Shown here: piece by piece, positions 1 to 64,000 of the stretch | Layout: every line of letters begins with the position of its first letter | How positions within the stretch are numbered: position 1 is the stretch's first letter | Assembly: GCF_030503875.2 (NCBI RefSeq) | Contig: NZ_CP129968.2 | Span: 3,250,001 to 3,314,000 of the forward strand | Direction: 5' to 3' | DNA from: Marivirga arenosa | GTDB lineage: Bacteria; Bacteroidota; Bacteroidia; Cytophagales; Cyclobacteriaceae | DNA: 64,000 nucleotides | Program-made: the position numbers and the translations under genes | Notes under the pieces: generated by a model | Database searches by the model: none | Told to the model about the DNA's origin: nothing | The model's input: the letters and a program-made list of their open reading frames with translations, nothing else

Positions 1-915
1 TATTATCATACAGTTACTGAAAGTGAAACAATGTGGGATATCAGTCAGAAATATGGAGTAAAACTTAAGAAACTATATAGGAAAAATAGAATGGAACCAC
101 CTGCTCAACCGAGAGTAGGCAGAGTATTATGGTTAAGACAAAATCGTCCTGCTAACGTAGAAATTGAATACAGAACAGCACCTAAAGTAGAGAAAGATGA
201 GCCAAAACAGCAAGAAGTGATAGAAACTGTCATCAATGAACAACAGCCAGATACAATTCACAATAATCATGATTCATCGAAAAATACTATCAACCCAATT
301 CATGGAAAACTTAAAGATTCAATAGTGATTTCTTCATCAGATTCACTTATTTCTGAAACCTTATCCGATAGCAATAGCACAGAAGTAGATACTGTATTAA
401 TAGAAGAAAAGACAGAAGATATTGATTCTACAGAAGTTGAAGTAGGTAAAAATATAATTGAAGAGTCAAGCAAAGAAGAGGATATTGAATTCGAAAATGA
501 AAATGAGTCTGTTCAAGCTGATTTGATGGAATATACAATAAGAAAAGGGGATACATTTTTCTCTATTGCTAACCGCTTTAACATGAAAATATCTAATCTT
601 TTAAGCGTCAACGAATTAAACATTAGAGACACCCTTTCAATTGGTCAGATTATTAAAGTAAATAAAGTAGAATATTTTGAAAACCCTTCAAAAGAGGAAA
701 GTCAAACTGATGATGAAGCTATGAAAAACAGCGTTTCAGAGGCAGCTGACCAATCAAATGATTCAAAGGCCATTGAACATAAAGTAGAATCTGGAGATAC
801 AATGTATGCGTTAGCAAGAAAATATAATGTTAGCTTAAAAGATATAATGGAGTGGAATAACAAAAATGATTACACCTTAAAAGAAGGTGAATTAATTCTA
901 ATCAAACAGAAATAA
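1..915 (+). CDS. LysM-repeat protein, 5' end outside the window (probable cell-wall glucosaminidase C-terminal part)
   Basis: The frame is open from base 1, so the start lies upstream and only the C-terminal ~304 residues are visible. Three LysM peptidoglycan-binding units can be read: a first one at the very left edge (HTVTESETMWDIS, about nt 7-135), a second at nt 532-660 (YTIRKGDTFFSIA) and a third at nt 778-912 (HKVESGDTMYALA). A long acidic Ser/Glu/Asp-rich linker separates the first and second units. LysM units bind GlcNAc-containing glycan, so the protein should sit in the periplasm or on the cell wall. In Bacteroidota this tail often follows an N-terminal glucosaminidase (FlgJ-like) domain; that part is inference because it is outside the window. 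Confidence 0.85.
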   Translation, partial: YYHTVTESETMWDISQKYGVKLKKLYRKNRMEPPAQPRVGRVLWLRQNRPANVEIEYRTAPKVEKDEPKQQEVIETVINEQQPDTIHNNHDSSKNTINPIHGKLKDSIVISSSDSLISETLSDSNSTEVDTVLIEEKTEDIDSTEVEVGKNIIEESSKEEDIEFENENESVQADLMEYTIRKGDTFFSIANRFNMKISNLLSVNELNIRDTLSIGQIIKVNKVEYFENPSKEESQTDDEAMKNSVSEAADQSNDSKAIEHKVESGDTMYALARKYNVSLKDIMEWNNKNDYTLKEGELILIKQK

Positions 916-951
916 AAGAAACAATTACATTAATTCTTAACTACATTGTCT

Positions 952-959
952 TACATTTG
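952..959 (+). promoter_or_regulatory. candidate -7 promoter element (TAnnTTTG) for the receiver gene
   Basis: TACATTTG matches the Bacteroidota sigma-A -7 consensus TAnnTTTG and lies about 130 nt before the receiver-protein start, in the gap after the LysM gene. No clear TTG -33 element is seen at the expected spacing, so support is moderate. Confidence 0.4.
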
Positions 960-1091
960 TGGCATCTATCGAAAAAATAGTGTATTTCGATAGAATTATG
1001 TTTCAAATAAAAAAAACTTTACTTATGTTTAGAAATAACTCTAAACAGAGTAATAAGAAAGTTGATCAATTAGATTACAAGGGTAAATTAC

Positions 1092-1508
1092 ATGGTAACA
1101 GCTACAAAAACTGTTGATTTAGTGATGCTTGTCGATGACAATGATACTGATAACTTCATCAGCAAGCGTATCATAGAAATAACGGAATTCGCAAAATATG
1201 TCGAAATTAAAAATTCAGGTAAAAGTGCCTTAGAATATTTAGAAGATCATAAAAATGATCCTGACAAACTCCCTAACATCATCTTTCTTGATATCAACAT
1301 GCCTATAGTTGATGGATTCGTATTTCTGTATGAATTCGAAAAATTCTCTGACATTGTAAAAGATAAATGTAAAGTTATAATTCTATCCAGTTCAGATAAC
1401 AAAAGAGATATAGATAAGATCGTAAACAACGATCATGTAATTAAATTCATTACCAAACCGCTTACTGAGAACGCTCTTAACGAGATTCGTTCTTTGGATT
1501 TAAGCTAA
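1092..1508 (+). CDS. stand-alone response-regulator receiver protein
   Basis: This 138-residue protein is a single CheY-like receiver domain with no output domain. Visible family residues are the acidic pair D15-D16 (LVDDND), the phospho-acceptor D67 in IIFLDINMP, the Ser/Thr switch near S99-S100 (IILSSS) and the conserved lysine K122 in FITKPL. Such single-domain regulators of the Rcp1/CheY kind pass phosphate within a histidine-kinase network or bind a partner protein. No kinase gene is adjacent. The gene is separated by 30 nt from the following DUF3078 gene, so co-transcription is possible. The partner cannot be deduced from the sequence. Confidence 0.9.
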   Translation: MVTATKTVDLVMLVDDNDTDNFISKRIIEITEFAKYVEIKNSGKSALEYLEDHKNDPDKLPNIIFLDINMPIVDGFVFLYEFEKFSDIVKDKCKVIILSSSDNKRDIDKIVNNDHVIKFITKPLTENALNEIRSLDLS

Positions 1509-1538
1509 TTTTTAAATCAACATCAACATTTTCTGGCT

Positions 1539-2450
1539 ATGAAAATAATTAAAGCTATTATTTTTCTGATTTTAGTGAGTGCAACAAATGCTATAGCACA
1601 AACTGATAGTATTGCTGCAAACACTGACACTTCATATTGGGATAAAGGCGGTTTAATTAACATAAATTTTTCTCAGGTTGATCTAACCAACTGGAATGGT
1701 GGAGGTAAAAGCTCTATATCCATTGGAGGACTATCAAACTTCAAAGCAAATTATGAAAAGGGTAAAAATGCTTGGAGCAATAGATTAGATTTAGCCTATG
1801 GTTTACTAAGACAAGGAGAAAATGAAAATCCTTTTATCAAAACAGATGATAATATAATTTTAACTTCAAGGTATAGTAGACAGCTAAAGAAAAGAATTTT
1901 CATCTCAGGAATGGTTGATTTTAGGACCCAATTTGATGAAGGTCTGAATGAGGAAAACGAAGTAATTTCGAGATTTTTAGCGCCTGGTTTTCTCTTAGCT
2001 AATATTGGCCTTACCTATCGATACAAAGAAATATTTTCAGCTTCTTTTTCTCCACTTTCATCTAAAACAACAATTGTAACGGATGATAGCCTATCTAACG
2101 CTGGGGCTTATGGCGTTGAAATAGGTGAAACCACAAGATTCCAAGGGGGTATTAACTTTTCTTCATCTTTCCAAAAAGACATTTGGGAGAACGTAAACCT
2201 GTCTACAAACCTGAATATGTTTGCTGATTATGAAAAATTAGGAAATATTGACATTAATTGGGAAACTGCATTAATCTTTAAAATCAACAGTTTCTTATCT
2301 GCTTCATATAGCACCCAATTAATTTATGATGATGATATTAAATCTAAAGAAATTGTAATTAATGAAGCTTTAGGAGAGTTCCGATACGTACCCGGCATTC
2401 AATTCAAAAGTGTAATGAATATAGGCTTAAATATCAAACTACCTTATTAA
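1539..2450 (+). CDS. DUF3078 outer-membrane beta-barrel-like protein
   Basis: 303 residues beginning with a signal peptide (hydrophobic stretch after KIIK, cleavage probably after AIAQ). The early segment with YWDKGG, LININFSQVDLTNWNGGG and NRLDLAYGLLRQG is the hallmark of DUF3078, a Bacteroidota family. The rest alternates polar and hydrophobic residues with many aromatic girdle residues and ends in LNIKLPY, as expected of an outer-membrane barrel. The function is unknown. It follows the receiver gene by 30 nt and is followed 22 nt later by the CPBP protease gene, suggesting one transcript. Confidence 0.85.
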   Translation: MKIIKAIIFLILVSATNAIAQTDSIAANTDTSYWDKGGLININFSQVDLTNWNGGGKSSISIGGLSNFKANYEKGKNAWSNRLDLAYGLLRQGENENPFIKTDDNIILTSRYSRQLKKRIFISGMVDFRTQFDEGLNEENEVISRFLAPGFLLANIGLTYRYKEIFSASFSPLSSKTTIVTDDSLSNAGAYGVEIGETTRFQGGINFSSSFQKDIWENVNLSTNLNMFADYEKLGNIDINWETALIFKINSFLSASYSTQLIYDDDIKSKEIVINEALGEFRYVPGIQFKSVMNIGLNIKLPY

Positions 2451-2472
2451 CTATCAAACTTGTTAATCAATT

Positions 2473-3384
2473 TTGCTCAACCTTATTAGAACCAATTTTA
2501 AGGAATACGTGGCTTTCCTTAAAAACCCAGAACCGAACCCAAACAAAAGTGCAGATGACTCTGAAAGTAAATGGAGTAAGCTGTTTATTTTTTTGTTAAT
2601 AGATGCGATAATAATTTCCCCTATTCTATTTCTTTTATACATATTAGAAGAATTTAGTAATATCGATTTAAATAACCATTCTGTTTCAAACATTGCCAAT
2701 GAATATGGGATTATTATACTCATATTAGCAGGTGGTATTCTATCCCCTCTTATAGAAGAAATTATTTTTAGGCTTCCGCTTCATTATAAAAGAAACTATT
2801 TATTTAAATTTATTGGTCTTTTTATTGGGAAAGAGAGAGTTGAAAATTTTTGGTTAAAGCATTTCAGAATATTTTTTTACCTTTTTGTAATAGCGTTCGG
2901 TTTTGTCCATATTTTTAATTTTCAAGAAAAATCCATTTTGATATGGATTCTATTACCCTTGCTTGTAGCCCCTCAAATTATTGGTGGTACAATATTAGGA
3001 TACTTAAGAATAAAACTAGGTTTCGGATGGGCTTTTCTACATCATGCAATTTATAATACTGTTTTAACAATTCTTGCTTTTTCTACACACTTAAATCAGG
3101 AAGTTTCTATTAACAACTCAGATTTTAAACTTAATATAGAAGTCGCAGAAAACAAGTACAACAACGAATCAAAAGTTGAAGATACTTCTGATTTTGATTT
3201 TAAAAATATTGTTAACACGCAATATGCAAGCTATAATTATATAGCTAATAGACTAGGTTGGGAAAAGATTGACAAAAAAGAGAACTATAAATATTACAAT
3301 ATCTCTTTGGAGATGAAAAACTTAGATTTAAATAGTGATTCTATTCTTCAGTATCATCTCATTAAAATAATTAAAAATCAATAA
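2473..3384 (+). CDS. CPBP-family intramembrane protease, TTG start
   Basis: 303-residue membrane protein with several hydrophobic helices. It carries the CPBP (Abi/CAAX-protease-like) motifs: EEIIFR with the paired glutamates (residues about 94-99), a later FVHIFNF histidine, and HHAIYN near the C-terminal end of the core. These residues form the active site in Rce1-like intramembrane proteases. A C-terminal soluble tail of ~90 residues follows. The start must be TTG (or ATT at 2470), because a stop lies at 2464-2466 and no ATG occurs before the first membrane segments. Its 3' end overlaps the convergent dnaX tau reading frame by 7 nt. The substrate is unknown. Confidence 0.85.
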   Translation: MLNLIRTNFKEYVAFLKNPEPNPNKSADDSESKWSKLFIFLLIDAIIISPILFLLYILEEFSNIDLNNHSVSNIANEYGIIILILAGGILSPLIEEIIFRLPLHYKRNYLFKFIGLFIGKERVENFWLKHFRIFFYLFVIAFGFVHIFNFQEKSILIWILLPLLVAPQIIGGTILGYLRIKLGFGWAFLHHAIYNTVLTILAFSTHLNQEVSINNSDFKLNIEVAENKYNNESKVEDTSDFDFKNIVNTQYASYNYIANRLGWEKIDKKENYKYYNISLEMKNLDLNSDSILQYHLIKIIKNQ

Positions 3385-3980
3385 TCAGGATCCAAGCCGA
3401 AAGTATCTCGCAATTTACCAAGAAGAGGATTTTCCTTCATCATAGCATCAAATTTCTCCTTTGGAGTGTATGGCCTTTCTGCTGCCTTCTCGATATTCAC
3501 ATGATGTTGCAATTGAATTTCCTGATTTTGAAATTTAGCTCGAATAAAGTTTAGAAAATCAGCCTTTATTTTTTCAATACCATCAACCTCAACGGGATTT
3601 GATAATTCAACCGTAATCATCTGTTCTTCTAAGTGAATGGAGTTTTTTAATGAGTTCTCAACTAAAGGTCCTACTTTATTTTGCTCAACGAACTGATTTA
3701 CTACTTTCTTTAACTCCTCTGCATTTAAATCTAGCTTCTGAACAGTTGATGTACTCATTTCTTCAGATGATTCTTCAGAAGAAGTACCAACTATTGGATT
3801 AGGTTTTTTCTCTTCAGTTTTTTTCTGAACGGACTCTCCTGGCTTTGGAATTGAAGGAGATGACTTTAATGGCTTATTCTGTCTGGCCTTAGCAGCCATC
3901 TGGTCAGCAATGGAAGTCTTTTTTACTGAAGATGAGTCATCTTCAGAATCAGACTGTTCACTTAGCTTACTTTTTTTTTT
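3378..3980 (-). CDS. dnaX: tau-specific C-terminal region of DnaX, reached by -1 slippage
   Basis: From the A10 run, the -1 frame continues K-K-K-S-K-L-S-E-Q-S-D without a stop to 3378. It encodes a charged, flexible Ser/Glu/Lys/Pro linker and then a folded domain (from about LDLNAEELKK) ending in GLDPDY. The only in-frame ATG (3899) lies inside the linker, so independent translation is unlikely, and the segment fits the tau C-terminal extension that contacts polymerase alpha. Either programmed -1 frameshifting or transcript slippage makes both gamma and tau, or one A is missing from the sequence. The stop overlaps the convergent CPBP gene. Confidence 0.8.
   Translation of the reverse strand, partial: KKKSKLSEQSDSEDDSSSVKKTSIADQMAAKARQNKPLKSSPSIPKPGESVQKKTEEKKPNPIVGTSSEESSEEMSTSTVQKLDLNAEELKKVVNQFVEQNKVGPLVENSLKNSIHLEEQMITVELSNPVEVDGIEKIKADFLNFIRAKFQNQEIQLQHHVNIEKAAERPYTPKEKFDAMMKENPLLGKLRDTFGLDPDY
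3926..3946 (-). other. palindrome/hairpin downstream of the dnaX slippery run
   Basis: A 21-nt perfect inverted repeat: arms CTGAAGATG and CATCTTCAG around a 3-nt loop (the arms can be written as 10 nt around one base). It starts 24 nt downstream of the A10 run on the coding strand, inside the tau linker. That spacing is longer than the 5-9 nt usual for frameshift-stimulating hairpins, so a role in recoding is only a possibility. Confidence 0.5.
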
Positions 3981-5071
3981 AGAACTTCTTCCTGCTGCTT
4001 CGCTAAATCAATAGCACTATTGAGCTTTGCTAACTTCATCAAAGCTAACTCAACTGCCAATCTTTGATTTTTACTCGCTTTATAGGATTGATCCGTTTGA
4101 TTAAGAATCTGTAAACCAGATAGCAAGAATGAAGCGTCAACATTCTTCGCTTGCTCCTGATATTGCGCTTTTACTTGATCCGAAACTTCTAATAACTCTA
4201 GAGTAGAGGCATCTTTGCAAACTAAAAGGTCTCTAAAATGAGAAGCCAGTCCATTTACAAAATTATGACCATCAAAGCCATTCTTCAGGATTTCGTCAAA
4301 CAGTAATAATGCTTCAGGAATTTTTTCACCATTTAAAGCGTCCGTCACCTTGAAATAATAATCATAATCTAAAATATGAAGATTATCAATGGTAGTTTGA
4401 TAAGTGATTTTATTATCAGGCGAAAAGGTAACAATTAAATCAAAAATAGAAAGTGCATCACGTAAAGCTCCGTCTGCCTTTTGCGCAATTAAGTGCAAAG
4501 CAGCATCTTCTGCTTCTATGCCTTCTCTATCAGCAATTTCCTTCAAATGATCTGATATATCAGATACTTTTATTCTATTAAAATCATAGATCTGACATCT
4601 GGAAAGAATAGTTGGGATTACCTTATGCTTTTCCGTAGTAGCCAGAATAAAAATTGCATAAGACGGTGGCTCTTCCAATGTTTTCAAGAATGCATTAAAT
4701 GCTGCATTTGAAAGCATGTGAACCTCATCTATAATATATACTTTATATTTTCCGTGCTGAGGGGGTACTCTTACCTTATCAATAAGATTTCTAACATCAT
4801 CCACGGAATTATTAGAAGCTGCATCTAGCTCATAGATATTTAAGGAAGAAGAACCCTCCATATTATCTACATCAAAATCGTTGATCAGTCTGGCCAAAAT
4901 TCGAGCGCAGGTAGTTTTACCTACCCCTCTAGGACCACAAAAAAGTAGAGATTGCGCTAAATGATCATTATCAATAGCGTTTTTTAAAGTAGTAGTAATG
5001 TGTTTTTGTCCTACTACTTCATCAAATCCTTTTGGTCTATACTTCCTTGCTGATACAACAAAATTTTCCAT
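3962..5071 (-). CDS. dnaX: DNA polymerase III subunit gamma/tau, zero-frame (gamma-like) product
   Basis: Clamp-loader ATPase of the replisome. Zero-frame translation gives 369 residues: Walker A GPRGVGKT (46-53), Walker B VYIIDEVHM (111-119), the sensor/arginine-finger region with ILSRCQ (R158), then the AAA+ lid and the collar domain. Translation ends KKKVS-stop just after a run of ten A (3971-3980 on the plus strand, T10). A -1 shift in that run joins the frame to the C-terminal ORF down to 3378, predicting a 564-residue tau. The four-cysteine zinc module usually found between Walker A and ELDAASNN is missing: only about 18 residues without Cys lie there. queD is upstream, 84 nt away on the same strand. 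Confidence 0.93.
   Translation of the reverse strand: MENFVVSARKYRPKGFDEVVGQKHITTTLKNAIDNDHLAQSLLFCGPRGVGKTTCARILARLINDFDVDNMEGSSSLNIYELDAASNNSVDDVRNLIDKVRVPPQHGKYKVYIIDEVHMLSNAAFNAFLKTLEEPPSYAIFILATTEKHKVIPTILSRCQIYDFNRIKVSDISDHLKEIADREGIEAEDAALHLIAQKADGALRDALSIFDLIVTFSPDNKITYQTTIDNLHILDYDYYFKVTDALNGEKIPEALLLFDEILKNGFDGHNFVNGLASHFRDLLVCKDASTLELLEVSDQVKAQYQEQAKNVDASFLLSGLQILNQTDQSYKASKNQRLAVELALMKLAKLNSAIDLAKQQEEVLKKKVS
3971..3980 (-). other. dnaX: A10 slippery run in dnaX (frame-change site)
   Basis: Ten consecutive A on the coding strand, read CTA AAA AAA AAA GTA AGC TAA in the zero frame and AAA AAA AAA AGT AAG in the -1 frame. The zero-frame stop comes 6 nt after the run. An AGGA sequence sits 9 nt upstream, similar in position to the stimulatory Shine-Dalgarno-like element of E. 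coli dnaX. In Thermus thermophilus an A9 run in dnaX causes transcript slippage (established). Confidence 0.8.
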
Positions 5072-5155
5072 TAGCGCAATTTATAAATACACTTTCGATT
5101 TTAAGGAATCATTGGCATTTTATTATGAAAAAAATTTAGAGGCTTTCATTATTAA

Positions 5156-5572
5156 TTAGCCATAATATTCCACAAAATTCCTTGGAGTCTCATAAAGAGT
5201 TAATTTATGTAAACTCGCCCCTTTTTGTAATTCTTTAACTTTCGGCTCAAGTATTCTCCAGAATTCTGCAATAATGATCTCACAACTTGCCATTTTACCT
5301 TTAAGAAATGGCACATCCATGTTTAAATTTTTGTGATCGACCTTATCTATTACTTCTGATTTAATCAGATTGCTTAATTTTTTCAAATCTACCACAAAGC
5401 CAGTTTCAGGATCTGGCTCACCCTTTACTGTCACAATCAATTCAAAATTATGACCATGCCAGTTTTCATTTGCACAAGGACCAAAAACCTTTTCGTTCTT
5501 TTCCCTGCTCCAGTTTGGGTTAAAAAGCTTGTGAGCTGCGTTAAAATGTTCTTTACGATTAACGTAAATCAT
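5156..5572 (-). CDS. queD: 6-carboxy-tetrahydropterin synthase (queuosine/preQ0 pathway)
   Basis: 138 residues of the QueD/6-pyruvoyl-tetrahydropterin synthase fold. The zinc histidines are visible in HFNAAH (about 9-14) and HGHN (about 39-42), the catalytic Cys in FGPCANENW, and the conserved DHKNLN and a C-terminal Glu (LYETP). QueD turns dihydroneopterin triphosphate into 6-carboxy-tetrahydropterin on the way to 7-deazaguanine and queuosine in tRNA. The late pathway enzyme queG lies elsewhere in this window (25.4-26.3 kb). The gene is divergent from hldD. Membership of the pterin branch instead is possible but less likely. Confidence 0.88.
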   Translation of the reverse strand: MIYVNRKEHFNAAHKLFNPNWSREKNEKVFGPCANENWHGHNFELIVTVKGEPDPETGFVVDLKKLSNLIKSEVIDKVDHKNLNMDVPFLKGKMASCEIIIAEFWRILEPKVKELQKGASLHKLTLYETPRNFVEYYG

Positions 5573-5594
5573 GCCAATTTCAATTTTTAGGCTG

Positions 5595-5602
5595 CAAATA
5601 TA
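5595..5602 (-). promoter_or_regulatory. candidate -7 promoter element for queD(-dnaX)
   Basis: On the minus strand the sequence reads TATATTTG, an exact TAnnTTTG match, 22 nt upstream of the queD ATG. No TTG is found at the ideal -33 spacing. Confidence 0.45.
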
Positions 5603-5623
5603 CGTTTATTCATTTATAATAAA

Positions 5624-5631
5624 TAGTTTTG
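5624..5631 (+). promoter_or_regulatory. candidate -7 promoter element for hldD
   Basis: TAGTTTTG matches TAnnTTTG and lies 32 nt upstream of the hldD ATG. It is back to back with the queD element, so the 91-nt divergent gap can hold both promoters. No clear -33 element. Confidence 0.4.
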
Positions 5632-5663
5632 TTCAAATAGCTTAATTCAAAAACATACATCTC

Positions 5664-6617
5664 ATGATAATAGTTACTGGCGCTGCAGGTTTTATAGCTT
5701 CAAATTTGATTAAAAAGTTAAATTCTGAAGGATTTAACCACATAATTGCGGTTGACAAGTTTGACAATGCCGATAAAAATAAAAACTTAGAAGGATTAAA
5801 AATTCAAGAAAAAGTTGAAAGAGACGTCTTTTTTGATTGGCTTGAAAAACAAGATCCTAAAATGATTGAGTTCATTTTTCATTTAGGAGCTAGAACGGAT
5901 ACCACTGAATTTGACAAAGAACTATTATCACAGTTAAACACCGAATATTCTAAAAAGATCTGGTTAAAGTGTATAGAAATGCAAATTCCATTAGTGTATG
6001 CAAGTTCTGCAGCCACATATGGTTTAGGAGAATTAGGCTATGATGATGATGAAAGTAAAATCCCTCATTTAAAACCACTTAACCCATACGGTGTTTCCAA
6101 GAACGAATTTGACATTTGGGCACTGAACCAAAAGGTAAAGCCTTTTTATTGGACTGGTTTAAAATTCTTTAATGTGTATGGACCTGGAGAATATCATAAG
6201 GGAAGAATGGCAAGTGTTATTCTTCATGCTTATCGTCAAATTTCAGAAAGTGGTAAAATGAAATTATTTCGTTCACACAATCCTGAATTTAAGGATGGAG
6301 AACAAATGAGAGATTTTGTTTTTGTAAATGATGTTGTTGATGTCATGATTTGGTTGATGCATCATCGTAAAAATTCTGGCATCTACAATCTGGGCAGCGG
6401 TAAAGCTCGTACATTTTTAGATCTAGTGAAAGCAGTATTCAAATCTATGAAAATGAAAGAAGATATTAGCTTTATTGATACTCCTGAAGATATCAGAGAT
6501 AAATATCAGTATTTCACTGAAGCTAATATGGAAAAATTAAAGTCAATTGGATATCCTAAGGATTTTACCTCACTAGAAGAAGGAGTTGACCAATATTTAC
6601 AAAACATAAAAAAATAA
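5664..6617 (+). CDS. hldD: ADP-L-glycero-D-manno-heptose-6-epimerase
   Basis: 317-residue short-chain dehydrogenase/epimerase. The NAD(P)-binding motif GAAGFIASN lies at residues 6-14, SSAATYG near 114-120, and the catalytic Tyr/Lys in NPYGVSK. NVYGPGEYHKGRMASV is the substrate-loop signature that separates HldD from UDP-galactose epimerases. The enzyme converts ADP-D-glycero- to ADP-L-glycero-manno-heptose for lipopolysaccharide inner core synthesis. The early heptose genes (hldE, gmhA, gmhB) are not in the window. MscS follows 46 nt later. Confidence 0.9.
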   Translation: MIIVTGAAGFIASNLIKKLNSEGFNHIIAVDKFDNADKNKNLEGLKIQEKVERDVFFDWLEKQDPKMIEFIFHLGARTDTTEFDKELLSQLNTEYSKKIWLKCIEMQIPLVYASSAATYGLGELGYDDDESKIPHLKPLNPYGVSKNEFDIWALNQKVKPFYWTGLKFFNVYGPGEYHKGRMASVILHAYRQISESGKMKLFRSHNPEFKDGEQMRDFVFVNDVVDVMIWLMHHRKNSGIYNLGSGKARTFLDLVKAVFKSMKMKEDISFIDTPEDIRDKYQYFTEANMEKLKSIGYPKDFTSLEEGVDQYLQNIKK

Positions 6618-6663
6618 TTAACTATATTCAGTTTATATAAAGTATCACTAAAACTATAAAACT

Positions 6664-7485
6664 ATGTTAGAACAACTTGATCCAGATGTACTAGAGAAAA
6701 TTCAATCTTATGGTATTGAATTTGGAATTGCATTGATAAAAGTGATTCTGATTTTCGTTATAGGACGAATTTTGATTAGTTACATCATGAAAGGAATCAA
6801 AAAAGCATTTAAAAAGTCCGAGCTTGATGTTTCTTTAGCTTCCTTTTTAACTTCTTTTTTACGCTTTGTATTTTACATTGCTTTAGTATTAGTTATAGCA
6901 CAAAGCATTGATATTAAAATAGCAGCATTATTAGGAGTATTAGGTGCAGCAGGTTTAGCAATAGGCTTAGCCTTACAAGGAAGTCTATCGAACTTCGCAG
7001 GCGGTATTTTGATACTCATTACAAAGCCTTTCAAAGTTGATGATATTATTGAAGCTCAAGGGCATATGGGAGTAGTAGAAAAAATTGATATACTCCACAC
7101 TCATCTTCGAACATTTGATAATCAATTAATCATAATTCCAAATGGAGGCTTAGCTAATTCAAGTGTTAAAAATGCAACAGCTAAAGATACCAGAAGAGCT
7201 GAATTGAATGTGGGAGTAGCTTACGGGTCAGATCTTCAAAAAGTAAGAGAAATTATTTTAGGTGTTTTATCGAAAGATGACAGAATTAATCCAGACCCAG
7301 AACCAGTAGTGAAATTTACTAATTTTGGAGATAGTTCTTTAGATTTAAGTGTTAGAGTTTGGACCTCTACGGACAATCTATGGCCAGTTTACTTCGATAA
7401 TATGGAAGCCATTAATAACGAATTTGTGAAACAAAACATAGAAATTCCTTTCCCTCAAAGAGATATACATATGAGAACTAAATAA
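6664..7485 (+). CDS. small-conductance mechanosensitive channel, MscS family
   Basis: 273 residues, the size of the minimal E. coli-type MscS. There are three membrane segments near the N-terminus; the third is the Gly/Ala-rich pore helix (LGVLGAAGLAIGLALQGSLSN, split here: GAAGLAIGLA then LQGSLSN). The beta domain follows with FKVDDIIEAQGHMGVVEKI and the NGGLANSSVKN segment, then the C-terminal alpha/beta domain. The channel opens under membrane tension to release solutes during hypo-osmotic shock. A strong terminator follows directly, so it is the last gene of the hldD unit. Confidence 0.92.
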   Translation: MLEQLDPDVLEKIQSYGIEFGIALIKVILIFVIGRILISYIMKGIKKAFKKSELDVSLASFLTSFLRFVFYIALVLVIAQSIDIKIAALLGVLGAAGLAIGLALQGSLSNFAGGILILITKPFKVDDIIEAQGHMGVVEKIDILHTHLRTFDNQLIIIPNGGLANSSVKNATAKDTRRAELNVGVAYGSDLQKVREIILGVLSKDDRINPDPEPVVKFTNFGDSSLDLSVRVWTSTDNLWPVYFDNMEAINNEFVKQNIEIPFPQRDIHMRTK

Positions 7486-7507
7486 ATTATTTAAAATCAG
7501 AAATTTA

Positions 7508-7541
7508 AATAGCCTTTGTAGTTTCAAAGGCTATTTTTTTT
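7508..7541 (+). terminator. Rho-independent terminator after the MscS gene
   Basis: Perfect 10-bp stem AATAGCCTTT / AAAGGCTATT with an 8-nt loop, followed by a run of T. It sits 22 nt after the MscS stop. Confidence 0.9.
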
Positions 7542-7615
7542 CAAATATTTTTCAAAATATAGATGAAGATATACTTCAATATCGTTTCTTTGACTAAAGT
7601 TAAAAGAATAAAAGC

Positions 7616-8767
7616 TTGAATATATCATTATCGAATACTCTAAAAGTAATTTTCATAAGTACTTTAATAAGCCTTACTAATTTTGCACACGGACAGAACT
7701 TCGTAAGCAAATACATTAATAGTATAATCAATGATACCAGTGACATTCAAAAACCCCAGTTCTTGATCTACCCTACCCTAGCTTATGCGCCTGAAACCAG
7801 TTGGGAATTTGGTTTAAGCTCACTGCTCGTTTATTATGCAAATCAAGATACCACGAATCGATTAAGTGAAATTAATGGATTTACTTTTTTCACCCTTGAA
7901 AATCAATATGGCTTATGGTTCGATCATGCCATTTATTCCGATGAAGACAAATGGTTTTTACTGGGTAGAATAAGATTCCAAAGCTTCCCTCTCTTTTATC
8001 ATGGAATTGGAAATGATACACCTGAAGAATATATTGCTCGAGTTGATGCCAATCAAATATTCATAAAAGAAAGAATATTACGAAAAATCAGAAAAGATGT
8101 GTTTTTAGGTTTTGAAACTGATTTTCAGCGCTTATCTTCTGTGAATTTCAATCCTGCTGAAGAAATCATCGAGCCACAAGAATTACCATTAGGAAGTAAT
8201 GGTTCAACTAACCTAGGTTTTGGAATAGGTTTAGTTCATGATAATCGACATAATGTATTGAATGTTAGAAAAGGCTTTTTTTCAGAGCTTGCCATGCTTC
8301 ACTATAATCAAGCCTGGGGTAGCACCTTTAATTTTACATCCATAATTTCTGATACTCGACTTTACAGATCGATAGGTAAACACAATGTATTTGCCTCACA
8401 ATTATTAGGACAATTCAATTCAGGAGACGTTCCTTTTAATCAATTAGCTCTAATGGGAGGTGAAAGTATTATGCGCGGCTATTACTATGGAAGATATCGG
8501 GACAGAAACCAAATAGCCGCACAAGTAGAATATCGGTTTTTACCAATTCCTTTTAACTTCACCGATAGAATTGGAGCCGCTGTTTTCGCAGGAGCTGGCA
8601 AAGTATTTCCAGATATGCGAAATTTTAACTTAGATAATGTAGTAGTATCAGGCGGTGCAGGCTTAAGATTTCTTTTATTCCCTAAAAAAGATATTTACAC
8701 TCGATTAGATATTGCATTTACTGCTGAGGGCACAGGATTCTATCTTTTTATAGGTGAAGCTTTTTAA
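7616..8767 (+). CDS. Omp85/BamA-like outer-membrane barrel protein without POTRA domains, TTG start
   Basis: 383 residues. A signal peptide (hydrophobic core after LKV, cleavage near AHGQ) is followed directly by barrel-like sequence; no POTRA repeats are seen. The Omp85 family loop-6 signature is present as GGESIMRGYYYGRYRDRN, and the C-terminal strands follow, ending LFIGEAF. This places it with short bacterial surface antigen (D15)-like barrels of Bacteroidota, whose roles range from lipid or protein insertion to unknown. A stop at 7601-7603 and the signal peptide leave TTG at 7616 as the best start. Monocistronic between the upstream terminator and the rplM promoter. Confidence 0.82.
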   Translation: MNISLSNTLKVIFISTLISLTNFAHGQNFVSKYINSIINDTSDIQKPQFLIYPTLAYAPETSWEFGLSSLLVYYANQDTTNRLSEINGFTFFTLENQYGLWFDHAIYSDEDKWFLLGRIRFQSFPLFYHGIGNDTPEEYIARVDANQIFIKERILRKIRKDVFLGFETDFQRLSSVNFNPAEEIIEPQELPLGSNGSTNLGFGIGLVHDNRHNVLNVRKGFFSELAMLHYNQAWGSTFNFTSIISDTRLYRSIGKHNVFASQLLGQFNSGDVPFNQLALMGGESIMRGYYYGRYRDRNQIAAQVEYRFLPIPFNFTDRIGAAVFAGAGKVFPDMRNFNLDNVVVSGGAGLRFLLFPKKDIYTRLDIAFTAEGTGFYLFIGEAF

Positions 8768-8902
8768 TTATAGTAATTTAATAAAATTAGTTTCAAATAA
8801 TTAATTCCAGAAAGGTTAAGACTTCATTTATATTTACTAATTTTGCAGCCACAAAAAATAGCACTTATTGACTGAAAACCAGCGCATTTTTTCCTTAGTA
8901 TG

Positions 8903-8933
8903 TTGTTTTTCAATTAATAAGCTTCTATCTTTG
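8903..8933 (+). promoter_or_regulatory. promoter of the rplM-rpsI-rpsB operon
   Basis: TTG at 8903-8905 and TATCTTTG at 8926-8933 are separated by 20 nt, a full match to the Bacteroidota promoter (TTG, 19-21 nt, TAnnTTTG). The predicted start of transcription is near 8938-8940. A second possible -7 element, TAATTTTG, is at 8838-8845. Confidence 0.7.
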
Positions 8934-8938
8934 TGTCC

Positions 8939-8988
8939 CTTTTAGCGGATAGTGCGCCCGATCATAAATGTTAACTATCTGTAAAAAG
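8939..8988 (+). promoter_or_regulatory. structured 5' leader hairpin of rplM mRNA (possible ribosomal-protein leader)
   Basis: The arms CGGATAGT (8946-8953) and ACTATCTG (8974-8981) pair over 8 bp with one G-U. The stem is extended below by CTTTTA (8939-8944) with TAAAAAG (8982-8988), with single-base bulges. The apical loop is about 20 nt. The hairpin begins at the predicted transcription start and is 41 nt ahead of the rplM start. Autogenous control by L13 or S9 is inference. Confidence 0.55.
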
Positions 8989-9029
8989 CTAATTAATAAG
9001 GAGTTAAGAACTAACAAAAAGAAAAAATA

Positions 9030-9473
9030 GTGGATACGCTTAGTTACAAAACCGTCTCAGCAAACAAAGCAACAGTTGAAAAAGACTGGGTTGTTGTGGA
9101 TGCTGCAGGAAAAGTATTAGGTAGATTTGCCAGCGATGTTGCGAAAATCCTTCGTGGTAAAAACAAGCCGAGTTACACACCTAATGTTGATTGTGGTGAT
9201 AACGTTATCGTTATCAACGCAGACAAAATATTGATGACAGGCAAAAAATGGGATGATAGAACGTATCAGACTTACACAGGATATCCTGGTGGTCAGCGTG
9301 AAATCACACCTCGCCAGCTAAAAGCTAAATCATCTACTTTATTAGTAGAGAGAGCGATTAGAGGTATGTTGCCAAAAAACAGATTGGGCAGAGACTTGTT
9401 CAGAAACCTTTATGTTTATGAAGGCGCTGAGCATGGTCATGAAGCACAAAAACCTAAAGTTAAAGAAATCTAA
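9030..9473 (+). CDS. rplM: 50S ribosomal protein L13, GTG start
   Basis: 147 residues matching L13 throughout: WVVVDAAGKVLGRFAS near the N-terminus, HxG-like region NVDCGDNVIVINADK, GYPGG, and the C-terminal GMLPKNRLGR and LYVYEGAEHGHEAQKP. L13 is an early-assembly protein of the large subunit. The start is GTG at 9030, preceded by an A-rich stretch rather than a Shine-Dalgarno sequence, typical for this phylum. It heads the operon with rpsI (11 nt gap) and rpsB, an order conserved in Bacteroidota. Confidence 0.97.
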   Translation: MDTLSYKTVSANKATVEKDWVVVDAAGKVLGRFASDVAKILRGKNKPSYTPNVDCGDNVIVINADKILMTGKKWDDRTYQTYTGYPGGQREITPRQLKAKSSTLLVERAIRGMLPKNRLGRDLFRNLYVYEGAEHGHEAQKPKVKEI

Positions 9474-9484
9474 AAAATCAATAG

Positions 9485-9871
9485 ATGGAAATTATAAACA
9501 CCATTGGAAGAAGAAAAACATCTGTTGCTAGATTGTACATGCAATCTGGTAAAGGTGCTATTACCATTAACTCTAAAGACGTTAAGGATTATTTTCCAAC
9601 TGAAATTCTTCAAGCTATCGTAAATCAACCATTTGCTACTACAAAAACTGAAGGTTCTTTCGACCTTAAAGTTAATGTTGATGGTGGTGGTGTTGCTGGT
9701 CAAGCTGAAGCTGTTCGTTTAGCTATAGCTAGAGCTTTATGCGAAATTGATCCTGAGCACAGACCTGCACTTAAAGCAGAAGGATTTCTTACTAGAGACC
9801 CTAGAATGGTTGAACGTAAGAAATACGGTAGAAGAAAAGCTAGAAGAGCATTCCAGTTCTCTAAACGTTAA
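9485..9871 (+). CDS. rpsI: 30S ribosomal protein S9
   Basis: 128 residues. The sequence starts TIGRRKTSVARLYM, contains the conserved GGGVAGQAEAVRLAIARAL segment and ends in the basic tail KKYGRRKARRAFQFSKR, whose final Arg contacts P-site tRNA. S9 is part of the small-subunit head. It follows rplM by 11 nt and precedes rpsB by 32 nt, so the three are co-transcribed. Confidence 0.97.
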   Translation: MEIINTIGRRKTSVARLYMQSGKGAITINSKDVKDYFPTEILQAIVNQPFATTKTEGSFDLKVNVDGGGVAGQAEAVRLAIARALCEIDPEHRPALKAEGFLTRDPRMVERKKYGRRKARRAFQFSKR

Positions 9872-9903
9872 TTTTTACTTACAAACAATAAATATAAACA
9901 CTT

Positions 9904-10698
9904 ATGGCTAAGCTTGAGTACAACGACTTACTTGAAGCTGGTGTCCATTTCGGACACTTAACAAGAAAGTGGGATCCAAAAATGGCTCCTTACATTTTCA
10001 TGGAGCGTAATGGCATCCATATTATTGACTTGAACAAAACTTTAGCTGCTTTAGATGAAGCATGCCACGCGATCAAAAATCATGTTCGTTCTGGTAAGAA
10101 AGTTTTATTTGTAGCTACTAAAAAGCAAGCGCAAGATATCGTTCAAGAAGAAGCGAAAAGATTAAACATGCCTTATGTTACTGATAGATGGCAAGGTGGT
10201 ATGTTAACTAACTTCGCAACTATCAGAAAGTCATTAAAGAAAATGGCTAATATCGATAAATTACAGAAAGACGAATCTTATCTTAATCTTGCAAAAAGAG
10301 AGAGATTAATGATTCAGCGTGAAAGAGAAAAGATGGAGCGTGTATTAGGTGGTATCGCTGATCTTAACAGATTACCATCAGCTCTTTTTGTAATCGATAT
10401 CAAAAGAGAACATATTGCAATCAAAGAGGCTCAGAAATTAAATATCCCAGTTTTCGCAATGGTTGATACGAATTCTGATCCTACGCAAGTTGATTATCCA
10501 ATTCCTGCTAATGATGATGCATGGAAATCAATTAGCTTAATCTTGAAATCTTTCGGTAAAGCTATTGAAGAAGGCTTAATGGAAAGAAAGCAAGAGAAAG
10601 ATGATGCTAAAATGAAGCAAGCTGAGGAAGAGAAAAAAGCAGTAGATGCTAAAGCTGAAACTAAAAAAGAAGACGCTTCTAAAAAATCAGCTGAATAA
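9904..10698 (+). CDS. rpsB: 30S ribosomal protein S2
   Basis: 264 residues. The S2 signatures GVHFGHLTRKWDPKMAPYIF at the start, FVATKKQAQDIV, YVTDRWQGGMLTNF and the later VDTNSDP and IPANDDA are all visible. The C-terminal ~40 residues are a Lys/Glu/Ala-rich tail, common in Bacteroidota S2. The protein binds late at the back of the small subunit. A stem-loop terminator follows within 40 nt, separating it from tsf. Confidence 0.97.
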   Translation: MAKLEYNDLLEAGVHFGHLTRKWDPKMAPYIFMERNGIHIIDLNKTLAALDEACHAIKNHVRSGKKVLFVATKKQAQDIVQEEAKRLNMPYVTDRWQGGMLTNFATIRKSLKKMANIDKLQKDESYLNLAKRERLMIQREREKMERVLGGIADLNRLPSALFVIDIKREHIAIKEAQKLNIPVFAMVDTNSDPTQVDYPIPANDDAWKSISLILKSFGKAIEEGLMERKQEKDDAKMKQAEEEKKAVDAKAETKKEDASKKSAE

Positions 10699-10736
10699 AT
10701 CATTATTCATGTAGAATATTGAATAACAATAAAATT

Positions 10737-10769
10737 GAACATCGGACAAGATTCGGTGTTCATTTTTTT
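10737..10769 (+). terminator. terminator or attenuator between rpsB and tsf
   Basis: 10-bp stem (GAACATCGGA with TTCGGTGTTC, two G-U pairs), 5-nt loop, then ATTTTTTT. In many bacteria rpsB and tsf are co-transcribed, so this site may adjust the tsf level or end the operon. Confidence 0.85.
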
Positions 10770-10821
10770 GTTTAAACCCATTCAAGAAATAAAGTATATA
10801 ACACACTAAAATCAAATAAGC

Positions 10822-11652
10822 ATGGCTATTACAGCACAAGAAGTAAAAAAGCTTAGAGAAATAACAGGTGCCGGCATGATGGATTGCAAAAAGGCATTAA
10901 CAGAAGCTGATGGTGATTTTGACAAAGCTATCGAGATCTTAAGAAAAAAAGGTCAAAAATTATCTGAAAAAAGAGCAGATAGAGAAACTACAGAAGGTAA
11001 TGTATTCATCAAAACTAATGATGATCAGTCACAGGCTTTCTTGATTTCTTTAACTTGTGAAACTGATTTCGTATCTAAGAATGAAGACTTCCAGAAATTT
11101 GGACAAGAAATCATTGAGAAAGTTGCTGCTGAAAAACCAGCTGATATGGAGGCTTTAAAAGCTATCCCTTACGAGGATATCACTATCGGTGAAAAAGTTA
11201 TTGAAATGGTTGGTAAAATCGGTGAGAAAATCGAAATCAGCCACTACGAGACTTTAGAAGGAGAAAAAGTAGTTTCTTACGTTCACGCTGGCGCTAAATT
11301 AGGTGTATTAGTATCATTGAAAAACACTGGTGATGTTGATGTAACTGATGCTGGTAGAGATGTTGCTATGCAAATCGCTGCTATGAACCCTGTAGCTGTT
11401 GATAAAGATGGCGTTGATTCTTCTGTAGTAGAAAAAGAAATCGAAATAGGTAAAGAAACTGCAAGAGCTGAAGGAAAACCTGAAGAGATGTTAGAAAAAA
11501 TTGCTACTGGTAAATTAAATAAGTTCTTTAAAGAGAATACTTTATTAAGCCAAGCATTCGTAAAAGATAACAAAACTTCAATTGCTCAATATTTAGATTC
11601 AGTGAACAAAGGAATGACTGTTACTGAATTCAAAAGAGTTGCAATTGGATAA
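10822..11652 (+). CDS. tsf: translation elongation factor Ts
   Basis: 276 residues. The N-terminal UBA-like domain reads LREITGAGMMDCKKAL, followed by the core with CETDFVSKN (the TDFV motif contacts EF-Tu) and the dimerisation/core repeats with HAGAKLGVLV and QIAAMNP. It catalyses GDP release from EF-Tu. It follows rpsB, the classic order, but an intrinsic terminator lies between them. No promoter consensus is obvious in the 123-nt gap. A strong terminator ends the unit. Confidence 0.97.
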   Translation: MAITAQEVKKLREITGAGMMDCKKALTEADGDFDKAIEILRKKGQKLSEKRADRETTEGNVFIKTNDDQSQAFLISLTCETDFVSKNEDFQKFGQEIIEKVAAEKPADMEALKAIPYEDITIGEKVIEMVGKIGEKIEISHYETLEGEKVVSYVHAGAKLGVLVSLKNTGDVDVTDAGRDVAMQIAAMNPVAVDKDGVDSSVVEKEIEIGKETARAEGKPEEMLEKIATGKLNKFFKENTLLSQAFVKDNKTSIAQYLDSVNKGMTVTEFKRVAIG

Positions 11653-11681
11653 TCATAAAATCTAATTTTTAGATCTTTGCA

Positions 11682-11714
11682 AAAGCCTTTGAAATAATTT
11701 CAAAGGCTTTTTTT
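11682..11714 (+). terminator. strong Rho-independent terminator after tsf
   Basis: Perfect 13-bp stem (AAAGCCTTTGAAA with TTTCAAAGGCTTT), 3-nt loop, then a T run to 11714. It stands between tsf and the convergent glycosyltransferase operon. Confidence 0.95.
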
Positions 11715-11722
11715 ATGTCCAA

Positions 11723-12352
11723 TTAATATCGAATTAAAAGTTTATTTCTCTCCTCTTTTGGAATAGTATTAAAATCCTCTTCATTATCAATATCGACTAA
11801 TTCATCGAGCAATTGATAACTTAGATTCAAATTTTTAAAATCTAAAACAGTATCCGGAGCTACAGTATCAGTACTCCATGTTTTATTTTGAAAGAAATCT
11901 ACATAAGGTTTATTCATCCCTAATAAATAATAGCCACCATCATTACTCGGCCCTAAAACAACATCTTTATGCTCAAGAGCTAAAAAAGCGGATTCTAGAG
12001 TTTCTTTATTCAGAGAATAGCAATCACTACCCATAATGCAAACTGATTCGTATCCGTTATTAAATGCATCTTCAAATGCAGATTGCATCTTTACTCCTAG
12101 ATCAGGATTTGAGTTTTGAATATGCTTGTAGAATGGTGGGTTATTGGGCCATAAATCATCTTTATCGATAAAGGAGGAATAATAAACAGCCTTATCAAAG
12201 GCTAATTCTTCTACTTCCTCTTTAGTTTTTTGAAGCATATTTTTATAAAAAACTAAAGCCTTTTCATCTCCTATTGTAGCTGCAAGTCGAGTTTTGCATT
12301 TCCCTAATTCAGGATTCTTAACAAATATGATTAATAGTCTTTTCTTATTCAT
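11723..12352 (-). CDS. TIGR04282/DUF2064-family nucleotidyl/glycosyltransferase-like protein
   Basis: 209 residues with a GT-A/nucleotidyltransferase fold. FVKNPELGKCKTRLAATIGDEKA at the N-terminus is the nucleotide-binding signature (split here: FVKNPELGK, KTRLAATIG). IMGSDCYSL and GPSNDGGYYLLGM supply the acidic metal-site residues. TIGR04282 is named for genes found next to arsenosugar-biosynthesis genes, but the activity is not proven, and the radical-SAM and methyltransferase partners are absent here. It is the last gene of a five-gene operon; its start overlaps the rhodanese gene by 8 nt, implying translational coupling. Confidence 0.78.
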   Translation of the reverse strand: MNKKRLLIIFVKNPELGKCKTRLAATIGDEKALVFYKNMLQKTKEEVEELAFDKAVYYSSFIDKDDLWPNNPPFYKHIQNSNPDLGVKMQSAFEDAFNNGYESVCIMGSDCYSLNKETLESAFLALEHKDVVLGPSNDGGYYLLGMNKPYVDFFQNKTWSTDTVAPDTVLDFKNLNLSYQLLDELVDIDNEEDFNTIPKEERNKLLIRY

Positions 12353-12854
12353 ATACTTTAATCCCTTTACCTTCTTCTAACCATTTTCCCCATCTTTTAT
12401 TATAGGTATGCACACTATCAGTCACTTCCCCTTCTTGATTCACTACATCAAAATTTTCATTCTTCCACTGGAAAATACCTCCATATAGGTTTTTAACATT
12501 TTGATAACCAGCCTCCTTTAACTTCTCTCCTATTTTCTCACTTCTGTAGCCAACTGAACAATAAACAATAATCTCCTTATCCTTATCAATTTCACTTACT
12601 TGTTCTATTTCAAATCGATCGTAATCAATAAATTTAGCATTAGGCAGATGGCTTACAGCATATTCCTTTGCTGAACGTGTATCAAGTAATACAGTATTTT
12701 CGTCATTGAGCTTTTCTGACACCTCTTTAGGTTGAACTAAGTTTACCGTATTGCTGTATATTGATTTTAATTTCTGATCATAAGTTTGTTGACCACAGGC
12801 TACTAATGATTGCAGAAACGAAAGTATCATCATATTAATTAGTATTTTATGCAT
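12345..12854 (-). CDS. rhodanese-domain lipoprotein
   Basis: 169 residues. The N-terminus is a lipoprotein signal with lipobox LVAC (Cys about residue 20), so it should be anchored in the envelope. One rhodanese domain follows, with LLDTRSAKEYAVSHLPNA near the start (split: LLDTRSAKEY, HLPNA) and the active-site loop YCSVGYRSE carrying the catalytic Cys. Rhodaneses transfer sulfane sulfur or act as sulfur carriers; the acceptor here is unknown. It overlaps the following gene by 8 nt and the membrane glycosyltransferase gene by 8 nt. A periplasmic rhodanese inside a glycosyltransferase operon is unusual. Confidence 0.85.
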   Translation of the reverse strand: MHKILINMMILSFLQSLVACGQQTYDQKLKSIYSNTVNLVQPKEVSEKLNDENTVLLDTRSAKEYAVSHLPNAKFIDYDRFEIEQVSEIDKDKEIIVYCSVGYRSEKIGEKLKEAGYQNVKNLYGGIFQWKNENFDVVNQEGEVTDSVHTYNKRWGKWLEEGKGIKVYE

Positions 12855-14148
12855 AAGAATTACTTTTCTTTATTCTCCTTTTATAGGATAACTCAAATAC
12901 GATGAAAATGATTAAAGAGATGTATTCAATTGATATCAAGGATAAATTCTGGATATAACCACTTTCGGTGTATCCCCAATACGTTACAAAAATTAGAAAT
13001 GACCATACGATCGGGAACCAATATTTTGATATAATACCTAAGACTAAAAGAGGTAAAATGTACCAGGGGTGCACGGTAGTAGCAAAAAGTAGATATATGA
13101 AATAAGTCCACATCATTCTCTCTGCAAGCTTCATATCTTTAATATTGATCAAATTAAATATTACCATCGCTGAAAAAGAAATAAGTCCTAAAATGGGGCC
13201 TGCAGTGCCAATTATATTATATCCCTTAGCTAGGAAACCAATTTCACGAACCAAGAAATATATACTTGCATTGAATTCAAAGTTTTTAAAATATAAAGTA
13301 GAGCTACTGAATATGGCTTTGAACACATCTGAAAATATAAAGGGTAGAAATATAATAGCTACTAGGAATAAGCTTAATACTATGTATTTGAGATAGTCTC
13401 TTAGAGATAAATATTTAAAGAAACTAGCTAAAAAGATTAGAGGAAATAATTTGAAGCTAATTGCTAAGCCAAGCGACAAGCTACTTATTGATTTTTTTTC
13501 CTGATTAAAATAATAAATGCATAATACTAAAAAGAAAATTACAAATACTTCAAAATGAAGATTACCTACCAATTCTAAAACCACAAGTGGATTAAATGCA
13601 TAAAATAATAAGGACTTGCCATTCAAATTTATTTGCTTAAATACCCTTAATAAAAAATAAAGGCTCCCAATCTCAGTAAAAATTATAAGTAATCTTAAAG
13701 CAATTATACTTGTGAATAGCTTATCAAATAATGTAATTACAATAAAAACGAGCTGGTTAATAGGAGGATAAATACTGAAGTATTCGGGCGAGTTAAGTTT
13801 TTCAAATAAAAATTTAGCTGATTCCGATCTTTTTAAAAATTCTGAGGGAAGAATACTGTAAGCATCATATCCATCCCACCATAATTTTCCATCCCATATA
13901 AAACGATACACATCATCAGATAAATTCGGGACTAGAATTACTAATAATAACCTGAATAAAATGGCATAAGAAATTATTTCTCGAACAGTAAATTTTTCCT
14001 TTTGTAAACAGAAATAAAGGTAAATACCAAACAGTAAAAAGTATTGAGAAATTAATAGTGTACTTTCAAATCGCTCTGTATAATAGCTGATACTAATAAG
14101 CAAAAAACTCATTATTAGTATTGCGATATACTTCCAATATTGGTTCAA
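12847..14148 (-). CDS. multi-pass membrane glycosyltransferase, GT-C type (GT87-like), TTG start
   Basis: 433 residues, nearly all hydrophobic, with about ten or more predicted membrane helices. The first periplasmic loop has SDDVYRFIWDGKLW, the acidic motif typical of GT-C enzymes that use polyprenyl-phosphate sugars, followed by SIYPPINQ and NPLVVLELVGNLHFE. HPWYILPLL occurs near the C-terminal end. It probably transfers a sugar from a lipid-linked donor on the outer face of the inner membrane (inference). The start is TTG one nucleotide after the stop of the upstream gene. The upstream DPM-like enzyme could supply the donor. Confidence 0.75.
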   Translation of the reverse strand: MNQYWKYIAILIMSFLLISISYYTERFESTLLISQYFLLFGIYLYFCLQKEKFTVREIISYAILFRLLLVILVPNLSDDVYRFIWDGKLWWDGYDAYSILPSEFLKRSESAKFLFEKLNSPEYFSIYPPINQLVFIVITLFDKLFTSIIALRLLIIFTEIGSLYFLLRVFKQINLNGKSLLFYAFNPLVVLELVGNLHFEVFVIFFLVLCIYYFNQEKKSISSLSLGLAISFKLFPLIFLASFFKYLSLRDYLKYIVLSLFLVAIIFLPFIFSDVFKAIFSSSTLYFKNFEFNASIYFLVREIGFLAKGYNIIGTAGPILGLISFSAMVIFNLINIKDMKLAERMMWTYFIYLLFATTVHPWYILPLLVLGIISKYWFPIVWSFLIFVTYWGYTESGYIQNLSLISIEYISLIIFIVFELSYKRRIKKSNSYA

Positions 14149-14149
14149 A

Positions 14150-15625
14150 CTATTTGAATTGAGGTCTTACTGAATGGTAAAAAACGGTTAGGAAGCCTAA
14201 CATCAACATTAGGTGAAAAATCACTAAACCGTAATCCTTTAAATTAAATCCAAGGTAAATAGCAAAGGCAAAATAAATTGCAAGGAAAGCTTCTAAAACA
14301 CTTAACCAGCTAAATTGTAATTTGATGTATTTATTATCTTTCCAACTTTTGTTTTTATCAGAAATATTAAATTTTGGTGTTCTGATAAATGCAGATTTAA
14401 AACCTAGCAAACCCTCAGCAACAGCTAGTGCATTGTGAAGCGATAAGCCCATTGAAACCGTTATAAACAAAGGGAAAGTTTTAAAGAAATAAGCCGCATG
14501 CTTTTTGGTTTTCATTAAATGCTTATTCGCCACCCAGTAAAATATTGCAATTGAAAAGAACCCTAATAAAAAAACGCTCCCAATTTGAAATAGTATTTTT
14601 AATTCAGGGTGAATACTCTTAATCCACAACATTGGGACACTTAAAATGGCAGTGATCAAAATAGCTATAAAAATTGAGCTATTGAATAAGTGAAAAAAAG
14701 CATGAAGCTTATTGGAGATCGAAAGATTCGATTTAAAAACTTTAGCAATATTTTTTCTGGCCGTTTCTGCCCCTCCTTTATTCCATCTAAACTGTTGTGA
14801 TTTTATGGCTGGCATTATAATGGGGAGCTCTGCCGGAGATTCTACATCCTCTTTATATAAAAACTTCCATCCTTTTAATTGAGAACGGTAGCTTAAATCC
14901 AAATCTTCGGTTAAAGTATCGGCTGACCATCCTCCCGCATCTTCAATGGTTTTTTTTCTCCAGACCCCGCCTGTTCCATTAAAATTAATAAAGGAACCTG
15001 CATTATTTCTCCCTACTTGTTCGATGGTAAAATGGGCATCAAGTCCAAACGCTTGTAATCTGGTCAAGATAGAATAATCTTTGTTTACATGACCCCAACG
15101 AGTTTGAACCACACCGATTTTTTCATCTTGAAAATGTGGGATGGTAGCTTTTAAAAAATAAGGCTTTGGTAAAAAGTCAGCGTCAAATATGGCAATAAAA
15201 TCAGCATCCGTTTGCTGCATTCCATACTGTAAAGCTCCCGCTTTAAAATCAACTCGGTCAGGTCTACGAATTAATTCTATATTCTTTCCATACGCTTTCC
15301 ACTCCTGAACTTTTTCCATAAGAATAGAAGTTGTTTCATCAGTAGAATCATCCAAAATTTGAATTGAAAGTTTATCATTTGGATAATCTAATTGACATAC
15401 AGAATCTACCAATCTGCTTACTACATACTTTTCATTATAAATGGGCAACTGAACACAAACTTTTGGATATTCAGATTCCATTTCAGGAGTTGCACTTTTT
15501 TTATACTTACGACTCCTTTTTTGCTTCAAATAATGATAGGTAAGATGCAATTGTCCTAAGCTGAAGAAAAATATAAACAGCAAGCTAATTGCATACAATA
15601 TGATGATAAGCCATTCCCAAGTCAT
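14150..15625 (-). CDS. processive family-2 glycosyltransferase, cellulose/mannan-synthase-like
   Basis: 491 residues: one N-terminal membrane helix, a GT-A domain and four C-terminal helices. The processive GT2 motifs appear in order: VQLPIYNE, QILDDSTDETT (first Asp), IFDADFLPKP (DxD), TEDLDLSYR (TED, catalytic base) and QQFRWNKGG (QxxRW). This pattern matches CesA/CslA-type enzymes that polymerise or transfer beta-linked hexoses on the cytoplasmic side. No BcsB, BcsC or PilZ partner lies nearby, so cellulose export in the classical sense is unlikely. It is separated from its neighbours by 1 and 2 nt. Confidence 0.88.
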   Translation of the reverse strand: MTWEWLIIILYAISLLFIFFFSLGQLHLTYHYLKQKRSRKYKKSATPEMESEYPKVCVQLPIYNEKYVVSRLVDSVCQLDYPNDKLSIQILDDSTDETTSILMEKVQEWKAYGKNIELIRRPDRVDFKAGALQYGMQQTDADFIAIFDADFLPKPYFLKATIPHFQDEKIGVVQTRWGHVNKDYSILTRLQAFGLDAHFTIEQVGRNNAGSFINFNGTGGVWRKKTIEDAGGWSADTLTEDLDLSYRSQLKGWKFLYKEDVESPAELPIIMPAIKSQQFRWNKGGAETARKNIAKVFKSNLSISNKLHAFFHLFNSSIFIAILITAILSVPMLWIKSIHPELKILFQIGSVFLLGFFSIAIFYWVANKHLMKTKKHAAYFFKTFPLFITVSMGLSLHNALAVAEGLLGFKSAFIRTPKFNISDKNKSWKDNKYIKLQFSWLSVLEAFLAIYFAFAIYLGFNLKDYGLVIFHLMLMLGFLTVFYHSVRPQFK

Positions 15626-15627
15626 GC

Positions 15628-16317
15628 TTATAAATATTTAAAAATCGTGTATAATATTTTATATCCTGCCATAAAAGTACCGTAAACTGTACCCGAAACT
15701 TTAGATTTACCAATTCGGTTCCTGTATTTCATAGGAACTTCTGTACATTTCAATCCTTTCTTTGCTGCTTTCACCTGCATTTCAACAGTCCAACCAAATG
15801 TTTTATCACTCATAGCTAAATCTTGAAGCTTTTCCCATTTAATTGCTCTGAAGGGACCTAAGTCGGTAAATTGATAACCGTAAAAAAGTCTAATCAAACG
15901 TGTTGCTAACCAATTACCAAATACTTGTGGAATGGTCATACTCCCTGATTCCCTATTGCCTAAAGCCCTTGAGCCAATAACCATATCCATATTATTTTCA
16001 ATGATAGGTGCCACAAGTTCATTTAATTGTTCAGGGTAATCCGAATAGTCCGCATCCAGAAAAACAATAATCTCTGGATTACTATCCTTGTTGCTGACAT
16101 AATCTAATCCTTTTAAACAAGCATTACCATACCCTTTAATAGGCTCATCTAAAACTATAGCCCCGGCTAATTCCGCTGCAGCTCTAGTCTTATCAGTAGA
16201 ATTATTATTAACCACAATAATCTCCTCAACAGAATCTTTTGGAATATCATTCACAACTTTTCCTACTGAATTTTCCTCGTTAAAGGCGGGTATAATAACA
16301 ACTATTTTTGAGTCCAT
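15628..16317 (-). CDS. family-2 glycosyltransferase, polyprenyl-phosphate sugar synthase-like (DPM1-like)
   Basis: 229 residues from the ATG at 16317. An upstream in-frame ATG at 16350 would add an 11-residue leader that overlaps the promoter element and is not family-like. Motifs: VVIIPAFNEENSVGKV, VVNNNSTDKT, FLDADYSDYPEQL (metal-binding DxD) and a C-terminal MKYRNRIGKSKVSG segment seen in DPM1/DPG-type enzymes. It has no long C-terminal membrane domain. It likely charges a polyprenyl phosphate with a sugar for the GT-C enzyme downstream (inference). First gene of the five-gene operon. Confidence 0.85.
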   Translation of the reverse strand: MDSKIVVIIPAFNEENSVGKVVNDIPKDSVEEIIVVNNNSTDKTRAAAELAGAIVLDEPIKGYGNACLKGLDYVSNKDSNPEIIVFLDADYSDYPEQLNELVAPIIENNMDMVIGSRALGNRESGSMTIPQVFGNWLATRLIRLFYGYQFTDLGPFRAIKWEKLQDLAMSDKTFGWTVEMQVKAAKKGLKCTEVPMKYRNRIGKSKVSGTVYGTFMAGYKILYTIFKYL

Positions 16318-16333
16318 TGGCTTAATTAGAGTG

Positions 16334-16341
16334 CAAAAGTA
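16334..16341 (-). promoter_or_regulatory. candidate -7 promoter element of the glycosyltransferase operon
   Basis: The minus strand reads TACTTTTG (TAnnTTTG) 16 nt before the ATG at 16317. No -33 TTG at ideal spacing. The short predicted leader supports the 16317 start over 16350. Confidence 0.42.
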
Positions 16342-16512
16342 CAAATTCAAGCGTTCTAATATGTCTTACTTTAGACAAAAATCCTGTTTAACTTATAAAA
16401 AATAACTATTCCAAGATATGTGAATCATATCCTGCAGTCCTTTTGTCAGTTTGTATTGTAATTAAATGTCATTTTGACCTATATCAGCAAGTTTTCTTAT
16501 TTGGAACAAGCT

Positions 16513-16530
16513 TTGATGTAAGTACATCAA
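16513..16530 (+). promoter_or_regulatory. perfect palindrome upstream of the Hsp20-like gene (possible operator)
   Basis: Arms TTGATGTA and TACATCAA flank a 2-nt spacer; the site ends 21 nt before the ATG. It looks like a dimeric-regulator site, or a 5-6-bp RNA hairpin in the leader. The rest of the 234-nt gap 16318-16551 holds only the promoter element for the divergent operon. Confidence 0.5.
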
Positions 16531-16551
16531 TTATTTAAAAATTCAGTGATT

Positions 16552-16944
16552 ATGAATTTATTAGAAAACAAAGACATATTAAGAAGCTTACTATTTCAAG
16601 GCGATCAATTAAATACCCTTGCAGGTGGAATTGCAAAAGTGAATTTCAATATAGAAAATCAAAATGATGGGTTTTTAATTACTGTTGAAGCGCCAGGTAT
16701 TTCAGCAGATCAGCTTAAAGTGATTTCAGAGCGTAATTCGCTTCATATATTTGCAAACATGAATCATCCAGCTGAGAATTTAGGTGTTATGATTCCTTTG
16801 TTTTACAGAAAGGTTGATTTACCAATTTTTGCAAATACAGATGAAGTAGAGGCCGTTCATCATGACAGAAAACTAGAAATTTTTATTCCAATTGGAAAAA
16901 ATAGTGCTAAAAGCAAGAAAGAAATCAATATCAAACAAATATAA
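16552..16944 (+). CDS. Hsp20/alpha-crystallin-like small protein
   Basis: 130 residues from ATG 16552 (a GTG at 16546 is the alternative). The central ~90 residues read as a divergent alpha-crystallin domain: FNIENQNDGFLITVEAPGIS at its start (split: FNIENQNDG, LITVEAPGIS), then RKVDLPIFANTDEVEA and HDRKLEIFIPIG. The last replaces the usual AxxxxGxL signature. Small heat-shock proteins hold unfolding proteins in oligomers. The C-terminal I-x-I anchor may be represented by INIKQI. Expressed alone: palindrome upstream, terminator downstream. Confidence 0.75.
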   Translation: MNLLENKDILRSLLFQGDQLNTLAGGIAKVNFNIENQNDGFLITVEAPGISADQLKVISERNSLHIFANMNHPAENLGVMIPLFYRKVDLPIFANTDEVEAVHHDRKLEIFIPIGKNSAKSKKEINIKQI

Positions 16945-16990
16945 ATCTGCGTGTAGGTTAGGGACCTGCATTGAATTTTAAAATTGACTC

Positions 16991-17025
16991 AAAATCCTCT
17001 TCCAAAGTTTGAAGAGGATTTTTTT
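16991..17025 (+). terminator. Rho-independent terminator after the Hsp20-like gene
   Basis: Perfect 12-bp stem (AAAATCCTCTTC with GAAGAGGATTTT), 8-nt loop, continuing into a T run. It lies inside the apparent N-terminal extension of the next reading frame, which shows that extension is not translated. Confidence 0.92.
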
Positions 17026-17088
17026 ATTCCCAACACTTTGATTAGGTTTATAATATACCAACTATTTACCTACTTAAGAACCAAAACC

Positions 17089-17709
17089 ATGCTTAGTAAA
17101 TTACTTCCCATCCTTATCTTTACCTTGTTTTCAATTACAGTTGCAGCTCAGGAAGAAGCCAAAGTGAATTCCATCTCTTATTTCGCTGGTTCAGGATTTG
17201 GAGGACATGATATGTTACCAGGCAAACATCATTATGTAGGAATCGACCAAAGCATTTGGAAGTTTGTGTACGCCAGCGCTCAGGTAGGTATAATACATGC
17301 AACCAATAAGCGTTATTTTGAATTGGACGATATAAGTCTAGATGAACATTCTTATAATCTAATGATGCAATATGATGTAAATCTTAGAATAAAATTAGGA
17401 CCGATTACCATAACCCCTCATGTAGGTTTAATTGGTCGTTATTCGGATGAAGTTAGGTATTTACATGGTTCGAACCAACCTCCAGAAACACCAATAGAAG
17501 ATTTTCTATCTTATAGAAAAGTAGCATTCTCAGGCTTAAGTTATGGAAAGGCAGTTGGGGTGAATTTTGAATTCATGATTTTTGACCATACCTCTTTTGG
17601 AGTCAGAACTGATATTCAAGAATACAACAATAATCCAACTAGTTTAAGCACCTATGCTTTTCAAATAAGAACTAACATACAAAAGCTCATTAATGAATTT
17701 AAAAAGTAA
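17089..17709 (+). CDS. secreted/outer-membrane beta-barrel-like protein of unknown function
   Basis: 206 residues from ATG 17089. A signal peptide (MLSKLLPILIFTLF, cleavage near VAAQ) is followed by alternating beta-strand-like sequence with many Tyr, Phe and Gly residues, for example FAGSGFGGHDML, ITPHVGLIGRYSD and FEFMIFDHTSFGVRTD. This resembles small outer-membrane beta-barrel families of Bacteroidota. The open frame runs back to 16984, but that part contains the preceding terminator and lacks a signal, so 17089 is chosen. It converges on dnaE with 11 nt between the stops. No function can be assigned. Confidence 0.72.
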   Translation: MLSKLLPILIFTLFSITVAAQEEAKVNSISYFAGSGFGGHDMLPGKHHYVGIDQSIWKFVYASAQVGIIHATNKRYFELDDISLDEHSYNLMMQYDVNLRIKLGPITITPHVGLIGRYSDEVRYLHGSNQPPETPIEDFLSYRKVAFSGLSYGKAVGVNFEFMIFDHTSFGVRTDIQEYNNNPTSLSTYAFQIRTNIQKLINEFKK

Positions 17710-17720
17710 TAGAATCTAAA

Positions 17721-20700
17721 TTATGTCAAAATTCTATAATTCAAATCTGGAATTCTTCCTAAACCTTCTAATAACTCATTACTAGGGTTCACCTTATATT
17801 TTCTAGATTTGGTTTCAACTCTGTAGCCATTTGTTTTATCAAGTAATTCTAATTTTACTTCACATTCGCCCTTAAAGGTTTGGCATAAGTTATCTAATTC
17901 TACAATTAAATCTTCAGTAATAGCATTCAGATCTAAACTGATCGATAAACTTTTAGTACGTTTATCTCTTAATTCCGACAGGAGTTCGATATTACTAATC
18001 TTGAATTCTAAGCCTTGATCTCCCCACTTTTTACGAGCTACTCTTCCTGAAATAAAGATAAACCAACCATTTTCTAAGAATTGCTTATTGCCTAAATAAT
18101 CATCTCCAAAAAGGAAAAAGGTAAACGATCCACCGTAATCTTCTAGTTGTAGGGTACCAAAAGGTTTACCAGTTTTGGTTTGCCTATGAGCAACGGCAGT
18201 TACTATTCCCCCTACTTTCACTTCATTTTTGGCAGCAAGACTTTCTAAATCATTTAACTCTGAAACTGGAGTATTGCAGAAACTTTCCATCTCAAATTTA
18301 AACTCATCCAACGGATGACCGGAAATGAAGAGCCCTACTACTTCTTTCTCAATATTTAGTTTTTCTAGCTCAGAATAAGGCTCCATCTCAGCCACTTTCG
18401 GTGGCGGAATGGCAACACCTGCATCTCCACCAAAAAGTGATGTCTGAGCGCTGTCTTTCTCTTGCTGAAGCTTTTGAGCATATTTAATTATTTTTTCAAT
18501 GAGTGTTCCTTCACCATTATCAGATACTAAGAATTGTTTTCTGTGATAATCTTTAAAGCAATCAAAGCCTCCTGCCATAGCTAAGGCTTCAAAAGTCTTT
18601 TTATTCACGCTTTTTAAAGGTATTCTTTCTGCAAAATCAAAAACATCCTTGTACTGACCATTTTCTTTTCGCTCTTGGATTATACTTTCAACAGCTGCAG
18701 CACCTGCTCCCTTAATTGCAGCTAAACCAAAACGAATCTGACCATTTTCATTTACTGTAAACCCTGCATTTGATTCATTAATATCAGGACCTAAAACTTC
18801 AATACCGGCTCGCTTACATTCTTCCATAAAGAAAGTAACATCAGTGATCTGGTTCATATTATTACTCAGTACTGATGCCATGTATTCTGCTGGATAGTGA
18901 GCTTTTAAATAAGCCGTTTGGTAAGCTACCCAAGCATAGCAAGTTGAATGAGATTTATTAAATGCATATGCTGCAAATGCTTCCCAGTCTTTCCAGATTT
19001 TTTCTAAAACATCTTTTGGATGACCTTTTTCTGCACCCTGATTAATGAATTTAGGCTTTAATTCTTCTAGTAAAGCAAATATCTTTTTACCCATTGCTTT
19101 ACGCAAAACATCCGCTTCACCTTTGGTAAAACCTGCAAGCTTTTGAGAAAGCAACATCACCTGCTCCTGATAAACCGTAATACCATAGGTCTCCTTCAGA
19201 TATTCTTCCATTTCAGGAAGGTCATAGCTGATCTCCTCTCGACCATTTTTACGATTAACGAAATTAGGAATGTATTCTAATGGACCAGGACGATAAAGGG
19301 CATTCATCGCAATCAAATCCGAGAACTCTGTTGGTTTTAATTCTCGTAAATATTTCTGCATACCAGGAGATTCATATTGGAAAATACCAACCGTTTCTCC
19401 TCGCTGGAATAGCTCATAGGTTTGCTGATCATCTATTGGAAAGGCATCAGGGTCTAGTTTAACCCCATGTCTTTCTTCTACAATCCTGACTGCATCCTTT
19501 ATTAGAGTTAGGGTTTTTAAACCCAAGAAATCCATTTTTAGTAAACCAGCATTTTCCACCACAGCATTATCAAACTGGGTGCAATACATGTCAGAATCCT
19601 TGGCTAAAGCTACAGGAACAAATTTTGTAATATCATCTGGTGTAATAATTACACCGCAAGCATGTATTCCTGTATTACGAACAGAACCTTCTAATACTCT
19701 AGCTTGATTAATCACCTTAGCGGAAGCATCATTAGCTTTAGCAAGATTTAATAATTCTTCTGCTTTGCTGATGGCCTCACCATTATTCTTAAGCTTTGCT
19801 GAAAGTTTCTTTTTATCAGGCGCTAAATCAAAAAGTGCTTTTAATTTTATATCTGGCACCAGCTTCGCAATTCTATCAGCATCCATCAATGGTAATTCCA
19901 TGACTCTGGCAGTATCACGAATTGCAGATTTAGCTGCCATGGTACCATAAGTGGTGATTTGGGCTACTTGATTGGCTCCATATTTATCAATTACATAATC
20001 GATAACTTTTTGTCTACCATGATCATCAAAGTCAATATCAATATCGGGTAATGAAACCCTGTCTGGATTTAAGAAACGCTCAAATAGTAAATCGTATTTA
20101 ACTGGATCGATATTCGTAATTCCGATACAATAGGCTACTGCTGAACCAGCAGCTGACCCCCTACCCGGCCCAACTGATACTCCCATTTCGCGAGCGGCTG
20201 TAGTGAAATCCTGTACAATCAAGAAATAACCAGGATATCCCGTTCTTTCTATTGTTTCTAGCTCAAAGTTGAGCCTTTCTTCAATTTCAGGAGTAATGGT
20301 TTCATATCTCTTTCTGGCACCTTCAAACGTAATATGTTTTAAATAGGCATTTTCACCTCTATTTCCACCATCCTCAGCATCTTTAGGATCAACAAATTCT
20401 TCTGGAATATCATATTTAGGAAGAAGTACATCTCTTGCTAACTCGAATCCTTCAATTTTCTCAGCTATCTCAGCAGTACAAGCAATTGCTTCAGGATAAT
20501 CAGCAAAAAGCTTTTTCATTTCATCAGGTGACTTGATGTAGAATTCATCATTGGGTAAACCAAAACGATATTCTCTTCCTCTTTTGCCTACATATTTTTT
20601 AGGTTTCCCTTGAGCACCTGTAGTTTCTCCATCCTTTACACAAAGTAAAATATCCTGCGCTTCCGCATCTTCCTTATTGGTGTAATACGTATTATTAGCA

Positions 20701-22022
20701 GCAAAATATTTAACATCATATTTCTTAGCAAACTTCAATAAAACTTCATTTACTTTTTGCTCTTCAGGGATACCATGTTGGTTTAATTCAATGTAAAAAT
20801 CCTCTCCAAATTGTTCTTTCCACCATACAAAAGCCTCTTCAGCTTGTGCCTCACCTGCATTCAGAATTAAAAAAGGAACCTCACCCCACAATCCACCTGT
20901 AGTAGCAATAATATCTCCTTTGTATTGAACTAAAGCTTCTCTATCAATTCTTGGAACGTAGTAGAAGCCTTCTACAAAAGCGATAGAGGATAATTTAGCC
21001 AGATTATGATAACCTGCCTTATTCTTAGCTAACAAAACGGTTTGGAAGCCATCATCCTTATTTTTTTTATTTTTTCTATCCTGCGTTAAGAAAAATTCAC
21101 AGCCCACAATGGGTTTAATTCCAGCCTTATTAGCATCTCGTACAAAATTATAAGCTCCCATCATGTTACCATGATCTGTCATGGCTATTGCAGGCATCCC
21201 TAAATCTTTTGCTTTATTTACCATTGAAGGGATTTCTGTAGTAGACTGCAAAATAGAAAACTGAGTATGACAATGCAGGTGTACAAAAGGCGTTTCGCTT
21301 AATTGTGAGATATCTGCATTTTTAGCTTGCTTTAAAGCATCAGCTGCTGCCTTTTCTTCATTTTTCGAGCTTGAAGCAAAATTTGCAGCATCTAATTTAG
21401 GTGGCTCATAATTAATAGCTTCAATAGGGGTATCGCCTAATGGTTGAACCGCTTTTTCAGAAATTAAGCCAAAGAAACATTTTGCAGTAGCATCAACATC
21501 ATATGCAGCATCATGCGCATCAGCAAAATCTTTTCCAAATAGCTTTTGGTGAAGCTCTGTTAATGTAGGCCATTTGTATTGTCCTCCTCTCCCACCAGGT
21601 ATTTTACAGAAATTTGTACCTGCATCTTTGGTATCGATTATCGGCTTATCCGTTAATACAGTTTCCGATAGTTCTTTGCGAAGCATCTCTGCTCCCATAA
21701 TTGAAATATCAAAGCCTATATTATGACCTACTACAACATCTGTCTTTTCTAATATGGCTTTAAAGGCTTCCAGTACTTCAGTTAGTGGCTTACCCTCTTT
21801 ATGTGCTCTTTCGGTTGAGATTCCATGAACCTTCTCAGCATTGTATGGAATATCGAAACCCTCTGGAATAATGATATGATTTTGAGCATCTAATAACTCA
21901 CCCTTTGCGCCATGTAATTGCCAGGCAATTTGCACACATCTTGGCCAATTATCTGCATCACTCAATGGAGCATTATAATTTTTGGGAAGTCCTGTGGTCT
22001 CGGTATCGTAAATTAAATACAT
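17721..22022 (-). CDS. dnaE: DNA polymerase III alpha subunit with fused N-terminal 3'-5' exonuclease
   Basis: 1433 residues, about 250 longer than ordinary DnaE. Residues 1-185 form a DnaQ-like DEDDh exonuclease: D6 and E8 in DTETTG, GHNIGFD at 99-105, and HDAAYD at 170-175. A low-complexity linker follows, then the PHP domain (HLHCH, 248-252; MTDHGNMMGA), the palm with GPGRGSAAGS and the catalytic PDIDIDFDD, MDFLGLKTLTLI, the finger/beta-binding region and a C-terminal OB fold (VKVGGIVTAVAHR). It is the replicative polymerase, here with proofreading in cis. Its loader subunit dnaX is 13 kb away. Confidence 0.96.
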   Translation of the reverse strand: MYLIYDTETTGLPKNYNAPLSDADNWPRCVQIAWQLHGAKGELLDAQNHIIIPEGFDIPYNAEKVHGISTERAHKEGKPLTEVLEAFKAILEKTDVVVGHNIGFDISIMGAEMLRKELSETVLTDKPIIDTKDAGTNFCKIPGGRGGQYKWPTLTELHQKLFGKDFADAHDAAYDVDATAKCFFGLISEKAVQPLGDTPIEAINYEPPKLDAANFASSSKNEEKAAADALKQAKNADISQLSETPFVHLHCHTQFSILQSTTEIPSMVNKAKDLGMPAIAMTDHGNMMGAYNFVRDANKAGIKPIVGCEFFLTQDRKNKKNKDDGFQTVLLAKNKAGYHNLAKLSSIAFVEGFYYVPRIDREALVQYKGDIIATTGGLWGEVPFLILNAGEAQAEEAFVWWKEQFGEDFYIELNQHGIPEEQKVNEVLLKFAKKYDVKYFAANNTYYTNKEDAEAQDILLCVKDGETTGAQGKPKKYVGKRGREYRFGLPNDEFYIKSPDEMKKLFADYPEAIACTAEIAEKIEGFELARDVLLPKYDIPEEFVDPKDAEDGGNRGENAYLKHITFEGARKRYETITPEIEERLNFELETIERTGYPGYFLIVQDFTTAAREMGVSVGPGRGSAAGSAVAYCIGITNIDPVKYDLLFERFLNPDRVSLPDIDIDFDDHGRQKVIDYVIDKYGANQVAQITTYGTMAAKSAIRDTARVMELPLMDADRIAKLVPDIKLKALFDLAPDKKKLSAKLKNNGEAISKAEELLNLAKANDASAKVINQARVLEGSVRNTGIHACGVIITPDDITKFVPVALAKDSDMYCTQFDNAVVENAGLLKMDFLGLKTLTLIKDAVRIVEERHGVKLDPDAFPIDDQQTYELFQRGETVGIFQYESPGMQKYLRELKPTEFSDLIAMNALYRPGPLEYIPNFVNRKNGREEISYDLPEMEEYLKETYGITVYQEQVMLLSQKLAGFTKGEADVLRKAMGKKIFALLEELKPKFINQGAEKGHPKDVLEKIWKDWEAFAAYAFNKSHSTCYAWVAYQTAYLKAHYPAEYMASVLSNNMNQITDVTFFMEECKRAGIEVLGPDINESNAGFTVNENGQIRFGLAAIKGAGAAAVESIIQERKENGQYKDVFDFAERIPLKSVNKKTFEALAMAGGFDCFKDYHRKQFLVSDNGEGTLIEKIIKYAQKLQQEKDSAQTSLFGGDAGVAIPPPKVAEMEPYSELEKLNIEKEVVGLFISGHPLDEFKFEMESFCNTPVSELNDLESLAAKNEVKVGGIVTAVAHRQTKTGKPFGTLQLEDYGGSFTFFLFGDDYLGNKQFLENGWFIFISGRVARKKWGDQGLEFKISNIELLSELRDKRTKSLSISLDLNAITEDLIVELDNLCQTFKGECEVKLELLDKTNGYRVETKSRKYKVNPSNELLEGLGRIPDLNYRILT

Positions 22023-22150
22023 AGAATTATAGCTGAGAAGAAAATATTTTTGAGAATTTGAAATTAGTGAAACACCAGCAAAAACGGAAAGCTAAAAAAT
22101 GAAATCTTATCAAATTTTCGATGGATATTAAACTGAAACGTTAGTTTCTT

Positions 22151-23368
22151 TTAATCAAACCGAATGGCTTTTATAGGCTTCATTCGAGCTATAAACCAGA
22201 CGGGTATAAACAATGATATTAGAACAACAATTAGTACAAGTAAATTCAATCCTAATATCATTCTAAAATCCCAAAGAATAGGAACAAAATCCATATAGTA
22301 GTTCTCTTGATCGAGTGGGATTAGATGAAAATAATATTGCAAAACTGCCGCCCCAATAGCCACTAAATTACCCCATAATAATCCTTTAAAAGTTAGTCGT
22401 AGTCCACTCATCAAAAAGACTTTCCTAATTAATCTATTTTGAGCTCCCATCGATTTCAACATTCCAATCATTGGAGTTCTTTCCATTGTTAAAATGAAGA
22501 TAACAGCCACCATGTTGAAGCAAGCAACAAAAAGTATTAAGGCTAAAAATAACTGGACGTTTTGTTTTAATAATTCAAGCCATTCAAAATATTGCGGATA
22601 TTTTTTATTGGTAAGATTCACAAAGTGATCTGCTTCTACTGCATCAAAAACAACAGATTCAGCTTCCTCTTCATCAGCATCATCGTTTAAAAAAACTTCA
22701 TAACTTCCGACTTGATCATCGGACCAATCATTAAGACGCTGAATCATTTTAATATCTCCAATGATGATTCGCTCGTCAAAATCTTCTAAACCAGTTTCAT
22801 ATATTCCCACTATCTCTAATTGTCTGTAGCGTGGCGGATTTTGGACAAAATACATAATCACTTTTTGTCCCATTTCTAACTTTAATAGTTTAGAAATCTC
22901 TTTACTGATAATGATCTCGGTTGTATAGCTATCAGTTTCTAACTTAGGGAATCTTCCTTCAATTAAATTAGATTTGAAGTTGGTCGAGTCATAATCTACT
23001 CCAATCCCTTTAATGACAACGCCTTCTACCGCCTCCTCAGTCTTTAATAATCCAGCCTTATAAGCGATACCTTGAACATGATCAATAAAGGGAAAATTCT
23101 TATGATTTTGAAAAAAGTCAGTTTCAGTAGAAATTGGAGATTCATCAAACGAGTTGCTTAAAGTATATTTGGTCACTTGCATATGACCTGCAAAACTGTA
23201 AACCTTATCTTTTATGGTTTTCTGAAAACCTCCTAAAATTAATAATGCCAATAGCATTATACCTAATCCTATGGCAATACTGCTAATTGCAATCTTGTAA
23301 ATACTAGCTGAAAATTGCCCAGTTTTAGAATTAATCGTACGTTTCGCTATAAAATCAGGTAGATTCAA
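22151..23368 (-). CDS. ABC transporter permease, LolC/LolE type, TTG start
   Basis: 405 residues with the MacB/FtsX layout: one N-terminal helix (IAISSIAIGLGIMLLALLIL, about 26-45), a ~220-residue periplasmic domain, then three C-terminal helices. The opening FIAKRTINSKTGQFS and the MERTPMIGMLKSMGA coupling helix are as in LolC/LolE, which extract lipoproteins from the inner membrane towards LolA. No ATPase (LolD) gene lies next to it. TTG at 23368 is the only sensible start. It is divergent from the NamZ-like gene with just 22 nt between starts. Confidence 0.88.
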   Translation of the reverse strand: MNLPDFIAKRTINSKTGQFSASIYKIAISSIAIGLGIMLLALLILGGFQKTIKDKVYSFAGHMQVTKYTLSNSFDESPISTETDFFQNHKNFPFIDHVQGIAYKAGLLKTEEAVEGVVIKGIGVDYDSTNFKSNLIEGRFPKLETDSYTTEIIISKEISKLLKLEMGQKVIMYFVQNPPRYRQLEIVGIYETGLEDFDERIIIGDIKMIQRLNDWSDDQVGSYEVFLNDDADEEEAESVVFDAVEADHFVNLTNKKYPQYFEWLELLKQNVQLFLALILFVACFNMVAVIFILTMERTPMIGMLKSMGAQNRLIRKVFLMSGLRLTFKGLLWGNLVAIGAAVLQYYFHLIPLDQENYYMDFVPILWDFRMILGLNLLVLIVVLISLFIPVWFIARMKPIKAIRFD

Positions 23369-23378
23369 GAATAAACTA

Positions 23379-23386
23379 TATTTTTG
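23379..23386 (+). promoter_or_regulatory. candidate -7 promoter element abutting the NamZ-like start codon
   Basis: TATTTTTG matches TAnnTTTG and ends 4 nt before the ATG at 23391, so the transcript would begin at or near the start codon. The whole divergent gap is only 22 nt. Confidence 0.45.
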
Positions 23387-23390
23387 ATTT

Positions 23391-24575
23391 ATGATTCAAA
23401 CTGCAAATTACAATATCATAAGGAAACTCATTCCGCTTTTGGGACTAATTTTTCTGCTTTTAATAAATGCTTGCATGGCTCAAGAGAAACCACCCGTTCC
23501 AGGTGCTTATAAGATGAATGAATATTTGAAAATATTGGAAGGTAAAAAAGTGGGAATGGTAGTGAATCAAACCTCTGTGATTAATGATACTCATCTAGTG
23601 GATTCTTTAAGATCCTATGATATTAATATTAAAAAAGTTTTTGCTCCAGAGCATGGTTTTAGAGGAAAAGCAGATGCAGGCGCTACTGTGAAATCTGGCT
23701 ACGATGAGAAAACTGGCTTGCCTATCATTTCATTATATGGAAAAAACAAAAAACCAAGTAAAGAGCAGATTGAAGACCTAGATATCATAATATTTGATAT
23801 TCAGGATGTTGGTACCCGTTTTTACACCTATATCAGTACTATGCATTATGTTATGGAAGCATGTGCTGAAAATAATGTAGAATTATTGATTTTAGATCGC
23901 CCGAATCCTAATGGAATGTATGTTGATGGACCGATTCTAGAAATGGAAAACCAATCTTTTGTGGGTATGCATCCTATCCCAATTCTTCATGGACTAACAG
24001 TTGGTGAACTAGCAAATATGATTGAGGGAGAAAAATGGTTGAAAAATGAAGTGAGTTGTAATTTTATGGTTATTAAGAATCAAAATTACTCGCATCAATC
24101 AACGTATTCATTACCAATAAAACCCTCTCCAAATCTTCCTAACGATTTAAGTATTGCTTTATATCCATCTTTATGCCTTTTCGAAGGCACAGTTGTGAGT
24201 GTGGGAAGAGGAACTAAAAAACCTTTTCAGCAAATAGGGCATCCGACTCTAACAAATTACACTCATCATTTCACTCCTGTGAGTATGCCAGGAAGTAGCA
24301 AATACCCTCCTTTTGAAAATGAAAAATGTTTTGGTTTAGATTTTACTTCAAAGGAATTTGAGAATGGTTTCACATTGAAATATCTGATTGATTTTTACAA
24401 TGCCTTTCCGAATAAAGATGAATTTTTCAACAATTTCTTTATAAAGTTAGCTGGTACAGAATCCTTGCAAAAACAAATTGAAGCTGGATTTTCAGAAGAT
24501 GAGATTAGAATGAGTTGGCAAGCTGAGCTTGAAGCTTACAGAAAAAAAAGAGAGAAATATTTAATTTACAAATAA
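23391..24575 (+). CDS. DUF1343/NamZ-family exo-beta-N-acetylmuramidase, lipoprotein
   Basis: 394 residues. The signal sequence ends in a lipobox (LINAC, Cys about residue 28), predicting a lipid anchor. The DUF1343 (GH171) core shows VGMVVNQTSV, FAPEHGFRG, DIQDVGTRFYTYI, LDRPNPNGM and the C-terminal region with GTKKPFQQIGHP. Characterised members (NamZ of Bacillus subtilis and Tannerella forsythia) remove terminal MurNAc from peptidoglycan fragments for recycling. No muramyl-recycling genes (murQ, nagZ) are adjacent. The start is fixed by the signal peptide. Confidence 0.88.
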   Translation: MIQTANYNIIRKLIPLLGLIFLLLINACMAQEKPPVPGAYKMNEYLKILEGKKVGMVVNQTSVINDTHLVDSLRSYDINIKKVFAPEHGFRGKADAGATVKSGYDEKTGLPIISLYGKNKKPSKEQIEDLDIIIFDIQDVGTRFYTYISTMHYVMEACAENNVELLILDRPNPNGMYVDGPILEMENQSFVGMHPIPILHGLTVGELANMIEGEKWLKNEVSCNFMVIKNQNYSHQSTYSLPIKPSPNLPNDLSIALYPSLCLFEGTVVSVGRGTKKPFQQIGHPTLTNYTHHFTPVSMPGSSKYPPFENEKCFGLDFTSKEFENGFTLKYLIDFYNAFPNKDEFFNNFFIKLAGTESLQKQIEAGFSEDEIRMSWQAELEAYRKKREKYLIYK

Positions 24576-24786
24576 ACCCATTCCATAATAGGATTTTTAA
24601 AGAGTTGGTTTTCAATATATTGAAAGTAACACAACTAATTTTTAAATAAAAAAATCAGACACTCACTAAAATTTCAAGCTCAAAAATTTGTAAAAAAAAG
24701 TATGACATTAATCATGTTTGCTCCTTACTAATCTCAGTGCAAGGTCGCTCTGTTTAACCGATTTTTGTATAAAACAATTGGAAAAG

Positions 24787-25392
24787 ATGGAAGGCACTGT
24801 AGTTAAAAGTCAAGAAAAGAGTACTAAAGTAGATGATTGGAAAGCTGCAAGATCATTTTATTCCTGTAAAAATGGCATATGTGATGGTTGTCTTTCAAAA
24901 TATGAATTTAAAAACCAACTCATTTTACCATTGTCTAAACTGAGTGACAAAGACTTTAAATTTGATATTAACAACTTTATCAAAAGCCTTGCTAAATTCA
25001 AAAGACCTATTTTATTCTACCATCAAAATATCCCCATTGAACAAAATGCCTTAATTAAATTCACAGGTCATGAAAACTTTGAAGATTCATTTAAAGTTTT
25101 AAAACCCTTTTTGCCTGAAACCACTATTCCTGCAACCATTATTTCACCTTACAACCTAAGTAAAAATAATAGACTAAAGGAGCAGCAATTAGTGAAACTA
25201 ACAAAGAAATTTTTTGAACCTTTGGGCTTCATAAAACTTCATTTACATTCTGTTGCAGAATTTCACAATTATGGTAAACAAGAAAATATAGGCTTACTCT
25301 GCATGCCGTTAAAAGATTTACCTGATTACATTCAGTTTGCTAGAAATGCAGAAGCAATTGATGAGATTATCCCAACAATTTTTCAGCCTTAA
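24787..25392 (+). CDS. hypothetical protein with a Cys cluster
   Basis: 201 residues from ATG 24787; I do not recognise the family. The N-terminal part has a C-x4-C-x2-C cluster ([10 protein letters not shown]), which could bind a metal. The remainder is soluble, mixed alpha/beta, with His-rich [16 protein letters not shown] near residue 150. The frame is open back to a TTG at 24718, but that stretch uses codons rare in neighbouring genes (AGG, TCG, several CTC), so I do not include it. The gene converges on queG with a 4-nt overlap of the 3' ends. No signal peptide or membrane segment. Confidence 0.65.
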
Positions 25393-26321
25393 GCATTATT
25401 GATATAATTTATATTTCGCATCAAACCAGAATACTTCGTTCTTTTAACCGCTGATTTTCGAAAGATTTCACTAAAGACTTCTTGCGTAAGCTCTTTCCAA
25501 TCTCTTGTATTCAATTCTTTAAGTTTGGAATGAGGTTTAAATAGGGGTTCTTGATGTGGTTTAGAAAATCTATTCCAAGGGCAGACATCCTGACAAATAT
25601 CACAGCCGAAAATCCAATCCTCCATTTGATTTGAAAACTGTGATGGAATCTCATCTTTTAATTCTATGGTAAGATAGGAGATACATTTTGAAGCATCAAT
25701 TACACCGTCCGCAACAATTGCATCAGTGGGGCAAGCGTCAATACATTTTGTACATGTACCACAGTAATCTTTTATTGGTCCGTCTTCTTCAAGTTCTAGA
25801 TCAATGATTAATTCTGCTAAAAAATAAAAACTCCCCCTTTGTTTATTAAGAAGTAAACTATTTTTACCTAACCAACCCAATCCACTTTTAGCAGCCCATT
25901 GTCGTTCCATGACTGGTGCAGAATCTACAAAAATTCTTCCATCAACCTCTCCTATCTCTTGGTGAATTCGGCTAATGAAATCTTTTAGCTTATCCTTTAT
26001 TACAAAATGGTAATCTTTCCCATATGCATATTTTGCAATTTTATAGGAATCACTTTTTGAAATATCTTCCTCAGGATAATAATTATACATTAAAGAAACC
26101 ACCGATTTAGCTCCTTCCACCAGCTTAGTAGGATCTAGTCTTTTATCGAAATGGTTTTCCATGTATTTCATTTTTCCATGGTATCCTTTCTTTAACCAGT
26201 TTTCTAATTTTGGAGCTTCTTCTTCTAGAAAACCAGCTTTTGATGTACCACAAAAGTCAAAGCCTAAATCTGAAGCAATGGATTTGATGAGCTTAGTATT
26301 TCTTTCTTTAAGGGATAACAT
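25389..26321 (-). CDS. queG: epoxyqueuosine reductase
   Basis: 310 residues. An N-terminal cobalamin-binding region ([30 protein letters not shown]; the second split as [14 protein letters not shown]) is followed by two 4Fe-4S clusters: [12 protein letters not shown] and [10 protein letters not shown]. QueG performs the last step of queuosine synthesis, reducing epoxyqueuosine in tRNA. The length is shorter than E. coli QueG because the C-terminal HEAT-like extension is reduced, common in Bacteroidota. Its ATG overlaps the ruvB stop by one base (TAATG), so the two are translationally coupled. queD at 5.2 kb supplies the early pathway. Confidence 0.94.
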
Positions 26322-27349
26322 TAATCAAATAAACTACCAATTCTTCCAGGAGGAACACTTCCGATATGTTTATAGGCTAACTCAGTAGCTTGTCGACCTC
26401 TAGCAGTTCTTTTAAGATAACCCTCTTGAATAAGGAAAGGCTCATATACTTCTTCAATTGTATCCGCTTCCTCACCCACTGCTGTAGCGATGGTTCCAAG
26501 TCCAACCGGCCCACCTTTAAATTTATCAATAATAGTGGTCAAAATTCTATTATCCATTTCATCAAGACCGTGCTGATCTACATCCAAGGCATCTAATGCA
26601 ATTTCTGCTATTGATTTCGTAATCGTCCCATCTCCTTTAATTTCTGCAAAATCACGAGTTCTACGCAATAATGTATTCGCAATTCTAGGAGTTCCTCTAC
26701 TTCTTCTTGCAATTTCAAAGGCTGCATCTTCCTCCAAAGGGGTGTTCAAAATGGCGGCTGAACGTTTTATGATTTTCTTTAATAATTCAGCATCATAATA
26801 TTCCAACCTGGCATTAATACCAAAGCGGGCTCTCAATGGTGAAGTTAGTAATCCAGAGCGAGTAGTTGCTCCTATTAAAGTAAAAGGACTTAAGCTGATC
26901 TGAACAGACCTTGCATTGGGACCACTATCTAGCATGATGTCAATTCTGAAATCTTCCATGGCAGAATATAAATATTCCTCCACTACAGCATTTAATCTGT
27001 GGATCTCATCAATAAATAAAACATCTCCTTCCTCAAGATTAGTGAGCAATCCTGCTAAATCACCTGGCTTATCCAACACAGGGCCAGATGTTATTTTAAT
27101 ATTTGAATCTAATTCGTTGGCAATAATATGAGATAAAGTGGTTTTCCCTAAACCTGGAGGGCCATGTAGAAGAACATGATCCAAAGGTTCAGCCCGTTTC
27201 TTTGCTGCCATAACAAAAACCTGAATGTTATCTACAGTCTTTTGTTGACCTGTAAAATCACCAAATGACAGGGGTCTTAAAGCTTTTTCAAACTCCTTTT
27301 CCTCAGAGTTCATATTATCATCATCACCAGTCAAGAAATCTTCTCTCAT
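26321..27349 (-). CDS. ruvB: Holliday junction branch-migration ATPase
   Basis: 342 residues, the normal RuvB length. Walker [10 protein letters not shown], Walker [10 protein letters not shown], sensor 1 LIGATTRSG, the LRARFG arginine-finger region, [11 protein letters not shown] (sensor 2) and a C-terminal winged helix ending [13 protein letters not shown] are visible. RuvB hexamers drive branch migration with RuvA. ruvA is 20 kb away beside maeB and sprA, so ruvA and ruvB are not an operon here. First gene of the ruvB-queG pair. Confidence 0.97.
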
Positions 27350-27473
27350 ACCATTTTTAGATTTGTGGCAAGTTAATCAAAATTGAGCATTGAGATAAAT
27401 TAAAATTTACTCTTACTATAAATTTTGATTTATGGGTGGTATATTAAAATATAATTAGGCTTTAAATAAAGAA

Positions 27474-28202
27474 ATGAAATCGATGGAGGAAAACATCCAT
27501 AGCGGAAAAGGTTTTTTCGGAAGACAGCAGAATTACTTATCGGAATTTGTATATGGAGGAATAGATGGAAGTGTCACTACTTTTGCAGTTGTTGCTGGTG
27601 CTGTAGGAGCAGGACTAGATAATAGCATAATTATCATATTAGGATTTGCTAATTTGTTCGCTGATGGATTTTCCATGTCTATTGGTGCATATATGTCTGC
27701 TAAATCTGAAATACAGCATTTCGAAAAACAGAAAGCGATTGAGTATTGGGAAATAGAAAACTTACCTGAAACTGAAAAGCAAGAAATTAGAGATATCTAT
27801 ATTGATAAAGGATTTAAAGAACCATTATTAAGCCAAATTGTAGATGTAATTACAGAAGATAAAGACAGATGGGTGGATGTAATGATGAAAGATGAATTAG
27901 GCATAGTTAAAAATGATAAATCACCTTTTCAAATCGGACTATTTACTTTTGTTTCTTTTTTAATTATAGGATTAATTCCTCTTTTTGTTTTTGTAATAGA
28001 CTACTTTAATGTAAATGTTGATAACAAGTTTTTATGGTCCAGTTTAATGACTGCCATGGGATTTACTATTATAGGTTACTTAAAATCAAAAGTGACTAAT
28101 AACTCTATATGGAAAGGAATATTAGAAACTTTATTATTAGGTGGATTAGCGGCAGTTGTAGCTTATTTTGTAGGAGATTTCCTAGAACAAATAATAAACT
28201 GA
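27474..28202 (+). CDS. VIT1/CCC1-family metal transporter
   Basis: 242 residues. The N-terminal region with SEFVYGGIDGSVTTFAVVAGA (split: EFVYGGIDG, TTFAVVAGA) and the helix ADGFSMSIGAYMSAKSE are characteristic of the vacuolar iron transporter (VIT1/CCC1) family. A charged cytoplasmic segment (about 85-150) and three more membrane helices follow. The family exports Fe(II) or Mn(II) from the cytoplasm. Another ATG lies three codons further. The next gene, a small cupin, starts 7 nt after the stop, so they form an operon. Confidence 0.87.
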   Translation: MKSMEENIHSGKGFFGRQQNYLSEFVYGGIDGSVTTFAVVAGAVGAGLDNSIIIILGFANLFADGFSMSIGAYMSAKSEIQHFEKQKAIEYWEIENLPETEKQEIRDIYIDKGFKEPLLSQIVDVITEDKDRWVDVMMKDELGIVKNDKSPFQIGLFTFVSFLIIGLIPLFVFVIDYFNVNVDNKFLWSSLMTAMGFTIIGYLKSKVTNNSIWKGILETLLLGGLAAVVAYFVGDFLEQIIN

Positions 28203-28209
28203 AATAAGT

Positions 28210-28503
28210 ATGAAGTACATAAAAGAATTACATGAGAAAAATAAAGGTGTCTCTGCTAAACCGATTTTTAAAAGCAGTTTAGGAGGTAATACCACATCAA
28301 TTCAGTTATTGAATAATGAAAAGCTAAAAGAACATAGCTCTAAAACAGATGCACTTTTAATCTGCATTGAAGGCAAGGTTTTATATCAAGATGAGGACAA
28401 CAATAAATATGAACTAAAGTCAGGAAATTATGTCGAAATCAAATCTAATGTAAAACATGAGCTAGAGTCTATACTAGAAAGTCACTTGATCTTGATAAAA
28501 TAA
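28210..28503 (+). CDS. small cupin-domain protein
   Basis: 97 residues forming one cupin barrel: DALLICIEGKVLYQDEDNN in the first motif region (split: LICIEGKVLYQ, EDNNKYEL) and LKSGNYVEIKSNVKHELES in the second, with a single conserved-type His. The usual two-His metal site of motif 1 is not evident, so it may be a binding rather than catalytic cupin. The 7-nt gap from the transporter gene suggests linked expression, for example a metal or small-molecule sensor, but this is inference. Confidence 0.7.
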   Translation: MKYIKELHEKNKGVSAKPIFKSSLGGNTTSIQLLNNEKLKEHSSKTDALLICIEGKVLYQDEDNNKYELKSGNYVEIKSNVKHELESILESHLILIK

Positions 28504-28506
28504 TCC

Positions 28507-28541
28507 AAAAAAGGAGATTATATAAAACTGTCTCCTTTTTT
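28507..28541. terminator. terminator between the cupin gene and manC, possibly bidirectional
   Basis: Perfect 11-bp stem (AAAAAAGGAGA with TCTCCTTTTTT) and a 13-nt loop. It has A-rich and T-rich sides and lies between convergent genes, overlapping the last codons of manC. Confidence 0.8.
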
Positions 28542-29591
28542 AAGTTTAACAGAATTTACAATTTCTTTAATTTCTTTTTCTGCGTCTTTTTTACAGATTA
28601 GGATTATTCCATTTTCTTCTGCTACTAAAAAATCATGTAAATCTTGGATAACCACTAGATCACTTCTATCAGTTGTCACTATATTACCTGTAGAATTAAA
28701 ACTCATTACATTTTCATCTAAGGCATTATCATATTTATCCTTTTCTCTAATCTCATGAAGGCTTTCCCAATTCCCTAAGTCTGACCAACCGATATCTGTT
28801 AATAAAACCTTTACATTATCAGCTTTTTCCATAACGCCAAAATCTATGGAAATATTAGGGCTATGAGAATAGGCCTTATTTACAAATAGCCTCTCATTTG
28901 AACTGTAGTATTGAGTATTCCCCTCATTAAAAATTTCAGCTAAATCAGGTAAATACTCCTCAAATGCCTTTAAAATGCTTTTAGCTGACCAGATGAAAAT
29001 ACCTGCATTCCATACAAAATCTCCACTTTCTATAAACTTCTTAGCTAAGCCAATTTCTGGCTTTTCAGTAAAAGTTTTTACTTTCTTTATTGTAGCTGAA
29101 TCTGGAATATATTGAATATATCCATAACCTGTTTCAGGTCTGTTTGGATGCATGCCCAATGTAATAAGCTGATCATTTTTAGAAGCACTATCTAAGGCTA
29201 CTGCAACTGATTGTAGAAAAATATCCTCTTTTAATATTAAATGATCTGCAGGAGCAATTACCATATTCGCATCTGGATTTTTACTCGCTATTTTGTAGCT
29301 AGCGTATGCAATACAAGGAGCTGTATTTCTTTTATACGGTTCCAGTAATAATTGATCACTACCAATCCCTTTGATTTGGTCTTTTACGATTCCTTCATAA
29401 TCCTTATTAGTAACTATAAAGATATTTTCTCTAGGAAACTTAGATAAAAACCTCTCATAAGTCATTTGAAGTAGCGTTTTTCCAACCCCTAGTATATCAT
29501 GAAATTGTTTTGGTTTAGTAGATGTACTAACTGGCCATAAACGCGTACCTGTTCCGCCAGCCATTATAATTACATAATTATTATTGTTCAT
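28518..29591 (-). CDS. manC: mannose-1-phosphate guanylyltransferase
   Basis: 357 residues. The N-terminal nucleotide-binding signature AGGTGTRLWPVSTSTKPKQF (residues about 12-31) and the FTEKP sugar-phosphate motif, VWNAGIFIW and WSDLGNWESLHE are typical of GDP-mannose pyrophosphorylases. The fused isomerase domain of long ManC/AlgA proteins is absent, as usual in this phylum. The product GDP-mannose feeds surface polysaccharide or glycoprotein glycans. It has its own promoter and is not clustered with other sugar-nucleotide genes. Confidence 0.92.
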   Translation of the reverse strand: MNNNNYVIIMAGGTGTRLWPVSTSTKPKQFHDILGVGKTLLQMTYERFLSKFPRENIFIVTNKDYEGIVKDQIKGIGSDQLLLEPYKRNTAPCIAYASYKIASKNPDANMVIAPADHLILKEDIFLQSVAVALDSASKNDQLITLGMHPNRPETGYGYIQYIPDSATIKKVKTFTEKPEIGLAKKFIESGDFVWNAGIFIWSAKSILKAFEEYLPDLAEIFNEGNTQYYSSNERLFVNKAYSHSPNISIDFGVMEKADNVKVLLTDIGWSDLGNWESLHEIREKDKYDNALDENVMSFNSTGNIVTTDRSDLVVIQDLHDFLVAEENGIILICKKDAEKEIKEIVNSVKLKKGDSFI

Positions 29592-29722
29592 AGAGTTTAT
29601 GGTTCTGAGATGAGCTAAAAATCAAAATAAGAGAAAAAACGAGTTGATTTTATAGCATCAGTAAGCTTAACGCTTAGACTGAAAAATAAGTTGTATCATG
29701 AAAATTCATGAGCTCAAAACTG

Positions 29723-29751
29723 CAAAATTATATATAAAAATTAAAAGTCAA
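29723..29751 (-). promoter_or_regulatory. promoter of manC
   Basis: On the minus strand, TTG (29751-29749), 18 nt, then TAATTTTG (29730-29723). Transcription would start near 29717, leaving a ~125-nt leader. That leader includes two small inverted repeats: TCATGAA/TTCATGA at 29696-29711, and TAAGC/GCTTA around 29663-29677. Confidence 0.55.
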
Positions 29752-29922
29752 CTTGCGATACATATTTTTTAAATTCACTTTAAACAGAGTAAACCAATTA
29801 TTACCCTTCGAAAATGATTATTTCGCGCATTACCTTACACTAAGATGAAATATAATATGACAGTTTTCGCTTATACTTTTTAATAATTTTTACTAAATTC
29901 AAAGTATCTCATAATTAGACAT

Positions 29923-29930
29923 TAACTTTG
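29923..29930 (+). promoter_or_regulatory. candidate -7 promoter element for recQ
   Basis: TAACTTTG matches TAnnTTTG, 60 nt before the recQ ATG. No TTG is found at the -33 position. Confidence 0.38.
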
Positions 29931-29990
29931 AGATAACATTAGCAAATAGAAGAAAAAGTAAAGTTAAAATAAGCAATTTGTGCTAAAGAG

Positions 29991-32168
29991 ATGATAGAAG
30001 AGCAAGAAGCTACTTTAAAACAAAAATTAAAAGAGGTATTTGGATATAATCAATTCAGAGGAAATCAGGAATTGATTATGCAAAATATAATAAAAGGCCA
30101 TAATACTTTTGTTATTATGCCTACAGGAGCAGGTAAATCCCTTTGTTATCAATTACCTGCCATTGCCCAAGAAGGAACAGCATTAGTGGTTTCACCCCTG
30201 ATTGCCCTAATGAAAAACCAAGTTGACACTTTGGTAGCCTTAGGTGTGAATGCGGCATTTTTAAATTCAACCCTAACAAAAACAGAAACTAAAAGGGTGA
30301 AAAAAGAAGTAATGAGTGGAGACTTAAAACTTCTTTATGTAGCACCCGAATCTTTAACGAAAGAAGAAAACGTTGAATTTCTTAAGCAAGCAAACATATC
30401 ATTTGCTGCTATTGATGAGGCTCACTGTATTTCAGAATGGGGTCATGATTTCCGTCCAGAATACAGAAAGATTAAATCGATCCTTCAGCAGATTTCTAAT
30501 ATTCCAATAATTGCATTAACTGCAACCGCTACTCCAAAAGTGCAACTTGATATACAGAAGAATCTTAATATGGAGGAGGCTAATGTATTCAAATCTTCCT
30601 TCAACAGAGAAAATCTCTATTATGAAGTTCGCCCTAAAAATCAGGCGAAAAAGCAGCTTATAAGATTTTTGAATGAACGGAAAGGAAAATGTGGTGTAAT
30701 CTATTGCCTTAGTAGAAAAAAGGTTGAAGAAATTGCAGAATTCCTGAATGTTAATGGCTTTAATGCAGCTCCATATCATGCTGGATTAGAAAGTGGTGCT
30801 AGAATGAAAAACCAGGACGACTTTCTAAATGAAGATGTTGACATCATTGTTGCTACAATTGCATTTGGAATGGGTATAGATAAACCTGACGTTCGTTTTG
30901 TAATTCATTATGACACTCCAAAATCAGTAGAAGGCTATTATCAAGAAACGGGTAGAGCTGGTAGAGATGGCTTAGTAGGTGATTGCTTAATGTTTTACAG
31001 CTATAACGATATCTTAAAGCTTGAAAAGTTTAATAAAGACAAGCCAGTAACAGAAAAAGAAAATGCAAAACTCTTATTAGAGGAAATGTCTTCTTATGCT
31101 GAATCATCAGTTTGTAGAAGAAAACAGTTACTTCATTATTTCGGTGAAGAATTTGGTGATTACTGTGGTAAATGTGATAATTGCTTACATCCTAAAGAGA
31201 AATTTGAAGCTAAGGAAGAAATGATAACAGTTTTAAAAACTGTAAAACTCACGAAAGAACGTTTCGGAATTAATCATTTAGTAAATGTAATAAGAGGCTC
31301 AAATGATCAATATGTTACCAGCTACGGACACAATGAGCTTGAAGTTCATGGAGTAGGCTCTGATAAAGATCTAGAGTTTTGGAAATCTGTAATCAGACAA
31401 ACCATGCTTTATGGATACCTTGAAAAAGACATTGAAAATATTGGAGTCCTTAAATTAAATGATGCAGGAAAGAAATTTTTAGAAGCCCCTACTGATATTC
31501 AATTCACAGTTAATCATGTTTATACGGATGATGGAGACGAAGACCAAATAGAAAAAGAAACCGTTTCAGCCAATTCATTTGATGAAACATTATTTTCTCA
31601 ATTAAAAGCTTTACGGAAGAAGGTTGCAAAGTCTAAAAATCTTCCTCCATATGTAATTTTCCAAGATCCATCTTTGGAAGAAATGGCTACAACCTACCCT
31701 ACCACTCAGGATGAACTTGCAGCAGTGAATGGTGTAGGTTTAGGAAAAGTCAGAAAATTCGGAAAACCTTTTATGGAGCTTATAAAAGAGTATGTGGATG
31801 AAAATGACATTATAACAGCAGCAGATGTAATGGTGAAATCATCTGTTAACAAGTCAAAAATGAAAATCTTCATCATTCAGCAGGTTGATAAAAAAATCGA
31901 CCTTGAAGAAATTGCTGAAATGAAAGACATATCCTTTGAGGAGTTGATAGATGAAATTGAACTAATCTGCTATTCAGGTACAACCTTAAATCTGGATTAT
32001 TACTTAAATCAAATCATTGATGATGAAAAGCAAGAAGAAATTATGGATTATTTCTTGTCTTCAGAATCAGACAGCATAGATGATGCAATGGATGAGTTTG
32101 AAGATGAATTCAGTGAAGAAGATTTAAGGCTGATGAGAATTAAGTTTTTATCAACTTACGCAAACTAA
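29991..32168 (+). CDS. recQ: ATP-dependent DNA helicase RecQ
   Basis: 725 residues. Helicase motifs: FRGNQELIMQN (motif 0), PTGAGKSLCYQLPA (I), IDEAHCISEWGHDFRPEY (II, DEAH), LTATATP (III), and QETGRAGRDG (VI). The zinc-binding region shows CRRKQLLHYFGEEF and CGKCDNC, and the RQC winged helix follows. An HRDC domain lies at about 540-620 (AAVNGVGLGKVRKFG) and a ~100-residue acidic C-terminal extension follows. RecQ unwinds forks and recombination intermediates. A terminator follows; purD lies 92 nt beyond. Confidence 0.95.
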   Translation: MIEEQEATLKQKLKEVFGYNQFRGNQELIMQNIIKGHNTFVIMPTGAGKSLCYQLPAIAQEGTALVVSPLIALMKNQVDTLVALGVNAAFLNSTLTKTETKRVKKEVMSGDLKLLYVAPESLTKEENVEFLKQANISFAAIDEAHCISEWGHDFRPEYRKIKSILQQISNIPIIALTATATPKVQLDIQKNLNMEEANVFKSSFNRENLYYEVRPKNQAKKQLIRFLNERKGKCGVIYCLSRKKVEEIAEFLNVNGFNAAPYHAGLESGARMKNQDDFLNEDVDIIVATIAFGMGIDKPDVRFVIHYDTPKSVEGYYQETGRAGRDGLVGDCLMFYSYNDILKLEKFNKDKPVTEKENAKLLLEEMSSYAESSVCRRKQLLHYFGEEFGDYCGKCDNCLHPKEKFEAKEEMITVLKTVKLTKERFGINHLVNVIRGSNDQYVTSYGHNELEVHGVGSDKDLEFWKSVIRQTMLYGYLEKDIENIGVLKLNDAGKKFLEAPTDIQFTVNHVYTDDGDEDQIEKETVSANSFDETLFSQLKALRKKVAKSKNLPPYVIFQDPSLEEMATTYPTTQDELAAVNGVGLGKVRKFGKPFMELIKEYVDENDIITAADVMVKSSVNKSKMKIFIIQQVDKKIDLEEIAEMKDISFEELIDEIELICYSGTTLNLDYYLNQIIDDEKQEEIMDYFLSSESDSIDDAMDEFEDEFSEEDLRLMRIKFLSTYAN

Positions 32169-32172
32169 TTGC

Positions 32173-32201
32173 TGTCCTAGTTAAATCTGGGACATTTTTT
32201 T
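32173..32201 (+). terminator. Rho-independent terminator after recQ
   Basis: 8-bp stem TGTCCTAG / CTGGGACA (one G-U pair), 6-nt loop, followed by seven T. Confidence 0.85.
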
Positions 32202-32260
32202 CATTAGTTTTACTATTAAAATCTCATCCATAATAGGATGACTAAATTAGAACAAAATAG

Positions 32261-33544
32261 ATGAATATATTAGTACTAGGCTCTGGAGGCAGAGAATATG
32301 TTTTTACTGAAAAAATTAAGGAAAGCGAGAACTGCGGGAATTTGTTTGTAGCACCAGGTAATGCGGGAACTGCTCAAATTGCTAAAAATATTGATATTAA
32401 CCCCACCGACTTTGATAATATTGCTGATTTCTGCTTGAAAGAAAATATATCTATGGTAGTTGTAGGACCTGAGGCTCCATTAGTAGCAGGAATTACGGAT
32501 TACTTTTCTGAAAAAGAAGAATTAAGGAATATCCAAGTAATAGGACCAGGAAAAGAAGGTGCTAATTTGGAGGGGAGTAAAGAATTTGCAAAAAGCTTTA
32601 TGCAAAGACATAATATCCCAACAGCAGCTTATGCAAGTTTCGAACAAGCTACCTTATCAGAAGGACTCAATTACTTAAAATCTTTAAATCCACCATACGT
32701 ACTGAAAGCAGATGGACTTGCAGGTGGAAAAGGAGTGGTAATCTGTGAGAATTTAAAAACTGCTGAAAAAACTTTAACAGAAATGCTTCAGGACAAAAAA
32801 TTCGGTGAAGCTAGCAGTAAAGTAGTTATTGAGGAATTCCTGAATGGTATAGAATTATCCGTATTCGTTTTAACTGATGGCAAAAATTATAAAGTTTTAC
32901 CAGCTGCTAAAGATTACAAAAGAATAGGAGAAGGTGATACTGGCCTAAATACTGGAGGAATGGGAGCTATTTCGCCAGTGAAATTTGCTGATGCTGATTT
33001 CATGCAAAAAGTAGAATCTAAAATCATAAACCCTACAATAAAAGGCTTAAAGAAAGATAAAATTAATTATCAAGGTTTTATTTTTATTGGCTTAATGAAT
33101 GTGGCAGGCGAACCTTATGTTATTGAATATAATGTAAGAATGGGAGATCCTGAAACCCAGGTAGTATTAGCCAGATTAGAAAGTGATCTTTTGAAGTCAT
33201 TTGAAAGTTTAAGATCTAAATCACTACATAAGGAAGAATTTAAAATAAGTGATAATACAGCAGCAACTGTTGTATTAGTAGCAGGAGGATATCCTGAAAG
33301 TTATCAAAAAGGCAAAGTCATAAAGGGACTTAATGAAGTTGAAAATGCTAAAGTTTTCCATGCAGGCACCTCTTCTAAAGATGGAGAAGTAGTAACAGCG
33401 GGTGGAAGAGTATTAGCCATTACAGGCATGGGTGAAGATTTAAAATCAGCCCTAAAGAAGGCCTATGATGGTGCTAATAAAGTTTGCTGGGATGACATTT
33501 ATTACAGAAAAGATATTGGCCAAGATTTATTGGCTCTAGAATAG
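32261..33544 (+). CDS. purD: phosphoribosylamine-glycine ligase (GAR synthetase)
   Basis: 427 residues. The N-terminal VLGSGGREY motif, the ATP-grasp core with YVLKADGLAGGKGVVI, GIELSVFVLTDG, GLNTGGMGAISP, and EYNVRMGDPETQ mark PurD clearly. It joins 5-phosphoribosylamine with glycine in purine synthesis. An inverted repeat TCATCC/GGATGA (32224-32241) lies 19 nt upstream of the ATG. No other purine gene is adjacent. Confidence 0.96.
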   Translation: MNILVLGSGGREYVFTEKIKESENCGNLFVAPGNAGTAQIAKNIDINPTDFDNIADFCLKENISMVVVGPEAPLVAGITDYFSEKEELRNIQVIGPGKEGANLEGSKEFAKSFMQRHNIPTAAYASFEQATLSEGLNYLKSLNPPYVLKADGLAGGKGVVICENLKTAEKTLTEMLQDKKFGEASSKVVIEEFLNGIELSVFVLTDGKNYKVLPAAKDYKRIGEGDTGLNTGGMGAISPVKFADADFMQKVESKIINPTIKGLKKDKINYQGFIFIGLMNVAGEPYVIEYNVRMGDPETQVVLARLESDLLKSFESLRSKSLHKEEFKISDNTAATVVLVAGGYPESYQKGKVIKGLNEVENAKVFHAGTSSKDGEVVTAGGRVLAITGMGEDLKSALKKAYDGANKVCWDDIYYRKDIGQDLLALE

Positions 33545-33641
33545 AGATTAATGAATATCCCTCTACTTGTCTTTTGAGGAAAAGGTATTCAGAATAATCA
33601 ATGTATAACACTGCATTAAGCAGTTAAAAATAAAATATAGT

Positions 33642-34889
33642 ATGGGATGCTCATCATGTGGTACTAAAAATAAAGAAGGAGCCACTAGTGGTTGCCAGAA
33701 CAATGGAGGTTGTAGCACGGGAGGATGTAATAAAATGAATTCTTTCGATTGGTTGTCCAATATGGATTTCCCTAATTATGATAACTTCGATGTAGTTGAA
33801 GTTAAATTTAAGGGTGGTAGAAAAGAATTCTTTAGGAATATACATAATCTTGACTTAGTAACAGGCGATCCAGTGGTGGTGGATGTCCCAAATGGACACC
33901 ACATTGGTTATATTTCTATGCAAGGCGAGTTAGTACGCTTACAAATGCAGAAGAAAAAAGTTAAGAATGATGATGAAATAAAAGCCGTTTACCGTGTTGC
34001 TACTGATAAAGACCTTGAAAAATGGTATGAAGTCCAGAACAGGGAAATGCCTACTATGTACAAGGCAAGAGAAGTTATTCAAGAGCTTAAATTAAAAATG
34101 AAGCTCTCTGATGTTGAATATCAAGCTGATAATTCGAAAGCAACCTTCTTTTACTCAGCTGAAGAAAGAGTTGATTTCCGTGAATTAATCAAAAAACTTG
34201 CTAGCGAATTCAAAATCAGAGTTGAGATGAGACAAATCTCCTTACGTCAGGAAGCTGGCAGATTAGGGGGTATTGGAAGTTGTGGAAGAGAATTATGTTG
34301 TAGCACTTGGCTTACAGACTTTAAAAGTGTTTCTACTAGCGCAGCCAGATATCAAAACCTGTCTTTAAACCCAAGTAAGTTATCTGGTCAATGCGGAAGG
34401 CTTAAATGTTGTCTTAATTATGAGCTAGATACCTATATGGATGCATTAAGTAACATCCCTGAGGTGGAAAAGCCAATTCAAACTAAAAAAGGCACTTTGA
34501 CTCTTCAGAAGACTGACATATTCAGGAAAATTATGTGGTTTAGTTATTCTGAAGACAATATTTGGCATCCTGTAAAAGTAGAAAGGGTAAGCGAAATTAT
34601 TGCACTGAATAAACAAGGTGAAAAACCAGACACTTTGATGGAAGACGTGCTTGAAATTGAAGACTCAGTGCAGATTAATAGCGATTTAATAAAACTAGAC
34701 CGGAAGTTTACAAAGCCCAAAAAGAAAAAGAAGAAAAGCGGAAAATTCAGACCAAATAAGGTGAAAGCTGTAGAAAAGACTATAAACCAAACCAATAAAG
34801 ACAAGTCTCAAGCGAAACCTAAAAAACATAAAAACAAGAAAAAGTTTAATAAAAACAGAAACCCACAAAATAAAAATAAGAAAGATTGA
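33642..34889 (+). CDS. ricT: PSP1-domain protein, RicT/YaaT type, with Cys-rich N-terminus
   Basis: 415 residues. The PSP1 core carries the Cys motifs seen in RicT: GSCGRELCCSTWL and GQCGRLKCCLNYE. In Bacillus subtilis the Ric complex holds 4Fe-4S clusters and promotes mRNA maturation (established). In addition, the first ~30 residues contain five Cys (CSSCG, SGCQ, GGCSTGGC), and the last ~70 are a Lys/Asn-rich basic tail that could bind RNA. The stop overlaps the gldH ATG by one base (TGATG), a coupling common in Bacteroidota. The RicA and RicF partners are not visible nearby. Confidence 0.88.
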   Translation: MGCSSCGTKNKEGATSGCQNNGGCSTGGCNKMNSFDWLSNMDFPNYDNFDVVEVKFKGGRKEFFRNIHNLDLVTGDPVVVDVPNGHHIGYISMQGELVRLQMQKKKVKNDDEIKAVYRVATDKDLEKWYEVQNREMPTMYKAREVIQELKLKMKLSDVEYQADNSKATFFYSAEERVDFRELIKKLASEFKIRVEMRQISLRQEAGRLGGIGSCGRELCCSTWLTDFKSVSTSAARYQNLSLNPSKLSGQCGRLKCCLNYELDTYMDALSNIPEVEKPIQTKKGTLTLQKTDIFRKIMWFSYSEDNIWHPVKVERVSEIIALNKQGEKPDTLMEDVLEIEDSVQINSDLIKLDRKFTKPKKKKKKSGKFRPNKVKAVEKTINQTNKDKSQAKPKKHKNKKKFNKNRNPQNKNKKD

Positions 34890-35353
34890 TGAGGTTTATT
34901 TATATTATTTCAGCCATAATATTATTCACTTCGGCTTGTACTGAAGATAGATATTTTGAGGAAAATATTGATTTCACCGACAGAAGTTGGAATATGCAGG
35001 ATTCCGTTCTATTTCAATTTGAAATTGACAGTATAGAACTCCCCTACAGAGTTAAACTCAATTTAAGAAACACAATGGATTATCCCTACAGGAATATATA
35101 TGTCCAATATTATCTAAAAGATTCAAGTGAAATTCTAAATGAAAATCTTCAAAATATAAAGCTATTTGAAGCCAAAACAGGAAAACCTTTTGGTGATAGA
35201 CAAAGTGAAATATATTCCCATCAATTATTAATTCAGGATTCCGTTTATTTCCCCAAAAAAGGAAAATATACTATTCAACTAGAGCAATATATGCGTGAAA
35301 AAGAATTAGAAGGAATAGTTTCTGCGGGAATTAAGATTGAGCAATTAAAATAA
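34889..35353 (+). CDS. gldH: gliding-motility lipoprotein GldH
   Basis: 154 residues from ATG 34889 (a TTG one codon earlier is possible). The signal ends in a lipobox (LFTSAC, Cys about 17). The body contains NIDFTDRSWNMQDS, RNTMDYPYRNIYVQYY and KKGKYTIQLEQYMRE, characteristic of GldH. GldH is required for gliding and surface chitinase secretion in Flavobacterium johnsoniae (established). Together with sprA in this window it supports a working gliding/T9SS system. It is translationally coupled to ricT. Confidence 0.9.
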   Translation: MRFIYIISAIILFTSACTEDRYFEENIDFTDRSWNMQDSVLFQFEIDSIELPYRVKLNLRNTMDYPYRNIYVQYYLKDSSEILNENLQNIKLFEAKTGKPFGDRQSEIYSHQLLIQDSVYFPKKGKYTIQLEQYMREKELEGIVSAGIKIEQLK

Positions 35354-35389
35354 TTTGATTGCTTTATCTTTATTATATTTAATACTCGA

Positions 35390-36139
35390 TTATCCTTTCA
35401 GAGTTTTATACTTTTCAAATTCTTCCAAAATTCTGGAAGCAATTTCATAATCACTAGATCGTTGAACAAAGGCTTCATCCAAATCAAGATATTGAATAAA
35501 ATCTGTTAACTCATCTCCTTTTAAACCGGTTAAATCTTGAACTAATCCAGAATTATACTTTTTACTATTTTGAATAGCATTACCCTGATTGGCAACTGTC
35601 TGGTAATACTTTAGCTTTTCTTTATGAGACTTACTTAATTTCTTTACTATAAAGGAAATGGGTTTATTAATAGCATAGCCAAGTGAATTAGTATAGCTAG
35701 GGTCATAATTTTTAGGAATTTTTGACATAGGTTTATTAGGTTTCATTCCATATGGTACAAAAGCATCATCCTCAACAACTCCCATATCTACAATTTTCCT
35801 ACGAAAATCTGATTCTGTTTCAGGCATATTACTGACCCTTACCTCATCTAATTGAATATTTGCTTCGCTTAATACAATTTTCAAATATTTCTGATCCCCT
35901 ACAATTAATTGCTTTGTATTATAATTGATATTTGAAACTACTAAAGTATCTCCTTTATTAACAGCTAATTTGAATTCTCCTACATCAGTTGAGATTGCCA
36001 TTATATTTGCACTAATATTCACAATGTGGGCTCCTGAGATAGCTTCACCAGATTCGGATAAAACGATACCATTATGATCTTGAGCAGTAATTGCCGTAGA
36101 AAAACTAAATAACAATATGAAAAGTAAACTTAATCGCAT
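35390..36139 (-). CDS. secreted carboxypeptidase-regulatory-like-domain protein (paralogue 1)
   Basis: 249 residues. A signal peptide (cleavage near TAQD) is followed by an Ig-like CarboxypepD_reg domain (GIVLSESGEAISGAHIV to VVSNINYNTKQLIVG). A less conserved domain follows with FRRKIVDMG, FVPYGMKPNKPM and IPKNYDP. The C-terminal region reads LTGLKGDELTDFIQYLDL and SSDYEIASRILEEFEKYK. The latter blocks recur in the neighbouring paralogue, so the two define a family of their own. There is no TonB-dependent receptor barrel. The function is unknown; a periplasmic or outer-membrane location is likely. Confidence 0.8.
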   Translation of the reverse strand: MRLSLLFILLFSFSTAITAQDHNGIVLSESGEAISGAHIVNISANIMAISTDVGEFKLAVNKGDTLVVSNINYNTKQLIVGDQKYLKIVLSEANIQLDEVRVSNMPETESDFRRKIVDMGVVEDDAFVPYGMKPNKPMSKIPKNYDPSYTNSLGYAINKPISFIVKKLSKSHKEKLKYYQTVANQGNAIQNSKKYNSGLVQDLTGLKGDELTDFIQYLDLDEAFVQRSSDYEIASRILEEFEKYKTLKG

Positions 36140-36200
36140 TAACTCTAAAAACGTATTTAATTTAAGACTATTATATAAATTAAATTCAAAATGTAAAATC

Positions 36201-36980
36201 CTAATCCTTAAACTTTTCTAATTTATATTCCTTAAACGAATTAATTATCAATAAGGTAATTTCGTAATCTGAAGCTTCCAAAATATATTTGTTATTAAGA
36301 TTTAAATAACTCATAAAGTCCATTAAATCTTCACCTTCCAAAGCTGTCAGTTTATGGATTAGTTCCTTATTATATTTTTTATCAATTATAATACGATCAT
36401 CAGATGTGGCCTTTAACTCATAGTATTCCATTTTAGATTGGTATTTTTTATCGAACCTCTTTCTAAAATAAGACAATGGAAGTGTAAATGAGGGATTAAA
36501 ATCTTCATCAGCCCCAAACTCTAAACCGGACTCTTTCTCGAATTGCTTTGGTATCTCTCCCATCGGCTTAGCAGGTGTTACTCCGAATGGGATGAATTTT
36601 TCATCAGTTTTTACTTCTGTTTTTAATATTTTCCTTTTAAAAGCAAATTCATCATTAGGTAAATTATAAACTTTAATTTCATCTAGTTGAGTAACTTCTT
36701 CATCTAGCTCAATATTTTGAAAGGATAATTGTTTTACAACAACTAATTTAGATTGATAGGATATGTGAGAGATAATTAAAGTATCACCAATTGAAGCCTC
36801 AATTTTAAACTTCCCCTCCTTAGTTGAAATAGACTGTGTATTGGTATTTATATTTCTTAAATGGGCACCAAATATTGAAGAATAATTATCAGCATCATAA
36901 ACTAAACCTGAAATCTGACTTTGACTAAGTACAACTTGACTAAAAATTAAGATTAGGTTGATAGTAAAAAAGATACGCAT
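36201..36980 (-). CDS. secreted carboxypeptidase-regulatory-like-domain protein (paralogue 2)
   Basis: 259 residues with the same architecture as the downstream neighbour: signal peptide (cleavage near VLSQ), CarboxypepD_reg-like domain (ISGLVYDADNYSSIFGAHL; IISHISYQSKLVVV), then FKRKILKTE, FIPFGVTPAKPM, IPKQFEKES, and the C-terminal LTALEGEDLMDFMSYLNL and ASDYEITLLIINSFKEYK. The pair arose by tandem duplication and has diverged strongly. Sixty-one nt separate the genes, and rmuC lies 30 nt upstream on the same strand. Function unknown. Confidence 0.8.
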   Translation of the reverse strand: MRIFFTINLILIFSQVVLSQSQISGLVYDADNYSSIFGAHLRNINTNTQSISTKEGKFKIEASIGDTLIISHISYQSKLVVVKQLSFQNIELDEEVTQLDEIKVYNLPNDEFAFKRKILKTEVKTDEKFIPFGVTPAKPMGEIPKQFEKESGLEFGADEDFNPSFTLPLSYFRKRFDKKYQSKMEYYELKATSDDRIIIDKKYNKELIHKLTALEGEDLMDFMSYLNLNNKYILEASDYEITLLIINSFKEYKLEKFKD

Positions 36981-37010
36981 GTAACTGCAAACGCATCTCT
37001 TATGTTATTA

Positions 37011-38339
37011 TTACTCACTTGACCTATCCAGTAATCGTTTATCTATAGTTTTGGTGGTTTTTGCACCCAACTCTCTCAAGATTTCTGTCCTTCTGATAAG
37101 ATTCCCTTTACCCTCATATAGCTTCTTCATAGCATCAGAATAACTATTTTGAGTAGTTTTAAGATTATTACCCACTTTTAGTAAATCATCTGTGAAATTA
37201 GTAAACTTATCATATAAGGCTCCTGCCTGAGTAGCAATTTCTATCGCATTTTTATTTTGAAGATCCTGTTTCCAGATATAGGATATAGTTCTCAATGTGG
37301 CCATCAATGTGGTTGTACTAACCAATACGATATTCCTATCTAATGCTTTTTCATATAAACTGTGGTCTTCTTTTAAAGCAATAGTTAAAGCAGGTTCATT
37401 TGCAATAAACATTAGTACATAATCAGGTTGATTGATATCATATAAGTTTTGATAGTTCTTATCTCCTAATGTTTTGATATGGGTATTAATGCTATCTAAA
37501 TGATTTTTAAGAAACCTAGCTCTTTGAGTATCATCATCAGCATCAAAATAATTACTATAAGCCGTTAAGGATACTTTTGAATCCAATACCAAATACTTAT
37601 CATCTGGCATTTTAATGATATAATCTAGCCTTTGGTTGGAGCCTTCTTCATTTTTATAGTTTTTCTCTTTTTCATAATGAACATCCTTTTGAAGTCCAAC
37701 TTTTTCTAAAATAGCTTCCAGTTGCATCTCACCCCAATTACCTTGAGATTTTGAATCACCCTTTAATGCTTTAGTTAAATTTTCAGCTTCTTTTGTAATC
37801 TGCTGGTTCAATTCTTTCAAAGAAGATATTTGTTCTTTAAGTGCACTGTTCCAAACTAAGCTGTCTTTATTACTTTTCTCAACCTTCTCTTCAAACTTTT
37901 CAATACGTTCTTTTAGTGGATTTAATAGCTCTCCTAAATTCGTTTTATTCTGATCTGTGAATTTCTTGCTCTTCTCTTCAAAAATTTCTTGAGCTAGATT
38001 TTTAAACTCATTTTTAAATTGTTGTTGTAGTTCAGCTAGTTCAGCTTTATGTTCATCTAACTTAATTTTAAGATTTTTATAATCTGATTCAACAGTGGAT
38101 AATTGTCTATTTAACTGTACATTTTTTTCTCTTTCTTTGCTATGAGCATCTTTTTCTTCTTTTAATTCAGCGTATAAGTTCTCTTTTTGGCTCATGGCAA
38201 CGGAAAGATCCGTTTGCAGCTTTTGTTTTTCATTATTTATCTGATCAATTTCAGCACTATTATTATTTTGGGATTTTAGGATAAAGTAAGCTAATACTCC
38301 TCCAATTACTAAACCAATTACAACTGCAATAATTTCCAT
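37011..38339 (-). CDS. rmuC: RmuC-family DNA recombination protein
   Basis: 442 residues. One N-terminal membrane helix (about 4-22) is followed by a long coiled coil (about 30-190, rich in Glu/Lys/Leu heptads) and the RmuC core: KSQGNWGEMQLEAILE, YIIKMPDDKYLVLDSKVSL and MFIANEPALTIAL. The core resembles a restriction-endonuclease-like nuclease fold. RmuC limits inversions at short inverted repeats in E. coli and also affects phage or plasmid maintenance in some species. It is downstream of tonB but separated by a terminator. Confidence 0.92.
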   Translation of the reverse strand: MEIIAVVIGLVIGGVLAYFILKSQNNNSAEIDQINNEKQKLQTDLSVAMSQKENLYAELKEEKDAHSKEREKNVQLNRQLSTVESDYKNLKIKLDEHKAELAELQQQFKNEFKNLAQEIFEEKSKKFTDQNKTNLGELLNPLKERIEKFEEKVEKSNKDSLVWNSALKEQISSLKELNQQITKEAENLTKALKGDSKSQGNWGEMQLEAILEKVGLQKDVHYEKEKNYKNEEGSNQRLDYIIKMPDDKYLVLDSKVSLTAYSNYFDADDDTQRARFLKNHLDSINTHIKTLGDKNYQNLYDINQPDYVLMFIANEPALTIALKEDHSLYEKALDRNIVLVSTTTLMATLRTISYIWKQDLQNKNAIEIATQAGALYDKFTNFTDDLLKVGNNLKTTQNSYSDAMKKLYEGKGNLIRRTEILRELGAKTTKTIDKRLLDRSSE

Positions 38340-38412
38340 AAGAATCCTAAGCTAGATTTCAATAACAAAATTAAGTATTCCAATTAAATGACCAGTGTGA
38401 AAATAAATTAAA

Positions 38413-38444
38413 AGACAAAAAAAAAGCCGGATAAACCGGCTTTT
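38413..38444 (-). terminator. Rho-independent terminator after tonB (minus strand)
   Basis: Perfect 9-bp stem AAAAGCCGG / CCGGCTTTT, 5-nt loop, with a long T run on the minus-strand side (A tract 38417-38425 on plus). It ends the tonB unit 21 nt after the stop. Confidence 0.92.
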
Positions 38445-38464
38445 CTATATCATGATATTTTCAA

Positions 38465-39145
38465 TTAATTCAATACAAAACGGATAGGTATAACTCGCTG
38501 AGAACGAACTGCTCTACCTCTTTGTCTACCTGGCGTCCATTTTGGAGAGTTTTTCACCACTTCCACGGCTACTTCATCACAACCTCCACCAATTCCTTTA
38601 ACGGCAGTAACGTCTGTTAATGAACCATCTCTCTCGATCACGAACTGAACGTAAACTACACCTTCAATACCCATACGCTGTGCTTGTCTTGGATATTTAT
38701 CGGCAAGTTCGTTACCTACATAATCGTAGAAAGCTTGAATACCACCTTGAGGCTCCGCTTGTTGCTCAACAATCTGGAATACCTTATCAACTTCTTCCTC
38801 TTCACCTTCTTCTTCGAAAACGAGATCTTCAATAACTGTCTCTTCAGTCATATCCATATCCAAGTCTAATTCGATATCTTCTTCAATCTCTTCCTCATCA
38901 GGAATCTCGATGATTTCAGGAAGCTTTACTTTTGGTGGCGGTGGGGGTGGCTGCTCCGTTGGTGGAATCTCCATGATTTCCTCCATGTCATCATCAACCG
39001 TACCTAAATCCATGGCCGGCCCTTCATCGTAAAATTTGTACTCGAAAGCAAAAAACACCAAGGAAATGGAAATAACCAATCCTATATTCAAAAAAAGCGT
39101 TGACTTTTTGTTGATGTCTGCTCCCGGATTCTTTTTAAGTTCCAT
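38465..39145 (-). CDS. TonB-family energy transducer
   Basis: 226 residues: one N-terminal membrane helix (about 17-37), a Pro-rich stretch (PPTEQPPPPPPKVKLPE), an acidic Glu/Asp segment, and the C-terminal TonB domain (YPRQAQRMGIEGVVYVQFVI, split: YPRQAQRMGIEG, VYVQFVIERDG; ending IPIRFVLN). It couples the proton motive force from ExbBD to outer-membrane receptors. ExbB and ExbD are not adjacent. In Bacteroidota a tonB gene commonly lies in this position next to sprA, gcvH and vanZ. It is the last gene before a terminator. Confidence 0.93.
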   Translation of the reverse strand: MELKKNPGADINKKSTLFLNIGLVISISLVFFAFEYKFYDEGPAMDLGTVDDDMEEIMEIPPTEQPPPPPPKVKLPEIIEIPDEEEIEEDIELDLDMDMTEETVIEDLVFEEEGEEEEVDKVFQIVEQQAEPQGGIQAFYDYVGNELADKYPRQAQRMGIEGVVYVQFVIERDGSLTDVTAVKGIGGGCDEVAVEVVKNSPKWTPGRQRGRAVRSQRVIPIRFVLN

Positions 39146-39229
39146 AATTAAACATCGTTTAGATAGTAAAACTATTATTTAATGATTTAAATTCAAATTA
39201 TACTCTTAATCTTTTCGAATAATTTCAAA

Positions 39230-39601
39230 TTAAATTTTATAAATCAGATAAAATACAAACCATCCTGCAAAAACTCCAACTGAGTTTGCCATTATATCTG
39301 TAAACTCCAAACCTCTTTCAGGAATTAAAGTTTGACCTAATTCAATTATCAATCCGTATAAAAAGCTAATACCTGTTGCCAGTATTTCAGCATTATAACG
39401 AAAATACAAAAAGGTATATTGTTTGGAAAACCCTAGAATAAAAAGGAAGGTCAGTAATGCAAAAACAATAAAATGAGCAATCTTATCGAAGCTAAGAACA
39501 TCCCATATATTAGTTAGTGGCATTGACTCCCCTGGCGTTAAACCGATCAATAGTATGAGTAAAAACCAAATAATCCCAAACAGATTATACCTTAAAAACA
39601 T
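39230..39601 (-). CDS. VanZ-like family membrane protein
   Basis: 123 residues with four membrane helices. The VanZ-like signature is visible in SFDKIAHFIVFALLTFLF (first helix hairpin) and in LIELGQTLIPERGLEFTDIMANSVGVFAG (split: IELGQTLIP, DIMANSVGV). Such short VanZ-like proteins are widespread in Bacteroidota and have no proven role apart from teicoplanin resistance in some relatives. The gene lies 2 nt downstream of gcvH, clearly in the same transcript. Confidence 0.87.
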   Translation of the reverse strand: MFLRYNLFGIIWFLLILLIGLTPGESMPLTNIWDVLSFDKIAHFIVFALLTFLFILGFSKQYTFLYFRYNAEILATGISFLYGLIIELGQTLIPERGLEFTDIMANSVGVFAGWFVFYLIYKI

Positions 39602-39603
39602 CC

Positions 39604-39984
39604 TTACTCTCCAATTAATTCTTTATAATCAGCTGCTGATAATAAAGAATCAACTTGTGATGCGTCAGAAAGCTTTACTTTAATCATCCATCCTTTTTCA
39701 TATGGGTCTTCATTTACTGATTCTGGTGCATCTTCCAACTCTTCGTTGAATTCTAATACAGTTCCTTCAACTGGCATAAATAAATCAGAAACAGTTTTTA
39801 CTGCTTCAACTGTACCAAATACTTCACCTTCACCAAGTTCGTCATCTATAGTTTCAACTTCTACATATACAATGTCACCAAGTTCTCTTTGTGCAAAATC
39901 AGTAATGCCAATAATAGCAGTATCACCTTCCACTTTAACCCATTCGTGATCTTTGGTGTATTTCAGATTTTCAGGTATGTTCAT
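39604..39984 (-). CDS. gcvH: glycine cleavage system H protein
   Basis: 126 residues, the normal length. The lipoylation site is K63 in [12 protein letters not shown]. The flanking hairpin ([19 protein letters not shown]) and C-terminal [15 protein letters not shown] match the H protein. It carries the aminomethyl group between the P, T and L proteins of glycine cleavage; gcvP and gcvT are not in the window. It is located between sprA (72 nt upstream) and vanZ (2 nt downstream), a linkage conserved in gliding Bacteroidota. Confidence 0.97.
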
Positions 39985-40055
39985 CCGTTAAATATTTAAA
40001 TGATTATTAATTAATGTTTCTCAAAATTACACTCTTTTTTCGGATGCAAAAATAA

Positions 40056-43000
40056 TTATTGCAATCCAAATCGAACTTGTACACCAAAGGAGGTATTTGT
40101 GGTTGGAAATGAGTTTTGAACCCTCGGTTCATTGAAATTTCTTTGAAAATAAAAATTCAAATTCAATCTATCATTCACTGTATAATTTACCGTTGGTCTT
40201 AATTGGAAATTAATTGTACCGTCTACCAATACATTTCGACCATCGTCTAATGTTCTTTGAACTACTTCGGTATCTCTGACAGTAACACTTAATTGCATTG
40301 TTAAGTCATTATCAAGAGAAACCGTTCTGCCACGTACTTTGAAAGGTAATGTGAAATTTGGATCTGTAAAGCCTATATCTATTACTATATCATTGCTTTT
40401 TTGATCTGTTATTTGAGAAGTTTCTGTACTTAAAGCTACATTTCTCTCCTTTTTGTATTCAAATTTAGCTGTCAGCCTTCCTGAACTTCTCATGCTCACT
40501 CCTATTAATGGAGAAAATCTTTCTGAAATTAGAACTTGGCCAATAGTATAAACGGGCAAATAAAATCCGCTATCTGATACTGCTGATGGTAATGGGTAAT
40601 TATTTTCAATGTTATTACTTAAGTTAAGCTCTTGTTCATCCCCATAAAATGCATTATTAATAAAATTGTTAATGGTTAAAGTAGATACATAAGCATGACT
40701 AAGACTTATACTTGGAAAAACCTCTTTAATCGCTTTAATATTTGATAGGCCCTTATAGTCTACTCTCCAATTTGGCAGTGGTAACCGTGGAAACGGATTG
40801 GTCTCTATTTCTGAAGCTCCTACTCCTGTGTAAGCAGCCAAAAAAGAAGGAATCAAAATATCCTGATGATTTAATTGATACTCTCCACCATTTTGATTCG
40901 CGCTTGATAATCTTTGCCTTAAAACTTCCCTGTTTTCTCTTACTTGTTCAAATAATGGAGAATTATCTACCTCAGTTCTTACAAAAGCAGTATTGATCAT
41001 ATTGTAGCTCATTACAAAATTTCCACTTCTTGTTGGCGTAAGATTTACAAAAGCATCTGCATCATCACTAAATCTAAATAACTCACTGTAATTCTCATTA
41101 AGCGTTCTATTTACATCTAATTGGACACTTAAATCTTTTGCCGGTTCTAAGGTAGCCTTAATATCTAGCGTCTTTACAATAGACTGAGTGTAAAAATTAG
41201 ACTGGGAATTTGATCTTGCTAACCAGTCATTTTCTGCAGCTCTAAATCGTATAGTAGGATCCTGACTTCCTAATATAAATGGTATTCCAGGAGCCGTTAA
41301 AGATGAATCTAACCCGAATAAATATGCTCTGTTTCTAAAGCCAGGTAACAATGTACCGCCACGTTCCGAATAGCTTCCAGTAATATTCTTAACTGACATT
41401 AATAATTTCAATAAGCCTTTAACAATGGGGGCCCCGGGTTTATTCCAAGTTGTATCTGGCTGATTCGCTCTTCTACGCGGAGGATTATTTATGCTATTCA
41501 GGATTTTAACTTTATTGTAAAGCTTATTCATATCTAACCTAGAGTTCAATCCCCATTCACTGCTATTTTGTATGATATGTCCTAAAGTATCAATTTGATT
41601 TAAAGATCCAGATGTCCAGTTGAAATCAACTTTATAACGTGCTTCAGCCGAAACCCAATCGGTGAATGGAATTTTTGCTAATGGCAATTGATAACCTGTT
41701 ACTACCGATTGGTCAAAATTTTTCATTCTACCTAAATTCTGAAGATTAGTTAAAATACTATCGCGTTTTACTTCAGTATTAATCTCTCCGGGAGCCTCAT
41801 CAATTATAGAAAATGCTCTTGCAGAATAATTGATATTCACATTCTCAGTCAAGTTCCAGTCTAAATTATAAGTTCTATTTAAAGTGAATGATTTCTGAAA
41901 TTGAGGCTCTATTCCTTCAATACCCAATCTGTCGTTTCTTAATTGTGTTTTAACATAACTTCTATCTAAGTCAGCTCTTAGTCCAAAAGTTGAAGGTAGT
42001 GGATTGATATTGATATCCTGGATTAATTTTAAATACGGAGAATTTAGAAAATCAACATTTTTCAATGGTGCGATATTGGCATTTGGAAAACCATAATTAT
42101 ACCCCACTGCCCCTTTGTAATTTCTGGTCTCAAAAGAAGCAGTTTGAAGATTACTTCTATTTATATCGCTATAAGCGTAGGTGAAATCGAAGTTTGAAAT
42201 GGCAAAAGGTAAAACCAACTTATCGGTTTGCTTTCTTTCTTTCCTAACATTTGTAAAGTTGATACTTCGCCTTACTTCTTGATCAATCACTAAATTCCGG
42301 TACTCCTCAGCTTCACTTACTGTTTCAAAACTCTCTATTGCTTGGATTAAAGGAATGTCTGGGTCTCTCGGATCAAAGAAAGGCGTAGCTGTAAAGGTTT
42401 GATAGCCTAAATAAGCTGGGATTTTTATTCCTGATTCATCCCCAAAGAATTTGCCTAAGCTAATATTAGCTGAAACATCATAGGCTTCAGTAGTTTCTCT
42501 TGTTCTTTGCGCAATATTTTGTTCAATTCCTCCGAAGCCTACTGTTGAATAATTTGTACCTAATGTAATATTAGCAAAATCAGCTAATTTAGCATTTAAG
42601 GTAGCATTGGCAGCCCATCCGTTAGTTTGATCAAAGTCTGTTACTCTCATCTCATTTGCCCAAACACAAACGTCTTTTGGTAAAGTACTTCCCCCATCAG
42701 GGTTTCTGATACCTATCATAATGGTTTGAACGGAACTCATATCGGGCCTACCTCTTACCGTTAATGTGTATTTACCCACTTGCTCTGAATAAGGAAGAAG
42801 AATATTTTGATTTCCTAATACTCGGTTCCTTCTTGATTTAAGTCTATATAATTCATTAATATCCAGATCAATTTCATTTTCTAAAGGCCAGATTTCACGA
42901 GGATCAGTAGTTTGATAAGGCGTGACTTTTAAGGGGAGTTCGATCTCATAGTAGTTATCATCAAAATCAGTTCCCAATCTTACAAAAGCAGTAACATCAT

Positions 43001-46000
43001 CATCATTTACATTAGCTCCCTGTGCATGAAGGAATAATTTTAATGTGTTATAGTTCACTAAATCAAAATTCACATTTTTGAATGCCGCTACTGCTTTTCC
43101 ATCTTCCAAATCATCTACACAGAGCTGTACTGATTTTTCATTTTGACGAACAGGATTCGCTACAGCCGCAATATCTTGATCTCGGGTAATTCCAGGTGGT
43201 AATTGATAAGGTACCTTACCTGGACCATTTTCCGAGTTGGCTTCAATACTTACTGCAGATATCACTAAGTTGGAAGGCTTTTGCTCTGGAGTTTCAATTA
43301 TTCCTGATCTTGACAAAGATCCATTATATTTTCTCCATTGAGAACCTACCAATCGGAAATCAGCCATTCTTAACACTACCGGTTGTTCAAAATCTGTCAA
43401 AAGAGTTCTGATATAGCGAATAGTTTTAAATCCTTGAATTTCCCCTTGAATTCTAGTTGGGTTCCTTACGGGTATTCTAAATAGATACCATTTCACATTT
43501 TCATTTTCACTTGATGCAGTTACTTCATCTACAATCAATGGGTTATTCGCTACATTTAATGTGGATTGTCTTAAATCCACTTCATATTCGTAATATTCTT
43601 CTAGAGTAGAAACTGTTCTATCATTATTTAAATCTTCAGAATCTGGGTATCGGCTTCCTGAAGGATTAAAACTTCCTTCACCACTACTAGCAGGAGTGTT
43701 TCCTTCCATATTACTGAAATTTTTATATCTTTCTACTATTGGCGCTTGTTCTGCATCAAATTCATCGCCCAAGAAATACCTGAAATTATCAGCAGATATA
43801 TCACTGAGAATTCTGTTTTTAGCCTCATCAGATATCGATGAATTACTATTAATCTCGTTTACAAAATCACTATAAAATTCTTCCTCTTGATCATTTCTCA
43901 CCCCATCTAAACCTACATCTTGATTTTCCCTTGCATCAGGATCCGTTGAGAATACATCTGTTATCGGTGCATTAGAAGGTACTCTTGCCTCTTCTGTAAT
44001 GTCCACTTCAGCAGTATTATCATAATTTGCAGGTAATCCATTTTCATAGGCTAGCTTATTATCGGGTAAAATATCTTCTGAGACACTCCCCAGATTAAAG
44101 TACAATTTACCTCCTGTTGTATTATTAGTAGCATCTTCAGTTCCATCATCCACCACACCTCTTTCTGTTTCAATGAATGGATCAAGTAACCAAAATTCAA
44201 TGTATTCAATATTATTTTTATCAAAATCAACCTCAGAAGTAATGGCTCTGGTAATACCTGCCCAGTTTTGTCTAGGATTTTTTAGCCTACCCTCAGCAGT
44301 TAAATCAGAATTGAAGTTATACATACCACGCTCTTCTGGGAAGTAAGCCAAGTCGAATGTCTGTTGGGCGTTGATTCCAATGTTCTGATCCCTGTTTTTA
44401 TAAATTTCTTGTGCGGGTACATATCTAGCGTAATGATTTTCCTTTGCCTCATCAGTTAATTCGGGTATATTTTGCCCACTTCTATTATAAAAACTTAAAT
44501 CGATGTTATACCAAGCTAGCTTAGCTCTTTTCTTATTAGCTCCCCATTTACCTTGTCCAAAAAAACGATTGTCTTGTGTAGCTGGAGTGGCTGCCATATT
44601 CCAACTCACAAAATCACTTCCGAGATTATTAACCGTTACAGATTGCTCAAAATCATCTAAGTAGGCTGTACCTTCACCATCCACCTGACTACTAGTACCC
44701 GGTATTAATTGGGCAAACTCTCCTCTAAAAGTTAAAGAAGAAGGCACTTTGGTATCTATAAAAGGAATGAAATCGACCATTTTGGTTAAAAATGGAACTT
44801 CATCATTATAATTTAAATCCACACCCCATTTGGTATTACTAGATGGTTCTGAACCTATTGTATATCGCGATACTCCCAATGGCCTTTGGGTATGCCTTAA
44901 GACAGTAGCTCCAACATTAAATTTATCACTTACTACATAATCGAAACGAGTACCTATTAATGTTTTAGACTGGAAATTAAACATATCCTCAGTTTCGAAG
45001 TCAATATCCAAATCTCTTCCTGAGTTCAAAATACCTTCATTCAATATGATAACTCTGCCTAAATTATAATCTACGCGATAATCAATTCCCTCTTGAAGAG
45101 GAGTTCCCCCGGCACTAACTCTAACAGAATTCTCAGCTATATTTAATCCAGGAAGTGCAATTTCAGTAGAAGAACCACTTTCATATTGCCCTTTAATAAA
45201 AAATTTATCTTTGGAAGTAAGCTGCTGAGCATCATTTTTAGTAGACTCATAAAGCGTATTAAAAACATATTTACTTTTAAAGGTTTGCTCATCATCCCTA
45301 AACTGCTGATCTAAACTGCTTCCGAATGGCTCCAATACTGGAAATATAATTTTTCCTTCTTGCTCATTGATAGTAAGTCCATTTATATAATCGAAATTTC
45401 CATCAGGTTGCGGATCATTATTTTGATTTAAGCTATCCAAATTGAACAGTCTTAATAATGGAATATCTCTTAATGAGCTTTCATGAAGACTAGGATTATC
45501 TTGACCAGTTCTATCATCACGATAGATGATTCTAAGTTGAAATCCTTCTTGGCTTATCTGATTTCCTTGAAGGTTGTAGATGTTTTTCATCATCAAATCC
45601 CAGCTAGGAACATCCACATTGATTTTTGACGGTCTTAATAGTTTTAATAATACTACTTCATCATCCGAGCGGCTACCATAATTTTCAGCCATTTCCCCTA
45701 CTTGATAGCGCTGCCCATTATAAGTATACTCATAGGCAACAGCTAGCATCTCATCATTTTGAAGTTGTCTTCTTAAAGAAAGATACCCCAATTCCTTATT
45801 AAAATTATACTCCGTAGCATCTAGCTTTCTCGCTACGTTAATAATTTCATAATCGACTGTTCTAGCTAATTCTGGACTTGAGGTTTCTAAGGAATTAAGG
45901 AAATTATCATAGCTTTTATTGTAAGTATTGATTTCCTCCCATAGTCCGTTCGCATCATTATCTGTGGGACTATTATTAGGTGTGCCAGAATTTAAGTATT

Positions 46001-47201
46001 GCAATTGGTTGGTATTATTAGGATTTGCTTCTCCCAAATCCATAAAAGCAGCAATTGATCGAAGATTTTGAGTATTTTGATTTCTATTTAGTATATAGAC
46101 CTCTACCCTTCTAATATCTAAGCTGGAATTAATTCGAGGCAATCCATTAAGCCATCTCTCGTAATTATTTCTGAAAAAATGCCCTAAAAAGAAATGCCTA
46201 TTTTCATCATAATCAGATGATCTCACCTGGAACTCTTGCCTTTGTGCCCCTCCTTCTACTTTTACGCTTTCTGCTTTTCCTCTTTGAGTAGATGCTACAC
46301 TAGTTACAAACAAATGACCAAATTGCATTTGAGTTTTAACTCCAAAAAGGTTTTGTGCTCCTGACATTAAAGAATTATTGACTGGCATACTCACATTACC
46401 GATCTCAATTTTCTTTAAAATCTCTTCTTCATATCCAGTATATTCAACTTTTAAGTCATTTTGGAAATCAAAAGAGTTGTTATTTGCAAAATTTGCTGTT
46501 ACAGCTAACTTCTCTCCTACTTTCCCTACTGCATTCATATTGATTTGCTGATCGAATTCAAAGCTAGAATATCGTTGCTGCTGAACGGGCAAGTTTGGAT
46601 TTTCATTTTTAGTAAATCGGCCTCCAAAATCAAGAGTAATAAAACCATTTGGAATGAGCTCAACAAAACTACCCCCAAAAATTCGATCAAATACAGGACT
46701 TACATACAAAGGCGGAATCAAAGAACGGCCACTTAATGCGCTTTCGCCATCTAAACCTAAAGATCTTTCCTTCCAATATTCTTTTAAAATTCGATCATCT
46801 TGATAATTGGAAAACTCCTGAAATGACATAGAAGATGTTGGTCGGAAATCTATATCACCTATAGTTTCATAAATGGAATAATTAAAACCTGTATCAATTT
46901 CAACGTCTACATTTAATGCCGCAGGGTCTTCCAATAGTAATGGACTATTCCCTAAATCATTAGAAAATGGATCACCGTATCTATCTTGCGCCTGATAAGT
47001 AGGTCTTCTACTGGGTTGATAGTTACGTACACTATCTACTTTAGTAGTATCAGATTTAACAGTGTCTTGTTGCTGCTGAACTTCCTGAAACAATTCAAAT
47101 GAATGCTCGTTTGAATTAGCGTATAGGTATATCTGTCCTACTATTAAGAATAGGAAAAAGAGTACTGTCCGTAAAAGAAGTTGAAAGCTCCTACTTTGCA
47201 A
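40056..47201 (-). CDS. sprA: T9SS outer-membrane translocon / cell-surface protein SprA, TTG start
   Basis: 2381 residues. A signal peptide (hydrophobic core LLLRTVLFFLFLIVG, cleavage near LYAN) is followed by very long beta-rich sequence with many Asn, Asp and aromatic residues, ending in barrel-like TSFGVQVRFGLQ. Recognisable SprA segments include SLIPPLYVSPVFDRIFGG, NGFITLDFGG and FGVKTQMQFGHLFV. In Flavobacterium johnsoniae SprA forms the 36-strand channel of the type IX secretion system (established). The only fitting start is TTG, 13 nt after the ruvA stop. Cognate cargo is encoded at 62.5 kb. Confidence 0.96.
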   Translation of the reverse strand: MQSRSFQLLLRTVLFFLFLIVGQIYLYANSNEHSFELFQEVQQQQDTVKSDTTKVDSVRNYQPSRRPTYQAQDRYGDPFSNDLGNSPLLLEDPAALNVDVEIDTGFNYSIYETIGDIDFRPTSSMSFQEFSNYQDDRILKEYWKERSLGLDGESALSGRSLIPPLYVSPVFDRIFGGSFVELIPNGFITLDFGGRFTKNENPNLPVQQQRYSSFEFDQQINMNAVGKVGEKLAVTANFANNNSFDFQNDLKVEYTGYEEEILKKIEIGNVSMPVNNSLMSGAQNLFGVKTQMQFGHLFVTSVASTQRGKAESVKVEGGAQRQEFQVRSSDYDENRHFFLGHFFRNNYERWLNGLPRINSSLDIRRVEVYILNRNQNTQNLRSIAAFMDLGEANPNNTNQLQYLNSGTPNNSPTDNDANGLWEEINTYNKSYDNFLNSLETSSPELARTVDYEIINVARKLDATEYNFNKELGYLSLRRQLQNDEMLAVAYEYTYNGQRYQVGEMAENYGSRSDDEVVLLKLLRPSKINVDVPSWDLMMKNIYNLQGNQISQEGFQLRIIYRDDRTGQDNPSLHESSLRDIPLLRLFNLDSLNQNNDPQPDGNFDYINGLTINEQEGKIIFPVLEPFGSSLDQQFRDDEQTFKSKYVFNTLYESTKNDAQQLTSKDKFFIKGQYESGSSTEIALPGLNIAENSVRVSAGGTPLQEGIDYRVDYNLGRVIILNEGILNSGRDLDIDFETEDMFNFQSKTLIGTRFDYVVSDKFNVGATVLRHTQRPLGVSRYTIGSEPSSNTKWGVDLNYNDEVPFLTKMVDFIPFIDTKVPSSLTFRGEFAQLIPGTSSQVDGEGTAYLDDFEQSVTVNNLGSDFVSWNMAATPATQDNRFFGQGKWGANKKRAKLAWYNIDLSFYNRSGQNIPELTDEAKENHYARYVPAQEIYKNRDQNIGINAQQTFDLAYFPEERGMYNFNSDLTAEGRLKNPRQNWAGITRAITSEVDFDKNNIEYIEFWLLDPFIETERGVVDDGTEDATNNTTGGKLYFNLGSVSEDILPDNKLAYENGLPANYDNTAEVDITEEARVPSNAPITDVFSTDPDARENQDVGLDGVRNDQEEEFYSDFVNEINSNSSISDEAKNRILSDISADNFRYFLGDEFDAEQAPIVERYKNFSNMEGNTPASSGEGSFNPSGSRYPDSEDLNNDRTVSTLEEYYEYEVDLRQSTLNVANNPLIVDEVTASSENENVKWYLFRIPVRNPTRIQGEIQGFKTIRYIRTLLTDFEQPVVLRMADFRLVGSQWRKYNGSLSRSGIIETPEQKPSNLVISAVSIEANSENGPGKVPYQLPPGITRDQDIAAVANPVRQNEKSVQLCVDDLEDGKAVAAFKNVNFDLVNYNTLKLFLHAQGANVNDDDVTAFVRLGTDFDDNYYEIELPLKVTPYQTTDPREIWPLENEIDLDINELYRLKSRRNRVLGNQNILLPYSEQVGKYTLTVRGRPDMSSVQTIMIGIRNPDGGSTLPKDVCVWANEMRVTDFDQTNGWAANATLNAKLADFANITLGTNYSTVGFGGIEQNIAQRTRETTEAYDVSANISLGKFFGDESGIKIPAYLGYQTFTATPFFDPRDPDIPLIQAIESFETVSEAEEYRNLVIDQEVRRSINFTNVRKERKQTDKLVLPFAISNFDFTYAYSDINRSNLQTASFETRNYKGAVGYNYGFPNANIAPLKNVDFLNSPYLKLIQDININPLPSTFGLRADLDRSYVKTQLRNDRLGIEGIEPQFQKSFTLNRTYNLDWNLTENVNINYSARAFSIIDEAPGEINTEVKRDSILTNLQNLGRMKNFDQSVVTGYQLPLAKIPFTDWVSAEARYKVDFNWTSGSLNQIDTLGHIIQNSSEWGLNSRLDMNKLYNKVKILNSINNPPRRRANQPDTTWNKPGAPIVKGLLKLLMSVKNITGSYSERGGTLLPGFRNRAYLFGLDSSLTAPGIPFILGSQDPTIRFRAAENDWLARSNSQSNFYTQSIVKTLDIKATLEPAKDLSVQLDVNRTLNENYSELFRFSDDADAFVNLTPTRSGNFVMSYNMINTAFVRTEVDNSPLFEQVRENREVLRQRLSSANQNGGEYQLNHQDILIPSFLAAYTGVGASEIETNPFPRLPLPNWRVDYKGLSNIKAIKEVFPSISLSHAYVSTLTINNFINNAFYGDEQELNLSNNIENNYPLPSAVSDSGFYLPVYTIGQVLISERFSPLIGVSMRSSGRLTAKFEYKKERNVALSTETSQITDQKSNDIVIDIGFTDPNFTLPFKVRGRTVSLDNDLTMQLSVTVRDTEVVQRTLDDGRNVLVDGTINFQLRPTVNYTVNDRLNLNFYFQRNFNEPRVQNSFPTTNTSFGVQVRFGLQ

Positions 47202-47214
47202 AATACAATTTAGT

Positions 47215-47808
47215 TTAAGCTGATTTTAAGGCTTGCTTTATTAATTGCTCTAAAGTAATATTTTCCTTATTAGCTTGCAATATCTTATCAATAACCTTTT
47301 CAGCAGAATTTTTAGCGAATCCTAAATTTATCAATGCTGATAACGCTTCCTTGCGCAAGCTATTGTTTGAAATAGTAGAAGTTTGAGCAGATTCAGTAAT
47401 TAAATCTTCTTTTTTATATCGATCTTTTAATTCAAGAATTACCCTCTGGGCTGTTTTTCCTCCAATTCCTTTAATCGATTGAATTTGTTTTACATTTTCA
47501 GCTACAATTGCTGACTTAATTTCATTAGGATTCATAGCGGAAAGCATCCCAATTGCTGTGGATGGGCCTATTCCTGAAATCCCAATCAAATCTAAAAATA
47601 CGGCTCTTTCTTCTGGCAGAAAAAAACCATATAAAGTTTGAGCATCTTCTTTTACATGGAAATGTGTTAATACGCGGGCTTCCTTTTGACTTTTGAAAGC
47701 ATCATAGGCAGAAAGCGGAATATTAACATGATAACCTACCCCCCCAACTTCAATGATGAGGTGAGTAGGTTCTAATTCTATTATTTGGCCTTTTAAAAAT
47801 GATATCAT
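47215..47808 (-). CDS. ruvA: Holliday junction DNA-binding protein RuvA
   Basis: 197 residues. The N-terminal OB fold (MISFLKGQIIELEPTHLIIE region), two helix-hairpin-helix motifs (LIGISGIGPSTAIGML and IKGIGGKTAQRVILELKD), and the C-terminal RuvB-contacting three-helix domain (ALSALINLGFAKNSAEKVI) are visible. RuvA tetramers bind four-way junctions and load RuvB. The ATG overlaps the maeB stop by 4 nt (ATGA) and sprA follows after 13 nt. ruvB is 20 kb away. Confidence 0.96.
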   Translation of the reverse strand: MISFLKGQIIELEPTHLIIEVGGVGYHVNIPLSAYDAFKSQKEARVLTHFHVKEDAQTLYGFFLPEERAVFLDLIGISGIGPSTAIGMLSAMNPNEIKSAIVAENVKQIQSIKGIGGKTAQRVILELKDRYKKEDLITESAQTSTISNNSLRKEALSALINLGFAKNSAEKVIDKILQANKENITLEQLIKQALKSA

Positions 47809-50084
47809 GATTTCATCCTATTCTGATGGTCTTGAGCATCTACTACAGAAATAGCTACCATATTCACAATTTCACGAATAGAACTGCCAAGTTGTAGAAT
47901 GTGAACTGGCTTATTCATACCTAATAAAATTGGTCCTATTGCTTCCGCATTTCCTAATTCCATCAAAAGCTTGTAGGCAATATTACCAGAAGCTAGATTA
48001 GGGAATATAAAGGTATTAGCCCCTTTTTCGGCCAATTCAGAAAAAGGATAAGTTTCCTTTAATAACTCTTCATTAACGGCTATATTGGCTTGAATATCTC
48101 CATCAATAATTAAATCTGGCCACCTTTCTTTTGCTATAGCTCTTGCTTTAGCTGTTTTCTCTGGTATATCACCTTTACTACTTCCAAAGTTAGAATATGA
48201 AAGCACCGCCATTCTTGGCTCAAAACCAAAAACTTTTGCTCCTCTGGCAGTTAAACCAATAATCTCCACTAATTCATCTACAGTTGGGTTTGTATTTACT
48301 GTAGTGTCTGAGAAGAAGAAAGTTCCCTTTTTGGTAAGTAAGATATACATACCTGCAACTCGCTTTCCTGCCTCTGCTCCAATTATTTCAAGTGCTGGAC
48401 GGATAGTTTTTGGATAATCCTTAGTTAAACCAGAGATCATTGCATCTGCTTCTCCTAACTCTACCATCATACTACCAAAATAATTTCTTTCACGCATAAT
48501 TTTGACAGCTTCGTATTGGGTTACCCCCTTACGTTTTCTCTTATTGTAGTAGACTTTACCATATTCCTCTCTTTTCTTGTCATCAATGTAATTATCAATG
48601 ATTTTTACATCGTGTAAGTCTAGTTGATGCGTCTTAATTAAGGATTCAATTTTCTGCTTATTTCCTAAAAGAATTGGTTCAGCAATACCCTCATCTATTA
48701 CCATTTGTACCGCTTTGAGTATGTTGGCATTATCCGCTTCAGCAAAAACTACTCTCTTAGGATCTTTTTTAGCAATGGTTAAAATTCTATTCATCAACTT
48801 CTGATCAACCCCAATTCTCTTTTGTAAATCTACATCATATTGAGACCAATTAGTGATTCTAGTTTTAGCCACTCCAGAATCCATTGCAGCTTTTGCAACT
48901 GCAGGTGAAATAGTAGTAATCAATCGAGGATCCAGCGGTTTTGGAATTAAATACTCTCTACCAAATACAATCTTTTGATCATCATATGCTTTATTAATCA
49001 ATTCTGGAACTGGCTGCTTTGCCAATTCAGCAATTGCATAAGCAGCCGCTAACTTCATTTCTTCATTTATGGCTGTTGCTCTAACATCCAATGCCCCTCT
49101 AAAAATATATGGGAATCCGATCACATTATTCACCTGATTAGGATGATCAGATCTTCCTGTAGCCATAATAATATCTTTTCTTGCAGACATTGCTTCTGCA
49201 TAAGGAATCTCTGGATCAGGATTAGCTAGGGCAAATACAATTGGATTATCCGCCATGGCTTTTATATGACTTTTGTCAATAACATTTCCTGCAGAAAGTC
49301 CCAAAAATACATCGGCTCCTTTCATTGCATCCTTCACATCATTGATATCTGATTTATCCTGAGCAAATAGTTTTCCCATCTCACTCAAGTCATCTCTGTC
49401 TTTAGTAAGTAAGCCCTTTCTGTCAAACATATAAATGTTTTCAAGCTTAGCACCTAAGGAATTATATAGTTTTGAACAAGATATAGCAGCTGCTCCTGCA
49501 CCTAATACAACAATTTTGATGTCTTCAATTTTCTTATCAACTAACTCCAATGCATTGATTAGTGCAGCACCCGATATGATAGCCGTTCCATGCTGATCAT
49601 CATGCATGACAGGAATATTCATTTGTTCCTTTAATGCGGTTTCAACTTCGAAGCATTCGGGAGCTTTTATGTCCTCTAAATTGATCCCACCAAAAGTAGG
49701 CTCTAAGGATTTTACGATTTCAATAAGCTTTTTAGGATCTTTTTCATTGATTTCAATATCAAATACATCAATTCCAGCAAATTTTTTAAAAAGTACTCCT
49801 TTCCCCTCCATTACAGGTTTTGAAGCATCCGGACCAATATCCCCTAATCCTAATACTGCTGTACCATTTGATACTACGCCTACTAAATTTCCTTTAGCAG
49901 TATATTTATAAGCATTTTCACTATCTTTTTCAATCTCCTTACAAGGTTCAGCAACCCCAGGAGAGTAGGCCAATGCTAAATCAGATTGAGAACTTAACAT
50001 TTTTGTAGGTACAACCTCAATTTTACCTGGAGTACCCTGCATATGATAATTTAAAGCATCTTGCTTACGAACTTTTTTAGCCAT
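47805..50084 (-). CDS. maeB: NADP-dependent malic enzyme with phosphotransacetylase-like domain
   Basis: 759 residues in two parts. Residues 1-430 are malic enzyme: DLALAYSPGVAEPC, MEGKGVLFKKFAGIDVFDIE (split: MEGKGVLFK, AGIDVFDIE), HDDQHGTAI and VVLGAGAAAIS (cofactor site). Residues ~430-759 are phosphate-acetyltransferase-like (VVFAEADNANIL, GLTKDYPKTIRPAL, FFFSDTTVN, LIIDGDIQ). This fused MaeB type converts malate to pyruvate; the PTA-like part is regulatory, binding acetyl-CoA in E. coli. It leads the maeB-ruvA-sprA unit with a 4-nt overlap to ruvA. Confidence 0.95.
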   Translation of the reverse strand: MAKKVRKQDALNYHMQGTPGKIEVVPTKMLSSQSDLALAYSPGVAEPCKEIEKDSENAYKYTAKGNLVGVVSNGTAVLGLGDIGPDASKPVMEGKGVLFKKFAGIDVFDIEINEKDPKKLIEIVKSLEPTFGGINLEDIKAPECFEVETALKEQMNIPVMHDDQHGTAIISGAALINALELVDKKIEDIKIVVLGAGAAAISCSKLYNSLGAKLENIYMFDRKGLLTKDRDDLSEMGKLFAQDKSDINDVKDAMKGADVFLGLSAGNVIDKSHIKAMADNPIVFALANPDPEIPYAEAMSARKDIIMATGRSDHPNQVNNVIGFPYIFRGALDVRATAINEEMKLAAAYAIAELAKQPVPELINKAYDDQKIVFGREYLIPKPLDPRLITTISPAVAKAAMDSGVAKTRITNWSQYDVDLQKRIGVDQKLMNRILTIAKKDPKRVVFAEADNANILKAVQMVIDEGIAEPILLGNKQKIESLIKTHQLDLHDVKIIDNYIDDKKREEYGKVYYNKRKRKGVTQYEAVKIMRERNYFGSMMVELGEADAMISGLTKDYPKTIRPALEIIGAEAGKRVAGMYILLTKKGTFFFSDTTVNTNPTVDELVEIIGLTARGAKVFGFEPRMAVLSYSNFGSSKGDIPEKTAKARAIAKERWPDLIIDGDIQANIAVNEELLKETYPFSELAEKGANTFIFPNLASGNIAYKLLMELGNAEAIGPILLGMNKPVHILQLGSSIREIVNMVAISVVDAQDHQNRMKS

Positions 50085-50195
50085 AATAGTAATATAAAAT
50101 ATCAGAAATGACTCAATTGAATTTGAAAAATATATCCAATTGAATAAGTATAAAATTATTTAGAATTGCCTACTTCGATAGTAGGTTTAAATGGA

Positions 50196-51296
50196 TTAAT
50201 CCTCTATACTTTCAGGAAATTTAGCGGTACCCATAATTGCTTTTAATTTACGCATGGATTCACGCTTTGATTCTCCTGGAGCATCAAGATAGCCTTCCAT
50301 AAAGTACAAATCACCGGAGTCTTCATTTGCAAATAAATAACCTACAAAAGCACCCCCACGAGAATTATCGGAATACTTCCATAACCCTCTCGTTCTTAAT
50401 GTGTAGTTATTATTTAAATTGATTGTATCTATCACAAATTCTACTTCATCCTGACTGGTTAAGTATAAATCAGGTATGTCTTCATCTGTGATATACTTTT
50501 GTCCTAATTCATTTCTTAAAGATTTAATATTAGCGGGGTCAAAAATTGATTCATCCGTATAAGGCATTTTTACAATCCAGATATTAAATTCTTCATCATT
50601 GCCCAATTCTCTTAGCCAAACAAAATCATCTTGTTTGATTGCAATATCGAATCCTGCTGGAATCATTAACTCAAGATTTAAGGAATCCTCAATATAATTC
50701 ATAATCCCCTTCTGAGCTGTTTTCTTATAATTTGAAATTAATCTTTCTGCTTCCTTATCATTGAAAAACTCTTTAATTCCATCACGGTTAGCTTTTATAT
50801 TCTTGATTAATTCTTTCTCATTACGACCAAATAAATACAATACCTCTTGACCACGAGCATAAACGTCTTCTTGATTAAAAGAGAAAAGGTTTGGATTTTG
50901 CTCAATTTGATTCAATGAGTTTTCAGTAAAATACTTTTTCATGTATTTCCCTTCCGGCTTATTATTATCTAGAGTTGCCACAAACATCAAATTCTGTGAG
51001 GCTTTGAAGACACTATTAAATTTACTCGGATCTACAGGTTTTAGATCATAAAGGGCTTCATCTTGTGGTAGAACTTCAACTTTTGACACAAGAATTTCTC
51101 TTAATAAATTTCCTAGTTCACCATCCCAAAGGCTAGGTGGTATTACTAATATTACTTCTCCTGATTCACCTCTTGCCTTTTGCATAGTGGAATTTTCACT
51201 TTTCTCACCAGCTTTTTTATCATTATTACATGAGAAAATAAAAAGAGATAGTAATACTATTAAAAATAGATTATATGATTTTTTTAATAAGTGCAT
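50196..51296 (-). CDS. DUF4837 lipoprotein
   Basis: 366 residues. The signal sequence ends in lipobox LFIFSC (Cys about 23) followed by an Asn/Lys/Ser-rich tether. The family body shows GEVILVIPPSLWDGELG, EVLPQDEALYDL, LELMIPAGFDIA, WLRELGNDEEFNIWIV and TRGLWKYSDNSRGGAFVGY, matching DUF4837, a Bacteroidota envelope family without known function. It lies 11 nt downstream of the lytic transglycosylase gene, so the two are co-expressed, hinting at a cell-envelope role. Confidence 0.88.
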   Translation of the reverse strand: MHLLKKSYNLFLIVLLSLFIFSCNNDKKAGEKSENSTMQKARGESGEVILVIPPSLWDGELGNLLREILVSKVEVLPQDEALYDLKPVDPSKFNSVFKASQNLMFVATLDNNKPEGKYMKKYFTENSLNQIEQNPNLFSFNQEDVYARGQEVLYLFGRNEKELIKNIKANRDGIKEFFNDKEAERLISNYKKTAQKGIMNYIEDSLNLELMIPAGFDIAIKQDDFVWLRELGNDEEFNIWIVKMPYTDESIFDPANIKSLRNELGQKYITDEDIPDLYLTSQDEVEFVIDTINLNNNYTLRTRGLWKYSDNSRGGAFVGYLFANEDSGDLYFMEGYLDAPGESKRESMRKLKAIMGTAKFPESIED

Positions 51297-51307
51297 AATG
51301 AAAGTTT

Positions 51308-52771
51308 TTATGAATTTTCTTTAATCTTAAGAATCTGTCCGGGCTTAATCCCATTACCCTCCAAATTATTCATTTTTTTCAACTTCTCTACCGAAAGACC
51401 TTCAAATTTTCTGGAAATATCCCATAAGGTATCTCCGTATTGAACTCTATATTGGCCAGATTTAAGTGCTACCCTCTGGCTATTTAAGTTATTCTGGCTT
51501 GCTGCTTTTAATTGCATATTCACATTATCATAAAAGCCATCCTCAATCCAAATATTTAAGTTTTGTCCTACTCTGATTGTAGTTCCTCTTATATTATTCC
51601 ATTGCTGAATATCCCCTATTCTGACATTATAAGTTTGAGCAATTTTACCGAGAACATCTCCTGGCTTCACCTTGTAAGCTAGCTTTTGTCTTCCATAAGT
51701 ACTCCCTAATTCATTTCTTGCTAATCGTTCAAAATGCTCTTTTCCTTGACTCGCAAACTTCATGATCTCATCGAGATGGGAATCAACAAATTCTTTTTGA
51801 TCAGAAGGGATTCTTAATTGATAACTTGCGTGATGATCAGAAATAGCTCCATGCTTCAATTCAGGATTAAGCTCATTTAAAGTTTCTAGGCAAATACCAC
51901 TATGCTCTGCAAATAAAGATAGATTTAAAAATTCATTTATGGTTACAGTGGAGTATTCTGGCAAATATTCATACTCATCAATAAATAAATTATGCTCCTC
52001 TAAGTAATTCATACTGTACATAATGGCTATAAATTGAGGAACATATGACCGGGTTTCTCTATATAAATAAGGGTATATTTCCCAGAAGCTTTTTTTATAC
52101 CCACTTCTTCTGATGGCTTTTCTAACATTACCTGGGCCTGTATTGTAGGCTGCAAGGGCTAATTGCCAATCATTATAAAAATATTTGTAAAGAAATGATA
52201 AATAACGACAAGCAGCATCAGTGGATTTTTCCATATCCATCTTTTCATCCATGTACCAGTTTTCATGTAGTCCATAATCTAATCGTCCTGTAAGAGGCAT
52301 AAATTGCCACAAACCAACTGCTCCAGCTGGTGATTCAGCTTTTGGATTTAAACCAGATTCTACAATTGCTAAATATTTCAACTCTTCAGGCAAATCGTAT
52401 TGCGCTAAATATTTCTCAATCATAGGAAAATATTTGGTCTGCAGTTTAGCTACTTTTCTAGTATAATCTCTATCAGTTACAGTAAAGTAATTGATAAATG
52501 AGTTAACTATACTATTGTAAGTTAGGGGGATTTCATTTTCAATGGAGGAAAGTCTTTCCTGAATAATTTCATTATTGAATTCAGGAATAAATTCGTATTC
52601 ATGATTTAAAACAATCAAACTATCTGAAACAGAATCCATTTGAATTTCAATAGTATCTGATTCCTCAATACTATCTGCTTGTTGTAAATTCATTTGATAT
52701 GCTTCTACATTCAAAGAAGTGCACATCAAAAAAAGCACAGCGATATATTTACTGACAATCTTCACCCACAT
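51308..52771 (-). CDS. membrane-bound lytic murein transglycosylase (MltD-like) with two LysM units
   Basis: 487 residues. After a signal peptide and ~100 residues comes the SLT domain: LPEELKYLAIVESGLNP (catalytic Glu in VESG), AVGLWQFMP, CRYLSFLYKYF and LALAAYNTGPGNVRKA. Two LysM units follow (YKVKPGDVLGKIAQTYN, about 370; YRVQYGDTLWDISRKFE, about 440). The enzyme cleaves glycan strands forming 1,6-anhydro-MurNAc. It is flanked by gatA (10 nt upstream) and the DUF4837 gene (11 nt downstream), one transcript. Confidence 0.93.
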   Translation of the reverse strand: MWVKIVSKYIAVLFLMCTSLNVEAYQMNLQQADSIEESDTIEIQMDSVSDSLIVLNHEYEFIPEFNNEIIQERLSSIENEIPLTYNSIVNSFINYFTVTDRDYTRKVAKLQTKYFPMIEKYLAQYDLPEELKYLAIVESGLNPKAESPAGAVGLWQFMPLTGRLDYGLHENWYMDEKMDMEKSTDAACRYLSFLYKYFYNDWQLALAAYNTGPGNVRKAIRRSGYKKSFWEIYPYLYRETRSYVPQFIAIMYSMNYLEEHNLFIDEYEYLPEYSTVTINEFLNLSLFAEHSGICLETLNELNPELKHGAISDHHASYQLRIPSDQKEFVDSHLDEIMKFASQGKEHFERLARNELGSTYGRQKLAYKVKPGDVLGKIAQTYNVRIGDIQQWNNIRGTTIRVGQNLNIWIEDGFYDNVNMQLKAASQNNLNSQRVALKSGQYRVQYGDTLWDISRKFEGLSVEKLKKMNNLEGNGIKPGQILKIKENS

Positions 52772-52781
52772 ATTAATAAAA

Positions 52782-54206
52782 TTAGGAATTCATCAGATAA
52801 TTAGAAAATGCATACAACTCATTTTCTTTAAAAACATCAGTCATCACCTGAAGTCCAATCGGCATGTTTGATTTATCTCTACCATTTGGAATCGAAATAG
52901 CTGGTATACCTGATACATTAGCTTGAACGGTAAAAATATCTTCCAAGTACATCTCCGCAGGATTATCTCGATCAGAATTAAGTGGAAATGCGGTACTTGG
53001 AGTCGTTGGCATTATGATAAAATCATATTTTGAAAGAATATCTCGAGTTTCATCTCTAATTATTCTTCTTACTTTTTGTGCTTTTGTGTAGTAAGCATCA
53101 TAATAACTAGCTGACAGCACAAAAGTGCCTAGCATAATTCTTCTCTTAACTTCCTCTCCAAATCCTTGAGTTCTAGAAAGCTTATACATGCTTTCCATAT
53201 TATAGGCTTCTGGGGCTCTATATCCATATCGGACGCCATCAAAACGAGATAAGTTTGAACTTGCTTCAGCTGTTGTTAATATATAATAAGTTGGTAGAAC
53301 ATAATCTAAATGAGGAAATGTGACCTCCTCAACTTCATGCCCTTGTTCTGTTAGCCAGTTTAACTTTTCTAAGGTTGAGTTTTTAATTTCTTCTTGAAGG
53401 GCTTCATTTTCAATTGTTTCTTTTATAAAAGCAACTCTAGCCTTTTGATTAAAAGATAATTGCTTTGAATATTCAGGTACTTCCTTATTAGAAACGGTAC
53501 TGTCATAATCGTCTGAACCTGAAATGACTTCAAGAATAAGAGCATTATCTTCAATGTTCTTTGAGAACACTCCGATGCAATCGAAGGAAGAAGCAAATGC
53601 TATTAATCCATATCTAGATACTCTAGAATAGGTAGGTTTAATGCCGACAACACCACAGAATGCTGCGGGTTGCCTAACTGAACCACCCGTATCGGTACCT
53701 AAAGCAGCCATGCATAAACCTGCTTGAACTGAAACAGCTGATGCCCCTGAAGAACCTCCTGGTACTTTTAAATTATCATCAGCATTTAATGTAGGACCGA
53801 ATGCTGAATTTTCATTTGAAGAGCCCATTGCAAATTCATCACAATTCTGTGATCCAATAATGATGGCATCCTCGTCTAAAAGTCTTTGAACTGAAGTAGC
53901 GGTGAATTGAGATTCAAAACCTTCTAATATTTTAGATGCAGAACGAACTTCTTTATTCTTCTGCACTAGAACATCCTTAATACCTATCACTAATCCGAAT
54001 AGCTTGCCTAAAGATTGACCAGAATCTATTTTATTCTGTAATTCTTGAGCTTTCGAAATAGCTTCAGAATGGTAAACATCAAGAAAAACATTAAGATGTT
54101 TATTCTCCTCTATTGATTTAAGATAATGTTCTACAACTGAAACAAGGGTATAGCTCCCCTCCCTCAGCTCATTCTGAAGCTGCTGTAGACTGTGATAGGT
54201 CTCCAA
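52782..54206 (-). CDS. gatA: glutamyl-tRNA(Gln) amidotransferase subunit A, TTG start
   Basis: 474 residues of the amidase-signature family. The Lys of the Ser-cisSer-Lys triad lies in GIKDVLV, and both serines in VPGGSSGASAVSV and GTDTGGSVRQPAAF. The GatA-specific CDEFAMGSSNENSAFGP loop is present. GatCAB amidates Glu-tRNA(Gln) or Asp-tRNA(Asn); gatB and gatC are elsewhere. The start is TTG 2 nt after the tatA stop, since no ATG precedes the conserved N-terminus. Part of the tatA-gatA-transglycosylase-DUF4837 unit. Confidence 0.94.
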   Translation of the reverse strand: METYHSLQQLQNELREGSYTLVSVVEHYLKSIEENKHLNVFLDVYHSEAISKAQELQNKIDSGQSLGKLFGLVIGIKDVLVQKNKEVRSASKILEGFESQFTATSVQRLLDEDAIIIGSQNCDEFAMGSSNENSAFGPTLNADDNLKVPGGSSGASAVSVQAGLCMAALGTDTGGSVRQPAAFCGVVGIKPTYSRVSRYGLIAFASSFDCIGVFSKNIEDNALILEVISGSDDYDSTVSNKEVPEYSKQLSFNQKARVAFIKETIENEALQEEIKNSTLEKLNWLTEQGHEVEEVTFPHLDYVLPTYYILTTAEASSNLSRFDGVRYGYRAPEAYNMESMYKLSRTQGFGEEVKRRIMLGTFVLSASYYDAYYTKAQKVRRIIRDETRDILSKYDFIIMPTTPSTAFPLNSDRDNPAEMYLEDIFTVQANVSGIPAISIPNGRDKSNMPIGLQVMTDVFKENELYAFSNYLMNS

Positions 54207-54208
54207 TA

Positions 54209-54454
54209 TTATTGGTCTTTAGTATTGCTACTTTGAGTGCTATCAGTTTTAGAGGTAGTGTTGTGAGAAGTACCTCCGTCTTCAATATTATCTTTAATTT
54301 CTGTAGTAGCATCCTTAAATTCTCTGATACCTCTACCTAAACCTCTAGCTAAATCAGGTATTCTTTTAGCACCAAAAAATATTAAAATTACTAACATGAT
54401 TAAAAGGATTTCCCATCCTCCTATACCACCTAAAAATGCAAATACTGTGTTCAT
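54209..54454 (-). CDS. tatA: twin-arginine translocase subunit TatA
   Basis: 81 residues. One N-terminal membrane helix (WEILLIMLVILIFFGAKRIP) is followed by the amphipathic helix RIPDLARGLGRGIREFKDA with the conserved F-G-x-K-x-x-P hinge. A polar Ser/Thr/Asp tail follows. TatA multimers form the pore for folded proteins carrying RR signals. tatB and tatC are not in the window. In Bacteroidota a TatA gene often sits next to gatA or envC-like genes, as here. Confidence 0.93.
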   Translation of the reverse strand: MNTVFAFLGGIGGWEILLIMLVILIFFGAKRIPDLARGLGRGIREFKDATTEIKDNIEDGGTSHNTTSKTDSTQSSNTKDQ

Positions 54455-54605
54455 TGCTTGTTATATTATAAATGTAAATGTAAAGTTAAAGAATAATTGA
54501 TTGCCTAACCAACCCCTTATCAAAAATTGAGTAATTCTATTTCAGAAAGTCTTATTATCAAACAATAGTTCATCTAATCTCAAAAAATAATAGGTGAGAA
54601 TACTT

Positions 54606-55811
54606 TTATCTTCTAAAAAGCCATTGTTCAGGATTCATCTTTTGATTGTTTTTCCAAACCTGAAATTGAATTTCTGAAGTACCGTCATTGTCGGTATAAA
54701 CTATCCCTAGTGGTTGTTTTGCGGTGACTTTATCTCCTTTTCTAACGCTCACCTCTTTTAGCTTAGCATAAACTGTAAAATACTCACCATGTTGAACCAT
54801 AACCACATTATTCATACCTGGTATAAATGCTACATTTCTGACTTCCCCATCAAAAACAGCTCGTATCTCTTGATTTTCATTAGTTTGGATATCTACTCCG
54901 TCATTTTTGATTTGAATATTTTTATAAACAGGGTGCGGGTGAGTACCGAATTTTTGTGAAATAAAGCCAGAGCTTACAGGCCAAAACAACTTATTTCGGT
55001 TACCAGCAAATGAATCTGATAATTCTTTTGCTTCTGGTGTTAAAGCAAACTTTGTGGAAGATGCTCCCTTTGAGCTTTTCTCAATTTCCTTTTTAATTAA
55101 ATCAGCAATTATTTTCTCTAAGTTTTTAACTGATTTTTTTCTATCTTCTATTTCAGATTTTATTTGTTTCTCTCTTTTGTTGAGTTCTGTTACTAAAGAG
55201 CTTTGTTGTTGCTTTAATTTATTTAGCTCTCTATTTCTGAAAATTTGTTCTTGCAAAAGTGTACTTTTTTCTAGTCTAACTTCTTCTACACTTTCTTTTT
55301 GACCTATCAATAATTGTTTGATTAACTCAATTTGTGCAGCTTGTTCTCTACGAATTTTCCCATAATATTCCATATACTTCAAACGCATGAACATTTCATA
55401 AAAAGACGAGGATGCAAACACATATGCTAGCTTACTAAGTGACTGATTGCTTTTTTGAGTGGCATATAACATTTTGGCGTACTCAACTTTCATTTTTTCC
55501 AAATCACTCTCCATTGAATTGATAATACTTCCAATCTCATTGAGCTTTTGATTCAATAAATTCAGTTCATTTGAAATGGAATTTGTTAAGGATTGCTGAG
55601 CCTGAATTTTATAATTCAAAGCATTTAATTGACCAATTGTAGCCCGCTTTTTGGAAGTTGTTTGATTTAAAATTTTCTCCGCTTCACTTATCTTTTGGAG
55701 ATTCTCCTTTTTTTCTTTTTCTAACTCCTCTCTAGATTTTTGAGCATAAGAATCGTACCCAAAAATTAAAAAAAGACTTATAAGGCTAATATGGAAAAAA
55801 TTAATTTTCAT
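54606..55811 (-). CDS. EnvC-like murein hydrolase activator (degenerate M23/LytM)
   Basis: 401 residues: signal peptide (cleavage near SYAQ), a long coiled coil (about 25-250), and a LytM domain (about 290-401, FGTHPHPVYKN to PEQWLFRR). The M23 zinc ligands are largely lost: the usual HxH reads EIQFQVW and the YAHL segment reads YAKL. This matches EnvC-type proteins that activate amidases rather than cut peptidoglycan themselves (established for E. coli EnvC). It overlaps the DUF4292 gene by 11 nt and ends a conserved envelope operon. Confidence 0.9.
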   Translation of the reverse strand: MKINFFHISLISLFLIFGYDSYAQKSREELEKEKKENLQKISEAEKILNQTTSKKRATIGQLNALNYKIQAQQSLTNSISNELNLLNQKLNEIGSIINSMESDLEKMKVEYAKMLYATQKSNQSLSKLAYVFASSSFYEMFMRLKYMEYYGKIRREQAAQIELIKQLLIGQKESVEEVRLEKSTLLQEQIFRNRELNKLKQQQSSLVTELNKREKQIKSEIEDRKKSVKNLEKIIADLIKKEIEKSSKGASSTKFALTPEAKELSDSFAGNRNKLFWPVSSGFISQKFGTHPHPVYKNIQIKNDGVDIQTNENQEIRAVFDGEVRNVAFIPGMNNVVMVQHGEYFTVYAKLKEVSVRKGDKVTAKQPLGIVYTDNDGTSEIQFQVWKNNQKMNPEQWLFRR

Positions 55812-56547
55812 ATTTACTTGGTACGCTGAATGGGAAAGAGATTGGAGTATTTCCTACTTCTACTTTTGAATGTTCGATTTGCACTTGGGTAGATTCTTCA
55901 CCTTTTGTGCCTGCAGATATGATTTCAACAATTGCATTGAAGGGAAAGGCTTGTTGATCAACCAAATTAAATTCTGAAAATATAATTTCCATTTTACTTC
56001 CATCTGGAATTTCTCTCACCTTAATATTTTGGACTTTTCTGTCTTTAGCAGAGGCAGTAGTTTCCAATTCAAACCTTCCTCTTTTTTGATTAATCATTAA
56101 TTCTCCTGCCTTTTTTGAGAAGTTATCATCATTTTTAAACTCAAAAACCTGATTTCCTAGCAAAATAGACTGTATCATTTCAAAATCTATTTCAAAATTC
56201 AAACTATTACTCAAGGATTTGAAATTATACCGATAAACATCCTTATTCACTCTATCCAGAAAAACTATTGTATCCTGACTTATAAAGCCTCTTGCCGCTT
56301 CAATCCCGAAAATAGGTGATACAGAAACCCAGATTATGCTATCTCTCTTCATTCTTATGCTAGCACTTGAGCTTAGGTTTCGGTCGGGAGAACTAAACCG
56401 AATTTTAGATTTTGCTTGTAGATAGTCAAAATCAAATTTTTCTAATGCATATTCCTTTTCCACAGATGAAGTAGGTAAAATCTTTTTACCACATGAAGTG
56501 AAGACTAAAACTGCGAAACAGATTAATACACTAAATAGACGCGTCAT
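55801..56547 (-). CDS. DUF4292 lipoprotein
   Basis: 248 residues from ATG 56547 (MTRLFSVLICF), which gives a proper lipoprotein signal (lipobox VFTSC). An upstream ATG at 56577 adds ten lysine-rich residues and overlaps the TPR gene more. The body carries KSKIRFSSPDRNLSSSASIRM (split: KIRFSSPDRN, SASIRMKRDS), IFGIEAARGFIS and DRVNKDVYRYNF, typical of DUF4292. The fold resembles LolA/LolB-like lipoprotein-binding proteins, so an envelope lipid or lipoprotein role is possible (inference). It overlaps both neighbours. Confidence 0.85.
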   Translation of the reverse strand: MTRLFSVLICFAVLVFTSCGKKILPTSSVEKEYALEKFDFDYLQAKSKIRFSSPDRNLSSSASIRMKRDSIIWVSVSPIFGIEAARGFISQDTIVFLDRVNKDVYRYNFKSLSNSLNFEIDFEMIQSILLGNQVFEFKNDDNFSKKAGELMINQKRGRFELETTASAKDRKVQNIKVREIPDGSKMEIIFSEFNLVDQQAFPFNAIVEIISAGTKGEESTQVQIEHSKVEVGNTPISFPFSVPSKYEN

Positions 56548-58291
56548 AATATTTTTTTTCAGATATTTTTTTGTCAATTAAATCAGAAGCCCCTCCTAAG
56601 GATTTTGCCTTCTTCCATACCTCTAAAGCCCTATCCTTATCGCCAGTTTTAAAAAGCGCATCAGCATAATGTTCAACTATGGTAGCGGAATTACTATTTT
56701 CCGCAGCTTTTTCTAAATACTTAAGAGCCTCTTCATACTCTTCCTTTTGGAATAAAACCCATCCGTGGGTATCTAGGAAGGTAGCATTATCAGGGTTCGC
56801 TTGCACCATTCTGGATGACAGTTCTTTAGCTCTGTCTAAATTTTCTTTTCTTAGAGATAAATAGTAGGCATAATTATTTATAGCAAAATAATTACTAGGA
56901 TTAGCTTCAATTGCTTCTTCATAAGACCTAAATGATTTATCAAACTGCTGATTGGCATGGTAGGCATCACCCAATTGAGCCGCAAAAGTGCTTTTTAATC
57001 TTGGGTTACCATAAACAATAGATTTGCCTTGCTCCCAGTTCATAATGGCCATTTTATAATTCTTTAATGAAAAATGACCTGATCCACCATATAAATATAA
57101 TACAGGCTGATTGGGGAAATAGGTCAAGGCTTCATCAGCATATTTTACCACATTTTTATAATTGGCACTTTCCATCTCAATGGATAATAAGTTTTGCCAT
57201 AATTGAAGATTATCACCATTAATGTTTACTGCTTTACTATAAAAATATTTTGCACTATCTTTTTGATTCAATGCGAAATATAAATCACCATTTGCTGCAT
57301 AAGCATTTGCATCAGTAGAATGAATTTTTATAATATTTTGACCTAATGCTTTCAGTTTTTCTTGTTCATTTTCAGATGTTATTTTTTGAATTAGTGCAAC
57401 GAAATTATTCAGTTTATCTTCTAAAGGTATTTCCTCTGAAGTAAAAGCCTTTTCAAAATATGGTAGTGCTAACTCAAATTCTCCATTTTGCCTGTAAAGC
57501 TTAGCTAATTCCATTTGAACCAAAGCTTGATTTGGATAATCGTCCAAATATGATTTCAAATAATTAATAGCATCATCTTTTTTATCATTTGACAACATGA
57601 TCTGAGCTACAGAAACAGCATAATCACCAATTTTCGGATAAGCATTTACTAATCTTTTTCCTTCCTCAATGGCTTCTTTTAATTTATTCTGCTTTAAATA
57701 AATTTTTTGCTTTTGAGTACTTACTTCTTCTAAAATACCTATCCTACTTTCGATTCTGTCATACGTATTCAGCGCCATATTAAGATCATTACTATATAAA
57801 TAAAGCGCTGCAAGCTCTAATAAATAATCATCTGGAGCATTTTCAGAAAATTTATATAAATTTTCGTAAGTCTGAATTGCTTCAGAAAGACTTCCTAATT
57901 CGGTTTGTATTTCTGCTTTTAAAGCTTGGTAGTAATAATTGGATTGATCTTTCTCAGTTGATTTAGAGATGTAAAAAAGTGCTTGATTCTTATCATCACT
58001 ATCTTTTAAAATTTTGGCGATTTGATAATTTAAAGCGGCATTTTCAGGCATAATTTGATGAGCCTTCATAAAACTATCCAAAGCTTTTGCTTTATCATCG
58101 ATAGCTAAATGATGCATACCTTCAACGATTAGGAATTCTACATTAAAGCGATCCACTTTTAAAGGATCAGCTTCAGGTAATATATCTTCTTGTTGAGGTG
58201 TATCAGGAACTTGAGCGTACCCAAGTTGAGCCATCGCAATTAAAAGCAATACAAAAATGCTACTTACACTATTCCCTACCCTATTTAACAC
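56531..58291 (-). CDS. tetratricopeptide-repeat protein, secreted, GTG start
   Basis: 586 residues. A signal peptide (cleavage near GYAQ) precedes about a dozen TPR units, for example NAALNYQIAKILKDSDDKNQ, AYAANGDLYFALNQKDSAKYF, and YFAINNYAYYLSLRKENLDRA (all split in runs here). The C-terminal repeat has the conserved FLDTHGWVLFQKEEYEEALKY. TPRs hold protein partners; the most likely site is the periplasm. The start is GTG, 6 nt after the stop of the upstream nucleotidyltransferase gene. Conserved neighbour of DUF4292 and EnvC genes in Bacteroidota. Confidence 0.9.
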   Translation of the reverse strand: MLNRVGNSVSSIFVLLLIAMAQLGYAQVPDTPQQEDILPEADPLKVDRFNVEFLIVEGMHHLAIDDKAKALDSFMKAHQIMPENAALNYQIAKILKDSDDKNQALFYISKSTEKDQSNYYYQALKAEIQTELGSLSEAIQTYENLYKFSENAPDDYLLELAALYLYSNDLNMALNTYDRIESRIGILEEVSTQKQKIYLKQNKLKEAIEEGKRLVNAYPKIGDYAVSVAQIMLSNDKKDDAINYLKSYLDDYPNQALVQMELAKLYRQNGEFELALPYFEKAFTSEEIPLEDKLNNFVALIQKITSENEQEKLKALGQNIIKIHSTDANAYAANGDLYFALNQKDSAKYFYSKAVNINGDNLQLWQNLLSIEMESANYKNVVKYADEALTYFPNQPVLYLYGGSGHFSLKNYKMAIMNWEQGKSIVYGNPRLKSTFAAQLGDAYHANQQFDKSFRSYEEAIEANPSNYFAINNYAYYLSLRKENLDRAKELSSRMVQANPDNATFLDTHGWVLFQKEEYEEALKYLEKAAENSNSATIVEHYADALFKTGDKDRALEVWKKAKSLGGASDLIDKKISEKKYYDASI

Positions 58292-58297
58292 TATAAA

Positions 58298-59308
58298 TTA
58301 TTCAATTACTTTGTTGTAATCCCCTATACTCAAATCTTTAGCTGCTCCATTGTAAGAAACAAAATTCCCGAGCATACTGTCTTTAATTTGAGCTTCAGTA
58401 ATATTTGTATTCGTTTGAATTATACTATTCTTAATTCTGCTATCTGCCACCTTAGTATCATCTCCTATGGAAACATGAGGACCAATAACTGAGTTCTCAA
58501 TACTTACATTTTCACCCAAATACACTGGCGGGATAATAACTGAGTTGTTTATACTTGCTGATTCACTAATTAAATTCTCATGCTTAATAAACTCTAAATA
58601 TCTTTGATTGGTATAAACGGTTGCATCTTTATTTCCGCAATCTAACCATTCAGTTACCGTACCAGGGCGTAATTTTACACCCTTATCTTTCATATTCTCA
58701 AGCGCGACAGTAATCTGAAATTCGCCTCCTGCGTCTTTAATATCATTATCTAAAAGATACTGTAACTCTTTTCTTAAATCTTCTCCTTTTTGGAAATAAT
58801 AAATTCCAATGATTGCAAGATTAGAAACCGGAGTTTCAGGTTTTTCAATGAAATCAGTAATTACATTATCTTCATTTACCTTTACTACTCCAAAAGCTGA
58901 TGGATCCTCAACTTTTTGAGTCCAAATGATTCCTTCCTCAGAAGTATCTAATTTGAAATCAGCTTTAAAGAGTGTATCCGCAAAGGCTACAACCGTATTT
59001 CCATCCAATAGCTCTTTAGCACACATGATAGCATGTGCTGTACCTAAAGCTTCTTCCTGATAATGGATAGAACCTTTTGCACCTACCGATTCAGCTATTT
59101 TTAGAAGACTTGCTTCAATTTCTTTGCCGAAAGATGATTTAATTATAAATCCTATTTTATCAACGTCACTTCCACAAACCTTAGCAATATCTTCAACTAA
59201 CCTTTGTACAATAGGCTTACCCGCAATTGGCACTAAAGGTTTAGGGACGGTAAGTGTATGAGGTCGCATGCGTTTGCCCATGCCGGCCATAGGTATAATT
59301 ATATTCAT
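58298..59308 (-). CDS. sugar-phosphate nucleotidyltransferase with left-handed beta-helix tail
   Basis: 336 residues. The N-terminal IIPMAGMGKRMRPHTLTVPKPL (nucleotide-binding GxGxR; split: PMAGMGKRMRP, PKPLVPIAGKP) and IEKPETPV mark the RmlA/GalU superfamily. The C-terminal ~90 residues have hexapeptide-like repeats (SINNSVIIPPVYLG, SIENSVIGPHVSIG, SRIKNSIIQTNT) as in bifunctional GlmU-like or long RmlA-like proteins. The exact sugar (glucose-1-P or other) cannot be fixed. It is in the operon with dut, a flippase and TPR genes. Confidence 0.85.
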   Translation of the reverse strand: MNIIIPMAGMGKRMRPHTLTVPKPLVPIAGKPIVQRLVEDIAKVCGSDVDKIGFIIKSSFGKEIEASLLKIAESVGAKGSIHYQEEALGTAHAIMCAKELLDGNTVVAFADTLFKADFKLDTSEEGIIWTQKVEDPSAFGVVKVNEDNVITDFIEKPETPVSNLAIIGIYYFQKGEDLRKELQYLLDNDIKDAGGEFQITVALENMKDKGVKLRPGTVTEWLDCGNKDATVYTNQRYLEFIKHENLISESASINNSVIIPPVYLGENVSIENSVIGPHVSIGDDTKVADSRIKNSIIQTNTNITEAQIKDSMLGNFVSYNGAAKDLSIGDYNKVIE

Positions 59309-59371
59309 TTTTCTATATTTTTATTGAACCATATGGTTCTTTTAACATCGATTTTATAAAACTTCTTCAAG

Positions 59372-59806
59372 TTATGATTTTCCAGTGCTACCAAATCCAC
59401 CTGCACTTCTTTCAGAATCTTCTAGAGTTTCTACTAAATTCCAATCAATTTGTTCATGTTTAGCTATGACCATTTGCGCTATTCTTTCTCCATTTTCGAT
59501 CAGAAAGCTTTCATCTGAAAGATTAACTAATAAAACTTTCAATTCCCCTCTGTAGTCAGCATCTATGGTTCCAGGACTATTAAGCACCGTTATTCCATGC
59601 TTGTAAGCTAATCCACTTCTGGGTCTGATCTGTGCTTCATAACCTTTGGGTAATTCCATAAATAGACCTGTAGGAACCAATACTCTTTGCATGGGCTTCA
59701 AATTAATAGGCTCTTCCAAATTAGCTCGTAAATCTAAGCCTGCTGAACTTTCTGTTTGATAAGCTGGAAGTTCATTATTTGATTTATTGATAACGTTTAC
59801 TTTCAT
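59372..59806 (-). CDS. dut: deoxyuridine 5'-triphosphate nucleotidohydrolase
   Basis: 144 residues with all five dUTPase motifs: SAGLDLRA (1), [12 protein letters not shown] (2), [13 protein letters not shown] (3), [13 protein letters not shown] (4) and [11 protein letters not shown] (5). The trimeric enzyme hydrolyses dUTP to dUMP, keeping uracil out of DNA and feeding thymidylate synthesis. It lies 25 nt downstream of the flippase gene and 63 nt upstream of the nucleotidyltransferase gene, on the same transcript. Confidence 0.97.
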
Positions 59807-59831
59807 AATTAGAGTTCTAAATTCAAAAGTA

Positions 59832-61310
59832 TCAATTTAATTTATTGGAAAAAACCCTTTTGCGTTCATATAAATATACAATTAGGATAAAAATCAAAGT
59901 AATAAGTACTCCTAACGTATAATTCAGCCAAGATGAATCAGGTTTGAAATAAAAATAAGTAGCAATAAGTATTCCTGAGATTAAAATATTTAAAAATATC
60001 TTCCCTACCTGATATGGAATTTTAAAATACTTTTGACCGGTAAAATAACAATACACCATCATGCTAAAATACGCTAAAAGTGTTGCGATAGCTGCTCCAG
60101 TATAACCTAAAATTGGTATTAATATCAAATCACCTACTAAGGTAACCAAGCCTCCTAAAACACTAATATAAACTCCATAATAAGTCTTATCTGTAATCTT
60201 AAACCAAATACTTAAGTTTACATAGATTCCAAAGAATAATTTTCCTAAAAGTAAAATTGGAACTAAGAATAAAGCATCTCGGTATCCTGAGCCTCGAAGG
60301 AAAATCTGACCTATTAAATCGGCATTTAAACTCACCCCAACCCAAATTATTAAAGAAAGAGAAACAAAATAATACAATACTTTCGCGAATAACTCTGGTG
60401 CTTGTTTATCTTCTGCCTGACTGAAAAAGAATGGCTCTCCTGCATAACGAAATGCTTGTACTGCTAGCGCCATAAAAACACTTAACTTAAAGGCCGCAGA
60501 ATAAATACCAATTGCAGCTTTTGCGTTTATTCCAGCATAAAAATCTTCTGGAAGAAGAAATTCGAATAATATTTTATCTAATTGTTCTACTGCAATACCA
60601 GCAACTCCCATTAATAATATTGGCCATGCATAAACCAACATTTTTCTTAATTTTATCCACTGTATTTGAAGATGAGCAGAAAAGATCTCTTTGTATAAAA
60701 TCAAAATCATTGAAATATTCGCTAAGAGATTTGCTAAAAACACATAACCAATTCCAACGCTTTCTTTCGAATCCCAATTCATAAATCCTTTTTTTGCCAA
60801 ATATGGGAAAAGCATTAAGAAAAGAATGTTGAAAGCTATATTTAAGACTATACTGCTCATTCTGGTAAAAGCAAATTTCTTTGCTTTATGCTCTAATCTT
60901 AATTTAGCAAGAGGAATAGCAATAATTGCATCGATAAAAAAGATTACCGCAAGGTAACGTACAATGTAAGTTTCAACAGATAATTTAAGAAAATTGATAA
61001 TCTGTTCTGAGAATAAAAATATTGCTGAACTGAAAATTAAGGAGCTTATTAAAATGGAAGTAAAGGCCTGAGAGTAATAGCTATTATCTTTCTCTTTTGT
61101 AGAAAACCTAAAAAAAGCGGTTTCCATTCCATAGGTATAAATAATATTCAAAAAAGCAGCATAAGCATAAAGCTGATTTAGACTACCATATTCCGCCTCC
61201 AAAAAAATTGCCGTGTGAATAGGTACTAATAAGTAATTTAACAATCTTCCCAAAATGCTGGGTAATCCATATAAACCGGCTTCAGATGCTAACTTTTTAA
61301 GTGGATTCAT
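59832..61310 (-). CDS. oligosaccharide flippase (Wzx/MOP family)
   Basis: 492 residues with about 14 hydrophobic helices. The N-terminal [27 protein letters not shown] (split: [24 protein letters not shown]) and the [10 protein letters not shown] segment resemble Wzx-like polysaccharide exporters of the MOP superfamily (Polysacc_synt). The likely job is flipping an undecaprenyl-linked glycan or lipid II across the inner membrane; the substrate is not deducible. It heads the flippase-dut-nucleotidyltransferase-TPR-DUF4292-envC unit, an arrangement widespread in Bacteroidota. Confidence 0.88.
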
Positions 61311-61362
61311 CGCTGGGGGTTGGATGTTGGAAGATGGAAGCGGGAAGTTGAGATAAAGAGAT

Positions 61363-61370
61363 CAAAAATA
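61363..61370 (-). promoter_or_regulatory. candidate -7 promoter element for the flippase operon
   Basis: Minus strand TATTTTTG (TAnnTTTG), 52 nt upstream of the flippase ATG. It overlaps one arm of the inverted repeat at 61366-61409. No clear -33 element. Confidence 0.38.
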
Positions 61371-61409
61371 GGGAGATGACTACCAAAAAGATAATTTAAC
61401 TCCCTATTT
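61366..61409. repeat. 10-bp perfect inverted repeat in the echA/flippase gap
   Basis: Arms AAATAGGGAG (61366-61375) and CTCCCTATTT (61400-61409) with a 24-nt loop. On the minus strand the stem is followed by a short T run, so it could also act as a weak terminator for the enoyl-CoA hydratase gene. Confidence 0.5.
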
Positions 61410-61420
61410 ACCATTTCTAT

Positions 61421-61449
61421 TTAATTACTAATTAAAAAATTACTAATTA
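61421..61449. repeat. AT-rich direct repeat and palindrome after the enoyl-CoA hydratase gene
   Basis: AATTACTAATTA occurs at 61423-61434 and again at 61438-61449. The first copy is also the centre of a palindrome (TTAATTA-C-TAATTAA, 61421-61435). Confidence 0.5.
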
Positions 61450-61459
61450 TTAATTAAAC

Positions 61460-62245
61460 CTACTCTCCTTTGAACTCTGCTGCTCTTTTCTCTAAGAATG
61501 CTTTAGTACCTTCTTTAAAATCTTCAGATTTACAGCAAGCAGCAAAACTATTAGCTTCCGTTTGATAACCATTCTCTTCACCAGCATAGTAAGCATTTAC
61601 GCTATCGATTACCATACCAATTGCTAATGGTGCTTTACTATTAATTTTATGTAAAATAGAATTAGCCAAAGTCATTAATTCTTCCTGACTTTCGGCTATA
61701 TGATTCACCAAACCTAAATTTTTAGCTTCTTCGGCACCAATAAAATCAGCAGTCATCATTAACTCTAATGCTTTACCTTTTCCAATAAGCTGTGTTAATC
61801 TTTGAGTACCTCCATAACCTGGGATTATTCCTAGATTCACTTCAGGCTGCCCAAATTTAGCATTTGGTGTAGCAATTCTCATGTGGCAAGACATGGCTAA
61901 TTCACATCCTCCACCCAGAGCAAAACCATTAACCGCTGCAAGCACAGGTTTATGGCATTTCTCAATCATTTCGAAAACTTCCTGACCATTCTCAGAAAAC
62001 TTTCTGCCATTCATCTCATTTAATTCTGAGATTTCAGAAATATCAGCTCCCGCCACAAAAGCTTTTTCACCAGCTCCTGTGATGATTACTGACTTCACTT
62101 CAGGATTATCATAAATATCTTGAAAGGCTTCACGCAGCTCTTCAATGGTAGCTATATTTAAGGCATTTAGTTTTTCGGCTCTATTGATGGTGATGGTTAA
62201 TACACCATTATCATTAGCCAGTTGTAGGTTTGCAAAATCAGCCAT
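61460..62245 (-). CDS. enoyl-CoA hydratase/isomerase family protein
   Basis: 261 residues of the crotonase superfamily. The oxyanion-hole segments are visible as AFVAGADISEI (about 67-77) and NGFALGGGCELAMSCHMRIA (about 105-124). The two catalytic glutamates of classical enoyl-CoA hydratase correspond to CELAM (E117 region) and FGQPEVNLGIIPGYGGTQRL (E137 region). It hydrates 2-enoyl-CoA in beta-oxidation or in butyryl-type routes. It stands alone, with a well-formed promoter. Confidence 0.92.
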   Translation of the reverse strand: MADFANLQLANDNGVLTITINRAEKLNALNIATIEELREAFQDIYDNPEVKSVIITGAGEKAFVAGADISEISELNEMNGRKFSENGQEVFEMIEKCHKPVLAAVNGFALGGGCELAMSCHMRIATPNAKFGQPEVNLGIIPGYGGTQRLTQLIGKGKALELMMTADFIGAEEAKNLGLVNHIAESQEELMTLANSILHKINSKAPLAIGMVIDSVNAYYAGEENGYQTEANSFAACCKSEDFKEGTKAFLEKRAAEFKGE

Positions 62246-62272
62246 AAATGATTTAAAGTTTCTATTAAATCA

Positions 62273-62303
62273 CAAATATAGCGTATGTAGCCCCAACCAC
62301 AAA
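62273..62303 (-). promoter_or_regulatory. promoter of the enoyl-CoA hydratase gene
   Basis: On the minus strand, CTTTG with TTG at 62302-62300, 19 nt, then TATATTTG (62280-62273): a full match to the Bacteroidota consensus. The predicted start near 62267 leaves a leader of about 22 nt. Confidence 0.65.
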
Positions 62304-62455
62304 GGGCAAATGGTATTATTGAAAATTGAATCAAGTGCTTTTATTAAGAAAATAAGCCTTTATCGAACCATATCTACATTTAACCTATTAAAATAACTCA
62401 TTTAAATCCAACTATGTGCTAATTATCGTAAATAGTCATACTTATGTAAGAAAGG

Positions 62456-62471
62456 CTAGTATTTCAACTAG
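62456..62471 (+). promoter_or_regulatory. small inverted repeat upstream of the T9SS cargo gene
   Basis: CTAGT and ACTAG around a 6-nt loop, centred about 50 nt before the ATG, where a -33 element or a regulator would bind. No TTG -33 element is present. Confidence 0.35.
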
Positions 62472-62501
62472 TTTTTAAGAACTGAATAGTATCATTAGAC
62501 G

Positions 62502-62509
62502 TATATTTG
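62502..62509 (+). promoter_or_regulatory. candidate -7 promoter element abutting the T9SS cargo start codon
   Basis: TATATTTG matches TAnnTTTG and ends 4 nt before the ATG at 62514, so the mRNA would be leaderless or nearly so. Confidence 0.45.
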
Positions 62510-62513
62510 CATT

Positions 62514-63638
62514 ATGAAAAAGGTAGGAATATTAATTCTGTTATTAACAAGTTTTCAAGCTTTTAGCCAATCAAGTTTTGATGAGCAAACTGGAGCCTGG
62601 ACTGCAAACTCAACCTGGAATGGAAGCAATGCGCCAGGAACCACTGGTTTGAAAAATATAAATATTACGATTAACGGTACTGTTACTAGGACTGGTAGTT
62701 TGGATTTTGATCAAAATGCAAACATAACGATCAACAACAATACAGATGACAGTGATACTCTAATAGTTACGGGTGATCTTATTTTTAATAACAATACTGT
62801 TTTAACAATAAGAGGATCCAGTATATTAATTATACTTGGCAACTTAGAATCTAATAACAATATTATTGTTTCTTCAAGTGGTAAATTGGTAGTAGTAGGC
62901 TCTGCTTCTACAGGAAATAATACTAACATATCGAACAGTGGTGATTTTTATATTTTAGGTACAAATAATTTAGGAACTGGAGGAGGCAGTAATTATGCTG
63001 GTACTACACCTGGAGATGCTCAAGATTTGGTAGATAATGATCAGGCTTTAGCAGATTATCTTGTTAATGATCTAGGAGTAGTAAATTCAACTCTACCCAT
63101 CGTACTAAAATCATTCTCAGCATCGATATTTAATAATAATATTAATCTAGACTGGATCACAGCCAAAGAAGAGAATTTCTCACACTTCGAGCTTGAACGT
63201 TCTTTAGACCAAAACAATTGGGAGCAAATTGGTAAAGTTCAGGGTCTAGGCGAAAGTAATTCAGATGTTTATTATGACTTTATTGATGAAAACGCTCCTT
63301 TTGGTAAGCTTTACTATCGTTTAAAATCTGTTGACATTGATGCTACTTTTGAATATTCACCAGTTGTAAGTATTGAGAATGGTTTTGAAGGGAGTTTAAG
63401 AATAATGCCGAATCCTGCTCAAAATGCTTCAAATTTAAAGATTCATGTTCCTGCCAAATTCAAAGAAAATATTGATTACGTAGGTTTATTTGACTTATCA
63501 GGAGTTAAAATTCAAGAATTCAGAAATTTTGATACTCAATCAAGTCTACAAATTGAAAAAGAATTGAAAGCCGGAATGTATATTTTAAAAGTAAATCACA
63601 ATAGCTTACAAGAAAACATAAGAGTAATAATTCAATAA
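62514..63638 (+). CDS. secreted T9SS cargo protein with type A sorting domain
   Basis: 374 residues. A signal peptide (cleavage near AFSQ) is followed by GAWTANSTWNGSNAPG, a motif typical of Bacteroidota surface proteins. About 130 Asn/Thr/Ile-rich residues look like rungs of a parallel beta-helix (ITINGTVTRTG, LIVTGDLIFNNNT, LIILGNLESNNN). After a linker, a fibronectin-like region (LKSFSASIFNNNINLDWITA) leads to the T9SS type A C-terminal domain (RIMPNPAQN to GMYILKVNHN). No catalytic motif is seen; adhesion or matrix function is a guess. Secretion would depend on SprA. Confidence 0.9.
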   Translation: MKKVGILILLLTSFQAFSQSSFDEQTGAWTANSTWNGSNAPGTTGLKNINITINGTVTRTGSLDFDQNANITINNNTDDSDTLIVTGDLIFNNNTVLTIRGSSILIILGNLESNNNIIVSSSGKLVVVGSASTGNNTNISNSGDFYILGTNNLGTGGGSNYAGTTPGDAQDLVDNDQALADYLVNDLGVVNSTLPIVLKSFSASIFNNNINLDWITAKEENFSHFELERSLDQNNWEQIGKVQGLGESNSDVYYDFIDENAPFGKLYYRLKSVDIDATFEYSPVVSIENGFEGSLRIMPNPAQNASNLKIHVPAKFKENIDYVGLFDLSGVKIQEFRNFDTQSSLQIEKELKAGMYILKVNHNSLQENIRVIIQ

Positions 63639-63663
63639 CAAAATATAGATCAACAATAGGGTT

Positions 63664-63691
63664 AGCCTTGCAATTATTGCGGGGCTTTTTT
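63664..63691 (+). terminator. Rho-independent terminator after the T9SS cargo gene
   Basis: 10-bp stem AGCCTTGCAA / TTGCGGGGCT with two G-U pairs, 3-nt loop, then a T run. Confidence 0.85.
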
Positions 63692-63701
63692 ATTTTAATA
63701 G

Positions 63702-63840
63702 GTTGACAAGTTTACAGGTTTTTAAAAGTTGTCAAGTTATTGATAAAGAAAAGATTTTTTCTAATTAATTGCTTCTGATCACTTAAAAATATTGCCATAA
63801 TTAAATATTTGACAACAAGTTAACATATTAACTTGTCAAC
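63702..63840. repeat. cluster of TTGACAAGTT-type inverted repeats in a convergent gap
   Basis: GTTGACAAGTT (63702-63712) and its exact complement AACTTGTCAAC (63830-63840) bracket the region. Variants occur at about 63729 (GTTGTCAAGTT) and 63809 (TTGACAAC). A separate perfect hairpin, ACAAGTTAA/TTAACTTGT with a 4-nt loop, lies at 63815-63836, just after the stop of the minus-strand gene. Confidence 0.6.
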
Positions 63841-63844
63841 TTAA

Positions 63845-64000
63845 TTAGTTAAAATCAAATTCATCAGATGATGATTGCTCTGGTACTTCTTCCTCACTCT
63901 TAATTTCTACCTCTGTGGTTCCTTTTTTGAATTTAGCTTCTTCGGCTTCTCTCATTTTACGAGCAATCTCCTTATCGTATTCCGTTACTTTAAATTCAGT
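63845..64000 (-). CDS. 3' end of a minus-strand gene, charged C-terminal tail
   Basis: The minus frame is open from base 64000 to a TAA at 63845-63847, giving 51 residues that continue beyond the window. They are strongly charged (KEIARKMREAEEAKFKKG, then EVEIKSEEEVPEQSSSDEF, ending FDFN). I do not recognise the protein; the tail looks like a disordered or coiled C-terminus. It is missed when only ATG-started frames are listed. Confidence 0.6.
   Translation of the reverse strand, partial: TEFKVTEYDKEIARKMREAEEAKFKKGTTEVEIKSEEEVPEQSSSDEFDFN

Follow-up and report, generated by a model that had tools for sequence, protein, structure and literature searches.

The dnaX gene of Marivirga arenosa is on the minus strand of the window, i.e., the whole stretch of 64,000 nt of DNA that was analysed, and is divided between two reading frames. 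The features of the locus are as follows.

3378..5071, minus strand: whole dnaX gene as recoded (tau, 564 aa), from the sequence, the ORF list and NCBIfam
3962..5071, minus strand: 0-frame ORF, gamma-like, 369 aa, with AAA+ ATPase, lid and domain III (ORF list, Pfam, NCBIfam and solved chains)
3971..3980, minus strand: A10, the putative slip run (T10 on the plus strand), read directly
3962..3964, minus strand: TAA, gamma stop of the 0 frame, 6 nt past the run
3967..3969, minus strand: TAA in the third (+1) frame, 1 nt past the run, with a stop at the same place in all nine Marivirga genomes
about 4007 to the stop at 3378-3380, minus strand: open region of the -1 frame, tau linker and C-terminal domain
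3381..3725, minus strand: tau C-terminal domain (last 115 codons), which is better conserved and has a fold predicted with confidence
3990..3993, minus strand: AGGA resembling an SD sequence, located 9 nt before the run and not conserved in Marivirga
3926..3946, minus strand: predicted hairpin CUGAAGAUG-ACU-CAUCUUCAG, 24 nt after the run

The 0 frame starts at the ATG at 5071, and the mRNA at the junction reads GAA GAA GTT CTA AAA AAA AAA GTA AGC TAA. The original prediction held that the clamp-loader frame stops 6 nt past ten consecutive A, and that a -1 shift within the run joins it to a tau-like ORF for a product of 564 aa. Both points are confirmed from the sequence and the ORF list, the TAA at 3962-3964 closing a frame of 369 aa. 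The 0-frame ORF matches solved E. coli tau/gamma chains with an E value of about 1e-53. The NCBIfam gamma/tau model PRK14971, which has 614 positions, is matched over positions 1-373 by the 0-frame ORF and over positions 467-612 by the -1 ORF; both matches are below the whole-protein cut-off of the model, as expected for parts. Thus the two ORFs, which match complementary parts of one model, are pieces of one gamma/tau protein. The polarity of the Marivirga gene is reversed relative to E. coli and Thermus, where tau is the unshifted product.

The C-terminal part of the -1 frame is under selection. In ten Marivirga pairs pN/pS is 0.18-0.65 across the whole -1 part and 0.03-0.14 in the gamma part, where it should be noted that pS over the whole -1 part is high (0.58-0.83) and that the pN/pS of distant pairs is rough. 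A closer look at five pairs gave 0.11-0.21 for the last 115 codons and 0.30-0.67 for the linker. A profile from 33 tau C-parts matches the called tau frame, and no other, in all 244 usable loci of the survey described below, 32 of the 33 parts being drawn from those loci or near copies. No convincing sequence relative of the tau C-part was found among solved chains (best E 0.11). Foldseek with the predicted C-terminal domain returned weak rows, including 5fku_E (E 0.085) and 2aya (E 0.18), and other folds score equally well; E. coli tau domain V is absent from the 50 VIA-align rows listed for this domain.

The A10 run in Marivirga and in related dnaX genes

The same A10 is found in the same phase in nine of nine Marivirga genomes, that of the window and eight others, with stops 1 and 6 nt after the run (the latter in the 0 frame) and with tau in the -1 frame. 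In the eight other genomes the -1 frame is open for 193-210 codons after the run. The genome of the window is in 2 contigs and is 99.95% complete. This common split layout lends good support to gamma/tau recoding at the A run, the interpretation given in the original prediction. Fourteen runs of A10/T10 or longer are present in this genome, and 1.8-2.1 kb were read around each: a sense-strand A10 within a frame of more than 200 codons is found only in dnaX and in one open frame of 212 codons, and two further frames of more than 200 codons carry T12 or T10.

A survey matched 276 dnaX loci, of which 10 were dropped as the first 900 aligned bases were equal to those of another, leaving 266 distinct loci. 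These comprise the best-scoring matches together with loci picked by hand for spread, and are not a random draw. For each locus, the stretch of about 130 codons that follows residue 335 was searched and its longest A run was taken; in a few loci (L283, L290) it is far downstream. A10 is found in 206 loci, A9 in 21, A11 in 19 and A12 in one, while 11 have A6 or A7 and eight have no run of at least 6. Thus A9 or longer is present in 247 of the 266 loci, as compared with 425 of 4880 codon-shuffled tau linkers (about 9%). The original prediction had also brought up relatives with a continuous frame and no A run. Such loci exist, with a continuous tau frame and no run of 9 in 16 of the 266, and the run is thus not indispensable in the phylum, having been lost from or never present in some lineages; but none is in Marivirga, and most loci keep the long run.

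Loci were considered usable when they have a run of at least 9 and at least 100 codons of the tau part (n=244). The 22 loci excluded from the layout counts are three cut by contig ends and the 19 with a run below 9, the latter comprising the 16 continuous loci, two split loci with A7 and one more that is cut by a contig end. Loci L322-L331 were added later and are outside these counts. In the 244 usable genes AAG represents 32% of the Lys codons upstream of the run, thus lysine coding does not force an A run.

Of the usable loci, 153 carry the tau part in the -1 frame, 83 carry it in the 0 frame and eight in the +1 frame; the split layout therefore accounts for 161 of the 244. An excess of -1 over +1 layouts would be predicted by slippage that mostly adds one A, as well as by a -1 ribosomal shift. 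By parsimony, the layout changes 40 times over a FastTree tree of these 244 loci, which was used without support values or shuffled labels being considered. Two pairs of loci, L056/L057 and L182/L255, have cores that are 99.7% and 97.7% identical and runs that are one A apart, with different layouts, although a member of either pair could be a base-call error. For all eight '+1' loci, the -1 frame is closed by a stop 0-11 nt beyond the run, so that no -1 shift of the ribosome at this point can yield tau. Two distinct genomes of genus g59 (L237 and L322) agree in having A10 and tau in the +1 frame, and in both the -1 frame meets a TAA immediately behind the run. In an evenly drawn class sample, 42 of 147 matches have an open frame of less than 470 codons; this is a hand count with frames not individually checked, and at least three of the matches are cut or partial.

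Stops, SD-like sequences and folding around the run

When the ribosome shifts by -1, only the 0 and -1 frames are read, whereas polymerase slippage yields all three. With slippage, a nearby stop is therefore useful in both non-tau frames. Across the usable loci, stops in both of these frames are commoner close to the run than at control positions. For the -1 loci, a third-frame stop is found within 12 nt of the run in 78%, whereas control positions taken from these linkers give 35%. When one representative was taken per single-linkage cluster, with the big cluster that holds the window counting once, clusters at 75% identity gave third-frame stops in 19 of 28 representatives of -1 loci (null mean 10.7, p=6e-4); the coarser 65% clusters gave 3 of 5, which is not significant (p=0.26). 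For +1-frame stops in tau-0 loci the corresponding values are 12 of 18 versus a null mean of 4.1 (p<=5e-5) and 4 of 5 versus 1.3 (p=0.013).

The AGGA sequence that was originally pointed out 9 nt upstream of the run is indeed at that position (3990-3993), but a role as conserved stimulator is rejected for Marivirga, as only two of nine genomes have an SD-like 4-mer there. In the 244 usable loci as a whole, SD-like 4-mers are found just upstream of the run in 72, versus 4-17 at nine control offsets. Synonymous-codon resampling compares 54 of 153 -1 loci with a mean of 44.8 (maximum 58), and 21 of 83 tau-0 loci with 17.5; for SD-like 5-mers the figures are 21 versus 13.8 (maximum 24) and 5 versus 5.9, respectively. 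Since resampling gives nearly as many 4-mers, the amino acids, i.e., Glu codons, explain most of the signal. In -1 loci, GAG is also preferred to GAA immediately before the run (30 of 46 versus 19.3 expected; 45 of 75 versus 28.7), a bias that is not explained by slippage.

The hairpin predicted in the window is strong over 70 nt (z -3.1) and 60 nt (z -2.5), with z +0.4 over 40 nt. Stimulators of -1 shifts are usually spaced 5-9 nt from the slip site, thus at 24 nt the hairpin is farther away than is usual. In other Marivirga, downstream folding has z -2.5 in L011 and z -1.15 to 1.34 in the remaining seven, and no consensus structure downstream of the run was found across the nine genomes. In a random 120 of the 244 loci, folding downstream of the run is close to that of a control placed 90 nt beyond (z -0.47 versus -0.44; -9.7 versus -8.1 kcal/mol). 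The heptamer A_AAA_AAG is absent in frame at the Marivirga junction. The 0 frame, CTA AAA AAA AAA GTA, does contain A_AAA_AAA, a heptamer that is itself slippery for ribosomes. Ribosomes of Bacteroidia are reported to fail to recognise SD sequences (PMC9976891).

Searches with RF00005 and ARAGORN show two tRNA-Lys genes in the genome of the window, both UUU, in a tRNA list that is incomplete: 30 of 34 RF00005 matches were read, with no tRNA-Ile among them. Of the four remaining matches two are inside loci that were read (Ser and Leu), one is an unread 87 nt sequence, and one is weak and not called by ARAGORN. Sequence patterns for tRNA-Lys proved unreliable and were set aside, as the one for UUU found nothing in the genome of the window itself and the one for CUU matched 0 of 12 genomes.

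Genus g15, which belongs to the same family as the window, has a different junction. In the five genomes searched (L026, L328, L329, L330 and L331; the named record L164 reads like L330) there is no A10, and GA_AAA_AAG is followed at once by TAG or TAA. All five have GGAGG 10 nt upstream of the heptamer and predicted hairpins a few nt downstream, which vary in pairing and in strength from -4.7 to -15.3 kcal/mol (z -2.1 in L026 and -4.6 in L164). The g15 junction resembles an E. coli cassette in which the two products have changed places. Judging by these motifs, the family appears to use ribosomal frameshifting with signals where the long run is missing, and the slippage and ribosomal mechanisms seem to swap within it.

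Comparison with known dnaX systems

The Marivirga gene is a member of a two-ORF dnaX type that has been known since 2013. Antonov et al. (PMC3711429) described 17 dnaX genes with two ORFs; nine of them have A10, and for these transcriptional realignment was proposed. Marivirga dnaX is alike in that gamma and the tau C-part are in two ORFs with a -1 frame change in the DNA, tau is in the -1 frame and needs recoding, and the A10 is conserved. The word Marivirga is absent from the main text of that paper as available, and only -1 cases are described in it; the survey here adds tau-0 and '+1' layouts that have the same run, third-frame stops and the g15 contrast. The fresher parts are the '+1' layouts and the apparent swap of mechanism. 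Among the matches listed in the open-licence literature, no paper on the '+1' layouts, the third-frame stops or the g15 contrast was found, and no title or abstract describes a '+1'-layout dnaX or a slippage-to-ribosome swap in Bacteroidota.

In Thermus thermophilus, dnaX is expressed by transcriptional slippage on A9, as reported in PMC1088944 and PMC5009743. Thermus and Marivirga share a long sense-strand A run (at least 9) late in dnaX and nearby stops in both non-tau frames. They differ in that tau is the unslipped, single-ORF product in Thermus, where slippage is reported, whereas in Marivirga gamma is the unslipped product, tau is not in a single ORF, and slippage is put forward here from the layout. 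Thermus also has two Lys tRNAs; in Marivirga UUU is alone among the tRNAs read (the list being incomplete), and for this reason the argument from two tRNAs, which was put forward for Thermus, may not carry over. Thus Marivirga dnaX may work like Thermus dnaX but be laid out differently. Slippage in dnaX is reported as found in Thermus only, in the parts of PMC3711429, PMC1088944 and PMC5009743 that were available.

In E. coli too, a single dnaX gene yields both gamma and tau, by way of a -1 shift on an A run. Its tau is in the 0 frame, and the shift takes place at A_AAA_AAG with an SD sequence and a stem-loop (PMC3711429, PMC5009743). Marivirga, in contrast, has tau in the -1 frame, A10, no A_AAA_AAG in frame, and no conserved SD sequence or stem-loop. 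Chlorobium phaeobacteroides is closer in polarity, with gamma in the 0 frame and tau by a -1 shift (PMC5009743), but has A7 with E. coli-like signals (PMC3711429 and PMC5009743), which g15 resembles and the Marivirga window does not. The reversed dnaX type was noted in a 2016 review (PMC5009743), which adds that one nucleotide can swap the roles.

The proposed route to tau and its alternatives

We propose, with a probability of roughly three in four, that the A10 of the split Marivirga dnaX makes RNA polymerase slip, i.e., a programmed transcriptional realignment as in Thermus, and that this is the main route to tau. Transcripts with 10 A (or 9 or 12) would end just past the run and give gamma, with the third-frame TAA at 3967-3969 ending the A9 and A12 transcripts as gamma. 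Transcripts carrying 11 A, one more than the gene (or 8 or 14), would continue into the -1 frame and give tau. Both gamma and tau would then be made in Marivirga, with polymerase slippage at the A10 presumably doing more of the work than the ribosome, although the ribosome may well contribute some slipping of its own on A10.

Several observations were counted in favour of slippage. One is the long run itself, kept with an identical layout throughout Marivirga and as A9 or longer in nearly all surveyed loci. Another is the varying frame of tau (-1, 0 or +1), with its 40 layout changes and the eight '+1' loci. The enrichment of third-frame stops counts likewise, since -1 shifting never enters that frame, as do the lack of a consensus hairpin, the control-like folding and the SD-blindness reported for Bacteroidia ribosomes (PMC9976891). 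The g15 contrast, in which A7 is accompanied by GGAGG, A_AAA_AAG and predicted hairpins, also argues for slippage at A10.

The chief competitor is programmed -1 ribosomal frameshifting on A10, at A_AAA_AAA, with tau as the shifted product. We consider it unlikely, yet a number of observations were counted in its favour or against slippage. The 0 frame CTA AAA AAA AAA lets tRNA-Lys re-pair in the -1 frame on a slippery heptamer, and tRNA-Lys(UUU) is alone among the tRNAs read from the incomplete list. Exactly -1 is needed in 153 of the 161 split loci, and the -1 layouts are 19 times commoner than +1 (153 versus 8), as a -1 ribosomal shift predicts. The preference of -1 loci for GAG ahead of the run is on the same side, as are the AGGA and the hairpin of the window, and the third-frame result at 65% clustering and the 16 runless continuous loci also weigh against slippage. 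Frameshifting by the ribosome is, however, at odds with the scarcity of SD-like 4-mers in Marivirga and the absence of a consensus structure in the nine genomes, with the distance of the window's hairpin from the run, and with third-frame stops that are enriched except at the coarsest clustering. Furthermore, in eight loci no -1 shift at the run could lead to tau, and the relative that does look ribosomal, g15, has a shorter A7 with E. coli-like elements.

The remaining explanations are much less probable. Homopolymers are error-prone, and the near-identical pairs that are one A apart may include errors; the original prediction accordingly kept a sequencing or assembly error of one A as its alternative. 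Such an error, and with it eleven A as the true run length, is ruled out, since nine of nine Marivirga carry the A10 with the same stop and tau frame and split layouts make up 161 of the 244 usable loci, and the chance that a mutation in this strain alone is responsible is negligible on the same grounds. That the second ORF is a separate protein, or a decaying fragment, is very improbable. An ATG at 3899 does open an ORF of 173 aa in the -1 frame, but in the alignment this position is Met in none of the eight other Marivirga (Ile in six, Leu in two), coding extends upstream to the run, the low pN/pS of the last 115 codons in five pairs speaks against decay, and the tau part is fused in one frame in 83 of 244 relatives. 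Phase variation at the DNA level, whereby the run gains or loses A in replication and toggles tau between cells, would fit the differing polarity of near relatives, two pairs of which are one A apart. It is hardly to be expected here, however, with a run of exactly 10 in all nine Marivirga and with tau a core subunit of the replisome, the loss of which in an off state should be costly.

For the phylum as a whole we lean towards reading the dnaX A run of Bacteroidota as a polarity-neutral switch that is kept by selection for RNA-polymerase slippage. The 0 frame may then encode gamma or tau, or need +1, with slippage supplying all three mRNA frames, and some lineages would have replaced the run with a ribosomal cassette. 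If so, sister species one A apart should make the same gamma:tau mixture. Tau and gamma determine the number of polymerases held by the replisome, and a core replication subunit here would depend on a slip in copying or reading. The family, with its A10 lineages, near-identical A10/A11 pairs and a ribosomal-looking genus, represents a natural experiment in which the two mechanisms can be compared within one clade. A naive annotation would call Marivirga dnaX truncated.

The dnaX junction of genus g15

The dnaX genes of one genus from the window's own family were compared with the known E. coli system.

Members of g15: L026, L328, L329, L330/L164, L331

In each of these loci the run is A7, and the g15 junction combines GGAGG, A_AAA_AAG, an immediate 0-frame stop and a predicted hairpin. 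The cassette is like that of E. coli, with the difference that in g15 tau would be the product of the -1 shift. It is likely that the mechanism has been swapped within the family.

dnaX loci with tau in the +1 or 0 frame

A +1 tau frame, relative to the genomic frame at the run, is found in the following loci.

Genus g59: L237, L322
Other loci: L057, L138, L199, L255, L263, L267, L278

Runs of A9 to A12 precede the +1 tau frame in all of these, and the -1 frame closes 0–11 nt past the run. A separate dnaX, L233, has tau in frame 0, with A_AAA_AAG in frame, a Shine-Dalgarno-like GAGGA upstream and a -1 stop after 3 nt; its polarity looks like that of E. coli dnaX.

Sequences flanking the run

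Where tau is in the -1 frame, Glu one codon before the run is GAG in 30 of 46 loci (19.3 expected), and two codons before in 45 of 75 (28.7 expected). At both positions GAG is thus favoured relative to GAA. At the same positions in loci with tau in frame 0 the bias is not clear (GAG 4 vs. 5.4 expected, and 15 vs. 10.4).

Downstream of the window's run, a strong 9-bp hairpin (3926–3946) lies 24 nt past the run; the nine Marivirga share no consensus structure that contains it.

Other A10 runs

The window's genome has a further A10 (L306, G000:C1:1420069-1420078). It falls, in sense orientation, within an open frame of 212 codons and may be either another slip site or a chance occurrence. Also found was a Cytophagales-like dnaX with A10 in a record titled Rickettsiales bacterium NP5 (L100). 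The 24 bases upstream of its run are identical to those of Marinoscillum (L103), and the record is probably mislabelled.
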